Source of the DNA: Verpa conica
Taxonomy: Eukaryota; Ascomycota; Pezizomycetes; Pezizales; Morchellaceae
Assembly: GCA_033030425.1 (NCBI GenBank)
Contig: JAUFSD010000017.1
Coordinates: forward strand, 1-64,000
DNA length: 64,000 nucleotides
Reading direction: 5' to 3'
Shown here: in pieces, positions 1 to 64,000 of the stretch
Layout of the letters: each line of letters begins with the position of its first letter
How positions within the stretch are numbered: the stretch's first letter is position 1
Program-made: the position numbers and the translations under genes
The notes under the pieces: generated by a model
Told to the model about the DNA's origin: nothing
The model's database searches: none
The model's input: only the letters and a program-made list of their open reading frames with translations

Positions 1-181
1 TTCCTTTTCTCTATCGATCCCTGCTTTCAGCGCCCGAAAGGCCCCAGTATATTAAAGACTGACTGTGACTTTTCCGCCATTATAGATGTGGGGTGTCTAG
101 CGCAGGGGAGGTGGGGGTAGGGCTAGGGGCAGGGCGCAGGCGCAGGTTACTGGCAGTCAGCGAACGCCTAAGCGTGGACCG

Positions 182-622
182 CACTGTCAGTTAGGTCCCA
201 CTGTGAACAAAGACTGCACTCTCCCACTCAAAAACCGAAATCGCGACAAAAACCGAGTGATTTCTCATGATTCGCGCAGTCACGCCCCCCCCCCACCAAG
301 TGCAGCAAGCAAGCCTAGGAGCAGCGCCACAGCGACTGCAGGCAGTCAGGCGGTGCTGGGGCAGACGTGGGGTGCCTGGGGTAGGGGGGTAGGGGTAGGG
401 CGCAGCTTGTCAGCAGTCAGCGAAATCACGAGTCGCGGCTGCAAAGTGGCAGCGGGAGAGGTCCAGGTACCGAGACAGAAGTACCTGGACAAGAGGAAGT
501 GTATGCAGAGTATCACAGGACATATAGACCACTGTCAATCAGGCCCTACTGTGAAAAAAGACTACACTCTCCCACTCAAGAGTCGAAATCGTGACATGGA
601 CCGAGTGATATCTCGTGACTCG
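182..622. repeat. Diverged direct repeat, two ~93-bp units
   Basis: Units at about 182-274 and 531-622 align along their length. Both run from a CACTGTCA start through an ACTCTCCCACTCAA block to a CCGAGTGAT..TCTC end. The DNA upstream of each is also related (GTGGGGTG followed by a G-rich tract, near 90 and 370), so the true repeat unit is probably about 300 bp. No convincing protein is encoded; the open frames here come from the G/C-rich repetitive composition. Confidence 0.6.
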
Positions 623-637
623 TGAGACTACGGAGTC

Positions 638-677
638 AGCAAGCAAGCAGGCAAGCAGGCAGACAAGCAGGCAGCAA
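638..677. repeat. Short tandem repeat (AAGCAGGC-like)
   Basis: An imperfect tandem run of 4-8 bp units built on AAGCAGGC and AGCAAGCA. It lies between the 93-bp direct repeats and the palindrome array. No function is visible. Confidence 0.6.
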
Positions 678-1065
678 CGTCAGAGACAGGCCCCAGGCAG
701 GTATGGGAGTTGCAAGGCACCGCGCAGCTCAATATGCAGTACTGCATTGCGCGACGTGGTCCAGAGCTCGAGGAACCTGCAGCCGCGCCCAGCCGAGAGG
801 CAAGCAAGGAAGTACTCGATCATGTCCAGGTACATAGAGAGAGAGCTTATAACGGTCAAGACACTGTCTGATTGCCTCTCTCTAGAAATAAAGATACACA
901 AGGGACTACAAAAGTCGCCAAAATCTCGCTCCCAGCCGAAAACCACAGTGGATCGAGCAGGTCCCACGGCTGCGCAGAAGCAGTGCCACAGTGACGTCTG
1001 CAGCAGGCACCTAGGCAGGTGGGGGGTAAGGCTGCAGTGCTGGGGGGTCTGGGTCTATATGGGTG

Positions 1066-1976
1066 TCGAGCGACAGTAGGCTGCAGCACCAGGTAAAGAA
1101 AAACCTGTCGTGCGACAGTTCGGGTGTGGGGCTAGGGTGGTCTATTTTCTGTCGTGCGACAGGTTCCTGTAGGTCCCAGGGGGCTGTAATTGTTGTCGCC
1201 CGACAAGAAGCAAGTGCCAGACTTGTCAAGAAAAGCTGTCGAGCGACAGGCAGCCACACCCAGCAAAGGCCCAGATAGCTGTCGGGCGACAACCAGGTAC
1301 AGGCAGCAAAGTCCCCAGTTGCTGTTGCCCGACAGTAATTTGCAGTCTCCAAAGCCACAAAAAGCCGTCGTGCAACAATGAAGTACAAGTAGCAAAGTCC
1401 CCAGTTGCTGTCGTGCAACAGAAAGCAGATGCCAGAGAAGCCCCAATATATTGTCGAGCGACAATAATGCGCAGCCCCCAAAGCCACAAAAAGCTGTCGA
1501 GCAACAATAATGTGCAGCCCCCAAAGCCACAAAAAGCTGTCGTGCGACAGCCAAGTACAAGTAGCAAAGACTTCAGCTGCTATCGAGCGACAGAAAGCAA
1601 GTGCTAGAGAAGTCCCCATATGTTGTCGCTCGACAGTAATCTGCAGCCACAAAAGCCACAAAAAGCTGTCGTGCAACAATCAAGTACAGCCAGCAAACCC
1701 TCCAGTTGCTGTCGAGCGACAAGCAGGCACATGAAGCAAAGGCCCAGCTAGCTGTCGGGCGACAAGCAGGCACATGGAGCAAAGGCCCAGATAGCTGTCG
1801 GGCAACAATGTCTGACACCTCTGGGAGGAGAATATTCCTATCGAGCGACAGACAACAGCAGCTCAGGGCAGGTCCCATATGGTCGAGCGACAGAAAGCTG
1901 CAGGCATAGAGAGGGGAAAGACGTTGTCCGACAGCTATTATTGACAGCAACTCTTGTCTTTTTGTCGAGCGACAGT
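1066..1976. repeat. Array of ~22 copies of a 14-bp palindrome at ~42-45-bp spacing
   Basis: The core CTGTCGNGCGACAG (arms TGTCG/CGACA) recurs about every 42-45 bp, for example near 1066, 1105, 1149, 1193, 1237, 1277, 1450, 1536, 1710, 1752, 1883 and 1963. Some copies carry single changes such as GCAACA or CTATCG. The ~29-bp spacers are not unique. They fall into about four related types: one ending in AAAGCCACAAAAAG, one AAGTACAAGTAGCAAAG, one AAGCAAGTGCCAGAGAAG, and one GCAGGCACATGGAGCAAAGG. Because the spacing is often 42, a multiple of three, long frames stay open on both strands. I read these as by-products of the repeat, not genes. Confidence 0.85.
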
Positions 1977-3230
1977 TGACTCTAACCCAGGTCACATACC
2001 AGGAAAAAACCGTATAATTCTTAATCACTAACCCTAAACAGCTGATCACGCTTCGAAGGAGCGTTACTTTTCCGACTTAAATCAGCCATGGGTGCTAGTA
2101 CCTCATCGCAAAACTATTCCGGTTTAAATGCAGCTTCACCAATATCAATTGGTCTCGACAAGATTAATATCGTTAGTGTATCTCTACTGTACCCAAGATG
2201 CTTTTCGGAGTGCGTAGTGTAGAATCCTGACTGTGTCTTGCCGGCTCTACAGCAGAGTTGATCTCGTTTATCCTTTGGCGTTGTGAGGCTAGGCATTATT
2301 GTCACATGATCATCAGCCCCAGTAGGGTATGATTAAGTCTGACCTGTATATTTGAGTTATTTCTATTACTTTTCATATAGTCTTATGTACGAGGCCCTCA
2401 CAGGACAGATAGGTACTCAGAGGTTCTCTAACATACCATAGATAATTGCCATGTATACTTGTCGTTATATTTGATGGTATCAAAACAACTGGTCAAAGTA
2501 TCACCTGTTTCCCGCTAGACAGAAAGAAGAATCTATGAGTCCGTTGCGGAAAGGGTCATGGTATATCTGGTAGCACTATGAGACAATTAGTTTGCGGGTT
2601 TGTGTACAGGGTAGAGGGCCGGAAGTCATGCTAAGCAAGCTGAGTGCATAGAAATATTAATGGACTTTATAACGTAGTCATACGTACAAATTTCAAAGGC
2701 GTATTTGCAGATTATGCAGATGATAATCTTCTATCTTCCGAAAAAAGCCACAGATTACTTTGTATATATGACAATAGACGCTATAATTCAGCGGAACCTA
2801 TTAGCCAAAACTAGGGGGAATTTTTGTGTTTTAGAAGGGTCAAGTTGGAGATGGGAGCTCCCAGCACCCAGCCTACCAGTGTCCTGCTGCCCAAATTGAC
2901 CAAATCTCTCTAGTTCCCCGACTACCTAAACATTATCATGTCTTAGTACCTCATCTATTTTATCAAATTCATCAGCTCCTTAATTACTCCATCAATCATG
3001 AGGTTACTAACACGTATCAGGAAAGGGTATAATGGTGATATGAAAAGAGGCCGATGGGAGAGTTTGTTATGATGATGCTTGAGCCTTTATCCATAGGACC
3101 AGTGATAGTGAATAAGAATGAGAGATAAGACAGATCTTCTTGAGTCATTAGTTGAACCAGAGTCTATAGGTAGTGGTAATCCCCCATCAGCAAAAGGTTG
3201 TTTGTCTCTAGGACTCACACCAAGGTCCCT

Positions 3231-3995
3231 GGTAGTCCCAGGGACTGCCTGCGCTTGTCCCGGGGGTTCCGGGGACCGTCTGCAGTAGATCCGGGCCTCT
3301 CTGGGATCTAGTTACCTGGCCGTTACCCGGCCCTAGCCTCGCCAAAAACATCTGAGTCCCTGCTCCCTCTATAACACCTCGACGCATACTACGACAGCAG
3401 CATCAATCTCCTCCAGCAAAGCAGCGAACCCTCCCCCAGCAGCGAACCCCCCCAGCAGAAGCAGCAGCAGGTGCCTCCACATGGAGTGAACCTCTCTGTC
3501 ACGGTAGGAACACTCTGTCTATTGTGGTCCAACTGTCACTGACGCGTCGATTAGGGCCCGAGCAGCAGCAACCCCCCCCCCCCAGCAGACCCCCCATATA
3601 AAGTGAACAACGTACCCGTCCTGGTACGAACACCCTTTGTCCGGCTGTTGTCCGACGAGGAACAGGACCCCGATACGAAGGAAGCCATAGGAGGGCAGCA
3701 AGCAGGGCAGCAGTCAGGGACGTGGGGAGTATATTGTACATAGACTATATAGAATATTGAGCCAATAAATTTGATTGCAAAAGTCATGACAAAAAGAAAC
3801 GAGAACGAGCCAGTACCTAGAGCGCCCTAAGCAGTCCCTCAGCAGTCCTTTGACATCTCTGGAGCGTCCTTGGGACTTTCTATACGTCGTTCCTGGGACA
3901 CCCCCGGGAGATCAGCCTATACCCTGAGATCGGGCGGTGTATCAGCCGTCCCAGCAGTCCCGGGGACTCCCCGGGAGTCCCCGAGACCCTATTGA
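3231..3995. repeat. GC-rich cluster of GGGAC palindromes and degenerate direct repeats
   Basis: Palindromic motifs such as AGTCCCAGGGACT (near 3234) and GTCCCGGGGACTCCCCGGGA (near 3957) bracket the block. Inside it, two degenerate units near 3459-3540 and 3585-3665 share an AGTGAAC..GTCC(A/T)GGTA(C/G)GAACAC core, and runs of C and AGCAGC are common. It may be an old inverted-repeat element like the one at 10971-11563, but I cannot define ends. Confidence 0.4.
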
Positions 3996-4625
3996 TTTTT
4001 TGCTGATGCCCCCGCTCAATATGTACCTGCCATGTGTTTTTTTTAAGGTTGCAGTATCAGTAAATATCTTGCTATTCTCAGGAACAGGACCAAACCATGA
4101 AAATCCGTCAAGTGATTGTAGTCTAGTGAAGTTTATGTTAGTTAAATAATCCCTCACATCAAGGATATGGAATCTTACAATGACATTTTTATTGATGCCA
4201 AGTTAACAAAATCCCCCTGGCCCCACCACCTGCTTCTCATCGTCAGCTCCTAATGGCTCCACCCCAGATCCTCAACTGGGAAGCCAGGAGGTTCTGGGGT
4301 ATCCTCATTTAGGCCAGTGCTGTGTAGCAGCATTCTGGTGCAGTCAGAGAAGCAGGAAATCTGCAAGATTGTGTCAGGAGCAACTGTTGTACATGATGCA
4401 ACACTCGACAATTAGCCGAATATGACACTTGTATGTATAGTAGCGTGAGGGGCTCGTGTGGTACGTCCTGACACCTGATGCTCCCCTGATACGGTCACGC
4501 TTTTGTCACGGCCGTGTCACAGAAGTACTTGTATGGTTCTCAATTACTCTATTATATGCTATCTAATATGTACAAATATCTCTAATTCGCTTGTCCTAAT
4601 CATCTGCTTATCGCCTAGGGACTTT

Positions 4626-4796
4626 CTACCCCCTAACCTAGAGGTCACACCACAAAAAAGCTATTAAATACCTTTTTCCCAGCCTCCCAAATACTCCCGT
4701 GGGCCAGAGACTGTCTCCCACGGTAGATCGAGTGGGAAAAGGGCGAGAATCTACCCCTAACCCCCTTCTCACACCACGAGAAACCTATTAAATAGA
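4626..4796. repeat. Direct repeat pair (~46 bp)
   Basis: Two related segments, about 4626-4672 and 4750-4796, both run CTACCCC(C)TAACC, then CACACCAC, then CTATTAAATA. They are about 124 bp apart. No origin or function can be read from them. Confidence 0.4.
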
Positions 4797-4902
4797 CATG
4801 CTACAATTTTGTAAGTGAAAATAGGATAAACAAACGGAATTGTAGGTCACCCCATGGTACCTACATCTCCTCGCCTATAGTAGTTTCGTGTATAGTTTGT
4901 TA

Positions 4903-7900
4903 CTAGCCAGTAAACATCAAGGTAAGACGTTTCAGGAGGCCCCAGCCCTCATCATCATCCCCGTGTTCTTTCTCAATATCACTCTCGATATTACCGTCCT
5001 TACTTTCCTCTTGCTTCAATCTCTTCTCCTTTCGTTCATCTATACCTCCCCTGTCTCCTTCATCCTCGTCCTCCTCGTCCTCTCCAGTGCGGTCTCTCTT
5101 TCTCTTGCAAAACACCACTTCGTTGGCCCTACTTGCGAGGGGAGTGCCACCTAGAGATCTTACACTCCCTGGAACTATCAAGTATTGTTCAGATGTACTG
5201 GTTCGGGATGAAGCCTCTACAACGCTGCTACAAGCACCATCATTTGAATAACCACTGGCCATATCCACTGCTCTCTCTGAGATAGACTTTCGCTGAGTAG
5301 CCCCAATCCTACTCTCTTCATGCTCCTTATTTGAAACATGTTTTTTGGTGTCAGTTTTCTCCGGAATGAAGGGGCCTGTACGGTAGTTTGTTAATACCAA
5401 ACAACCCTAATCAGCGCGGGGGTTGGGTTAATGACTCATACCTGGCGAGCGTCGCCACCAAGAGGTGCTAGAAACTACGCCGTGCTCTTCTAGCAGACTT
5501 ACAACGTCTAGGTGTCCTCCACTTCTCGCCAAACTCAAGGGGGATCGCCACAAGCGGTCAGTGGCCGAAATATCTGCTCCTCTGTTTAGCAAGGTCTGTA
5601 CAACGCTTCTATGCCCGGCAGCCGATGCAAAGTGAAGTGATGTCCAGGTAGACCTTGCTTTTGCCTCGATAGCTGCCCCACGGTTCAGCAGAGTCCGGAC
5701 ACTGTCCTCTCTACCACAGGCAGCAGCTTGCATCAGAGGAGTCGACCTATAAAGGCCCTTGGCATCGATATTTGCACCTGCGTCTAGCAAGGCCGTGATT
5801 ACATCGCAGCGACCTTGAATAGCTGCAATATGCAATGGCGTGTAGTTCTCTAGTTGCACTTCCGTATTTGCCTGTCGATGCAACAAGAGTTTACAAACCG
5901 ATATATTACCCAGAAGAGCAGCTTGCTGAAGTGGTGTTTGAGCGGCAATCCTACTCTGTACCTGAGGACCCCATACGGTCTGAATCTGTATCATTGTATC
6001 ACACTTTGCTTCAATTTCGGCACCTTGGTCCAGGAGAAATAGCACCATTTGCTCGTTCCCGGCCCTCACTGCATCATGTAGAGCCGTACTGTTGTCAAAT
6101 CTCCTCTGATCGATATCTGCACCTCGACTCAGCACGAGCCTAGCCACCCCTTCTCGACCGTTACTTGCAGCGATATGTAAAGCTGCCCACCCATCCTTAT
6201 TTCTTGCCTTGATGTCTGCTCCATGGTCTAATAGAATACCTGCTATCGTGGTTCGTCCAGGATTGGATGCAGAATGGAGGGATGTGCAGCCATCTACCGC
6301 AAGTGTGTCCACAATAGCGCCTCTATCCAACAAGAAGCGCACTATCGTCTCCTGGCCACCATGTGATGCGATGTGTAACGGTGTCCAGCCTTGGGGCCCC
6401 CTCCCATGTAGATTTGCTCCTCTGCTTAATAACACTTCCACCACTGCTTTGAATCCATTCTCTGCAGCCACATACAGAGGAGTCTTCCCATCGCTTGCTT
6501 TCGCTTCGATATTTACTCCAACATGTAATAGCTCTCTGACCGTCTCCTCACTTCCCTTGAGGCACGCTTGATGTAACGGTGTCTGTAATTCTTTGTTGGT
6601 GGCTTCCTTATCTCCACCACGGCTAAGCAATAAACGCACCACCTGATAATATCCACTGACTGCGGCAGAATGTAAGGAAGTGTTACCATCATTGCTTCTT
6701 ATGTCAACAATATCTGGCTTGCGATCTAGCAATGTTTTCACCACGAGCTCTTTTCCTTGGGACGCCGCTCGGTGCAAAGGCGTATATCCTCCATTCCGGA
6801 CCGGTGTCATAAATGCTCCCCTATCAATCAGAAGCCTGACGACCTCTTCGTGTCCGCCTTCACAAGCATAGTAGAGGGCTGTCGACCCGACATAGTTTGT
6901 TGCTTCGATTCTTGCCCCGTGGTCTAGCAAAAGACGTACAATTGCTTCGTGCCCTGTGGCTGATGCTGTGTGGAGTGGTGTTGCCCCGTTGTTTGCCGCT
7001 TTCTCGATCAACACCCCCTCCCCTAATAGCTTCTTCACCTTTTCAAGATATCCCTTATGACATGAGAGATGCAGCTCACTCCATCCATTCTGGATACTGA
7101 GGAGCTTTTCCTCTTCGCTGATAGACGCACTGGGAGCAAATCTTTTCAAGATTGTCTTAGTTGCTCGCTCACTGAGCTCCTTAATCTTGTCCCGAACCAT
7201 TGTATAGTCACTATCCATGATACTCTTAAACTTCACCATCTCCGAATGCGATGCTTCGATGGGATATTCGTTGAACAAAGGTTCGTTCGGTCTGCTACCG
7301 GTCGCTGACGACTTTGAGACCAAGACTTCCATTGGGCCGTTCATCTTCCACGTGATTCCATCATCCTGAACCTGTGAAAAAATCAGATACCGATTTAAGC
7401 CGTGAATTCTATTGAAACCGCGCAAGATTACCCACCCGAGCTGTATGTGATTCCTTAGTTTCCCAGAACGAAATGATTTCGGAATCCTTGAATTTGAAAC
7501 GGGCGCAGAAGTTTTGATGGAGCTTGTCCAGATGGTCGGATTCTGGTTTTAGAGCCTCTACAAGCCTACGATTTGGTTGACCATCGACCATGGGTAATAG
7601 GCTCTGGATTGAAAGTCCCCTATTCGGAACACCATACAACAGTAACCCTGCAGTTGATTTTAACACCTCCACAGCAGGCTCGACCCCCTCGTCTTCCCCT
7701 GCCAACGCAAGACACTACTCGAACGCATTATCAGTATAATTTTCACGTAGAGACGCGCCCAGACAGAATATTCTCAGAGCTTCAAGCTATATGCGGGGTG
7801 GGTCACCTCTTTAGCAACGAGACCTCCGAGACTATGACAGATGAACAAGAGCGGGCGATTCTTTGCCTGCCATCACATCAAGTATTAGTACCGATGATTA

Positions 7901-8528
7901 CAGGGTGGAAAGGTTAGAGACGTGATGTACGTACATCAGCATGGGACCGGGCACCAATTAAGTGTTGGAGAAGTCTCTTTGCGTAGGTTGAGATATTGGC
8001 AAAGGATGTGCTGTTAGCCAGCGCAGAGTCGAATCCATAAGTCAGGATTCTAAGCCCTTTAACATCTTCCGGCAGGGCATCTTGCAGCCACATAAAGTCT
8101 CCATTCTTTGCTTTCCATGAGCCAAAGGCGTGTCCCCCGAGGCCGGTAACCGCCACTACACTATATAGTTCTGAATTAAATATTCTTCACTGTGGCTTAG
8201 CCCATAGTACTGGGATAACCTACTCCATCACGATAGATTCTTCAGGTGCGTTCAACGGAGTGAGCCCTAGAAAATCAGAATCTATAACAAGGTGCCACCT
8301 TTTCAACCCAACTTTATCCAGGAACCCTTTGGGAAGTTTAATCGACGTTTTATCCAAGATATTCTCAGGGACTTTCTCGAAGTTGACTAGAGCCACCATC
8401 TTGGTTTCTGAATCCGTCGCATTGGCGGCTGGTGCGAAAACGTCAATCGTGGCGGATTCACCAAGAATACTTTGAATATCTGCTTCGTTCAACTGCCTAG
8501 GAATATTTGAGATACGATATGACTTCAT
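4903..8528 (-). CDS. Alpha/beta-hydrolase (lipase-like) plus ankyrin-repeat protein
   Basis: Six exons join in frame to 1090 residues: 8528-8224, 8160-7935, 7866-7807, 7714-7436, 7371-5442 and 5375-4903. Introns are 63, 68, 92, 64 and 66 bp. The start is the ATG at 8528. After an N-terminal region (~1-100) comes a serine-hydrolase fold of the type found at the front of fungal NLR-like proteins: TGLGGHAFGSW (~107), a nucleophile elbow CHSLGG with Ser189, GVPNRG, and a conserved ASHSEMVKF block with a candidate catalytic His332. About 16 ankyrin repeats follow (~385-925). No NACHT or NB-ARC (P-loop) lies between them. The last exon adds a low-complexity tail with a KRKR cluster, possibly a nuclear signal, and acidic runs. 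Retaining the last intron would end the protein shortly after ankyrin 16. Function is inferred: a hydrolase effector with a recognition or scaffold repeat domain. Confidence 0.85.
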
Positions 8529-9914
8529 CTATCACAACCCGAGATGCGAGTAATGAAAGGTAGTGGTGGCGGGTTAAAGATTAAGCTCACGTCCGATTGT
8601 GAATAGCGAAGGCTCGCTTAGATGGGCTGAATGGTTCAGAAAGGGGTATGATCAAAGGTAGGAAGATATTCGATATTAGTTAATCGATTTCAACCTTAAA
8701 ATACGTAGACGAAGAAGCGGGGTTACAATGGTTCCGATACCACGATTCGCATAGCTTCCGATTAGTCGTTCACAGAATATGCAAAGTTGGGCAACAATAC
8801 CCGGAGCAGGCAAGAATAAACTGAACATGTTCAAGATATTTAGCGACCTAGATCTCCTGCCTGCAGCTCTTATGCCCCGAGTACACGCATTCTAGTCTCA
8901 CTGGTTGCAGCATGCATGGAATCAGTGCCTTGACTGGAATCGCGGGCCACACATGAATTGCTTTTTTTACATTCTACAGCGTACGGCAAAAAGGATCGAG
9001 AAACTAGGGCGTGCTACCGGGTATTGTGGTGAATCCCACCACCAGAATCTTCACCAAAGCCTAAGGAGCAAATAAAATCACTAAATCTCATGATTTTCGG
9101 TCTTTTTTTCCAGCTGTACCTCCACTCCCGTCTCAAGTTCCGATTGGAACTTAAAGTACTGCGCACGGATCTTCAGGGTAACTCACGGCTAGCGCATGCT
9201 ATCCGCATCAAACCGCATCCTCCCCCGCGATAAACTACACACACTTCCTCACTTCGTAGTGTAGCTTTCTCCCAAATCCTCAGCTGGTATTAAACCCCCT
9301 TCAAACCTCATTCTTCTCTCTTAGGTTTGTTCGGCACGATTGATACTACACACCTATTTTCTCCTATAAATGTCTAGTTAAAGGTTTTCATATAGAATCC
9401 CTTCTGCTTAGTTATTCGCTGTCTCGCGCCCAGCCTTTATTGGCCTCGGCGCCAAGGCTTGTACCTTGCGCAGCATTTAGACCAGTTAGTCTGGAACAAA
9501 AGAACTATTATCAACCCCCAGAGCTGCCTCTGGTGTTAGATTTTATGAGATAGGAGCCTTCAAATATATATATCATAGCTTCAAAAAGATATCTCCAGGA
9601 AGTAAAATAGAATATATATGATGGGCGGAAGGATATATGTCAGGCCGAGCCTAAGCCCTGGGATGAGTCGGCCTTTTGATATCAGTTCAACAACCCCTCT
9701 TAACTTTATCGGAAGTAGGCCTCAAAACTCATTCTATTCACTTAAATCTTTCCTTTATATTGTAACTCTAGGTTTTATTCATTATAATTAACTAGGGGCA
9801 TTGCCGGGGTTTTAGAGGGTCCATGCAGCCCCCCAGCCAGCCCCGGGGAAAAAGTCTCGGCCCACCCAAATCTCACCCACATGATTAGGCTCTCTTATAA
9901 ACCAGACTCTTGTG

Positions 9915-10149
9915 ATAGTACCGTATGGATTCGGAAGAACCGCTCGGGCGGATGCTTTCGAATCCTAGCAGGAGAGCTATGGTGGCTTATGTGTCTTTAC
10001 TAAACGAGCCTATACAATTGGTCTCCCAGTTAACTTTTACCACTAAACACTACAGATCTCTCTATATTGAGTATAGAGATTACGCCTCCTCTACATGAAT
10101 TCGAAAGCATCCGCCCGGGCGGTTCCTTTAGATTACTATGGTAGTACAC
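9915..10149. repeat. Inverted-repeat (foldback) element, ~235 bp
   Basis: The arm at about 9915-9966 carries AACCGCTCGGGCGGATGCTT followed by TCGAAT. Its reverse complement appears at about 10097-10146 (ATTCGAAAGCATCCGCCCGG, then GCGGTTCC). The centre has no coding potential. This is probably a non-autonomous transposon remnant. No target-site duplication is clear. Confidence 0.6.
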
Positions 10150-10970
10150 ATCATATTTACTACCAATCAAAAGAAGGCTGGGCACGAGATAGGGTTATTC
10201 CTAGTTTTGTTTGCTTAGTATGATGTTTGTGGCTTGGCCGGTTGCTATGCCTGTTCATGATTTCAAGACCCTTATTAAGTTTATACCGTAATCGGTAATG
10301 AGACTTAACGTCATTGAAATATGCGTTTGTGACACATATGTGTTGCATGGCCAAAGCTCACAAAACCCAGTACAGGATAGGGGGGATCTCGAATGGGTAA
10401 TATTTTGACCATATTAAGTACTAGGGATATCGTTCCTGCCGTTCAAGATTATTACTTTGGAAATACCTGTTAACGTTACTCTTGAGTGGATTGTGGCTCG
10501 GGTCAGCTCACTACACGCGTGGTCGTTCCTCTGGAACGGTGATTCTAATGCTATAAATAAATAAATAAATCGGTCAGCAAGCAGTTATTGTTCATTATAT
10601 GGATGAAATAATGTTACAGCTGGCAGTCTCTTTCTTTACCTCTTCACTATAAGGACTTGACTCTATTGCTAACTGCTGATAAAACCGAGTCCTTTCGTAC
10701 TGCTCTTCTTTTTATGTGTTTCCGTAATCTGTGAACCGGTAAGTGTGTACCCGTTACAACTGGTTGGAGCCATTCTCGTGGTATACTGGTAAATCACATA
10801 TAGTATAAAGCCCGCCAGTTCTATAGCGTTATATAACTCGCTCTCGATTAAGACATTAAATATAGAAGGCCATAGTCATTTTGCATCAAAACACCTCCGG
10901 TTTTCCTATACGGAAACTCTACCCTGAGCAAAAGTGTCGCGAATATCCCTATTTGTTTAGTGTTTATCGA

Positions 10971-11563
10971 ATGTATATGTTCTGGCCCGTTGGGGGGACC
11001 TGCCTATCGGGGGGACGTCCCCTGAACGGGCCAGCCTGGGAGCGGACAGGTAGGCATCCCCTGAATGGGTTACCTGTTGGAGGGATACCAGTGTCCCCCA
11101 TATGGGTAGGTGATAAATCATGGCTCAATTAATACAGGAAATCCTAAATAAATTAAGTGAGTAGTCAGAAAAATATCAGCCTATCCTGAGATTATTTTAA
11201 GATTTTTTGTGATTTTATACCATGGGTTGTTGTCTCTAGGGATTTGTATATTGTGGGCGCTTTTTGGTAGCAAATAATGGTTATATGTTATCTGATAAAT
11301 ATGGGCGCTTTATAAGCGATGTACTTGGGTAAAATATGATTTAATAGGGTAAAATAGCTGTCTACCTGTTCAGGGGACGCAGTGTGTCCCTCCAATGGGT
11401 AGCCCATTGAGGGGATGCCCTATAAAACTGATTTATAGCTACCCATTGGAGGGATATCCCCAACAGGTAGCCCATTGGGGGGATATCCCTCCAACAGGCC
11501 GGCCCGTCCAGGGGACGTCCCCCCGATAGGCAGCGTCCCCCGAACGGGCCAGAACATATACAT
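10971..11563. mobile_element. Foldback element with ~70-bp terminal inverted repeats
   Basis: Both ends begin ATGTATATGTTCTGGCCCGT reading inward. They remain similar for about 70 bp through CTGCCTATCGGGGGGACGTC and CCCTG(A/G)ACGGGCC. Subterminal DNA is dense in short palindromes (GGGGACGTCCCC, AATGGGTAGCCCATT) and in repeated GGAGGGATA(T/C)CC units. There is no transposase, so this is non-autonomous. Flanking target-site duplication is not visible, so family assignment is left open. Confidence 0.65.
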
Positions 11564-12408
11564 GGAACTAGTACCTATTTTTGATGTTTCCATCCCTCGG
11601 GCAATATTACGCCACTCAAAAATTCCCCGAGTAGCAAGATACGGCAAGGATCACCTGAGTGTGGATCAAGGAGCACATAGACGTGAGGTTCCTGGCAATA
11701 CCTCGTGAGATCGTGGGGATAATGCACCTGTTAGAGAATACCATTAGATATATCTACCCAATAATAAGACTCTTGGCTAGGACCCGAAGACTACTCGTGG
11801 AAAAATAAAGTCTGTTGATAACTTACAGTATGAAAAAACGGGGTGAACTTACTGCCATAGCACTATGGAATTTAGTCGCAAATACCGTATTAAACTAGTA
11901 TTTGAGGTACATTACTGTACCAATACCGTATTCCTCCCATATCGCTAGCGTATTGGCGGGAGCACCGTACTAATCCCACCTCTCTTTCTGGTACTGTATG
12001 TGCTGCAACGCAATCAGAACCCATCCACCCTACCCAAATACAACTATGCATTATAAGGCACTTAGATGTAATATTAGAAACCCTTCAATTTCTTTATTAA
12101 TATGTTTCCAATGTGACTGCTTCCCATGCTTCATATAGAGCAGGTGTGGGAGCCTGAAGAGTGATTTAGCTGTGTTCACTGTTGTGCTGCACAGGCACAT
12201 GAGTCGCCAATTGCAACAGAATTTGTATTTTGGCAAGTATATCTGAGTTTATTAAACAACAAAAAAAAACTATCGGAAGAGCGATGAGGGGTGAGAATGA
12301 AGAAGTTAGGAATGGAAGAGAGGAATGTGTATGGGAAGTGTTTTTTTCCTTGTTTTCTTTATTTCCTGTTTCCTTTTCTCTAATTCGTTTGCGTGCAAAT
12401 GCTATCTC

Positions 12409-12632
12409 TTAAACCGTCAAACAACCGCTTGAGACCGATCTTTCAATGATATACCCCAACCACAACACCTCTAGATATTATAGAAATTATCCTAGAAAAT
12501 TTATACTACATAACCTAAACCATTATCATTATAAATTTGATAAGTTATATAGCTAGTGGTTGGGTAGCAAGGCTGGAAGATAGGGGGTTGTGTCAAAGAC
12601 CGGTCCCGCTCGGGACCGTTGACGGTCTAAGG
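12409..12632. repeat. Inverted-repeat element, ~220 bp
   Basis: The left arm TTAAACCGTCAA..GAGACCGATCTTTCA pairs with the right-arm reverse complement TTAGACCGTCAA..GGGACCGGTCTTTGACA. The right arm also contains the palindrome GGTCCCGCTCGGGACC. Probably a decayed miniature inverted-repeat transposon. Confidence 0.5.
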
Positions 12633-15600
12633 AATGCCCCTAAGGAGCTTTATTCATTCATAAAGAATCATTTAATCAATTATATTTTATAAACTCTCCT
12701 GATATTGTTCTATCTGGGGTCCGGGACAAAGGTTACTTGGTGTGGGCTGGATGTCCCTTCAACTTTTCTCTCCACTCTTCCTCTCAGTCCATCCCACCTC
12801 ACGTACACCGATATAGCTTCTCACACCTAGACACTCGGTGCTTTCACCTATCTTTACCCGGGGTCGATACGGAAATTAGGCGGGCTGCGTTTCCCGGTAG
12901 TATGACTCTTAGCAAAACTTACGTAGCACATTAAGCAAAATCATAAGCGATCTGAACCCAAGACATCTAGTACCGCCCGAGCCGGAAATTCAAAGAACCT
13001 GAGACGCATCATACACTGTTTGCTACTTCATTAACAGCCAAGAAACATAAAAAATTATCGAACAGTCAGTCCTACAATATCTAAGGAAATCCGTCGATCC
13101 CCCTATAGCCCGGGCACCCGGATTAAATCCAAAAGAAAGACGACTCTATTTCCCGATGGCCTATCGATATGTAGGCAAGAACCAGTGGCCAGACACCCAA
13201 GCACACAACAGTCAAGGCTTAGTCGTCAACTTGAACCCCCTGCCTAAACCTCGTTTTCGAGCTATTCAGGATACCCACGTGGTAGCAAACTTATATTGTG
13301 AGATTTAGACTAGGAGTATGAGTAACACTACAGCGCCTATGTGCATAAATATAGCGCACAGCAACATAGCAAGTTCTCGTATAATATTACATCAACAAAA
13401 GGGTCTATATGATGTTAGATCCCTCCGGACGCCCTCGACCGCATCGATCACAGAAAACTCCGTAACATACAATTTACTTCGGAATTTTAAGCGGCAATGT
13501 ACCACTCAATATGACGTAGCCTATACCACACCAAGTTGCCAGTGCAAGAAAATAGTTAGATATCGAGAATGCGATAACTTGAAGAAGTTATGTTACTACT
13601 ACAATACAGCTGGTTGTACAGTGCTACTGAGTTGAGTAATATATGTATCATCACCGGTACTGGAACCTGGTTCGTAAGCCAACATACCTTGCACTGATTG
13701 GGCAATGCAGAAACTGTAAGCTATATAACATCAGGGAATCCCACAGGCTCAGCAGATGAGGTATCGTATTAATGTAATGGTGCAGGTGCCGAGGGATTGG
13801 TGAGCGGTGCCCTAATCCGTACGGTCCAGGAAAAGGTTAACTCACCAAGCGCCAGATCTCGCAATTCATTCGGTGACATGAGAGTAGTCATTTTTTTATA
13901 TACAACGGACGGATATCATAGGTACTGCTGCACTAATGGGGATGTATTCCGGGGCATTAGAAAGGTGAAATTTCACCCGTCACGTCGAATTCCTACGTTT
14001 TAATATTTTTGTTCGAGTTAGTCGAGGGGCCCACAGCGGCAGCATTCTATGTGTCAGTCCACTGATGGAAAATTTACATTCGATTTGAGGTGCGACTTGG
14101 TCACGTGAGAGGTTAGTTTAATATTCAACTGGTCATCTAATCAATTCAGACTTCGGTGACATGAGTATAGCAGGTAGCGGATAGTAGATACGCAAAGTAT
14201 AACGATACAAGAGCATAAATGTTAGCGTGATCTGTAATTCTTCCTGACTCACTGAAACCGGTCCTAGACTCTTTATCGCTCTGCTTGTAGTCCTGTCGAC
14301 GCGTCGGGTGATAGGTGTTAGTCGAGTCTGGTTCGGTTGCTTACGTTATCCCCGGTGTTTTCCGGAGACGCATTCTATCTTCCACCTACTGTTGTACTGG
14401 TGAACCCTGCATGGTCTTATTCGCTTGCCACAAGTTGAACTTTGTCAAGGTTTGGATATGATGTTCGCATTATGTCCATATCACTAGAAAGTCTGTTGTA
14501 AGGCCTAGGGGGTTCTGCCATATAGAAATCACATAAGAAATAGAATACATGTCAAATCTCAAAGGTGGATGAGAGCTTAGAGATGAAAATAACATCATGA
14601 GAGAATACGAGTGGGTGGACCGTGGATGTCTTCCCGGATAGTCTGTAGGAGATCTGGGGAAGGTTCGGAAGTGTAAATCTATTGTATTACACCTCACATC
14701 GTTTTACTAATAGTGCAATAATATAAAGTGGAAGAATAAAGCAACGTATCATATATAATGGTTGTAAACCGAGAAATAGAGCAGTGTCCTAAGTATAGTA
14801 ACATAGCCGATACAGCAACCAGAGATGATAGTATAGCCGGAGCAGGAATCGCTACGGGAACCGGGGAAGACAACTACTGAAGTAGTTGTGCAGGCACAAG
14901 AAAAAGTAGGTAGTAATACTATAGCACTAGGTAGGACATCAGTATGGGCACTAGGCAAAGGGCACGGATACGTAGTCCGTATCACGTAGACATAAAAATG
15001 ACGTATACTGTATAATGAACCATTCTAAAACTTTCGGGCCCAGCGATGCGGATGGATCAGTGATTTAAAGTTTGTTAGTGCCACATCATGATGCCGGTGG
15101 GCATAGAATAGGGAGAGTAAACCAGACTTTCTCTTACTGCGTGGTTAAGCAAATAGACACACAATGGTCCGACGAGGATAACGTTAACCTTATCAGGAAC
15201 TCCTACCCTACCTAGTTATCAGATGATTTTCCTTAATTAGGCTGGAAGGCTCCTGATGCCATGAAGTAACCCACTGTTGCATGGGCGAGAGGAAGCATTA
15301 GATAGGGTGTAGGTGATTTATAGAGGCCCCCACGAATACACAATTCTAAGCTAGGTCATCAATATTACCTTTTAATAATTACTTTTATATATCTTGAAAG
15401 CTTAGCCACATCTACAGGACATCATCTACAGGGACCATTACTTAGCCACCAACTCAAGAAAATCCCCGCTTATATCAAAGAGATTATCAAAAGACCAAGA
15501 TTCAGAGTTTTAAATCTAATTTAAATTTATAAAATTAAGTAAATAAATAGTGTAGATTATGATCGACACTTAGCTAACCCGGTTACTATGTATATAGACC

Positions 15601-15802
15601 GGAAATCAACAATCCCTCATACACCAAAAACAACCCAATCCTCTAAATACCACCAAAAAACAATAACCCACTAGATAGAAAAGTAACGAATGTTGCTCTC
15701 TCTCAAAAGGAACTCGATAACCACACCTCTACCTAGCTCCCGACCTTGAACACATTAAAAGAACCAATGGCTATATAAATGCGAGTAAACTCAGATGATA
15801 AA

Positions 15803-16445
15803 CTAGAAATTGACCTCAATGGCCAATCCAGCGTTGAGATCCCAGCCGGCCCAGTCACTATCGCCTTGGGGAGTAACTTCAAAGTTGAGGGTAGTCGCGG
15901 ATGAAGGGCACGGGAAGCTAGGAGCAGGGTTATTGTCAAAAGTACCGACTTTACCATCTTCAGAGATAGTGAAGATCCCGTAGAAGATATCGCGATGAGG
16001 ACGACTAGTAAAGGTATTGGTGGCAGTAATCGGACTGTCGACAGAGAAGAGCTGGACTTTCCTGGTTCCACCGGAATACCAAGCATTGTTGAAGACGAAG
16101 CTGCAGGTCGCCTTAGAGTACCCCTCTGGGAAATAAAACGAAAGAAGTGTATTTGTATCGTATTGTTGTCCGTTGTACGTATACTAAGATGGAAATTAGA
16201 ATACTTCCCTAATGCCAAGCATGAATTCGAAAAATTAAGTATATGATTTAACTTACCCTTGAGATATAGGCTGAATTAGTGGTATATCCACCGTCTGGCG
16301 AGTAAATACCGACAGCAAAATTCGGGTAAATCAGCTTGCTAGTGCGGGCCTCGATATGAGCTGAATCCTTAGCATCAGTAACTGGGGCTGAAGAAACCAA
16401 GCCGGAGAAGACGGCGAGGGCAGTGGTGAAGATTCCGAATTTCAT
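15803..16445 (-). CDS. Small secreted protein, two exons
   Basis: Exon 1 is 16445-16257 (63 codons) and exon 2 is 16123-15803 (107 codons with stop). The intron is 133 bp, from GTAAGT to a CCCAGAG acceptor, and the product is 169 residues. The start is the ATG at 16445. It opens with a signal peptide (MKFGIFTTALAVFSGLVSSA) followed by a propeptide-like stretch. The mature part has two cysteines (TCSFVF and FPCPSS) in a probable beta-rich domain ending in WDLNAGLAIEVNF. The exon-2 frame has no ATG; it is supported by the signal peptide, the phase match and its own openness. The acceptor is a tandem AGAG: only the second AG keeps this frame, the first shifts it. No family is recognised. Likely role: a secreted, effector-like protein, by inference. 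Confidence 0.7.
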
Positions 16446-16654
16446 TTTAAGTGATTAAGTTATTAAATGAAGTTTTTAGAGAAGACTGAAGTTGTAGTAG
16501 TCTGTTCGGATGTCCGAGTGGATGAGGAAGGAAAGAACATTTGAAGCGAGATGTTCGGGGTATTTATCTCAATCTCCAGACCTACTGTTGAGTAGCCAGC
16601 CGCAGCTGGTCAGAGAACTTTGAAAGTACCACGATAGTTACTGTCCCATGCTCA

Positions 16655-16993
16655 GGCCCTCCAATGGGCACTCCCAGGCAAAAGAAAGCACCATCCCGGC
16701 CCAGCTCACCTAATGATGGGCCTAGCACAGCCCAGCTTATTTGATGGGGGCTCAGGCAAGCCCAAGTAGCCCAAGTAAGAACAAATATTGCTCTTATTGC
16801 CCTAGAGCCCCCCCCCCAGAAAAAAAACCGGTACCCTCTGGTGCTACCCTCGAGACAAGCCTCTTCTAAAAAACTTTAAGGTTTGTCCAACTAAATATTT
16901 TTAGCCCGCGCAAATATCCCCTACGGCCTAGCCCAGCACAACTAGCAAAAATACCCTTCCAGCCCGGGCCGGCCCATTGGAAGGCCTACAGGC
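16655..16993. mobile_element. Non-autonomous hAT-like element with 8-bp target duplication
   Basis: Identical 8-bp flanks CATGCTCA lie at 16647-16654 and 16994-17001. Just inside, CCTCCAATGGGC (left) matches CCTTCCAATGGGCC (reverse complement of the right end). The interior is rich in GGGCC/GGCCC and carries no gene. An 8-bp duplication is typical of hAT transposons. Length is 339 bp. Confidence 0.6.
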
Positions 16994-17001
16994 CATGCTC
17001 A

Positions 17002-20000
17002 CCATGCGATAACTACACTGCTCAACATACTATTTCTTTCATCCTCAGTCATCATTCGTCTGAAAACAGTAAGCTCGGTTCTAATTAGTTGGGAGGGCGA
17101 GAATCGAAGAGGGGTGAAAGGAAAAAGAATAAAAACTGGCATATGCACAATCATTGAGCAATATTCATTCTCCCTAATCCTACTAAAAAAACCGTTATAA
17201 TCCACTCCAAGAAACAACAACATCTGATACCAAGGAGATAATTTACAGCATAGGAAGCAGAAGAAAACATTGTAGTACAGAAACTGATATGGCGTGGTTA
17301 GGGATTTCCCAGTGAATGTGGGGGCGTTGATAGGTAATTTGGACCTGAATACGATACAAATAAAACCGTCCTCAGAAAGCCAACTGACACGAGGTTGGTC
17401 TGAGAAATACATTTTATTTACAAGGATGAATTTCTCATCCAGTGTATGACTGGTTCGGGTTAAACAATCTCACATGAGTAAGATCAGCTGTTATGTATAT
17501 TTGAATGAAGATAATATATCACGAAGGTTGCTCAGGTGTAGTGGTGCTGATGTGGTTAGATCTTTTTGCACTTTGTCGACACAATACCGACTTTGCGAAC
17601 CACTTCGATATCTGAGTCCTGAAATAGATCTATTGCGCACCCCAAGAACAACACATATTGGGTAAAGATTCCCGATTAAAATAACACAGACCCCATTAAC
17701 ATCTACGGCTCAATTAAACTATACCCAAAAAACACCTCCCGATTAATTGTGCTTGAGGCTATAGAAAGACTTCTAAAAACCTCTTCTTAATACGTATTTT
17801 TCCAACTCAATAAACCTTAATTTAGTATGCCTACATAAGCCATCAAGAAGCAGAGCCCCTTACCGACCCCTGTCAATAAACGCACTAAATTCTCCGCTCT
17901 TGGCACATTCTCCGCCTCAGCCGTAGCACTTGTACTCATGGCTGAGATATTCTTAGAACACAGTTGGTTTAACATGAGGTACTGGGGTAGGGGTGTGAAG
18001 ATGGGACGATAGCTGAGATCTCCATTGTATGGGGTCACCATAGAAAAATTGTGAGACCCCTTCCATCTTCACCCCCCCCTAGTATTGTCAGGGGACAAAA
18101 ACAACCGACATCCTAAACTGATGAGTACAACAGTCATTACAACAAAGACTCTTGAGTGGCCAATGCATGTAATGAATAGATGGCCAAAGTACCAGCTGGA
18201 ACACTATAAGCACTCTAGGGCTTCTAAAAAAAGCCTCTAGAATTATGGTTCTAGTTAGGGAGTGGTGTTATAGTAACATTATACAAACGTTACTTGTACT
18301 TATAGGTGATGGGTGTCGGTTATTTTTGTCCCACGACAATATATACCCCTCACATCCAGATACCCGAGCGTTCATCTAGGGCTAATACTTCTCTCATTGA
18401 AATCCAGACATATGGGCGCATTCTAGGGACTATTGGGCAATCTAACATTATACTAAACTGTACATACTACTCCTCTTACTCAGATGCTTGTGCTCACGTG
18501 AGCAATGATTCACTTTTTGGCTGTTGGGGCTGGAACAGTTACCTCCAGGGTCCCAACTCATACTCACTTTTTGTCAACTACCACCCCTCTCATCACGTAT
18601 CAGCCCGCTTCTATCAATACCCAGAAACCACGGTTCTAGATTACTACCCTAGACTAAGCTGTGATCAGGTTGTCAAAAATGTCACGCAGTCTATTCCGGT
18701 ACGTAGAAAGAAGAAAGGTTCTAGTCCGATGAAAGAAGAAGCATCCGGAAACGTCAAAGATACATCTCATGATCAATACAAACCGGCAAAGAGAAGGGAA
18801 AGAAAAAAGAACCAAAAATAGATATATAGTGGTGATATGCAACACAGATGCAACTCAAAAAACTAATCGTCAGCTAACCAATATCGAATACGAACTGAAA
18901 CATAAAACTATGTGCCTGGAACTCGTCTAAGAGTTTATTCACCTAAGGAGACAAGATTACGGCTAAATAGAGTTCGCTTGGGCAGGCATTTCCATTCGCG
19001 TCATGTGCTTTTTTACGCGGCTTTTTACATTCAAAAGGCCTGGTGAAGGGGGGCCTTTTGTCGTCTTAGAGGGGATATACATAAGTCAGCCACAGCACCT
19101 TCCTAATTGAATAAATGATGACACGTAACTTAAAGGCACCTTCTCTAGGATAAGAAACTGGAAACAGGGGTAGTTTTGTATGGTGTGGCGCTGTGTACCA
19201 TACAGAAAAGTAATCTCCGTTGCTGGGTTCTTATTCTGGAGGTCCATACGGGTGTTGCTGTAGGCTCCGCTGTAGCCCTATCCCACTTGCCTACCTGCGC
19301 GCTGGCCCCTCATATCGGTCTGTGGACGCCGCTACAGGCCTCAAATTCATTGCGCTCCAGCGCTGCAACATTACACACCTGCCTGCCTGCTACCGCTGTG
19401 GCACTGCTTGCTGCCCCGGGTGCTTTTATGGAAATCATGAAATATCACTCGTTTCCCTTCCAGCGTCTTTTTTGAGTTTTCCTTGCTTTCCCTCATTAAT
19501 GTCTTTTTTGAGTGGTGGGGTGCAAGACTTTTTTCTGGGCCCACCTCCTGGAGACGCCCTCTGTTCGCCTGAACGTCTCTTGGGTGGGCCCAGGGCAGAC
19601 GTTTCCCTGAGGTTTTAAGTCCCAGAAACCCCTGTGAAACTCCGTGCACTAAAATATGGTGCGTGAATCGGTTAATGAATACAATTCTTCTGATCGTCAG
19701 GTCTAACAGGTTTTTTATAAAAGCTCTCTGTAGAATTTATTTTTAGATGATAAGCAGGGTCTATCCAGGAAGCTTTTGTTCGTTAGTCTTGAGTTATAAG
19801 AATTGTGATTTGTATTTCCAGTTTCTATAGTTTTCTCAGATGTTTTCAAACACATTTTCTGGTAGTTATAGTCCCTAAGAAACAGTTTGGAGAGGTCTAT
19901 CCCCCAAGGTGTTACCTTTTGCTTTTTTATAGGTATTTATGCCACCTAAAACATGAAGCTTCAAGAGTTTACCACACCATGAGAAAGAAAACTACTATCT

Positions 20001-20178
20001 AAACCTCGTTAGTGTAAATACAAAAGAACACTCTCAAAAAGCCCCAAAAACACCGCCCCCCCGTTTGTATCGTAGGCCAAATACAGATTCATTTTAAGGC
20101 TTCCCGCACTATGGTGTCGCTTAGCGTCGTGTCATTCACTAACAATATATTCCGCTACGCAACGCATGGATATGGTTA
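17002..20178. other. Intergenic, no supported gene
   Basis: Open frames at 16999-17412 (minus) and 18309-18821 (plus, 170 codons) are the longest but show no recognisable domain, signal peptide or conserved motif. GC-richer DNA at 19230-19620 looks repetitive. Confidence 0.5.
19535..19593. repeat. Perfect-stem hairpin
   Basis: CTGGGCCCACC at 19535 pairs perfectly with GGTGGGCCCAG ending at 19593. GGAGACG and CGTCTC pair further in, leaving a small loop. Two direct copies of GTCTTTTTTGAGT lie just upstream (near 19466 and 19501). This is a palindrome of unknown function, possibly a transposon end. Confidence 0.5.
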
Positions 20179-20180
20179 TA

Positions 20181-21113
20181 TGGAAGCGTAAATCAAACAA
20201 AAGTGTATTTACCATCGGTGGTAATCAAAGTAGATTCCAGCACCCTGTACTTGAGTCAAAACTAACCTATTGAGACAGGTGTAATTATGGCTTACCTCTC
20301 TAGTGGCTAGTCCCTTTGCCACCTGATTGAACCGACTAGTTCCAATTAGGAGCGCTTGACTCAAGTACAGAATACTCTCTAACAGGCCATGTATATGCAT
20401 CAGGTACACATTACCTCATACAAATAATTTGGGAAAAGGCAATAAACTACACATTTACCTGCAAGGCTTGTGGGAAATATATCACCTGAAGCATTTTATG
20501 ATTCATTTACTAAGAGTTACCCTTTCCACTGCTTTTACTTATCCTTTTCCCCCTGCCCTTTCCCGTCTCTTATCCTTTTCCCTACCCTTTTCCCTAGCCT
20601 TTCCCGAGCCTTTTTGCTCCCTTACCCTTTCCCCTACCCTTTCCCCTAGCCATTCCCTAGCCTTTCCGCTCCCTTACCCTTTTCTCTACCCTTTCCCCCA
20701 CCCTTTCCTCTAGCTTTTCCGCTCCCTTACCCTTTTCCCTACCCTTTTCCCTACTATTTTCTGAGGTATTATAAACAAAGAATCAAGCCAGAATATATCA
20801 ACAAATGGTCTATATGATAAGTGGTCTGAATAGTGCTGAGCTACAGAGGTTCAACTCCCAGTGGACTGGGGTTTTTTTTAGTAGAGTAAATACTTGGGAA
20901 ATGTGTAGGTTATTTTGTTGGGTAAATTGTTAGGTAAAGCATCCAATTTCCCTTAATGTCCTTTTTATAACACCCTAAAATACTCTTTTACTTAGTATCT
21001 ACCTGTGAAAAATTTGATTCATTTCTATGGTTTGATAGAGACTGAAATCTAGTATTTTTGTACTTTAATTTACCACCGGTGGTGCATAGTCTTTTAACAA
21101 ATTTACGCTTCCA
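20181..21113. mobile_element. Non-autonomous Tc1/mariner-like element (TA-flanked, ~55-bp inverted repeats)
   Basis: The ends TGGAAGCGTAAAT (20181) and ATTTACGCTTCCA (ending 21113) are exact inverted repeats flanked by TA on both sides. Similarity continues inward about 55 bp and includes a palindromic ACC(A/C)(T/C)CGGTGGTAA block. TA duplication with long inverted repeats fits Tc1/mariner. The 933-bp interior has no transposase; it carries the pyrimidine satellite at 20538-20755. Confidence 0.65.
20538..20755. repeat. Pyrimidine-rich minisatellite (CCCTTTTCCCTA-like)
   Basis: Imperfect tandem units of CTTACCC, TTTTCCCTACCC and TTTCCCTAGCC, with a higher-order unit near 80 bp (GCTCCCTTACCCTTT recurs). 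The plus strand is almost all C and T. The opposite strand is a purine tract with regular GGG runs that could form G-quadruplex or triplex DNA. It lies inside the TA-flanked element. Confidence 0.7.
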
Positions 21114-21115
21114 TA

Positions 21116-24100
21116 ATGGTAAGTGAAAGGTGCGCCAAGCCATAGGCACTTGAAGTCCAAGGGGATTTATTTTTGTTTGTGGAAAAATTAGGAGTATATG
21201 TAGATCTCGTCACTCTTTCTTGAGAATTTCATTTATTGGTATACTAAGTAGGCCTATGAAGATAATTTAAGGTTCAGGAGAACAAATTCATTTCTTTGCC
21301 AGGCCACCTCATGCGACAAAGCCAGGATACTTTATCATATTACACATTTTGTATTTATCAGGTCTTGTGTAGCTTTGTAACTCCCTGTAAAATACCGGTA
21401 CATCGAGGCGTTTCTCTTATGAGACCCCGTTCGGGTTAGGGTAATTTCATACTGCTAATATACAAGTAGTTAACATTATCTTGTAGACTCCAACTGCTCC
21501 TATAGCACTTAGGGAGATCTTCACAACCCACCTCAACTAAGTGACAGTACTGATAAACTAGGATCTCTTTACCGGCAGATATAATCAGACACCACCCTCG
21601 ATAAAAAAACCCTGAAACCTTAGCCGGTACTAACTCCTGACTTACTGACTGCACTCATCAACTTAACCTTCGTATATCACTCCCACCTTGTCTGCGCTAG
21701 CCCGCCCGCCCACCTCCGAACTCTTCTATGCCCACTTGCCGATTAATGGGATATACGGCCCTAATGCGAGTATGTAGATGTAGAATGGGGTGGTCGGAAC
21801 CATTGATAGAGGTATACTATATATAGCCGTCCATAAAACTAAGCACAAGGCAGGGAGGTAGCTAGGGTACCGGCCAATAACAGAGGTTATAACAAAGGCG
21901 ATATAAGATCTCTTACTCTCATAGCTCTGTGGGGTCTAACGACTCACAAAGCCAATGTTAATCATTCTCTGGAGGGATAAATTAATGAAAAAATTAAATA
22001 TAGCCATGGGACAAATGGTAAGGAAATGAGGTGTGGTAATATTGGAAAAGTAAATAATTGAAACCTTTACTTATATATGCTGAGATCTACTGATCCACTC
22101 TATCAGCCTTTCAAAGCTGCCGAAGATACACTTACCCGTGCGGGTATATGTGATATAAGGGTCGCTTTCAATTGACCGAAGATGGAAATAGTGACAGTTT
22201 TAAAGCTAATAAGGATTATATCACCCTTTCTATAGTAAACCCCCTTGGCAGCGATAAGGTTGTTAACCACCGAGGTGGATCTTACCATTGAGTGAGCCTA
22301 GAAAATGAGGCAGGGCTAGAGGTGCAAGGGCATAGGCGAGATAGGTGTAGGGGAGGATAAACGGAATCATAAAGCTGCTGTTGAGAGAGGGAGAGGGTGA
22401 ATGATAGCGAGAATGGAGGAGGACACTGAAATAAGTTGGTCAGACAGATGAAAATAGTTTAAAACTTTCTTAGACAAATTTCTGGTTTAGAGATTTTTAT
22501 TGGGTCACAGGGGTGTTTCATAACTTAGATCAATCTTTTTGCTGTAAAGAGTTATAATACTGGTGTAATCGACTTTTGTTTCTTTCTAGGGCAAATACAC
22601 CCAGGGTATTGCATCCTCCAAAAATTCCTGAATAGAGGTAGTATAATGTAGATAACATAGATAAGTGTCTATTCTCGGACCCCCCTACTCTTGTCAGTAT
22701 ATAATAGCTAATGCACGTATCCTACGATAACCCTAACCCTATATTAAAGTTATAGATTTATCCCCGAACCTATGTCTGGTTTTCTCTTAGATAGTGAGTG
22801 AGCGGTATCAGTGCAAGAGGGGCATAGTCTAAGAGTATCTTGTTGGTAAGCCTTTCAGTACTCGGCAAGATACCATCTGACGCCTTAATTGGCCTACCGA
22901 CTCGATGACTACCTTATCATTTAACCATATGTATCGGTAAATATGCTCACAGTCTTTAGGTCATTTATTTTCCGGTAAATCATGCTGCAACCCTTCCAAA
23001 TTATTTTACCCCCACATGCGACCAATTCCCCATTATAGTGTCTACACCCGCTACTGCCGCGTTTGAGAGCGCCTGCGGTTATTGAGGATCTGAGGACTAC
23101 ATCCAGATATCACCAACAACGTAATCGTACATATGAATACTGAGCTATCTACGGAGGTTAAATCATTTTTTCTTATCTCCTAGCAAGTAGTTAATACTAT
23201 TGAGTATTGATTTTTAGTTTATAGAATATTAGTATATACTCAGTGTAACCCACCCAATCAGGTATATACTTTTAGAAATTCTACGATAGTATCTTGGTAG
23301 AGTTTTACTTATATCGATTAGAATGGGTAGAGACATCAAGCTTAGTGGTAAATATAACGAACCTGCGAGGAGAATTCACCTGGGGTAATAGTACTTAAAT
23401 GGTAGCGATAGGTATTATTATATACATACTAAGCTTACCGGTTATGCGAGCGTGGGTACTGGTAGTGACACGGGATGATTTACGAGAGTAAAGAATTTCT
23501 CTTGAGACGCTCCTCGACCACTATAGCAAAGCGAGTGCTAGACAAACTATGGGTGCAGTCTTTCCCGGAGCTTCTCCCAGGATGAATAGGGCTTTTTGTA
23601 GGACTGCGCAGGACCTTGCCAAGGCTTGCAACGGCATGGTTCGTAAAGGTAGCAAGCCCCGCTGGCAACATTATGCTCTGGATGCTGTAATATTCCCTCG
23701 TATAGCGGCGCTGAAGGTTCCCCTTTCTCCGCTAGAAAACTCCACGACTCGTTTGTGATAACTATATGTAACCTGTCAGAAGTCCCACCAATACCTGACG
23801 TAATTAGATCACTGCTCACACAATCAAACTCTCAAGAAACCCTAGCCCTAGGATTTATGGCCCTGCTCTCCGTCTAGTATATGACTCAAATACAGGGATG
23901 TGGTAGACCATAAACAATAGGGCTTCTGGCAGAAAAGGTTTCCATAATTCCCATCTAGAAATCTTGCCTACTTATGACCAAACCCTACACCTCAGCCAAA
24001 GACCTTTACGGGCAGTATATGTTTTAGGCTTGAATATGTTGTAGTATGTGGTATCAAATAGGTAAGACACGGGTACAAATAGGCTTTGGGTCTATGATGT

Positions 24101-26399
24101 AGGCTCATATATAGAGGAGCAGTAGGAGCACTCCTAAGCAAGAATCTACATTTCTCTCTCTCCATTACTTCAGAATATATTATATAACTACCACTAGCAT
24201 ACGCTAAGCCTATTTCGAGAGCTTATCCCAATATGCCAGCAGCGTATGCGAGTGACATTCCATGACCCTTCTTAATTAGGTAAATATTGAAGTATTGAGG
24301 TTGTCATAAACTCTAAGTAATCAGTGTATTGACATCTCCCTTAGCACAGAAAATATCTCGTTTCTGAATGTTTTTACATCATTAATTAGAACCCTTTTTA
24401 CGTCTTTTATGACAATTCGTCCTCTGGTGACATAAGCACCAGAGGTGATCATAAAAGAAGTTCTTGAATAAGTATAGGTACTTTACCGTTGACTGAAATA
24501 GGTGAGCTCTTGTTTATGTTGTAAAGTAATTAGAGTATAAGTAGCCCTAGCTGTATGATTAGTAGCTGTAGTGTTGCACGAAGGAAGGATGGCTTAGCAT
24601 GGGAACTGTCACGGGAGCAAATCACGAGCTCTCTTGGCACTGGTCCTGGCACCAGTGCCATAAAAGAGAGCACTCAAATGTAGCTAGTCATCCATCTTTA
24701 ATCAAAATCACACATGTAATCTCATGCGTCACTTGGCTTATAGGAACTTTAAATAATACGAATAAGGGCATAATTTAATTGTAAGCTTCTTGGATTCGTC
24801 AGATAATTAGGTTAGAAGTAGGTGAATGGAGGATTATAAAGCGTAAACCGTGGTTGGAGTGGTTGCAGAGGTTTAAATGGGCCGGCCCAGCCATCTTTTA
24901 TGTGGCCCCGGCCAGCAATCACCATACTAAATCAATTATTAGGCCAGGCCAGGCCGGGCCACCCTAGTTTTGAGCCCGGGCTGGCCCATTTAAACCTCCG
25001 GGTGGTTGCCTGATTCTTTTATGGGACCTGCCCCTATAGCGAATACTACATAGAAGTTTATATACAGAGACTTGAATTATGTTAGTAGAATATAATCCTC
25101 ATCTTACAACAGGCTCCATTCCCTATCTGCTGTTGTAGGTAATAAATCATCCCATCTCGAGAGTTGCGATCAAAGATTGAGTGAGGTTTTGATTATCCTA
25201 GGTATATCATCTACACCCGACCTGAACTATGAATAGAGTGCTACTACTCGCTCGAGAATGAATTCTGACGATTACTTATGCAGCTATATACTAGGAAAGG
25301 ATCGTTTGAGAGGAAATTACCAAACAAATTAAAGAACTACTAAAGGTTACGTATAGGCTCCTCAGTGAAAAGGGTTATGGTTCAAGTATCGCCTTAACGA
25401 GACTTTGGGAATTAGTCTTGCCTTTTTATGTAGTACTAGTACATCACCAATCGTTAGACTTTATTTGTGGGCGAGTAGAGGTCGTATGAATGAATGAATT
25501 ATAAATACTAGACGTCGCAACTTATACATGGTATTCTTCTATATTAAACAGGTGCCGAGGATACCCGCAGAAAAATTCCCCCGGGTCAGTTATATGGCCC
25601 CACACTCATTTACACGACTAGACTAAACACCTATCAATGCACGGCAACTCAACACACACCACTCTAACCTAGACTACCAGTCTTTTACCGGGAAGGATCA
25701 TATCTCTACGCGTACATCGCGTTTAGTCGCTGTGTAACCAGCGCTTGTACGCACAGAGAAAACTTGAGCGTGGAGAGAGAGAATTGCCGTAGATTATGCA
25801 AGAAACGCCGTAGGTGCTTAGGTCCGTACTCGAAAAAAGAATCATGACACGCTAATACACCTATTATATAACTCTAAATTTACTGGGTCGATCTTTGCTA
25901 TTACCACTCGGTAGGAATATATCCCTATACATAGCTGTGTTTACAGACCACCCCACCGACTACACCTATTTCGCAATTATTCCTAGTGAAAACTGAACTG
26001 TTCCATACCAATTTCCTTTTTTAAAACCCGACTGACCCCATCCACGACTCATAGCACCCGTCCCCCTAACTTACATACCAAGAACCCCGGTAGCAGGAAC
26101 AAAGGTAACCATCGGTTCGATAGCATGCTGAGTTTATTTCTCGGAATTAGGAAACTAATCTACGTATATCATAGTGTTCCCTCACTCAGAGTATAAGCCT
26201 CGGCTATACCGGCTTACTATCACATCTCAAGCACCGCACAGACTAGGCTAGGAGCCCCCCATTATAACCGAACCTCACTTGCCTACATGGGTACTATGAA
26301 GGCCCCATAAAGCTAGACTAATTAATACATACGTTGCTCTTGATGCTCAAAGTCTAACAGACCATCGAACAGTCACAGCGCAACTAGAGTTCCTTTTTC
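21116..26399. other. Intergenic, no supported gene
   Basis: AT-leaning, apparently decayed DNA with short frames only. The patch 23480-23820 is a little GC-richer and has overlapping frames on both strands, but none carries a motif I can name. Confidence 0.55.
24867..25001. mobile_element. Miniature hAT-like element, 135 bp, 8-bp target duplication
   Basis: GTGGTTGC occurs at 24859-24866 and 25002-25009. Inside are inverted ends GAGGTTTAAATGGGCC and GGCCCATTTAAACCTC, with a GGCC-rich centre (GGCCAGGCCAGGCCGGGCC). The TIR-plus-8-bp pattern supports a hAT-type MITE. Confidence 0.65.
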
Positions 26400-27186
26400 A
26401 TGACTGATATTGAACCAGGAGACCGACACAGTAGTAGCCAGCCGAACAAAACAGAAGATGACCGCAATAACTATCTGGTGCTGGCGGCCGAAAGTGAAGA
26501 CTTTGATGGGATAGAGCGGTTTATAGTAATGAGGGCAGATTTCAATACACGATACCACTCTCGGAAAATTCAATATGACGCAGCAGAAATTGTCAGCATC
26601 AATGATGGTCATGACTATATAAAGGTATAGGCGGTTTGTAATGGCAGAGCTATACGATATGACTGTAAACCAGATATACCAGAAGGACTGGATTACAGGC
26701 CGTGGTTGCAGGAGAACACCAAAAGATTATTCAGTTGCTTATGAATTCGGAATCAGAGGTCAGCGCACCCGCAGCTCCAATATTTGGCAGAACAGTATTG
26801 CAAGAAGCAGTAGTGAGCCGGCATACACAGGTGGCCCAGTCCCTTCTTAGCTCTGGAGCCAAGATACAGAGTATACTAGGTCATAGTGGTTACGATATAC
26901 CCACCATGTGTACGATGGTGGGGATATTGCTCTACCTCGTATACTACTAGATAAAAGCGAGGGAAGTGATGTAAACATAAAGGACTCCCCAGGACCAAAA
27001 CTTCTTCATACCGCTGTGAAATCATATACACTAGAAGCTTTAGGGTTTCTCCTTGACCATAGATATGTTAAAACAGAAGTCAGAGATACATTTGGAAATA
27101 CTCCACTCCATCGTTCAATCGTGATAAGCTTACCAGTTTCCAGATCAATAATTATATATATATTTTTCCACACGAAGAACCTTTAA
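26400..27186 (+). pseudogene. Disrupted ankyrin-repeat gene
   Basis: Exon 1 is 26400-26624 (75 codons, from the ATG). A 74-bp GT..AG intron (26625-26698) keeps phase into 26699 onward. The translation has ankyrin-like stretches: AAESEDFDGIERFIV, then VVAGEHQKIIQLLMN, then TVLQEAVVSRHTQVAQSLLS. Near 26898-26917 a ~20-bp insert, which forms a hairpin with the following DNA (ACCCACCAT/ATGGTGGGG), shifts the frame. The ankyrin pattern resumes one frame over (ALPRILLDKS..VNIKD, then LLHTAVKSYTLEALGFLLD, then GNTPLHRS). It then runs out of repeat sequence near 27125 with no end module. Decay is the simplest reading; an assembly or sequencing error at the hairpin is possible. Confidence 0.65.
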
Positions 27187-27739
27187 ATATATCCAAAATA
27201 AATACTGTGATATGACTTGGCGCCATAGATTCAGCCTCAGGTTCTCTGTGTTGTGAGGCTGCTTATCGTCGTATTTTTTTAAGCTTCACTGATTTTATTT
27301 ATCTTCCCTCGCATATAGACCAATATTGTAGCCTGTTTCTATAGTTCGTACATTCTTAGGAATCCGCTATTGAGAGCACGATAGGGGAGCTAATAGGAAA
27401 CATGGAAGCCTACTTCTTACTATCTGGACGGATCTAGATTTTGTTTATTCTATTTAGATAGAAGTGTGTTGATAGGTAATCCTGGGTTGAATAGTATTAT
27501 ATCGCAGTAAGATATAGAATCTAATTGATTCTTTTGCTATAGGAGGAGCTGTTGTACTCATATAATTTAGAATATTTATCTATAAAGTCGGGCATCCAGC
27601 ACACTCACTCTTAGATTTTTCTTCTACACCACAAGTTCGACAGTCATCTCCTGAGCAAAAACGTACTACAAGAATTGACTCTCTCGCAACACCTCATACA
27701 TAGACCTATAACCAGTTACTTCTACAGTCCTACTCTACC

Positions 27740-28120
27740 ATGCCGACACTACTAGAGAATATTACCAGCTCTTCCAACTTATCGGCGAAAGAGTATATTC
27801 AGATGATCAAGGCTTTCGTTTTAGTTCTGGATGGATACAATGATTCAATAAACGACATTATCCAATCTTCAAACTCATCCTTTACCCCAGAGCTAAGGAA
27901 TCAGTTCAGGAGCTTGATGGATCTTAATAGATTGAGTCTCAAAAAAGTTTCAGTTGTTGAAAACATGAACGATTTGATGGCTGATAAATTAGATCTCGCC
28001 CAGAAGAACTCTTTGAAAGAGTTCATGGATACTATAGTTCACTGCGAAGAGTGTATGGTTACCAGCGAGGAAGAGTTCAAAATAGTTGTGGTGGATGGTT
28101 GGGGGGAAAACAGGGAGTGA
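27740..28120 (+). CDS. Hypothetical small helical protein, 126 aa
   Basis: A single ORF from an ATG in good context (CTCTACCATG). The product is acidic and helix-rich, with regularly spaced leucines and two close cysteines (HCEECMV) near the C-terminus. There is no signal peptide or membrane segment. It sits 0.5 kb downstream of the broken ankyrin gene on the same strand and could be an unrelated gene. I do not recognise the family. It is favoured as real because its sequence is balanced and non-repetitive, unlike nearby frames. Confidence 0.4.
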   Translation: MPTLLENITSSSNLSAKEYIQMIKAFVLVLDGYNDSINDIIQSSNSSFTPELRNQFRSLMDLNRLSLKKVSVVENMNDLMADKLDLAQKNSLKEFMDTIVHCEECMVTSEEEFKIVVVDGWGENRE

Positions 28121-29201
28121 GAATTGTGAAGTATAATTTCTTGTTTTCTTCGTGGAGTACAATTTTTTGTTAGACTATGTTTTTTTTTCTCCTTATAACT
28201 TTTATTATTTCGTTACTTGCACAAACCTTTTATTAAATTATATTTTTTTCTTCTCCTTATAATCTTTATTATTTCTTTGCTTGCACAAATCACTATTGAC
28301 ATAAGGGACTAGGATACTAGGTGGTAGATCAGCTGTGCCTTTTGCTTCCCCTTTTCTGTTGTATGTAGGTTCTCTTTCTGTTCCCTCTGGGTACCAAATA
28401 GCGACATACATCCTATCAATAGATATAATACTAACGGATTTTGATGAGTACAATCAATCTACTGTACATGAAATGCCTATATATTAGGTTCTAAACTTGA
28501 AATTCAAAGCAGTTAAGGCTATACACCATTAACCTTTGCATTTTTCATGAAAGAAGTATCCTAGTCATACAAAAATAGCATTCATTTGGCTAGTGTAAAA
28601 GAGCGTGTGTTCATTTTAACTATTCTACCTTGTGCAGTTTAATCACTAAATACATATAATCAAATAGAAATATTTTATAAGTGTAAACCCGGACCCATTT
28701 CTTATATACGCGTGTGTATGGTTAGTGGCCAGAGTTACCAGTGACTTGACAACCATCAAGAATTATTATTTTCAACAGTATCAACAATCTATGTACCACC
28801 CCTCAAGATGCAGCATGCAACTAGGAGTATGGTTGACCAGGTGGAAGCATTTATTCAAGTGGATGAATGATATACAAAGTATTAATTTCTATTCTTTTCA
28901 CTTTCAATTTTGCATTCTCACTCGTTACCATAAGTACCTGGTACCTCAGGCGATCCGGATCGCCATGGCCACCAACCATACCTATGCTGCCATTAATGCT
29001 AAAATAAATGCATAACTATAGGTAGCTTTAAGTATTGTATGGTAATAAAATTAACCGTACTGCGGCGCAATGCAACACGATCAGCATCGATTTCAACCTC
29101 ACCACAAAAATCTAATAGAGAAAATCTTAAAGCCCTAACCTTGGTTTGTCATCGTACCTACTCTGCGCAAAATCAAATCTTTCAGATAGGCTCTCGAAAT
29201 C

Positions 29202-29474
29202 TCAGTATTGCTCCATCTGGTGTTTGAGAAATGTGACTCCGGTCTCACCGCCAAACTTGACGATGGTAAAGACAGCGTGCGGGAGGTCTACCGGCAAGCA
29301 CATAACGACAGCGCGACGAATTTCAACAGGCGGATAAACAGAACAGAACTCAAGGGAAGAACCTTTGTTGTCTGCCGATGATGAGCCTAGGTGGGGGACA
29401 ACTTGGTCTGGTTTGTACCGGCGCGGGTTATGAGAATGGATTGAGTGATGGTACGTACTAGCATAATTTTCTGG
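29202..29474 (-). CDS. Possible terminal exon of an unidentified gene
   Basis: An ATG-less frame of 90 codons opens just after a TATATAG acceptor-like site (29474) and ends in TGA at 29202. Its sequence looks like real protein (YKPDQVVPHLGSSSADN, then VEIRRAVVMCLPVDLPHAVF, then TIVKFGGETGVTFLK). Immediately upstream, another frame encodes a hydrophobic stretch (LWMTIVLYLAYVYIA), so a membrane segment spliced to this exon is conceivable. Upstream exons are not resolved, and it may be a relic. Confidence 0.3.
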   Translation of the reverse strand, partial: PENYASTYHHSIHSHNPRRYKPDQVVPHLGSSSADNKGSSLEFCSVYPPVEIRRAVVMCLPVDLPHAVFTIVKFGGETGVTFLKHQMEQY

Positions 29475-30379
29475 CTATATATACATAGGCTAGGTAGAGG
29501 ACTATGGTCATCCACAACATGGATAACCTGAAGTAACAATCACCGTTGCACTCAAAAACTACACCACTACTACACCCATTATGTTTACACATTTCATCAC
29601 AGGGAGTACGCCCTACTAGCGTCAATAATCGGAATATATCAGCTAACTGTTGTGATTGACGGATCTTACTAATGTTTAGAAAGGATAAAAGCACAGGAAG
29701 ATGACATTCAGATGTTATTACCATGAACCATAACAAAAAACTCTCTTTCTTAGATGTAGAAACCTAACACGATCTATGAATATATATCTCCTGGCTAAAG
29801 ATATAGTATACATATCCTCGTATGGAGAGTATAAGATAGAGATAACACGCCTTGCATGTTACTATTAGATCACATCGTCAGATCTAGATATGATTAGATG
29901 CTTCTATTGCTTTCTCTTTGTTCTTGGCAGTCTTTGTCACCATTCCATTGTTGAGTCTCTTAGGTAACTGTGGAGTCTGTAGATAGGCTGATTCACTATC
30001 TATATGTAGCTTATTGATGTCTAAAAACTGTCTACACGAGCGAAAAGAACAGCTATCTATATTCGAGCACCCAGTATCAATCAATTATTTAGGTTTACCG
30101 GTTGCTCCGCTCTTGACAAATCAACAAATCTCATCTATTTCAAACATCTGAATCGGGTGAGATCTTATGGCCAGATCATACTGCTATCGGCCCAATAGCC
30201 ATCGCCTAGATGCTCCATGGTAACCGAACCCCCGACCTGACCCATATATAATTATTGATATTAATACCTTTTTGATATTTCTCTAGGGATATAATTTACA
30301 TTGAGACCTGGGACCATTACCGAGAACACATCATACAGTGATATAAATGAACGACTCAACCCAAAAAGCACCCTATTGA

Positions 30380-30634
30380 CAGCCTTTACCCATAGGCTAT
30401 ACCAGCACAATTATCAGGGCAGACCACTGCCACCCCAGCCTACACGCTGTTGCCAATTCAAATGGTACGTGGATGTGTATTGGTGATGAGGCATGGGTTG
30501 CTGAGACAATACTGTTCCAAGCAGAATCGACGTGCGAAAATGCAGTAGCTGCAGATTTTACATGCTCCGGGGTGGCCGGTGTGCGTGCCGGCATCGTGGC
30601 AAGGAATGGAATTTGTAAATTCGTATACGGTTAG
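30380..30634 (+). CDS. Possible exon or relic of a cysteine-containing protein
   Basis: An ATG-less frame of 84 codons ending in TAG at 30634. It contains a plausible protein segment (VANSNGTWMCIGDEAW, then FQAESTCENAVAADFTCSG, then RAGIVARNGICKFVYG) with four regularly placed cysteines, suggestive of a secreted domain. An acceptor-like TTATCAG lies at 30411-30417. No signal-peptide exon was found upstream, so it is either a partial gene or a fossil. Confidence 0.3.
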   Translation, partial: QPLPIGYTSTIIRADHCHPSLHAVANSNGTWMCIGDEAWVAETILFQAESTCENAVAADFTCSGVAGVRAGIVARNGICKFVYG

Positions 30635-33600
30635 CATGCCACCATGACCGGTGGTATACCACTGAACCAACCTCCTAATTGTTACGGGGCCTGCAAGACC
30701 TCCATTACATCATAGATTAGTATTTAGCGCCAGATAAAAGTTAGTTATAAAGGGAAATGACAAGAAATAAATGACTCTGTAGTATATATATATATCTAGG
30801 CATCCGGTACGGATCCTATCTGGGAGAACATCCTAGGCTCTTTACTGCTGCCACAGCAATATTCTGTAATACTTCCTACTACTCTCAGGATATAATAGCA
30901 ACTTTCAGGATGCCATTCGGCGAAGTAATCGAAGTAGACCGTACGGGCGCTCACATATCGCCCAGATACCTTATAATGTGGAGAGGGTAGTCGGTGGGAT
31001 ATGGAAGGTGGTTGATATCCCAGCTGACTGTACAGATAGTGACGGCATACTTTCTGACTTGGCTACCTCCCACCACAGGCTCCAAATGTTAAGTCCTAGC
31101 TGCGATACCTAGGCCTAGTGCCAGCCGGTGTCCAAATGTATATTATCCCCGACTCGAGAGAAAATTTTAGTCTTAGAAATGCTATGTCCTACGTCTCGAT
31201 ACTTATAATCACGGTAATCGTAGTACTATACTGGGGAGATGATCAAAGGTTCTTTGGATATTTACGATTACTGGAGTATACTCACGGCTATACGTTAGCA
31301 ATGCGAGGGAAGGTGTGGATGGTTTCTGGGGGAAGCCTAAAGGGAAGTGCAAAGAATCTGAAGAGACTGGGAAGAACTTATGCATATAGGTGTTTTCAGA
31401 TGGAAATTATATTGGGGTGTATCGCGAAGATGAGGATACGGAGCAGTATCTGATCTGTGACTAGGAACGGGCCCATAGAACGGAATACATGATTATGAGA
31501 ATTTGTCTTTGAATGAAGGTAGAGTTTTGGGTTGATAGTAATGGTGTTCAGAATTTAATCTTTAGGGCGCCTACTATAAAAGAATCGATAGTTCGACGTT
31601 CCACTAAATGGATACAATCCGTATTTTAGAGATCTCTAGTATCTATAGCTATTCGGAAAAAATTAGGAATATTGAGGGAACCCTTCTAGCGAGCTTATCG
31701 CGTCCCAGGATCTACAGAATACTTATACCAATCCCGATAACCAACGGACTACTGAGGCCAATAGAACGTCTAGAAACCGGACACCTGATTTAAAAACCGA
31801 AGGGACTAGAAGGATACCCTGGTCCCCCACCTCTAAGCATAGCCTGACCCTCAACTTGTCTCAAAGTAACCACATTGCTATCTCCAACGTTAGCATCTCT
31901 CTAGTATCAGTATTCCAACGGTGCTATCAAGAGCGTTATACCGCCATCCCAGGTTCCACATATCCTGTACAATGCAGATATCTCTGCTGCAGTTCTAAAG
32001 TAGTAGTATTTGCTGCGAAGCCCTTATCAACAGGTATAGTGAGATCTGTTGATTTCATAAGAGCTTCTTGGAGGCCTCCCTATATCTCGAAGCCTATATT
32101 ACAAATATTTTAGGTTTTAGACAGCCCAGCAACGGGTATTGCGCAGAAAGTTCATAGTCCTCTTGGGGGTCCCCGTGGGGCGTTTAGTGGTACTATTTGT
32201 ATAAGCCGACAGGGAAAAAGTATAACTAGGGTGCAAGCCTGCAAACAGTGAGGGGGAAAAATGAATAATTGTATTCTCCGTAAGCTGGATCACCCCGCTA
32301 CCTGTCATTTCATGAGTTTCAGTTCAGGGAAGCGAGTCAGAATAGTAATCAAGATGGTAGCACCTTCGATTGCATTACTTAAGCTATTGAGAACAGCCGG
32401 GGGTGTAACTCCAACCTTCGAGCACACCAGGCTAGCTTCACAGAAGCCTTTTACCTGTAGTAAACCATTAGTACCTCAAATTTACCTAGCAACAACCTCA
32501 GATTGATTAACCTGGCTTGTAAGAAGAAAAGTAGAACAGTGAAATAGGTGACAACTTTTATTAGCCTTCATGGAAATAGTGACTGTACCGGTAGAGTACC
32601 TCGGAAGTTAGACCTACCTAAAGTTATTTCCGTTATTATAATGTTTATGACCAAGAATTGTATGTAACTTGAGTATGGAACACGAAAATCCATAACCACT
32701 AGTGGTCTCTATGTGTATCTATCTGTCTTCTGATTTTGTTCCTACATGGCAAGAATAACGAGTGAAAATCTAGTGTTGACCCCCCACCCCCAGCAGCCCC
32801 CTCAGGTAAAAATACCCTACAGAGCCTAGCTCCGAATCAACCACCCGCCTCTGCGGCTTAACATGTTTTTTTATTTTCCCCCATCATCGGGTGCCTCGTC
32901 TGAGCAGTATAGCGTCTAGGCTTGGCCCCAGGACTTAATGTCCGCCTCCCCTGTCAAAAGGTCGGGCGTTCAGATCCCCGCTCGTGCCGGAAAGGTAAGC
33001 CTCCCTAAGATGCTGGGTGAACCCTTTTGTTGTGGCAGAATAATAATTTAGTTTTATTGCCTAAGACAGTACTATTTATTAAATTCTCTACTGTGCCCTC
33101 AAGCGTACTTCTTCCTCCCCCATACCTACTGCATTCTTTACCGTAAATGACTCCTATCTAATACGTTTAAAATTATCCTACATGTGTCTCGGCCCCCAGT
33201 CAATCAACCTCTTGAAGTAAAAAATTTATATTGACTGCTAGCATGCTATCATTAGAACCTACATTAAAACAAGAAAGCACAGGTTTGGTAATACAAGGCA
33301 ACAGATACGGTTACGGAGTTATATTTTAATCAAAGCGCCTATAACACCTATTGTGTTGGAGAATGGCCGACAGCGGTCGATCCATATGGGGTGGTGCTTA
33401 TCCCTCTTCTCCAGGCGTATTATCGGACCGTCATTCTATAGCTTGTAACCCGTCCTTTCACACCCTTTTCAGCTGTAGCTATATTACTGGATATCAAAAG
33501 TACACGAATCCTTGTTTTCTGGCACCTAACCCTCGCCCGTCTCCCTTCTTGCTGATTAAACCAATGATATTAGGATCCACTATCTTACCTAGGCTTAATT

Positions 33601-34261
33601 GAATCCTCTAAATACCCTCTATACATGTGTAGATGGGGGATGTATTTTCTCTAATAACCGTCTACCAATTACTCTACGAAGTGAATAAATTGGTTATCAC
33701 ATTCTCTCTTAACAGCTTACCCCCAGTACTACTAATATCATAAATAGATTCCTGTACTTTCGATAAGAGATTTCTGATATATGCTAGTTCCTCCACCGAA
33801 AATCAACTCTCTAGTAGATGTTTTGAGTTTTTAGTTCTTAAGTATTGAGAAAATAGTGGGGTTTTCGGTCCAAAAGTTACACCATGACCATATATACCCT
33901 AAAGGGATATCCCAGAACTGGTTTTATGCATTAATCCCTCACCCACCTAAAGAAAACCAGAACAAAACCAACAAAGCCCAAAATAGCGGAGGTAAAGTTA
34001 TAAATTCTATTTGATATGTCTGATCGTTTATCAAAGCTGTTTAGACCCCTATAGGCTGCATTGGGGTGCTAGGACTTTGTATTCTAGATAGAAAGCACTA
34101 TAATAAGCGCCAAGCCAAGAATACAATACCAACCAACACGATCTTACTTGATACTTGGGCCGTTTATTTTGTTATAAAATTTCCATAGCTGGAATAATAC
34201 ACCCTCGGCAACAGCCCCTATTGACAGTTATCTTGGCGGCCAAAGGGATACTTCTTGCAAC

Positions 34262-34717
34262 TAACACCCCTTCAACTCCAACGAGCACCTCCTTCAGCCA
34301 ACACCCCCTTTTAACTTCAACAAGCATAACATCCATCGTCTCTCGTCAATATACGCATCAGACCCTATACTCAATGGGCGCAGTGAGTTTCCTCATAATT
34401 AGTCCACCTCTGATGTACAGGGCTGCGTATGACACCCCTAAGCAATAGTGATGATATAGTATGTGTTAGTCCCTTTACTCTATGGTGGCAGTGAGGCTTT
34501 TCAATAATTCCACCATTGATGTAAAGGGCTTCATACAGTATCTACCCTCTGTACTGGTAATTCGTCACCGAGGTCTGAGGAGCCATTGTATTATCAGCAG
34601 CAAAACCCGGCAAGCACGATGCCAGTATACATTTTAGACCCCTTCGCTTAATGGGGGCAGTGAAGTTTCTCACAATGAGTCCAACACTAATGCAACGGGC
34701 TATGTATGACATCTCTC
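34262..34717. repeat. Three diverged direct repeats (~77 bp) plus a short tandem pair
   Basis: Units begin near 34361, 34468 and 34637. Each runs from (G)(A/T)CCC..TA..AATGG(G)(G/C)GCAGTGA(G/A) through TTTC or TTTTC, then CCAC or CAAC, to GGGCT and TATGACA or similar. Just upstream, two ~28-bp units (AACACCCCTTCAACTCCAAC and a variant) lie in tandem at 34262-34327. No coding role is seen. Confidence 0.5.
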
Positions 34718-36415
34718 ATTACAAAAAGCGAAACTATGTTTGCCGGTGACTATATAGGCACAGATTAGGATTTCATCTTGGCTTCTTCGGTTATATACTC
34801 CTTCCTATTGCTGATAAATTCTACTAATCCTGGAGGATAGTAGACTTCGACCATTACACTATTTAATGGATCGAATCAAGTCGAGCAAGCGTGATGACTG
34901 CTAACCATTGTAGGGGAAGAGTTTCAATAGCCACAAACGAAAGGAGAAAGAGGGCTGCTGTGCAGAGGCACCGAGAAGATTAAAAGTTTCCATCAACGTT
35001 CGGAAGTGGTATCTCGCCTGGTACCAGGAGTACTGCTTGTGTTGGCTTGTTAGGTGGTCTAAGGTTCGCTTTTTTTGAGGTTTTACTGACCTTTTCTTGT
35101 TTTAGATATCGGGGAGGGGCTTCCTTTTACAGTTATTTGATTTTCTTTCTTTCTTCAGAGGTGTAGGGTAGCAACGACTTGATGTCTGGAGACTTTCCGT
35201 ATTGTGTATTCTCTGGCTAGCTACCAGGTGTCCCCTTGCGACTGTCTTCTATCCCGTCATAACTACCACACATGTCTCTTAGTATAGACTTAACATGTGC
35301 GGTAAGATGACCTGCGCTACCTCTATGTCTCCCTCCCCTGTGCTAGTTGTCTACGTTACATCTGTAGGGCGGAGGTTTTCAGGTGTGATACAGCCTCCTA
35401 AATGGAAGGTCTTTTTGCTGATGCTGACGCGTTCTAATAGGTCAAAGAACCCCCGATGGTTACTTTTCTACGATTCCTTTCCTTTCCTTTAAATAACTAA
35501 GAAAGGTGGTATGGAGTATTAAGGCCATTGAGCGTACTATATTATTCTCTGTCTTATTTATAGTTCTTGTGGTTGTCACTGTACTGAGGGCTCGCTAGTA
35601 GTGTATAGCGCGTGGTTATCCACCCTTATGGACTTTGATTGCCTGTACTATGACCTCCTGGTACCATTGGCTTTCCTTACTACTACTATTATACTATATC
35701 TCCCCCACACCAAGTGCTTATTGAATTTTATACTATTGTTACTCTCTAGCTTGGGTCGGATATTTTAGTTACTAACGAGGTTCTATTGACTTTTATACAG
35801 ACTGATGTTCCATACCTTCATATATATTATTATTTACAAGCCTCCCCAATGTTTCTAGAATTCTTTTGACGTTAGCCAGGCAGGAGTTTCCATGTATTAT
35901 TATACGGTGCTATAGAATGTTTACGGTGGACTATATCCCAAGTACAGCTAATAGGCCTTGACCGAGCCGCACCTCATGGAAGACTCAATCCGGGATTCGT
36001 GCGCTGGCGTTCGATGGATCGAAGCAGAGACTATAAGCAGCAGGAGGTGGTCAAACAGATAAGTGATAAGTGCTAAGTGGCTGTGCTCCTTCTCCCAATG
36101 CAAATTTATTTACACATGTAGTCCAATAACAAATCCCGAAACCTCAACCGTGTTTTATAGAGCAGGTCCATAAAGCTACCAGAGAGGCGCCGAAACATCC
36201 CTTATGTACCCGAAAAAATTAACATACCGGGATACCCTAACCCCCTGCATTCAGAGTCATTTCCCTCTTATAACCCTCCCACACGAGAGCTCACTAGTAG
36301 AAAATCACTACAAAACCACTGTTTCTACCATTTCTCCCCTCCTCCAATATCGATCTTTACTCGCAGCTTCTATAAACACATAAACACATACTTGTTATAA
36401 CTGAACTATATGTAT

Positions 36416-37345
36416 CTAGACCCCCAAGATCTCCCCGCCTTTCCTCTTAATCTCCTCCCTGTTCAGAAGCTCTGCCACCATCGTATGCCCACTCCTTATC
36501 GCAACATCTACTAGCAATACCCCTCCCTCTAGCTCCATCTCCGCCCCCCGATTCAAAAACTCCGCTGCTTCCTCCACTCTCCCATCCGCACAAGCCAACA
36601 TCAAAGGTGTTAACCCATCCTCATTAGCTGTGTTCAAATCACACCCGCTCTCCAGCAATATATTCACCATGTCATAGTTTTTATACCTCATCGCCAATAA
36701 CAATGGTGTGTCACCATCCCCATCCACCACAAGCACATCTGCCCCATGCGCCAACAAGACCTCTACGCACCTGGTATGGCCGTACTGCGCAGCGAGAGTC
36801 AAACAGCTACTGCGATGGCTGTTCCGCGCGTTCACGTCAGCGCCTGCGGACAGTAGCAGCTGTAGCATAGCTATGCGGCCGCGGCGGCACAGGTTAAATG
36901 TATTGGGCTCGTACCCGTACCCGTTAATATCTGGGCTTACACCATGCGAGAGGAGCAGCGATGCAATATCAAGATGATCTTTTCTGATAGCAGTCGGGAG
37001 GGTGATTTCACCATTGCCAGGGTCGACACCGTTAGCAATAAGGAACTTGGCGGCAGCAAGGCGGCCGTATTCACAGGCCATGCGAAAGGCAGCATTTGTG
37101 ATGTCAGAGGGGATAGTAGGGGGGTCGTGGGTGAATATTGTTGCGAGGAGGGAAGTCTGCTGATTCTTTGAGGCCCAGCAGATGGCGGGGAGGTCATCTT
37201 TGGGGGCCAAGGCGTGCTGGAGCATCTGGTATGAGAGACGGGAGTACAGGGATCGGCAAGCAAGTAGGAGGTTAGAGAGCGAGCTGGGAGGGAGGTTAGA
37301 GGCGACATCGGACAGGAGCTCGTTGGGGAGACTGAGGAGCGACAT
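36416..37345 (-). CDS. F-box and ankyrin-repeat protein, 309 aa
   Basis: An intronless ORF. The start is the ATG at 37345, since the open frame continues upstream only to a TTG. Residues 1-40 form an F-box (SLPNELLSDVASNLPPSSL, then LLLACRSLY), the motif that binds Skp1 in SCF ubiquitin ligases. About six ankyrin repeats follow (for example TAAFRMACEYGRLAAAKFLI-like, SSCLTLAAQYGHTRCVEVLL, DTPLLLAMRYKNYDMVNILL, LTPLMLACADGRVEEAAEFL), to about residue 295. The inferred role is a substrate-recruiting adaptor of an SCF ligase, with ankyrins binding the target. Genes of this class are often expanded in filamentous fungi. The coding region is GC-richer than its AT-rich flanks. Confidence 0.85.
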   Translation of the reverse strand: MSLLSLPNELLSDVASNLPPSSLSNLLLACRSLYSRLSYQMLQHALAPKDDLPAICWASKNQQTSLLATIFTHDPPTIPSDITNAAFRMACEYGRLAAAKFLIANGVDPGNGEITLPTAIRKDHLDIASLLLSHGVSPDINGYGYEPNTFNLCRRGRIAMLQLLLSAGADVNARNSHRSSCLTLAAQYGHTRCVEVLLAHGADVLVVDGDGDTPLLLAMRYKNYDMVNILLESGCDLNTANEDGLTPLMLACADGRVEEAAEFLNRGAEMELEGGVLLVDVAIRSGHTMVAELLNREEIKRKGGEILGV

Positions 37346-38892
37346 CGCAGGGGAATATTTGTCCAAGTGGGCCAATTCGATTGCGGTGTCATAGTCATAT
37401 ATGAGTCAGGGTTAGGTTTGCAAGGATCTTATGTCTGCTGTGTTCCGATTGGCTGCCTAATACTCGAGCTCTTGGGTAAAAGGTGTCTACTATTATACTC
37501 TTTGCACAAATAAAGGAATAATTTATACATTTGCCTATTTTTACGACGCAGGTTAGCCTGTCGTACGACAGAGAATAACAGTTTTCGAAACCCCATTAGG
37601 TATTACACGATAGGAATCTAGTAATTAGTAGATAGCAGAGGTCGCATTTCTTGGCCATTCTAGTCTAAAATATCAAAGTGAATCAAGGTATATTTAATCT
37701 AAGACCTATGGTAGTAACTACAGCTACAACCGTGCCTTGAAAATATTCAACTCCCCGCTCCCATCTTCATATTTACTAAGAGTACAAGCAACATACATAT
37801 CTAAGATATGACACCTAAACTATGATTCGCCTAAATTTTGGAATACCCTAGGTTCTATACGAGGGATGCGATCTCCATCGTTCGCAACGGGCACTTCTTG
37901 ACTTAATTAAGTGCATAGGGCCTCCAGGCTACAACTCATTCGGGGCGCTGAAGAGGAACAACGGTTGAAAAGGTTACAATCACTCGACCCTTTGATAAGC
38001 TAATAATCGCCCCAGGCTATATAAATAATCGATATATCCACACTTCAACACGACCATTCAAGTTTGCGGTCTACTTCTGAAATCCTATCTCCTAGATTGC
38101 TCTTCCTTGTTGAAACTAGTGAGGGGAGGTTTATTCTTACCCTTTGGGTCATTTCATTTATTCCGCTACTATGTGTTTATTTTTTTTTATTTTGTTTCTA
38201 ATTTCTTTCCGTAATGGTGTTTAGGCGTCTCGATAATCGAAACTAGCTAGAATCAACTATCAGATAGTGTAGATGACTCACTCGGAAACACTGTATAAAG
38301 AAAATTGTAACGTCCGGTAATCCTTATTGGGTTAGAATTGCCCTTCTCCTGGTAGATCAACTGTTTTATCTAATCCAACTCTCGGTTACGGCGCTACGCT
38401 ACTACAGCATACATAAATTACTCGGAATCTTCTCGTCTAATGTCAAGAATGCAAGAGCCTTATTGGGGCATTACTATGAATTGGTACTTTTTTATTTTTC
38501 AAGAGGGATGTTATGGTTAAGAATGCGCGGGGGCATTTTAAAAGTGTAGAGATTGGGCGGGATTAATAGAAACTTTCAACCCAGTACGTACTACTAATTC
38601 TTAAAGGATATTAGTTTATTTACTAATCATAGACATAGAGAAGTAAAGAACAGAAGAAGCGAGACAAAGGCACTGAGGGATGCACTAAATTGATTTGTAG
38701 ATATATTGAAGTCTAAATTAACTCCTATAAAAGACAGAACCATAGGAATTCATATTCCCCATAAAGGTCGAAGCATAGTTGCTAGCTAATATTCTTAGAG
38801 AAGAGACAAGAAATAACTAACAAACACCCCATTTAAGATTACACCAGAAAGGATAGATCCACCTCTCTCCATCAACCCACGCGCACCCATGA
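37346..38892. other. Intergenic upstream of the F-box gene
   Basis: AT-rich, no supported gene. Contains a lone copy of the 14-bp palindrome seen as an array at 1066-1976. Confidence 0.55.
37558..37571. repeat. Solo 14-bp palindrome
   Basis: CTGTCGTACGACAG is perfectly self-complementary and matches the array core at 1066-1976, including the outer C and G. It lies about 210 bp upstream of the F-box/ankyrin start codon, where a regulatory site could be. It may be chance. Confidence 0.4.
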
Positions 38893-39234
38893 CTAAGGGC
38901 ATGTCGGAGTCTGACATGGGTAGGTGCTAACATTGAACGCCCTAAAAACCACGTATTGGGAAGGCACGTCCGTCGAAGTTCCCTCCCCTGCGCGATATCT
39001 CAAATTCTCGCAAGCCAGGTCCCCATAGAGATCAATAAGTAAATTTCTGTCTGGGTCGTTGAAATAGACCGAGGTGACGTTTTTATCTGCTGGCAGTGGC
39101 AAACATGTCGCTGGGATATCGCCCGTGAAGGTCTCGCTCGTACCGTCAGTGTAGGTCGGGGTAAAGGTCCAAACGGCGTTAACTACAGCCGTGAACGAGG
39201 TGAGAATAGCGATAGCCTGAACTGGGGAGAGCAT
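38893..39234 (-). CDS. Small secreted cysteine-containing protein, 113 aa
   Basis: Single exon from the ATG at 39234. A clear signal peptide (first ~20 residues, cleavage near VVNA) leads into a mature domain of about 93 residues. The domain has cysteines in ATCLPLPA, LACENLRY and the C-terminal PCQTPTC, and two N-glycosylation sites (NVT, NVS). It resembles the protein at 41227-41583 in length, in the NA-V-W start of the mature chain, in the Y(T/S)D block, in the LY.D.(A/G)C motif and in the C-rich end. I infer a lineage-specific secreted or effector-like family. Confidence 0.7.
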   Translation of the reverse strand: MLSPVQAIAILTSFTAVVNAVWTFTPTYTDGTSETFTGDIPATCLPLPADKNVTSVYFNDPDRNLLIDLYGDLACENLRYRAGEGTSTDVPSQYVVFRAFNVSTYPCQTPTCP

Positions 39235-41226
39235 TCTAGAATATCATTAGAATTTACGGTAATTTTGTGAATGTTAGGAGTAATACATACGTAGTAGGGT
39301 TACTAAAGTATGAAATGTTCTACGGTAATGTGGGAAATATGTCGCGTACTGGTTGAATAGATCTCTGGATGGGGCAGATGGGGTACATTTTATATCTGTC
39401 TTTGAACATACTGGACGCCCTAGGGCAAGGGATACTTTTCACTCCTCGTATCTGATTACCATTCACGTAGATAGTGGCATCACCTGTTCAGTAGCCCACC
39501 CGACAAACTGAAGAACGAGGCACAGTAAGCTGTATACAACCGGGTTGTGTTATAATCATTTTTTACGAATTCTAGTAAACCAGATCAAAGCGCTAGCCGA
39601 GAAAAATTCATTTTAGCAATATATTCCTTATACTGGTAGTACTAGAAGTTATAGCTAGACGTGACTGTGTTATAATCTGGGGTTACCCGACAGCCTAAAT
39701 GTAAACCCGGGAATAAAATCATTACTAATCATTTCAGTTCCTCCAAAAATGAATTCATTGGGTGATATTTTTAGTATGCGTGACTTCCCATCCTTCAAGG
39801 CAGGGGCGACGGGTAGTCGTTACATAACTTGGGATACGGCTTACTCTATCACTAGGAGTGGGGTTTATTAATAGATATGCATGACATTGGGTCAGAGCAG
39901 ATACATTTATGCCGCTTTCAAAGTCCAATGGAGCACAATTGCGTTCTAGACAGGTTTTCGAGCCAGCACTCCTGTCGCTCCCAGATTTCCCTTGAGGATC
40001 CTAGTAAATATACCTACAATGTCAATACTCGGGAATAATAGAGGCGATAACCAGTGGCTTTGAGAAAGCTGTCTATAAAAGAGCACATTTGCAGCGGGCG
40101 GCTTAACCGTGAGCCATCGGAGAATCCGTAGGGAGTATTGATATCGCTAGATTCAACTACATATATGCCAGAGCCTACCTACCAGAGCCGCGGGAAACAC
40201 TACTAGTAATAGATCTTAGTATGGAAAAGTGATACATCACATCTTAAACCGTATTTGGGTACAGGCAAGTCCACCCGAAGGTAGTGGTGAGTCGTCTAGC
40301 GGTTTCTTTGACACTACCAATATGCGCCTGCGTACATTGTAGGGTAGTGAAGTTATAAGAACTTGAAATTTTGTCACTACTGTGATTTCGGACACCATAC
40401 ATCTATACTTAAAAGCAAAGTTGAAAGAGCGATGTAAACGGTCATATGCCTAAACGAAGTAGCTAATCAAAGAACCCGAGACCCCTTTGGCTCTTCATTC
40501 TATTTAGGAAAACCCAACCTTTTTTCGTCTATTTTTGGCTCGTACTCGATAGATACCGTAAGCCCTAGATAAATCTTGACTGGCTTGCAATAATACGAGT
40601 GTATTATACCAACTACGGCAATTTTTTGGTGTGCTGAGGTCAGTTTTACTTACGTTATTTCAATCATTAAACCAGGATAGCTTAACGAATAGAGCTCTCG
40701 GCAACGTTTCAGATGTAGGGTACCAAATGCATACGGTAGTTAAACCTACCTCGATTACTGGATCCGATTTCAATCCGTATCCAATTATGCAGGTATATAT
40801 TTAGCCACAGGTGTTCTTGGCGATAAAGGCTTTAAACGTCACTTGGATCCAATAATGTTGGCGCTCCCACCAAAACTCGCGTGAAGCTTGTAACAAGATA
40901 ACTCCAAACCATGTAGATAAGACAAAACACTGTTTGGTTGAAGTTCCCAATTGAACTCTATCTGATTATTATTATTGTCACTTTGGCTACTTTTCTTCCC
41001 TTTATGGTTATTTTTGTTGCTGCTGTCTCATCGCACATATGATTTTAATAGGTCACTCACAGTTGCAATAATTCCAACGACTTAGTAAACAACCAGCCAG
41101 GTATACACTGGTAAAATCCTCAGTCAATTTGAAACCACCACGTACATGGCGAACTACAAAAATAATATGACGAGCTACAAAAGTAATATTTTGCACAATG
41201 CTAACGAACTTCCCCAGACATAATGA
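39235..41226. other. Intergenic between two secreted-protein paralogues
   Basis: No supported gene. The right half carries one copy of an interspersed repeat (40863-41111) whose other copy lies at 42262-42480. Confidence 0.55.
40863..41111. repeat. Interspersed repeat, copy A (~250 bp)
   Basis: Begins CTCCCACCAAAACTCGCGTG and continues AAGCTTGT..CCAAAACCAT-like, GATAAGA, TTATGGTTATTTTTGTTGC, CTCATCGCACA, TTTTA(A/G)TAGGTC, GTTGCAA.AATTCC. The copy at 42262-42480 matches throughout with scattered differences. It is probably an old transposon or part of a segmental duplication. Confidence 0.6.
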
Positions 41227-41583
41227 TCAAGCCGGTAGGGGTGAAACAGTGCAAGGGCCAGGGCTCAACCTGCAAGGAATGACAACTTTGAAAGACCCTA
41301 CTCTTTCTCCTGGTGTTATCTCGTTGAAAGCATTTGTTGGCACAGTTCTGCTATAATAAACGCAGCCTGTATCCGAATAAAGTTGGACACGCGATTGGTC
41401 TGAGGCGGGGTCGCCAATATATATGCTGATCGGTCGCTTGTTTGTTGGCAACGCTCGGCATTCATCGTAGTTTACTCCCCATACTTGGTCTTCAGTGTTG
41501 TCTGAGTAGGCTATGGTGCCGAACCAGGCGTTGGCAACACCAATACATGTAGTAAGGAGGAAAAGCTGATGCGGAAAGAGCAT
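41227..41583 (-). CDS. Small secreted cysteine-containing protein, 118 aa
   Basis: Single exon from the ATG at 41583. The signal peptide is MLFPHQLFLLTTCIGVANA. The mature part begins WFGTIAYSD and carries cysteines in YDECRALP, DTGCVYY, IPCRLS and GPCTVS. Length and cysteine layout parallel the 38893-39234 protein, with which it shares low but collinear similarity, so the two are probably paralogues about 2 kb apart on the same strand. Function unknown; extracellular or host-facing by inference. Confidence 0.7.
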   Translation of the reverse strand: MLFPHQLFLLTTCIGVANAWFGTIAYSDNTEDQVWGVNYDECRALPTNKRPISIYIGDPASDQSRVQLYSDTGCVYYSRTVPTNAFNEITPGERVGSFKVVIPCRLSPGPCTVSPLPA

Positions 41584-42063
41584 GTTTTGTGTTGATAATC
41601 TTAAAGATTTCAGTAATTGACGCCATCTAGATGATCAGTAGATGGGATTGTGTACCTTTACTATGAGGGTTTAGGAAGTACAGGGAAGCACAAGCTCGGA
41701 AGCCGTAATACAAAAAAGATTAGACTTTCCTGGGGTAGATGCTCTAGAGATTTGCAGCTATACCAAAACCTCCGGGGCGTAAACAATTTAAAGCTATCGT
41801 TACGGTATACAATTCTACTATGACATCATGAATCCAAAATCCACTGCTGTATTATCGGGGTCAGAGCACCCTAGCCCAATTTGTGATACGAGGTGTTACA
41901 AGCTTCGTATCGTCGTACCGACCAATGATCGCTGATTGTCTGTAATGTGGCAGAAGAATACGAGTAAACTATCCCCTGGAAGGTTTGATCTACGTCACCC
42001 TACTCTTCTGAGACTTTGGCAACTATCTATGGCGTTACCACTTGAGATTCAGTTTTATTGATA

Positions 42064-42215
42064 CAGTTTTCGGTAGAATTATTGTGGAAATGTGGCGTGC
42101 AAGTCTAACGATATTGATTGGTCTCCTTGGTTCTCGGCGGAGGTTCCAACATCAGTATTGGCTACAAAACCCCTGCTCATAACCCATGTTTCCGCAATAA
42201 TTCTACCGGAAACTG
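42064..42215. mobile_element. MITE, 152 bp, TA-flanked (mariner-like), family copy 1
   Basis: Inverted ends CAGTTTTCGGTAGAATTATT and CAGTTTCCGGTAGAATTATT (reverse complement of the right end) extend about 30 bp. TA flanks both sides (42062-42063, 42216-42217). The 149-bp element at 46990-47138 has the same end consensus. The interior is non-coding. Confidence 0.7.
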
Positions 42216-42261
42216 TAGAACATACCCAGATGTTCATTAAGACGTCGGAAAAGTTTTAGCT

Positions 42262-42480
42262 GCAGTCCCACCAAAACTCGCGTGAAGCTTGTCCCAAAAC
42301 CATCTAGATAAGAAAAAAAAATACTTCCTCGAACTCTCACTGGTTATTATATTTACTGTAATTCTTTTTTTCTTCATGGCTATTTTTATTGCTACTACCT
42401 CATCGCACACAGTTTTAGTAGGTCGCTTAAAGTTGCAACAATTCCGACGCCTTAAAGAACCCGGGTATATTAGCACCGTG
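42262..42480. repeat. Interspersed repeat, copy B
   Basis: Second copy of the repeat described at 40863-41111, in the same orientation, about 1.4 kb away and just after the MITE at 42064-42215. The frames within it on both strands look incidental. Confidence 0.6.
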
Positions 42481-43199
42481 GTACACTTTCGTAGTAAACC
42501 AAATAGCAAGAACCGGACAAGACTCTCAGAAAGAACAGTCAAAGGAGGGATTCTCGCCCATATCGTTCCTAGAGCGGGTTCCTATACTGTATCATGATGC
42601 AGCGATATATGTGATACGGCACTAAGAAGACTTAGATCACGGGTTTATCCAAATCACTACATCATTACCCCCCAATAGTCTACTCTATATAGACGTCGAA
42701 AAGGCTTTCAAATGGCGTTGCCTTGGCGCTACTCGGGAGGCTGCTTTTGACCTGTGGGATCTACCGTACTATTTGGTATGGAATAATGTTTTGGCACACC
42801 TAATAAATTTGTGTTTGGCTGTGCGTACCCTTTCTTTATTGGCAATTTCTGTGCTGTCATAGACTCTTCCTCTTTATCCCTTTCCATGTCCAAGTATTTC
42901 CAGTTTATATCACTCCATCCCTCTTAGGCTGGCTACTTGTTCTGCGCAGGCAACCGGTAGTACCGTACTGGGATAACCTGAATTTGGGTCTGTAGAGAGC
43001 GCATGGTAGCACGGGGCGAACAGTGACATATTTATAGAGAAAAACGATACTTCAATTCTTCTCCGTCTAGCAGGAACTGTCACTATATGGTTTGATAATA
43101 ATCCTAAAGTGCACCCCCCACCCCCCCTCCTACTCCCTCACCGCCCCCACAGTCCCCTCTAGAATCTTCTTCACCCTTACCACCGCCCCCAGACCTCCA

Positions 43200-44380
43200 C
43201 CACCTTCCCAAAACATTTCACCAGTGCCAGCACTGCCCGCACAACACCAGCATATTCGCCCCACCGTACAAATCGTGCACATGTTCATCCCGAACTTCAT
43301 ATCCTGAGTGCTCACGACCTCTAGCCTCTGTATGGTCCTTCGTTTCCTTCTACCCTACGCTCCAACTCAACATGCCGCGCAACCCGTGAACCAGCTTCAC
43401 TGCGTCATCGTGCTCCTTCCACGCTGCCGTGGCACCAGCAACCCATGTAACCTCGATAAAACCGAGCTCATAGACCGTCGCATCGGCCAGCTAGGTGTGT
43501 GGAGTGGCATCGAAGCGGTGGTTTTAGTAGGCCCCGGAGGACGACTTGGTATCTGTGCGGGAGATGGAGGGGATGTAGTGAAGACAGGGGTCGATGAGGA
43601 GATGCCAGAGGTCGGAAAACCAGCCTTCGTGGAGGTCTTAGGGCCCGAGCCAGGGGCAGGTATTATAGGATCACATCATAGCGAGGCTAGAGGGGAAGCT
43701 GTGAGTGGTGGGAGAGGGGTAGTGCTAATGAGAGGAGAGGAGGGGGATATTAGTGCTGTAGAGGGTGGTGCTATGGTGGATCTCGTCAAAGGGTTCATCG
43801 GCGGGGCAGGATCTTGGCTCCATGATGTCCCAGAGCTGCTTGAGGACGCGGGTGTGTTACTATGGGGGGTTGGGGTTTAGGTTCTACTTTCGGAAACGTT
43901 GCAAAACACCAGGTCGCGTTGCGGCAACGGTGGCCCCATGACAGGAACTCGACTTCCTCCTCTTTCTTGAACCATTTCTTTACCACGGCATCGTCGGGAC
44001 CGGGGATCTAGCGTATGATTGGGTTTTCCGGAAGCCATTCCAAGCTTTTAGAGGTGGGCGAACGCAATAAAAGATAGTCTCTCTGAGAATCTTGCTGGCT
44101 GAGATCTTCTTGCTCTTGCTCGCGGGGCGAAAGGTGAAGTCCCCGTAGCCCCATTCCCCAGTAGGGCGATAAGAAAGGCTGTTACTGTGGCGGGAGCCAT
44201 TCTCGTAGGTTTACTTGGGCGCCAGCGTGTTGGTGCCCGCGGTAGTTGGTGGTATGTAGAGGTGATGGGGGACACTAGGAAGCGGGCCGGCTGGCAATGA
44301 CTTCCTCTAGTTCTAGGCGTGGCAACCGAGTAAGCCCGGTTGTTGCGCCAGAACCCCATGCCCACATGTAAACCACATAG
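43200..44380 (-). pseudogene. Decayed gene relic on the minus strand
   Basis: A GC-rich island in which protein-like segments sit in order but in different frames, with stops between them. Examples from 44320 downward are GEWGYGDFTFRPASKSKKIS with ILRETIFYCV; then LEWLPENPIIR, a TAG, and DAVVKKWFKKEEEVEFLSWG with RNATWCFATFPK; later LADATVYELGFIEVTWVAGA with EHDDAVKLVHGLRGM, a TAG, and EVRDEHVHDLYGGANMLVLC. A Ser/Pro/Thr-rich segment lies between. The plus-strand 190-codon frame (43308-43880) is probably a shadow. I do not recognise the parent protein. Unmodelled introns could explain some breaks. Confidence 0.4.
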
Positions 44381-45680
44381 TTTGCCTCCTACTCTATATG
44401 GAAGTCACGTTTAATTAGATGATACTATATTTATATAGAAATCTGACGGTGATTTAATACCGCACCCCAGCCTAGATGCGGAATATACCCGGCAAAGATC
44501 CTGACCCCACAAGAAGGTTTTGAACTCATTTTAGACGAAAGCTTAACGTAATTGCGTAATCGAGGGTGGACCCAGATAGCAGTAATCGCACCTGGAGGGG
44601 ACCTTGGGTATTGGGAGAATGTTTTTGAAACCTTAGATAATATACGGTTCTAGGTAGTAAGTACTACCTCGCCATATGCCCAAATTCTATTCTATCTTTA
44701 GTTGCAGTAGGGATATACCAAGTAGGAGGATCCTTCAAACGTATCCGGAATTTATTAATTGGGAGTGCTATGTCTTTCCTACGGGTCGCTTTTGTGAACC
44801 TGTGCCATAAACAAATTCCAGGATTTATTCCTCAGCACACAGTCCAATAAGTTACTAGCTACAGATTGTACGCACTGGAGGTAAACCAACCTATGAGCCG
44901 CAGTAGGTATACACAATATGAAAGTAGGAAAGATATGGTACCCGGCAAGGCTTTAAGACTACAAGTAAATCTCTCGGACCCCGTACTATATAAATTTTAA
45001 GCCCTAACTATAGTACGTCATAGGCATCCTAGGTTATCGTCCCAAAGTCATATGGTTAATGTCTACCCAACTAAGTCGCTGCTCCCACCCACTCCTCAGT
45101 TCCATATAAAGTGATATACTTCCAAACAGCAAAGCATTTAGTTAGAGTAGAGCTAGTGGCAACAGAACTCTTGATTATAGTTACCTCCTTCCTCAGTGTG
45201 ATACGGTGGTGGAGAGCAGCCAGGTGACTAAGCTGAGACAATTTTTCCGCTGACAAGCTTTTCCTCATAACGCTCATGCAGCCCTGTAGCTATAGAGCTA
45301 CCCAAGAGAATACAAATTATGCCCATTCACACTCTGTTTTCCCTGTTTATTCTCCTGACAGTTTAGCCTGGGGTGAAAAAAGTTCTTATATAACATCCAA
45401 AGACACAAGTAAAATATACATCTCCCCCTTCTACTTAGATTCTACTAGTAGTTGCGCACGCAAAATTTACATGATATATAGAAGTGATTCTCGCCATCAG
45501 ATTAGAGAAATGTTAGCCTAACATACAGTCCAATTGACTGTATGTAAAGGATATCTGGCTCTATCCTATCGATCAAATATATTACGTTAAACACCATTTA
45601 TCTTAAAGCCCCATGGCCATTATCTTTCACGTCCCAGCCGTACGCCCTTCAAACACTACCCGAGTAAGCTCAAAAGAATA
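44381..45680. other. Intergenic, no supported gene
   Basis: Short frames only; nothing recognisable. Confidence 0.55.
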
Positions 45681-46638
45681 TTATTTATCCTTCACTATCG
45701 GCCCTTCTACACCAAGCTCATAAAGAGCCTTCCCTTGCATCTCCTGCGGCACCTGGGTAGATGACCCTATCTCAACTGGCGGATCCTCCGGGAGTATCTC
45801 AATTTTTTCCTTGTAATTTCGCTTTCGCTTTCGTAAAAAATATGTACCGAGGACCCCCGAAAGTGCAACTACGAATACACCAACGCCGATCCCGGCAGCG
45901 CCACCAGCAGATAATCCTGAAGAACCAGAAGGTGTCGGGGTTGAACTGGGTAAGGAAGTGACTAGAGTGCTTGGTATCGCCGATGAAGATGTTGGGTTTG
46001 TTGTGTTTGTTATGTTTGTTGAGCTTGTTGAATTTGTTTCATTTGTTGTGTTTGTTGCATTTGTTGTGTTAGCATTGGGTCCCCATACAGGACCGTACAG
46101 GGCTGGATTCTCAAAGCCTCTTGGGTTACAACTGCTTATAAGGGCGGTTGAGGGCGGGCATTCTTCATGAGCACTACTGCAGCACCAGTCTTGTCCAATT
46201 GAGTTAATATAAGGTCGGAGAATAGACAAGAAGTCTAGGATCACACACAGTACTGGCTATCAAAGGTACAACGTATTTGGTCGTCGACGACCTCGGTAGT
46301 GCTATTGTTAACATAATCACAAGCGGTTTGTGCCCCACCCCGACAGCTGTATTAATATTAGCCTTGATCACTAGATGAGCCTCTCTGGGACCTAGACATA
46401 TTCTGACGTCGATGGGGATGCGTACGGTTCGTAGGGCGGACAACACCACCATAATGTATCTATTGCAGCACCGTCTGTGACACCTATACAAAGTCCACCT
46501 TCAACCCCAGCTATACCCATGTTCACCCATTAGCGAAACCATTGATACCATTCCGCACGTGAGCTACTTACCACAGCCAGGAAGGTAGCAGTCATCACCC
46601 TTACCGGGCGACATATGGATGGTCTGGTTGTAGGCCAT
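45681..46638 (-). CDS. Single-pass membrane protein with Cys-rich and Thr/Asn-rich ectodomain
   Basis: Proposed exons are 46638-46572, 46498-46426, 46346-46249 and 46189-45681 (introns 73, 79 and 59 bp), giving 248 residues in frame. The ectodomain has paired cysteines (DDCYLPGCGGLC, LWWCCPP, CRGGAQTACDYV, WCCSS..ECP). Next come a Thr/Asn/Ser stretch full of N-glycosylation sites, one membrane helix (GGAAGIGVGVFVVALSGVLG) and a basic stop-transfer RKRKRN. The tail is cytosolic. This layout is common among fungal plasma-membrane sensors or mucin-like proteins; a named family cannot be given. The frame stays open upstream of 46638 to an acceptor-like TTTTCCAG, and no signal peptide is present, so a 5' exon is probably missing. 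The third junction is the least certain. Confidence 0.6.
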
Positions 46639-46775
46639 GTTGCGCCAAGTTGTGGGTTGGTAGGTTTGAGGAATGAAGGACTGGAAAAAGGAGCATAGTT
46701 ATATCGGCTACAACTTGAAAGGGGCTGAGCTTGTGGGGGTTACGCGACTGCTAAGCTAAAATAAAGTATAGTCAT

Positions 46776-46893
46776 TTACTGGGTGGTGACGGATAATTGC
46801 CCGTTGACAAATCGCTTTAATCCAACAGGGGAGCTTTGTTTGGGAGATTGGACTTAATCAGAACTCCGGTCAATACCTGCCACCACCCAGTTA
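46776..46893. repeat. Short inverted repeat, ~118 bp
   Basis: TTACTGGGTGGTG at 46776 pairs with CACCACCCAGTTA ending 46893 (12 of 13). It lies in the 5' region of the membrane-protein gene and could be a MITE remnant. Confidence 0.4.
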
Positions 46894-46989
46894 GCGACTA
46901 CAGGGAAGTTCTAAGGCTACCGCCGATCGTGTGTCGATACCCAGTCGTAGTAGCCGCATTGCATAAACCTCAAGTTACTTCGAGGGGTG

Positions 46990-47138
46990 CAGTCTCTGGT
47001 AGAAAGATCGGGAAACGAAAAGCTTAGGTTCAGGCCTTTATTGGCCTTTCGCATTCTCAGCGAAGATTCTAGCAATAGTATTGGCCTAAGAACCCTTGTT
47101 GGCTACCCTTGTTTCCCAATATTTTCTACCAGAGGCTG
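46990..47138. mobile_element. MITE, 149 bp, family copy 2
   Basis: Ends CAGTCTCTGGTAGAAA and CAGCCTCTGGTAGAAA (right end reversed), followed by GGGAAAC at both ends, about 32 bp in all. They match the CAGTYTCYGGTAGAA consensus of the element at 42064-42215. Right flank TA; the left flank is TG, probably a mutated TA. Confidence 0.65.
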
Positions 47139-47225
47139 TATTATCATACTTACCTTAGATCTTAATCTCTATAGCAAACGGTAAAAAATATCGAGAAACA
47201 TATAGCTTGGGGCTGCTATAACGAG

Positions 47226-47484
47226 ATCGCCCTATAAGAATGTGAAATTAGAGTGGTATTATATCCTTATCCCTTATGCTGGTGTAAAATCCTGCCCCCC
47301 CAAAAGGGGCAGTGGCCTAGAAGGATCAAGGTTGTTTTAGGCTCAATTAGTCTAGATGATTGCCTCTTTTGGGGGGCAGCATTATTTACCAGCATAAGGG
47401 ATAGAAAACACTCACCACACTCTGGTCGGGAGTGCGTACCCTTACAAGGCGATTATTCTTATAACCCGACCCCTTATAGGGCGA
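47226..47484. mobile_element. Nested inverted-repeat element, 259 bp
   Basis: Outer ends ATCGCCCTATAAG and CTTATAGGGCGAT are exact inverted repeats. A second, longer inverted repeat of about 50 bp lies inside: TATCCCTTATGCTGGT..CTGCCCCCC at 47268 and its complement ending near 47404. No coding content. Probably a MITE; no target duplication is clear. Confidence 0.6.
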
Positions 47485-48477
47485 TTGTGCTGTATTGATC
47501 TTTTAGACTCCCAGCGCAGTAGTATCGCCGCAGGATCCGCCTGTAAGACCTTGTTGGACGATTTTTGTTGCCGGCACTATACTAGACCCATGTCCGTCAG
47601 ACCATCTCCCTAATTAACGCGGCGGCAACAATGAGCCAAGGTGTTTCAGCCGATTATAGTATAGCACTGCCATAACTAATTGTATGCTCTGTCTTGGCCA
47701 ATTCAAGCGATATGCGAGATCGGATTATAGTATCTAATCTAAATGATAAATCCATTAAACCCTAACACATTAGATCAGCCGGTTATCGTTCTTTCCATTC
47801 TCCTCCCACATACCTTCTTTCCCGTCGGGCTCATTAGTGTTGAATGTAGCGAAATTCGACTAAGACACGAAATCACTTTCTGCTAGCTTTGAAATGTTTA
47901 ATTATAACTACTTGTCTATAGTACATGATTGGCAGGATCTAACGATACCCGATTATCTACTTGCCAAACTACTAAAACTGAGTTAGTCAGCAGCCATAGT
48001 TATCGGACGTGATAGAGGCTTTCTATCATGCAGGGTGACCAACTGCATAAATAATCCCTACAAAGTAGTTAGAAATTTAGTATTTATATCTTTTTTATAC
48101 CCCACGATGGTTACTATAAGTATATGCTATTCTCTATTTCCATATTCCGGGGCTCTCATTTTGAAACTTGGTGCGGGCTTTATTCACAAGGGGGTATATG
48201 GCAACTATCTCGGGGTCATAATCTTCGCATTGGGAATAATTCCCTATACATTGAAACTACTACCATACGCGAAAATATTATAAACCAGCAATCCTCATAG
48301 TGAAAAAGCGGTAAAGGCCCGCCTAGAACTTTGCAACTGGTTATGGATTATCGTTTTCTTTCTTTCATCCAACTATAAATATTAAGGTACACTGGTATTA
48401 GTATAACACCGGGCGCAAATCTAATTAATACCACCAAGGTATTTAATGTGCATTCGTGGCATAAACATACTGTAGGC
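47485..48477. other. Intergenic, no supported gene
   Basis: A hydrophobic 82-codon frame at 48035-48283 is present but unsupported. Otherwise AT-rich DNA up to the transposon end. Confidence 0.5.
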
Positions 48478-48664
48478 TATCCCCTCGGTCGTAGCAACCG
48501 ATTTTATGGACCGTTTGGTCCAGAATTTTCTCCCTCTTTATTGCAGAACCAATAGCTCCATAATGAGTTGGGCTCACCCCCCATATCTTGGTGACATTAT
48601 TGTAGAGTTTTAGGCGTAGAATCTTCCAGTAATATCAAAACTTACTCTACTCCTCATTTTTAGC

Positions 48665-48673
48665 CTATAAATA
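48665..48673 (+). promoter_or_regulatory. Likely TATA box of the transposase gene
   Basis: CTATAAATA lies about 75 bp upstream of the transposase ATG, followed by pyrimidine-rich leader DNA. This is a typical fungal core-promoter arrangement, supported only by position and sequence. Confidence 0.45.
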
Positions 48674-48745
48674 CCTTGTTTTTCCCCTCTACTTTTTACA
48701 TACAAAATTATCTAAAATCATTATTCTTTAATACTCTTTTCTATA

Positions 48746-50647
48746 ATGGCTCCAAGAGCTCTTCGCTCCCGGAAACTGAATCAACCCTATACACTATCGA
48801 TCCCTAATAGTAGGGTACACTCTTCTGATATTGTGTTGAAAGCACAAAAGCCATCAAAAGTTCGGAAAATCTCGATCACCAAATATCACTCACACCCTAA
48901 AAATCCTTATCGGGTGCCAGTAAAGCCCAGTTTTTCGCAGGAAGACCTACCGAATACACCCTATTTCGAGCCTATTCATCATCCACAAGGTCTACATAAA
49001 GCCTATAATGTACTACCGCCTATATTGAGAGACCTTTCTGCTATTGAACCTATCCATATTGTTCAACTATTTCTTACAGATAAGCTTTTTGAGACAATGG
49101 CCATGAATACCAACCTCTATGCAGCGTATAAAAGGCAGAAATCGGTAGAAGAAGGACGTAGGAAGTGGGAGGAAGTGACAGCTAAAGAACTTAAATGTTG
49201 GATTGGGATTATTATTTATTTTGGCGTTTGCAATTTACCAGCTGTGAAGGATTACTGGCGCCATGATGGGCTTTGGCCTACTCATCACTTTAACACATAT
49301 ATGTCTCAGTCACGGTTTGAGAATATTCGAGCTTTCTTTCATCTTACCCCTCCTGATGCGCCAACTGCTAGCCCAACTGGGCGAAGACTGTGGCATCAAA
49401 AGGTAGATCCTTTGCTTGATCAGCTGCGATTTGCATCAAATCAGTATCGTGTACCCTCTTCCAACGTCTCAATTGATGAAGCAATAATACAACAAACCGG
49501 TCGATCCTCTGATACCTATAAAATTCCTCGAAAACCTATACCACAGGGTTTTAAATTTCACTGCCTTGCGGATCATGGCTATATGATTGACTTTCATCCT
49601 ACATCAAATCGATCCGGTGCCGATCCATTGCATGAACCTGAAACTGACACTTCATCATGCTTAAGTGAAACAAGCCGTGTTGTCCTAGACCTCGCTAAGC
49701 GATTACCCTATAAACGTCTAGCATTTAATATATATTTTGACAACTATTACACGAGTATACCAGTTCTCTCAGTGTTGCGTACCATGGGAATTGGTGGTTG
49801 TGGTACAGCTAGAACATCATCAAAAAATTTCCCTCCAGAGTTAGCAGTTCCTAAAACTGCTGCCATTGACTACCACCGAAAAGCGGGCATAGTAATAGAC
49901 AAGGTGGCTACTGTCCTATGGATGGATAATCGACCTGTCTCTATTATGACTACAGTCCATAAGCTTAAAGGCCGCAAATCTGATACTCTTCAGTGGAGAA
50001 AAAAACCTGGACCAAAAAGCTCAAACGCAGCAGGTATCAGAAAGGCACAGGTTTTTACCGAAAACGAATGGCAGAAACTACTCGATATCCCTCAATGTAT
50101 ACATGATTATAATCAATATATGGGAGGTGTAGATATTGCAGATCAATATAGATCTTACTACAGTACCCATCTTACCTCTTGGCGTACTTGGTATTCTCTA
50201 TTCCACTGGGGCATTGATACTTCTCTTACCAACTCATTCATTATATATAATGATATTCCTACTGTAGCTAAACGACAGCATAAAGCCTTTCTTATGGAGG
50301 TGGCTTGGGAATTTATCCTATGCGCAAAGGGTAATGATTGCAGTGTCAGAAAAAAAAACCCTACTCCTGAGCCGGTAACTGTCACTCCTCTATCAACCAA
50401 GTATTACCTCACGAAAAATCGGGGCCTACCAGCGTCTAATGGACATGGTATGCACATGCCTGCACATTTAAAAGGACGCAATGAGTGTATCCTATGTAGG
50501 TGGAAGGGGCGCAGTGGAGGAGGTGCAAGGACATCAGATACCAACAAAACCAGATGGCAATGCGCCACCTGTAATCATCCACTATGCCTAAATGATAAAA
50601 GGAACTGCTTTAAAGAGTACCATGAGATAGCAAGTAAATGTAATTAG
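48746..50647 (+). CDS. piggyBac-family transposase, 633 aa
   Basis: Uninterrupted ORF from the ATG at 48746. The region ELKCWIGIIIYFGVCNLP, then YWRHDGLWP, then MSQSRFENIRAFFHL is the conserved N-terminal part of the piggyBac DDE domain. The catalytic acidic residues are all present: Asp244 in VSIDEAI, Asp332 in YFDNYY, and Asp463 with Asp466 in GGVDIADQY. The C-terminus has a cysteine-rich zinc-binding domain (CILCRWKG..CATCNHPLC..CFKEYH). Size fits the family. No frameshift or stop is present, so the enzyme could be active. It lies within inverted repeats at 48480 and 50724 and should recognise them. Confidence 0.93.
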   Translation: MAPRALRSRKLNQPYTLSIPNSRVHSSDIVLKAQKPSKVRKISITKYHSHPKNPYRVPVKPSFSQEDLPNTPYFEPIHHPQGLHKAYNVLPPILRDLSAIEPIHIVQLFLTDKLFETMAMNTNLYAAYKRQKSVEEGRRKWEEVTAKELKCWIGIIIYFGVCNLPAVKDYWRHDGLWPTHHFNTYMSQSRFENIRAFFHLTPPDAPTASPTGRRLWHQKVDPLLDQLRFASNQYRVPSSNVSIDEAIIQQTGRSSDTYKIPRKPIPQGFKFHCLADHGYMIDFHPTSNRSGADPLHEPETDTSSCLSETSRVVLDLAKRLPYKRLAFNIYFDNYYTSIPVLSVLRTMGIGGCGTARTSSKNFPPELAVPKTAAIDYHRKAGIVIDKVATVLWMDNRPVSIMTTVHKLKGRKSDTLQWRKKPGPKSSNAAGIRKAQVFTENEWQKLLDIPQCIHDYNQYMGGVDIADQYRSYYSTHLTSWRTWYSLFHWGIDTSLTNSFIIYNDIPTVAKRQHKAFLMEVAWEFILCAKGNDCSVRKKNPTPEPVTVTPLSTKYYLTKNRGLPASNGHGMHMPAHLKGRNECILCRWKGRSGGGARTSDTNKTRWQCATCNHPLCLNDKRNCFKEYHEIASKCN

Positions 50648-50726
50648 ATTTGTGGTTGATAATGTAAAAAATGTTGTAAAAAATTATGGACCGTTTGGTC
50701 CATAATTCGTTACGACCCGGGGGATA

Positions 50727-51675
50727 AGCGTGGTCACTGATTCGATGTTTCGTAACACAAACCGACGGACCAAACGAGGTGACGATATTGCTAACTACTC
50801 TCCGAGGTCTAAAAGCTAATCATGAGTTGGTGACACCTTGCACCATTGCTAGCCTACATGCCAGCAGCCTATTTATCCCGCACTACCACAGAGAAGTCTT
50901 GCAAAGTGGACTAGGTGGGGAGTATTCGCCAAGACTAGAGATAAAGCTGTCTTGTCAAGTGGCATGCGCAGCACCAGCAGAAACGCCAGAGCATCGACCC
51001 AATGCCTAGTGCCTTCGGCAAAACTTTCCCGCCTTTAGCTTTGCAGTACCTAACCGAAAGGCTTTATCGCAACGACACGACACCATCCAAACTCCGCTGA
51101 AACATTGATAGAAACCTGAGGTATGGTCGGGAATCAGCAAGGCAGAAGCCACAAAAGAAGTACGTGGCATTTCAGCCTCATGGAGCACAACTCTTTTTCT
51201 CTTGTACTCGCTTTAGAAACTTCTCAACTAATCGACAATCACCCTCCGCCGCGATATTCGGACATCACTACAATTCAGATATTCTTTGACCGTAAAAATA
51301 CAAACAGGAGAAGTTAGGAGACAGTGTTATTAAATTCCGAGAGTCTCTGTAGCCGGGGAAGAGCTCCAGGGGCCAAACGTTAAACAAATCCATGACAGGT
51401 ACGCACAGCCACACAATAAAGCTCTCATCCTTCCCAGTATTTACAAACTTAAAACTGACAGGGGCGTTTAGGTTGCGAGCTGCTGTGTATACCGGGCGAA
51501 CACACGTCCGTTATTACCTCGAGAGGTATAGGTATGTTGTAGGATATTTTTCACATTTACACCTATGCTCTTCATCGCCTAGCCTAGGGCTTACCGATTA
51601 ACATATATCACGCAACCTTACTAATATTTATACGTAGAAAGCAATCAAGAGCCTGTTTTGGCCCTTTACTACGAG
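50727..51675. other. Spacer between transposon and membrane-ankyrin gene
   Basis: Contains a further partial copy of the transposon subterminal motif (CGGACCAAACG near 50766) just outside the element. Short frames at 50779-51317 on both strands look incidental. The right part is probably promoter and leader of the next gene. Confidence 0.5.
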
Positions 51676-54600
51676 ATGGAACGGCAGATAGCTTCCTATA
51701 GCTGTCGTGAGTTTTCATGTTTAATGCCGCCTTTGATTTTTAAGATGACTAATACATCATTAGATAAAGACTTCAACATGCAGAACCGAGACTTTGCTCC
51801 AGGAACCGAACACCGCTCAACAACCACTGTCATCGCCGGGTCCAAATTTCAAAAAACCGCAAAGCCATGCCTACTTCCATCAATAAATACTTGGTTCGCT
51901 GCTATGATATTCTCGCTTTCCCTCATACCCCCCGCACGAGCCGGTACCGGCGAGGACTTTGCAAACAACCTATTCAGCGACCTCGCACCCATTCTTGCCT
52001 TATTTGGAGAGCAAGTGGCGAAGCAGTTCATGAGCGAGTCGTCTGGGTGGGCAGACAATATACTCTTTGCTATGGCCCCGTTAGGTGTCATCACGGCGAT
52101 TGTGAGCGCAATCAGGGTGGCTGGACATCCATGGCTAAAGGGAATAGTCGGCCGGTCAAAAGAAGGTGAGGCTCAAGCTGAGCTGGAGTTGATGTCTTCA
52201 AACTCCCCAGATGTTGGCGAGATGTGGAACGGTCAGGCCATTATTCGTGTATTCGGTACCCCATCTATATTTCAATTTGTGTATTCGCCACATCATGTAG
52301 CCGCCAACCCGGCAGAGGCAATTGGCGTCCTAAACGACAAAAACCCCTTTTTCGAACGCCGTAGAAGAAACAAGGAAAGGAACAACCAATTGCCTAATTT
52401 CCAAGAACCCTGGAGTGACGATCTGGAGATCGAGATGCGGCCACTACTTAGAAACTCAAGGGACTCAGGCAATTCAACTCAAGCCAACGACTACAAGAGC
52501 CCACCAAATATCTCTCTTAACGCGAGAGGGGAAGCCATCGGCAACTTTGAGAAATGGCTCTTGGCAACTACCGGTGTAGTAGTCCAACTTGCGGTACTCA
52601 TATTTGAGGGTCTAATCTCGTATCATGCACCCTGGAAAACCAACTTTTTTAAGGATGGCTTGGCTCCGTCACCTCAAGCCTTTCCATTTACAGCTGCCGG
52701 AACCGTGTCTCTGAATATCGGTATGCTGATTTGCTCCTATGTCATCGACTGCGCTTCCACCGAGGAAGATTGGATGTTTAAATATAACAAGCAGTTGAGT
52801 GGCCGTCAAGATCATAGTGTCGCATGGGTACAGAAGGGAGGAACCGTAAACGATCAAACGTTTGAACCTTACCTCATCTTTGGTCATGAAGGCCAAAGGA
52901 TCATCAAAACATCACACCGTTGTAATAAAAAGACCAAACACCACCTCCGTTGGTGGGTTTTGCTAGGGACTATTGTGAGCATTGCCGGTTTCGTTACTCA
53001 GTTCATAGGCTTAAGGGGAATGCATTGGTCAGCTACCATTGCGCAACTAGCGGCTACAGGCTTTATGACAGTTGTACGGTCTTTTGTTCGTCGGCGCATG
53101 TTTCAGGAACCCAATGCTAAGCCGACTATTGAAGGCTATGAGCTCGATTCTATGGCGCGGAGAATAGCTCATTGCGATGGCTGGAAGGTAGTATCTGAGC
53201 ACCGAGGGAGTATTCCGCCCGAAAAAGATCAGGGGCTAGCAAAGAACGTGTTAGAGACCCGCAAGCGTCTTGGCGAGCTCTCACAGTGGCGTACAGAAGT
53301 TCAGGATATCAGTGCTTCATTGTGCATGGCCATCGAGCGGACTATGAATGCTATATATCATTTTGATAGTGGCTCTTTAACGGAAGCTGCCATAACACAG
53401 AAGGAGTTATGCTGGAAGTTAGGGGTACTTACACTTTGCCATGGAAACGACAAAAACCAAAGGTACGGAGAGTTGGAGTTTAAGATCGAGAGATCCCAAT
53501 CGTGGGGAACATGGGAAATCAGTGACGATACAAGACGTGACTTAGAGGCAGCTTTGTCACTAGGCATGTTGCACTTCAGAGAGCAAGAAAAATACCACCG
53601 AAAAACCGCTATCCTTTCCGGCGAGCAGAATGCTAGGAGGGACCATAACAAAAGTGCGAAGGTTCTTGTTTGGCCGAGTAATATGATTGATCAGGAGCTT
53701 TTTAGACTATGGGTAGGCTTCCATAAGTTAGATATTCAATTTGGATCTCCTGAGGGTATTGCACGGGCAGCGGAAATTCCAAAGTATAGGGTCATCGGAG
53801 AACTAGGCATAGGGGATTTTAGAGATTCTGCAACCGTTGCGATAACTCCGAATACGCCAATAGAGAAGATCTTTGCTCAACAAATCTTTTCAGTCTTCTT
53901 CTCGGAGGTGGTTACATTAATTAACAAAATTCCGAAGTCAGCCGAAATCCGTCCGGGTCCCCAAGGTGAACCAGACGAAGGATTGCAGAACGATACCTTG
54001 ACCCGCCTTGCGGGGGCAATATCTGAAACAGGACTTGGAACACAGACCGAAATACTTATGGGTGAGGCGCCCCTTATTCTGTTATCTCTATAGCTGGAAT
54101 AGGAATACTAAATTGTATATTTATAGATATTATATCGCAATTTGGGAAATATCAAAAACTTCCTGAGCCACAAGACGCGCTCGGAACCCGTGTATTGCGT
54201 TTGCATACTGAAAATAGCCAACGCCACGCTAGGATCAGGAACCATTGGCACATAGTTGCAATGCAAATTCATCAGTTGACCGGAGTCTACGAGTGGGAGC
54301 CGTCTCTGGGGGTTGAGCAACTTGAAGCGTGGAGTGCATGGCAGATGGCGACACGGTTTTATAAACGGATACTAGCCCTTGCAAGTCCCGGTAGTGTTGG
54401 GCCCAGCGAAAACCTCTATAATCCACAGAATGAATTTCTTGAATGGCTGAAAAATATCAACATCGATGATTTGCCACCTCTTCCTAGAGATATTCAGCAA
54501 CAAAACTGCGAACTTGCGGTCAGTGCATTAGGTTCTCTCGATACTGAAATGTTGACCAAAATTCAGCGCCTCCTAGCACCTTTCAGTCCAGTACACCGGG

Positions 54601-55982
54601 CATTAGAGGACGATAGAGAAATAGTTGTTCTTAGGAATATCATGGATATCACTACTCATAGGGACCTAGTACTAGTGCTAAAAGAGGCGGCAAGGAGTGG
54701 TTATGATTCTGTAGTCGAAGCGCTTATCGATCGTGAGATCGATACCAGACAGACCGATACTATTACGAAAAGTCCATTGCTCTTGGCAGCATCCCAAGGC
54801 CATGATTCAGTTGTCCAACTACTACTACGGCAGCTTGAGTTGCATTTCCCCAAAGACTACCGCCAGTTCCAAACTGGGTTATGCCCACTACCTCTGTGGA
54901 ACGCTACAGCATCTGGGCACATTTCAACCGTGCGACTAATTCTCGCGCATACAACAGAGGCAGTTGAGACGTCTTATAAACAGTGTGCTCTCGTTCTGGC
55001 TGCTGGAAAAGGTCATAAAGCCATAGTACAAGAGTTTCTCGACAATGGGACTAGTACTGATATCAACGTTGGACAGGTATTTGATGACGAGAAACTGTTA
55101 AAAAGGCTTAAGGAAGAAAGAGGGATAATAGCTCCGAGAACTGAAAATACCGCCGTCGAATTGAGTATAGAGTTGGAGTATCTAAAGTTGTTAACTAGGA
55201 CTCAGATGGATTATCAAGCCCTCACAACACACCTCCTGAAAAGTGGTGGTATCATTGCTATTCCACAATTAATCTTAACACGGACGGCCTTGCAAGCAGC
55301 TGTAGAAGGGGGCCATCTTGCAGTAGTAGATCAGCTGCTAAAACATGGAGCTAGTGTCAACGCAGAACCAGCATACTACAATGGACGAACAGCATTACAG
55401 GCAGCTACTGGAGGTGGTCACCTAGCTATAGTCAACCGCCTCTTAGAGGAGGGCGCTACAGTCAATGAGGAACCAGCAATGAACTGGGGGCGGACAGCTT
55501 TACAGGCAGCGGCAGAAGTAGGTGATCTGTCCATAGTGGACCGACTGATCGAAAAGGGGGCCACTATCAATGCAGAACCAGCAAGGGGATTTGGACAGAC
55601 AGCTCTGCAAGCAGCGGCAGGGGGTGGTCATCTCGCAGTAGTCGACCGACTGATTGAGAGAGGTGCTACTGTCAATGCGGAACCAGCAGATTACGGACGG
55701 ACAGCTCTACAAGCGGCGGCGGGGGGTGGTCATCTCGCAGTAGTCGACCGACTGATTGAGAGAGGTGCTACTGTCAATGTGGAACCAGCATCCTACAATG
55801 GACGGACAGCTTTGCAGGCGGCGGCGGAGGGTGGTCATCTCGCAGTAGTCGACCGACTGATTGAGAGAGGTGCTACTGTCAATGCGGAACCAGCAGATCA
55901 CGGACGGACAGCTTTGCAAGCGGCGGCAGGGGGTGGTCATCTCGCAGTAGTCGATCGATTGCGTAGCGCTGGTGCACGTTGA
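51676..55982 (+). CDS. Multi-pass membrane protein with C-terminal ankyrin repeats, ~1413 aa
   Basis: Exons 51676-54061 and 54127-55982 are joined across a 65-bp intron (GTGAGG..TTTATAG, branch ATACTAAAT). The join is in frame and links two otherwise separate ORFs. The first in-frame ATG is 51676; ATGs at 51724 and 51745 are alternatives. The N-terminal half contains the block SDLAPILALFGEQVAKQFMS and about six hydrophobic segments (near WFAAMIFSLSLIPPA, ILFAMAPLGVITAIVSAI, TTGVVVQLAVLIFEGLI, GTVSLNIGMLICSYVI, LLGTIVSIAGFVTQFIGL and ATIAQLAATGFMTVV). I recall this as a widespread, uncharacterised fungal family. The second exon carries degenerate ankyrins, then seven very similar terminal units ending RSAGAR. 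Likely role: a membrane-anchored receptor or scaffold, by inference. It is the nearest neighbour of the polymerase-helicase gene, on the same strand. Confidence 0.85.
55352..55979 (+). repeat. Near-identical tandem ankyrin-coding units (99-108 bp)
   Basis: The coding sequence of the last seven ankyrins is tandemly repetitive. A 55-nt block starting GGTGGTCATCTCGCAGTAGT is identical at 55623-55677, 55725-55779 and 55830-55884. Most differences fall in a short variable loop between units (ARGFGQ, ADYGR, ASYNGR, ADHGR), which also changes length. Earlier units are progressively more diverged. Confidence 0.85.
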
Positions 55983-57755
55983 CCCATTACCTACATGTGT
56001 AAGTGTACTCTGCCATACTTTAAAGATATACTCTTCAATTGAGTTCCCATCACCCTTATATTTTTGCTGCTCTCGGCACAAATAGTTTAACGTGACATAT
56101 GCTGACTTAACCGTGCAAGTATATACTTCGGCTTGATCATATAGTTAGATCAACGCAGCAGCGTATTGAATAAGGCAACGGAACTAGCGTTGCCACGTGC
56201 ACAAGATTGTAGTTTCTATTTTTTATTCCATTTATTATATTACTAATAGTAATATAAGTACTATCTCTATATATTAGACGTTCTTTTTTTATTTGTTGAT
56301 TTTTGTTTATTTTATTAGTATTTTATCGGATTCTAGGCATAAGAATATCGCATGTAGCTATAGGTGTGTAGTACAGGGCTGTAGCATCAACAAACTCTCT
56401 CACCTTCTCAAAAATATTGTATGATCCCCGGTAATCAAATAAGAAATCTTTACAGTCCGTATTAGTCGTTTCCTATAACCATGGTATAGTCTATATATTG
56501 GAGGTTTCGGGCACTTCTAGCATACAATCGATCACCCAATTGACGTCTTCTCCTGATTCGTGCCTAGCGCGGCATCTTTCTCTCTAGTTAGTACATGTAA
56601 TTTCTCTGTCCTAACACGGTATATTGCTCCTAGCGTAGAAAGCTCAGGAATATTGAAAAACTCGTGCTACCGTCGGCGATTCTACCCCAGCACCCGGTTT
56701 GCACCTTCTATTAGTAACACTCCTACGAGTTTTGCCTTTCTTTCTTCTTGCAAGCACTTACAAAAAACTTTAGTGGTTAATACATCTAGCTATTTTTCAG
56801 AATCTATCAATCTCACTTTTTACAAATAACACATAAGATTATTACATAGTCTATATAGTCTACACAGCCGTTAAGGTGACACGATTCTCAAGGTCGCTAT
56901 AGCTTCTCTTAAAAAAATGACCAATTAACAATGAGACACATAACCTGATATGATACCAGTAAATCTCTATGTCTATTTATTAGAATGAAGCCTGTAAAGT
57001 TATAGATCTGGATTGGATTAAGTATTCTATAAATACCTACCCGCCACCAGATACGCGAACGTGTGTCTTTCTAGAATAAGCACGCAAAAACAGGCGCTAG
57101 ACAAGCACTGACTTAGAAACTCTGACAGTACTAAAGGTCATACCCGGCAGTATGTACTTTTGATATTATATAGTATTTTTATACGTTAAAAATGATTTTT
57201 GTGGGCTGAGAGAAAATCTAGGCATCTTCTACGACAAAAGTGGAAGAGGTGCACAAAGATAGGTAGTATTGAGTATAGCTATTAGAAAGTAGCCGCCAGA
57301 GCTGCGGTGGTAAGATAAAGATCGAGTTAAATGATTAGCTCGGAGCTGACCCAACTGAAGTTCTCATATACCACAATCCTAAGTGATCCATTCTATCTAT
57401 ATGCCCTAGTATCACTATAGGGGTAGCCCATATAGGAAGTTAAAGGAGGCTAATCGTATACATCCTGCTATAAGCGCTTCTCAGTGACGAGTAGAATAAT
57501 ACTCACCCCCTCCTCCAAGGCCCAATGGGGCTGGGATACATTTGGTGCTAATATATGTAGGATTCAGGCAACCACCCCCGCAATCCCTGAACTAGAGCTC
57601 TCTACCACACATATTGGCAACAACTTGTTTACCTCCTTATATCACGTGATCTGATATCAAAAGAGGGGCGGCCGGTGGGGAGTCTTGATTAACACGAAGA
57701 TATCACGATCCTCAGTATCCATTACTCTACCGCGTCTGAAAAACACACAAGAAAC
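55983..57755. other. Intergenic, AT-rich
   Basis: No supported gene. An in-frame TAA at 57690 precedes the polymerase start, and I could not find a convincing upstream coding exon for it. Confidence 0.6.
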
Positions 57756-60700
57756 ATGGGGGATAGACTGCTTCGGAACTTCAGCCACACTCTACAGACT
57801 TCAATACACCCCGATGACAGGGCATGGTCTTACTATGTTCCAAATCTCCCAAGAGATGCCACCACGAACTCGCATGGACTGGTCAAATTGGTCACCGTTG
57901 TCTCCACAAGAACGAGGCAGATTATCACCCTGCGCTTCGACAGAGCACCAGCAAATAGGATAATCGCGAGCGATCCATCTCACCGCTTTATCCTAATATC
58001 CTTTGCTGATTTCCGTTTACAATGTCCCAGAGGGCCGGGTCAGCCAGTAGGACCCCCTGATGCCCCTACAGAGCCGGCTACAACACGAGAATCGGGGGAT
58101 TACATAGTTCGTCTTCTTCGGTCTGGTATAGTCATCAATGGTATCCAATACAACTTTTACGGTCACAGCAATAGTCAACTCAAGTCAAAGACCTGCTTCC
58201 TATTCGCCGGAACCAAGGAGGAGATATCCCAGAAGATTGAATCCCTTGGCGACTTTGGAAAAATTAAAACAGTAGCAAAGAAGGCAAAACGTATCGGACT
58301 TTTGTTCTCGTCTGCAGATATGGCCATGGTACTAAACCCCGAACGCTGTGAAGATATCCCCGACATCCAAAACAAAGATTATATCTTCACCGATGGCTGT
58401 GGACTAATATCTCCACACTTGGCGTCCCAACTAGTCAAGCAAAGAAATATTACCTTCAGAAACCAAAGATATAGCCCATCGGTGTTCCAAATTAGGTATA
58501 GAGGATACAAAGGTGTACTTATGTTGGAGCCAGAACTCTCGGGTAAGACTTTGGTAAAGTTCCGAGACTCGATGAAGAAGTTCAAGGGAGGGGATGATCT
58601 TTCCTTCTCTGTAGTAGCATACTCAAAGGTATCCTAGGTCCTACTTAATTCCCCATATCAGGTCTTATTGTTGATTCATTGCCATAACAATAATATTTAG
58701 CCATACGTATTTGGAAATCTAAATGACGAAATAGTCCTACTCGTACATTCTCTCGGGATCTCTACAGAAACACTCCTCCGAAAACAAAGGGCACACTTCG
58801 ATTATCTCGAAAATGCGTCTTTAAACCCCCAGGCTGGATTTCTCTTCCTTACCTATCTCAACCGAACAGACCTCGCAGAGAAAATCCTTATGGAGGGCCT
58901 TGGCGCTGTCGCGCCAGAGATACGGAAACTCGTCAATGGCGAATATGCAAGAATGTTGAATAAGAGGGATGAGGAGAGATGTAGGATTTTAATCCCTAAG
59001 TCTAGGCTACTTTTCGGTGTGTGTGACTCTAAGGATGTCCTTAAAGATGGAGAATGCTTTGTAAAGATTACCCTCGAGGGTGATGGCCGTCCAATGACTG
59101 TGGCGAACGCCGAAGTGTTGGTTTCCCGGAACCCTTGTTTGCACCCTGGGGATATCCGGAAGTTCAAAGCAGTGTATAAGTCAGAGTTGCAGCATTTGGT
59201 AGACTGTATCGTTTTTCCAACCAAGGGAAAGAGATCTAGCGCAGACTTGATGTCTGGGGGTGACCTGGATGGAGATACATGTAGGCCCTACTCCAGTCAC
59301 CTCCCTGAGATATTCTTAAACTAATATTAAACCGACAAAGTCTTTGTTTGTTGGGATTCAGATCTAATTCCACCGTTCATGTCCCAGCCAGCAGAGTACC
59401 CTGGTGGTAGAGAACAGGTAAAGTTCGACAAGATCACGGACGACGACCGGCTTCAATTTTTTGCCAAATATACAAATGCATCACTAGGACGAGTCAAGAA
59501 TCTTTTTATTGACTGGGCAAGAGTAAAAGGCCCTATGAGCCCTGAGTGCCAACAGTTAAATCGGCTCTTTTCTTTATGCGTTGACGGGAATCGGGTTAGG
59601 GTTCCAACAACTTTAGAGAATCCACCAGCGCCAGATGCAAATACAACTCCTTTTATACTCGACATCCTACACCAAGATGCAAAACAATTCATTCAATCGC
59701 GTCAACAGCCAGCCCAGCAACTAGATGGCTATGACTTTGATGCGATAGAACTACTTCTTTCCCGCGATAACCTGGCAATTTCAGAATTCGAACTTATCCA
59801 AATGACCTATCGATGGTGCCGGCGGAATGGTGTAGCGCTAGAGGAATTCTTACATTTTTTCGATTTTAATATCTTAGGGGCAGAGGAGAAAACATGGGTG
59901 TTAAGTCAGCTACCACCGTCTGCCAGAAACCCGGCGCTGGTCATGAACTCCCTCTTACAGTCAAGTCTATTGCAAGAGTCAGAGCTATACCCACATAGGT
60001 TGCATTACCCTGGAATGCGATGGAAATGCATATTCAATTCAACAGAGGACCGACTAGGGACGTTTCTCGACAGAGTCGGTCGTGCCCTCTCTTTATTCCA
60101 CCGAAAGCTGATAATCTTCCGCGTTGACGAACGCCTTACAGTAGCTATATACGTTCCCCGCAAAATTGAACAGAATGAAGAGTCTCAAGTTGATGATAGT
60201 GTCCGACTATTTGCGTTTATGCATACTCACGATGGCTCAAACATGCATCGTCTCATGGTCCCTACAAAGAAAAATTACCGGCTCTTTGTTGATCATAGGT
60301 TGGTTTCCAATGCTCTAATAACACCCTCCGTTAGCTGATAAATTCCATAGTGTATTCCAATTATTCGAAAAAGACCGGCGAAACACCTTCGTCTTCATCA
60401 ATCGGTCTCAATCAGACGATAAGGCGTACCGAAGTCTAGAAGGGAAGGGGGAGAAGAGGAGAGGAAGGCAGGTAACGATTGACGCGGGGGTAAACTATGA
60501 CTTCCGCGCAAGTATTGCTCTAGATAAGTTCAGTAAGAACTTGCAGAGGCACATAGGCAGGGTTAATAGAAATGGTATTTTGGCCGCCGTGAGTGCCCTA
60601 TTTACAACATTACCTAGGTCTTTCGACCACTAATAACTGGATAGGAAATCCATGTAATCTCCAACAGAGATATCCGAGGGCAGCAACTACTCGACCTCTG

Positions 60701-63195
60701 GCTAGAACAAGTTGATACCAACGAAACACTTCCATTGTTTGAATCAAAAGCGAGAGAGTACACTATCCCCCATATTATGGAGGTTGATTGGTCTTTGGAG
60801 CCCCCACATCTCATCAAAGTTGTCAGAGATAAGGATTACTCTACATTGAAAGATTTCGAATCGGCTGAGACGTTCAGGGCTATTTTTTATTGGCTCTGGG
60901 AAAAAGATGAAAGGAGCCTTCTCGGAGAGATATTCAGCTACCTCCTTTCTCAGATGGCCCTGCTGGATTCCCCGCTTCAAAGCATCCCCCATCTTTTTGT
61001 AACGATGGTAGAGTTTCTGACTTTGGCACCTTACTTGGCAATCACCTTTGCAAAACTACATGAATGGAGGACTCTTCCCGAACCTATTGAGCAGAACCTA
61101 CATAAGTTTGCTCCGAAGCTATTAACAGCTTTGATAATTTCAGCAAATGAGGTAATGGAGTTTGTACTCCAGCCATTCGAGACAATAATCTCTAGTATAC
61201 GATATCTCCCTCTTGCGACATTCGGAGAATTGGTTGAAACGATTTCCCTTGCGGTCAGGTCCTCTGAAATAGCACTAGACCTCCTACTCCAATCACTTGA
61301 AGCTCAGGCTCTCCGAGTATGTGTCGACCGGCCAACAGCTATTAGTCATTTCGTCCGAAATGCGATAGGTATCGCGTTAGACCACATCGACGAAGCCAAT
61401 GACTCCTCGACGAAGGGAAAGTACTTTTTGGAGTTAAGACGGACTGATGACCCTTTAGTCGTTACGGCAACTCTTCGAATTGATGCACCGCTCTCGGATC
61501 AACCCCGGCTCGGTGACCATGTCAGACTGATCAGTGCGCAACCTCCAGCAAACTCGCCTATAAAGCGATCATACTCAATATCTGCCCTTGTTGAAAAATC
61601 CGTTCAGGGACATGCTACATTCCGATGCCTCCACCCACCTCCTTCATATGTCGAAGACTGTTCATGGAAATTGATAAACTGCGGGTCTTATGTCACTACC
61701 AAAACAATGTCGGAAGCGTTGGTTCAATTTGCGGTTGAGAAGGAGGAGTGTTGTGGCATATACGGGCTGCTCCTCGATATCCGCTCCGAAGCCGCCGAGG
61801 AGAACATCCTCCCTGAGCCCCCTCAAGAATACACCCCAAGCGAACGTCTCAACCCGAGCCAAAATGAGGCTGTTCTAGCTGCCATCTCTAGTCCTTTGAC
61901 ATGCCTGTGGGGCCCTCCAGGAACCGGCAAAACACACACAATTGTAGTTATTCTTCAGGAGCTCATTCATAGGTATCCTAATGATAGGATTCTTGTAGCA
62001 GCACCAACTCACAATGCAGTCGACAATGTGATGCAGAAGTATTTGGACAAGTGCAGAGCACAAGGAGAAGGAAGTATGGTGGGAATAGCCCTCCGAGTAT
62101 CCACAGATGTAAGTATAGTAAGCTCTATTTACCACCTCGTCCCCGGGGTTAATTCGATCATATTCCTAGGTGAGAAAAGTTGCCGAGAACCTGAAGAAAT
62201 ACACCTGCGACGCTATGGTCGGAAAAGACCTTCTTGAGAACCCTGATGCGCGCAAAAAGGCTCTTGCACGTCTCCAAGAGGCCCGTCTTGTTTTTACTAC
62301 CTGCGCTGGTGCTGGTCTAGGCCTTCTCCGCTCAGAATCCTTCGACATAGTTATTATTGACGAAGCATCCCAACAAACCGAGCCTACTTCTTTAATCCCG
62401 CTTGTTAAAGGGTGTTCTCGAGCCACTCTCGTTGGTGACCATGTCCAGCTTCGTGCAACGGTTCAGCGACACGCGGTCCTAGAAATGTTTGACGTTTCCC
62501 TCTTTGAACGGCTTTATAGGGAGCATTCAGGGCACGGGATGAAGAGGGTTATGCTGGATACACAGTACCGAATGCACCGGGATATCTGTGGGTTTAGCTC
62601 CAACGAATTTTACGATGGAAAACTTCAGACTGGAGTTCCGGATGATAATAGGCCACTCCCACTTTCCGAATTCGAATGGCCAACCAAAGCAGATGGCATA
62701 TCCAAAGCGAGAACAGTCTTCGTTCAGTGCTCTGAGAACGAAGACTTAGGCCAAAAGTCCAAGAGCAATCAGGCGCAAGCGAAGATCTGCTACGAAATTT
62801 GTAAAAAGCTTTCGACGCCTTTGGGTGGTGATGGAGACCAGCAGAGAGCCTTACCATCAATAGCCGTTCTGACACCGTATAGCCGGCAAGCGGAGTTACT
62901 CAAAAGAATGATCTCGGGGGTTGAGGTATCTAGTATTGACGGCTTCCAAGGCCGAGAAGCTGATATTGTTATCTTTGTCACAGTCAGATGCAATGTGCAT
63001 TATGAGCTTGGATTCTTGAAAGATATGAGAAGATTGAATGTTGCGTTGACGCGAGCAAAAACTGGGCTCATTGTTATTGGGGATAGGATCACATTGACAC
63101 ATTGTGATGATCCTGAGAGTGCAAGAGTTTGGAAAGAGCTTTTGGAGTCCCTAACTTCTATCGAGTGGGAGCTCCCGGAAGAAACGAGCAAATAG
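57756..63195 (+). CDS. RNA-dependent RNA polymerase fused to UPF1-like SF1 helicase, 1712 aa
   Basis: Exons are 57756-58628, 58701-59280, 59341-60298, 60351-60588, 60645-62108 and 62170-63195; introns are 72, 60, 52, 56 and 61 bp, all GT..AG and phase-consistent. Residues 1 to ~900 are a eukaryotic cell-type RdRP: DYIFTDGCGLISP, the GYKGVLML block, the catalytic loop SGGDLDGDTFF (Asp479, Asp481, Asp483) and IALDKFSKNLQRHIGRVNRN. A ~370-residue middle region follows. A superfamily 1 helicase fills ~1280-1712: WGPPGTGKT (Lys1312), APTHNAVDN, IIDEASQQTEP (Asp1435), VGDHVQLRATV, LDTQYRMH, DGFQGREADIV and LNVALTRAK. The end of the RdRP, the middle region and helicase motif I share exon 5. The ATG at 57756 is the first after an in-frame stop; the N-terminus is short for an RdRP. 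The inferred role is dsRNA synthesis coupled to RNA unwinding in RNA silencing. It is not a viral polymerase. Confidence 0.92.
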
Positions 63196-64000
63196 TAACA
63201 TGTTCTTCTTGTGCTTATTTTCTTTTATTGGCAGAGTATGTTCGGTTAGTCTTTAGGTATCTATCTGTATTTCGCAAATCTATTGAGCAGAGTTTTATGT
63301 AAGGGACGCAATGAGAAGGGTTTCAATATTCGCCCTGCGTTAATTGATTGGTGATGTGTCGTCCCCGCCAGATGTACCACTACACTAAATCAGCTATAGC
63401 GTTGAGAGCGTTGCAAGCAGCGGATACCTTCAGCGCCTATAGCAGAGGCTTGAAGAACTATCCCATAGATGACTAATTTCTATTAATAAGTATCCCGGTA
63501 TACCACGCCCGGAGCCGGTTAGCGCTGTCGTCTTTTTCTTAACTATGGCTCACCAATGCACTCCTAGAAAACAGTTTTATCAGGCTAGTAAAGGAGAATA
63601 TCTCAGAACGTCCATAAAATAGCGAGCATCCCAGAGAGCACACTTGTTTACTAGAAGTTCTTTGGCATCATAACTATATAATTCTTTTCTCCAAAGAATA
63701 ATACCCTGAACGTTATCTCTTAAGTATGTGTAGTCACGAAAAGCGTATTGCAAGGAACGCTCAAGATTTTATGCCACATCATTTTTTCCTATAGGCTAGA
63801 AATCTAATAATGCTATAGTATAATTTCAAGATATATAATCTACTTCTGGCGCCGAAATACCACCCCAAAAGGGTGACTCTCGGCTCCTAACGCCGTACCG
63901 AATTTCAACCCTAGCCCTTATATCAGTTTTATACATTAAAAAAAATTCATTCTCACAACTATTAAAAGTACTTGCACAGGTACTATCCCTATGAGCCAAT
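63196..64000. other. 3' flank of the polymerase-helicase gene
   Basis: AT-rich; no supported gene to the window end. Confidence 0.6.

What the first reader, a model, noticed from the sequence alone, without database searches (positions are those of the whole stretch)
57756..63195. One gene encodes an RNA-dependent RNA polymerase fused to a UPF1-like helicase
Six exons splice cleanly into a 1712-residue frame with an intact DLDGD polymerase site and intact SF1 helicase motifs. The polymerase C-terminus, linker and Walker A motif lie in one intron-free exon (60645-62108), so the fusion does not rest on a doubtful splice. In S. pombe, Rdp1 and helicase Hrr1 are separate subunits of the RDRC, and Neurospora SAD-1 and SAD-3 are analogous. 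The known Dictyostelium RdRP-helicase proteins have an N-terminal, Dicer-type helicase, a different layout. A C-terminal SF1 fusion would mean a one-protein RDRC-like machine.
Basis: partly seen in the sequence, partly recalled or inferred. Interest (0 to 1): 0.88.

Follow-up and report, generated by a model that had tools for sequence, protein, structure and literature searches.

The report
RNA copier joined to UPF1-like helicase
A fungal gene really does join an RNA-copying enzyme and a UPF1-like RNA motor in one protein, but the same fusion is widespread in filamentous fungi and mushrooms and already described in Fusarium; what seems new is a hidden third module, a TLDc-like domain, between the two enzymes.

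The parts
57756..58628 (+). exon 1, residues 1-291 (N terminus and first part of RdRP)
   Evidence: spliced model; Pfam RdRP
58701..59280 (+). exon 2, residues 292-484; holds DLDGD at residues 479-483
   Evidence: the motif is invariant in the 46-row alignment A2
59341..60298 (+). exon 3, residues 485-803: end of RdRP core, helices, and somewhat more than half of the TLDc-like domain
60351..60588 (+). exon 4, residues 804-883: most of the rest of the TLDc-like domain
   Evidence: family consensus
60645..62108 (+). exon 5, residues 884-1371: last TLDc-like strand (EIHVISNRD), helical repeat, 1B-like barrel, Walker A
62170..63195 (+). exon 6, residues 1372-1712 and stop: helicase motifs II-VI
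57954..59630 (+). RdRP domain (PF05183), about residues 67-581, introns 1 and 2 included
   Evidence: E 1.4e-116; plant RDR2 best in PDB by sequence
59940..60662 (+). TLDc-like domain, about residues 685-889, introns 3 and 4 included; under Pfam's cut-off
60804..61400 (+). helical module, about residues 937-1135
   Evidence: AlphaFold2 model of relative P0125, mapping
61413..61688 (+). beta-barrel in the place of UPF1 domain 1B, about residues 1140-1231
   Evidence: model of P0125; alignments to UPF1 begin at model residue 196-217, before the barrel
61854..63192 (+). SF1 helicase core (two RecA folds), residues 1287-1712, intron 5 included

Best explanation
This is the FgRdRp5-type protein of a filamentous ascomycete: one polypeptide with an RDR2-like RNA-dependent RNA polymerase, a TLDc-like domain, a helical module and a UPF1-type SF1B helicase. 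Shown here: gene structure, domain order, intact active sites, and conservation of both active sites in ascomycete and mushroom relatives. From print: the Fusarium orthologue contributes to exonic small RNAs. Inferred: it makes dsRNA from RNA templates for silencing. If the helicase walks 5' to 3' as UPF1 does (recalled), it moves opposite to the polymerase on a template; it would then strip proteins or structure from the template and deliver the polymerase to 3' ends for initiation. Alternatively it acts on the product strand, in the direction of synthesis. The TLDc-like domain would be a scaffold or docking module between the two engines.
For: Gene model and motifs. All 120 listed of 346 homologues of the window protein carry PF05183 and PF13086; by my count of the listing, 80 of 107 rows do. 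DLDGD is invariant in the 46 rows of A2 and GPPGTGK and DEASQ in the 46 rows of A1. RdRP tree: fused fungal rows 100/99, fused fungal plus environmental rows one side of a branch at 100/100 against plant RDR2/RDR6 and two own-genome RdRPs. Helicase half: NAM7/UPF1 E 9.7e-58, UPF1 and IGHMBP2 first in Foldseek and in Z. FgRdRp5 deletion: 5'-U small RNAs down about 32%, ascospore discharge 47.6% of wild type (PMC11237814 passages). The genome holds Piwi matches on four contigs and paired RNase III matches on three.
Confidence: 0.6

Rival explanations
1. A one-protein RDRC: the fused helicase replaces Hrr1/SAD-3 and the protein does alone what Rdp1 and Hrr1 do together.
For: The two kinds of activity in one chain; the Fusarium orthologue acts in small-RNA production.
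Against: Helicase nearest UPF1/NAM7 by sequence, ZNFX1 far lower; outside the ZNFX1 clade; separate ZNFX1-type loci L045-L048 and other RdRPs are in the genome. The AU test does not exclude a sister relation to ZNFX1 (p 0.42).
Confidence: 0.15
2. A polymerase for non-silencing RNA turnover: the UPF1-type motor brings the RdRP to mRNA or rRNA in a decay or surveillance route.
For: UPF1-type core; deletion of Fgrdrp5 lowers ribosome-biogenesis genes and the authors discuss NMD.
Against: No UPF2-binding zinc domain PF09416 in the window protein, while the genome's own UPF1 has it; ex-siRNAs do fall in the deletion.
Confidence: 0.2
3. Two neighbouring genes read as one.
For: No cDNA at hand.
Against: Exon 5 is one open frame across the linker and Walker A; one-chain relatives are collinear at 49-58% over almost the whole length.
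Confidence: 0.02

Closest known systems
FgRdRp5 / FGSG_09076 of Fusarium graminearum (P0076)
   Same: Similar length (1721 residues), order RdRP then SF1 helicase, 49% identity over 1736 alignment columns; same main Pfam domains
   Different: Published as DEAD-like helicase plus AAA; here the helicase is assigned to the UPF1-like SF1 group and a TLDc-like domain is proposed. Species differs.
S. pombe RDRC (Rdp1, Hrr1, Cid12)
   Same: RdRP plus helicase in RNA silencing
   Different: Separate subunits; Hrr1 is a ZNFX-1 orthologue, this helicase is outside that clade
UPF1/NAM7 and IGHMBP2 helicases
   Same: SF1B core and a barrel before RecA1
   Different: No PF09416 zinc domain and no listed match to PF18141 (UPF1 1B) or PF21138 (HCS1 1B), which the genome's own UPF1 and HCS1 loci have; fused to an RdRP
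Branchiostoma lanceolatum BL02069
   Same: RdRP with an additional AAA_12 domain (PMC6396948, figure legend)
   Different: Sequence not available here; whether it has the TLDc-like part is untested
TLDc domains (NCOA7, OXR1/OXR2, mEAK7, TBC1D24, Rtc5)
   Different: 10-14% identity in those alignments; below Pfam's cut-off; known TLDc proteins are not polymerases (recalled)
Dictyostelium RrpA/RrpB
   Same: RdRP with a helicase in one chain (recalled)
   Different: N-terminal Dicer-type helicase (recalled); here C-terminal SF1

Membership tests
FgRdRp5-type fungal RdRP-helicase | PF05183 RdRP with DbDGD | tested here: met
   DLDGD at 479
FgRdRp5-type fungal RdRP-helicase | C-terminal SF1 helicase core in the same chain | tested here: met
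   AAA_11 and AAA_12, motifs
FgRdRp5-type fungal RdRP-helicase | collinear similarity over the whole chain and one clade in both halves | tested here: met
   trees
FgRdRp5-type fungal RdRP-helicase | role in ex-siRNA production | not testable with these tools
   seen in print for F. graminearum (passages)
RDRC / Hrr1-SAD-3 helicases | helicase in the ZNFX1/Hrr1 clade | tested here: not met
   outside the ZNFX1 clade (100/100); PF25396 not listed; a sister relation is not excluded (AU p 0.42). No S. pombe Hrr1 or N. crassa SAD-3 sequence was in the tree; the class rests
RDRC / Hrr1-SAD-3 helicases | physical complex with Cid12 and RITS | not testable with these tools
   no interaction data
UPF1 (NMD) | UPF1-type SF1B helicase core | tested here: met
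   (fold from relative P0125)
UPF1 (NMD) | UPF2-binding zinc domain PF09416 | tested here: not met
   not listed (E up to 0.1); present in own UPF1 locus L039
UPF1 (NMD) | helicase half inside the UPF1 clade | tested here: not met
   UPF1 clade 100/100 without the fused rows; sister relation not excluded, AU p 0.21
Dictyostelium-type RdRP-helicase | N-terminal Dicer-type helicase (recalled) | tested here: not met
   helicase is C-terminal with AAA_11/AAA_12
TLDc | TLDc fold | tested here: met
TLDc | Pfam TLD gathering score (24.5 bits) | tested here: not met
   window 13.3 bits, E 0.082; best other member E 0.00043
TLDc | V-ATPase binding | not testable with these tools
   no data

The most novel reading that the evidence does not exclude
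The family is an ancient four-module silencing polymerase, RdRP + TLDc + helical module + UPF1-type helicase, that arose once before the split of ascomycete and mushroom lineages and perhaps before that of fungi and animals. Its hidden TLDc domain docks the polymerase to a partner (possibly the V-ATPase or endomembranes, as TLDc proteins do elsewhere), so that dsRNA synthesis is placed and driven in cis.
Probability: 0.3. Interest if true: 0.75.

Novelty: new member of a known kind. Interest (0 to 1): 0.5.

Why it matters
The fusion ties dsRNA synthesis to an RNA motor in one chain, so polymerase-helicase coupling in RNA silencing can be tested with one purified protein and single-residue mutants. 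Correcting the 'DEAD-like' label to UPF1-like SF1 gives a directional prediction. The TLDc-like domain, if real, is an unannotated module in a family present in many fungi and gives a handle (docking partner, cellular place) on why this RdRP lineage carries its own helicase.

Tried and rejected
Intron 4: my first donor and acceptor were rejected. Searches used sequence from that model, as did the window rows. The two models differ only at the exon 4/5 join (ten residues against eight). The RdRP tree was repeated with the corrected protein; the helicase tree was not (its slice lies downstream, in sequence common to both models).

Unfused RdRPs as nearest relatives: of nine RdRP-only hits that I inspected, eight leave the family sequence right after WGPPG in Walker A and end within about 50 residues. 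They look like gene models cut at an intron there, not unfused proteins; the ninth (P0306) ends earlier.

A Glomeromycete member: P0206 (Acaulospora) is 85% identical over 46% of its length to a Serendipita protein, so a contaminant is likely and I do not count it as a Glomeromycete.

Sister group of the helicase: not resolved. Held-together trees were not rejected for environmental fused rows (p 0.39), ZNFX1 (0.42) or UPF1 (0.21). Eight rows were dropped: six on or behind long branches and two short proteins (P0163, P0192) that had fallen inside the fused clade; the HCS1 row, also long, was kept; a human UPF1 segment was added. The first RdRP tree, with the QDE-1-type row, gave 80/73 for fungal plus environmental fused rows; that row was dropped for its long branch, and the support became 100/100.

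Fold ranking of the helicase: coronavirus nsp13 rows lie among the UPF1 rows in Z (25-28.5), above SEN1, DNA2, Aquarius and ZNFX1, and several UPF1 alignments have rmsd of 8-10. The UPF1 assignment therefore leans on sequence and on the Foldseek order.

TLDc by profile comparison: hhalign of the linker alignment against the two TLDc proteins of this genome gave scores of 19.3 (Oxr1-like alone; maximum of 60 column shuffles 17.0), 15.3 (both; 19.5) and 13.2 (Rtc5-like; 18.1), so nothing convincing. A PDB sequence search with the linker profile found no TLDc chain. The TLDc case rests on the fold match and the sub-threshold Pfam hits; the 34 members scanned are related to each other, so their hits are not independent. 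Thirty further regions were extracted, of which I passed 18 to the scan, chosen before any result.

Linker part B (helical module and barrel) shows no detectable sequence similarity between fungal and environmental fused proteins.

Typing of own-genome loci: L042 was called DNA2 from recall only; L045's Pfam ZNFX1 match (25.7 bits) is just under the cut-off (27), and L046-L048 were typed by BLAST to an algal ZNFX1 protein.

Full report
Observation. The region 57756-63195 encodes one protein. Exons 57756-58628, 58701-59280, 59341-60298, 60351-60588, 60645-62108 and 62170-63195 join to 1712 residues with no internal stop. The polymerase site DLDGD and helicase motifs I to VI are intact.

Not a chance join. 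346 proteins passed the threshold and 120 were shown; all 120 carry both PF05183 and PF13086, most at 44-58% identity over most of the chain. Names in the listing include Cudoniella, Glarea, Fusarium, Trichoderma, Aspergillus, Zymoseptoria and Ascobolus. A query with P0206 returned 107 proteins, of which 80 carry both domains by my count of the listing; most of these bear names of mushroom-forming fungi (class recalled) such as Auricularia, Rhizoctonia, Coprinopsis and Moniliophthora. Among 166 fetched proteins of at least 1550 residues with an xDGD motif, DLDGD is present in 166, a Walker A pattern in 149 and all five tested patterns in 123. Some misses may be cut or mis-spliced gene models: eight of nine RdRP-only mushroom models that I inspected leave the family sequence right after WGPPG in Walker A.

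Prior knowledge. The orthologue FgRdRp5 (FGSG_09076, P0076) was reported in 2015 with an RdRP domain plus DEAD-like helicase and AAA domains at the C terminus (PMC4515635, passage). A 2024 paper repeated this and deleted the gene: small RNAs on the antisense strand of exons fell from 27.3 to 18.91%, 5'-U reads of 21-25 nt by about 32%, and ascospore discharge was 47.6% of wild type (PMC11237814, passages). An amphioxus RdRP with AAA_12 appears in a figure legend (PMC6396948). The fusion itself is therefore already known.

Which polymerase. PDB sequences closest to the RdRP half are plant RDR2 (E 7.9e-65); QDE-1 is far weaker (1.9e-18). The genome has three further RdRP loci: C18 is QDE-1-like (E 1e-21), C7 carries PH_fung_RdRP, and C9 is a third. 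In the tree the fused RdRPs, fungal and environmental, stand apart from the C7 and C9 RdRPs and from plant RDR2 and RDR6 with 100/100. With the long QDE-1-type row included, the same split had 80/73.

How old. Two environmental proteins of unknown origin, P0307 and P0308, have the same order RdRP then AAA_11/AAA_12. Their RdRPs join the fused fungal side (100/100), and their linker matches the fungal TLDc-like stretch by hhalign (E 3.2e-13), while plant RDR6, an own-genome RdRP and reversed columns do not (E 0.039, 0.52, 0.21). The helicase tree neither shows nor rejects the pairing (p 0.39). One old origin is plausible but not proven; unfused animal and early fungal RdRPs were not at hand.

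Mechanism. Shown: domain order and intact sites. From print: the Fusarium orthologue supports ex-siRNA accumulation. UPF1 is highly processive while IGHMBP2 is not, and IGHMBP2 is cited as 5'-3' (PMC6138625, passages); the 5'-3' direction of UPF1 is recalled. Inferred: as the polymerase reads its template 3' to 5', a 5' to 3' motor on the same strand runs the other way, which fits clearing the template and bringing the polymerase to 3' ends; on the product strand it would run with synthesis. The TLDc-like domain would dock or brace.

Verdict. A real, intact, single-gene fusion and an ordinary member of a known but little-studied family.

Noticed in passing
48716-50647 (+): Open frame of 643 residues with PF13843 (DDE_Tnp_1_7 transposase, E 6.9e-57), about 7 kb upstream of the gene.
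   Followed up: no
5428-7548 (-), 36416-37405 (-), 54066-55982 (+): Three ankyrin-repeat open frames, the second with an F-box-like match; the 822-residue frame 51625-54093 (+) that overlaps the third has no Pfam family at E 0.001.
   Followed up: no
own genome C3:848944, C20:92356, C11:305785, C12:1534388 (L045-L048): Four ZNFX1/NFX1-type helicase loci (and a weaker fifth, L050), an expansion of the class that holds Hrr1 and SAD-3.
   Followed up: partly
P0297, P0299-P0305: Public RdRP-only gene models of mushrooms leave the family sequence right after WGPPG, probably an intron within Walker A misread by gene prediction.
   Followed up: partly
P0206 (Acaulospora colombiana): 85% identical over 46% of its length to a Serendipita vermifera protein; the Acaulospora assembly probably holds Serendipita DNA.
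   Followed up: no
P0020, P0117 (Venturia): Members of this family are named 'Methylisocitrate lyase' in public databases; others are named PhoH-like or NAM7.
   Followed up: no
P0308, residues 4-182: Environmental fused protein with an extra N-terminal AAA_28 domain (E 4.6e-18).
   Followed up: no
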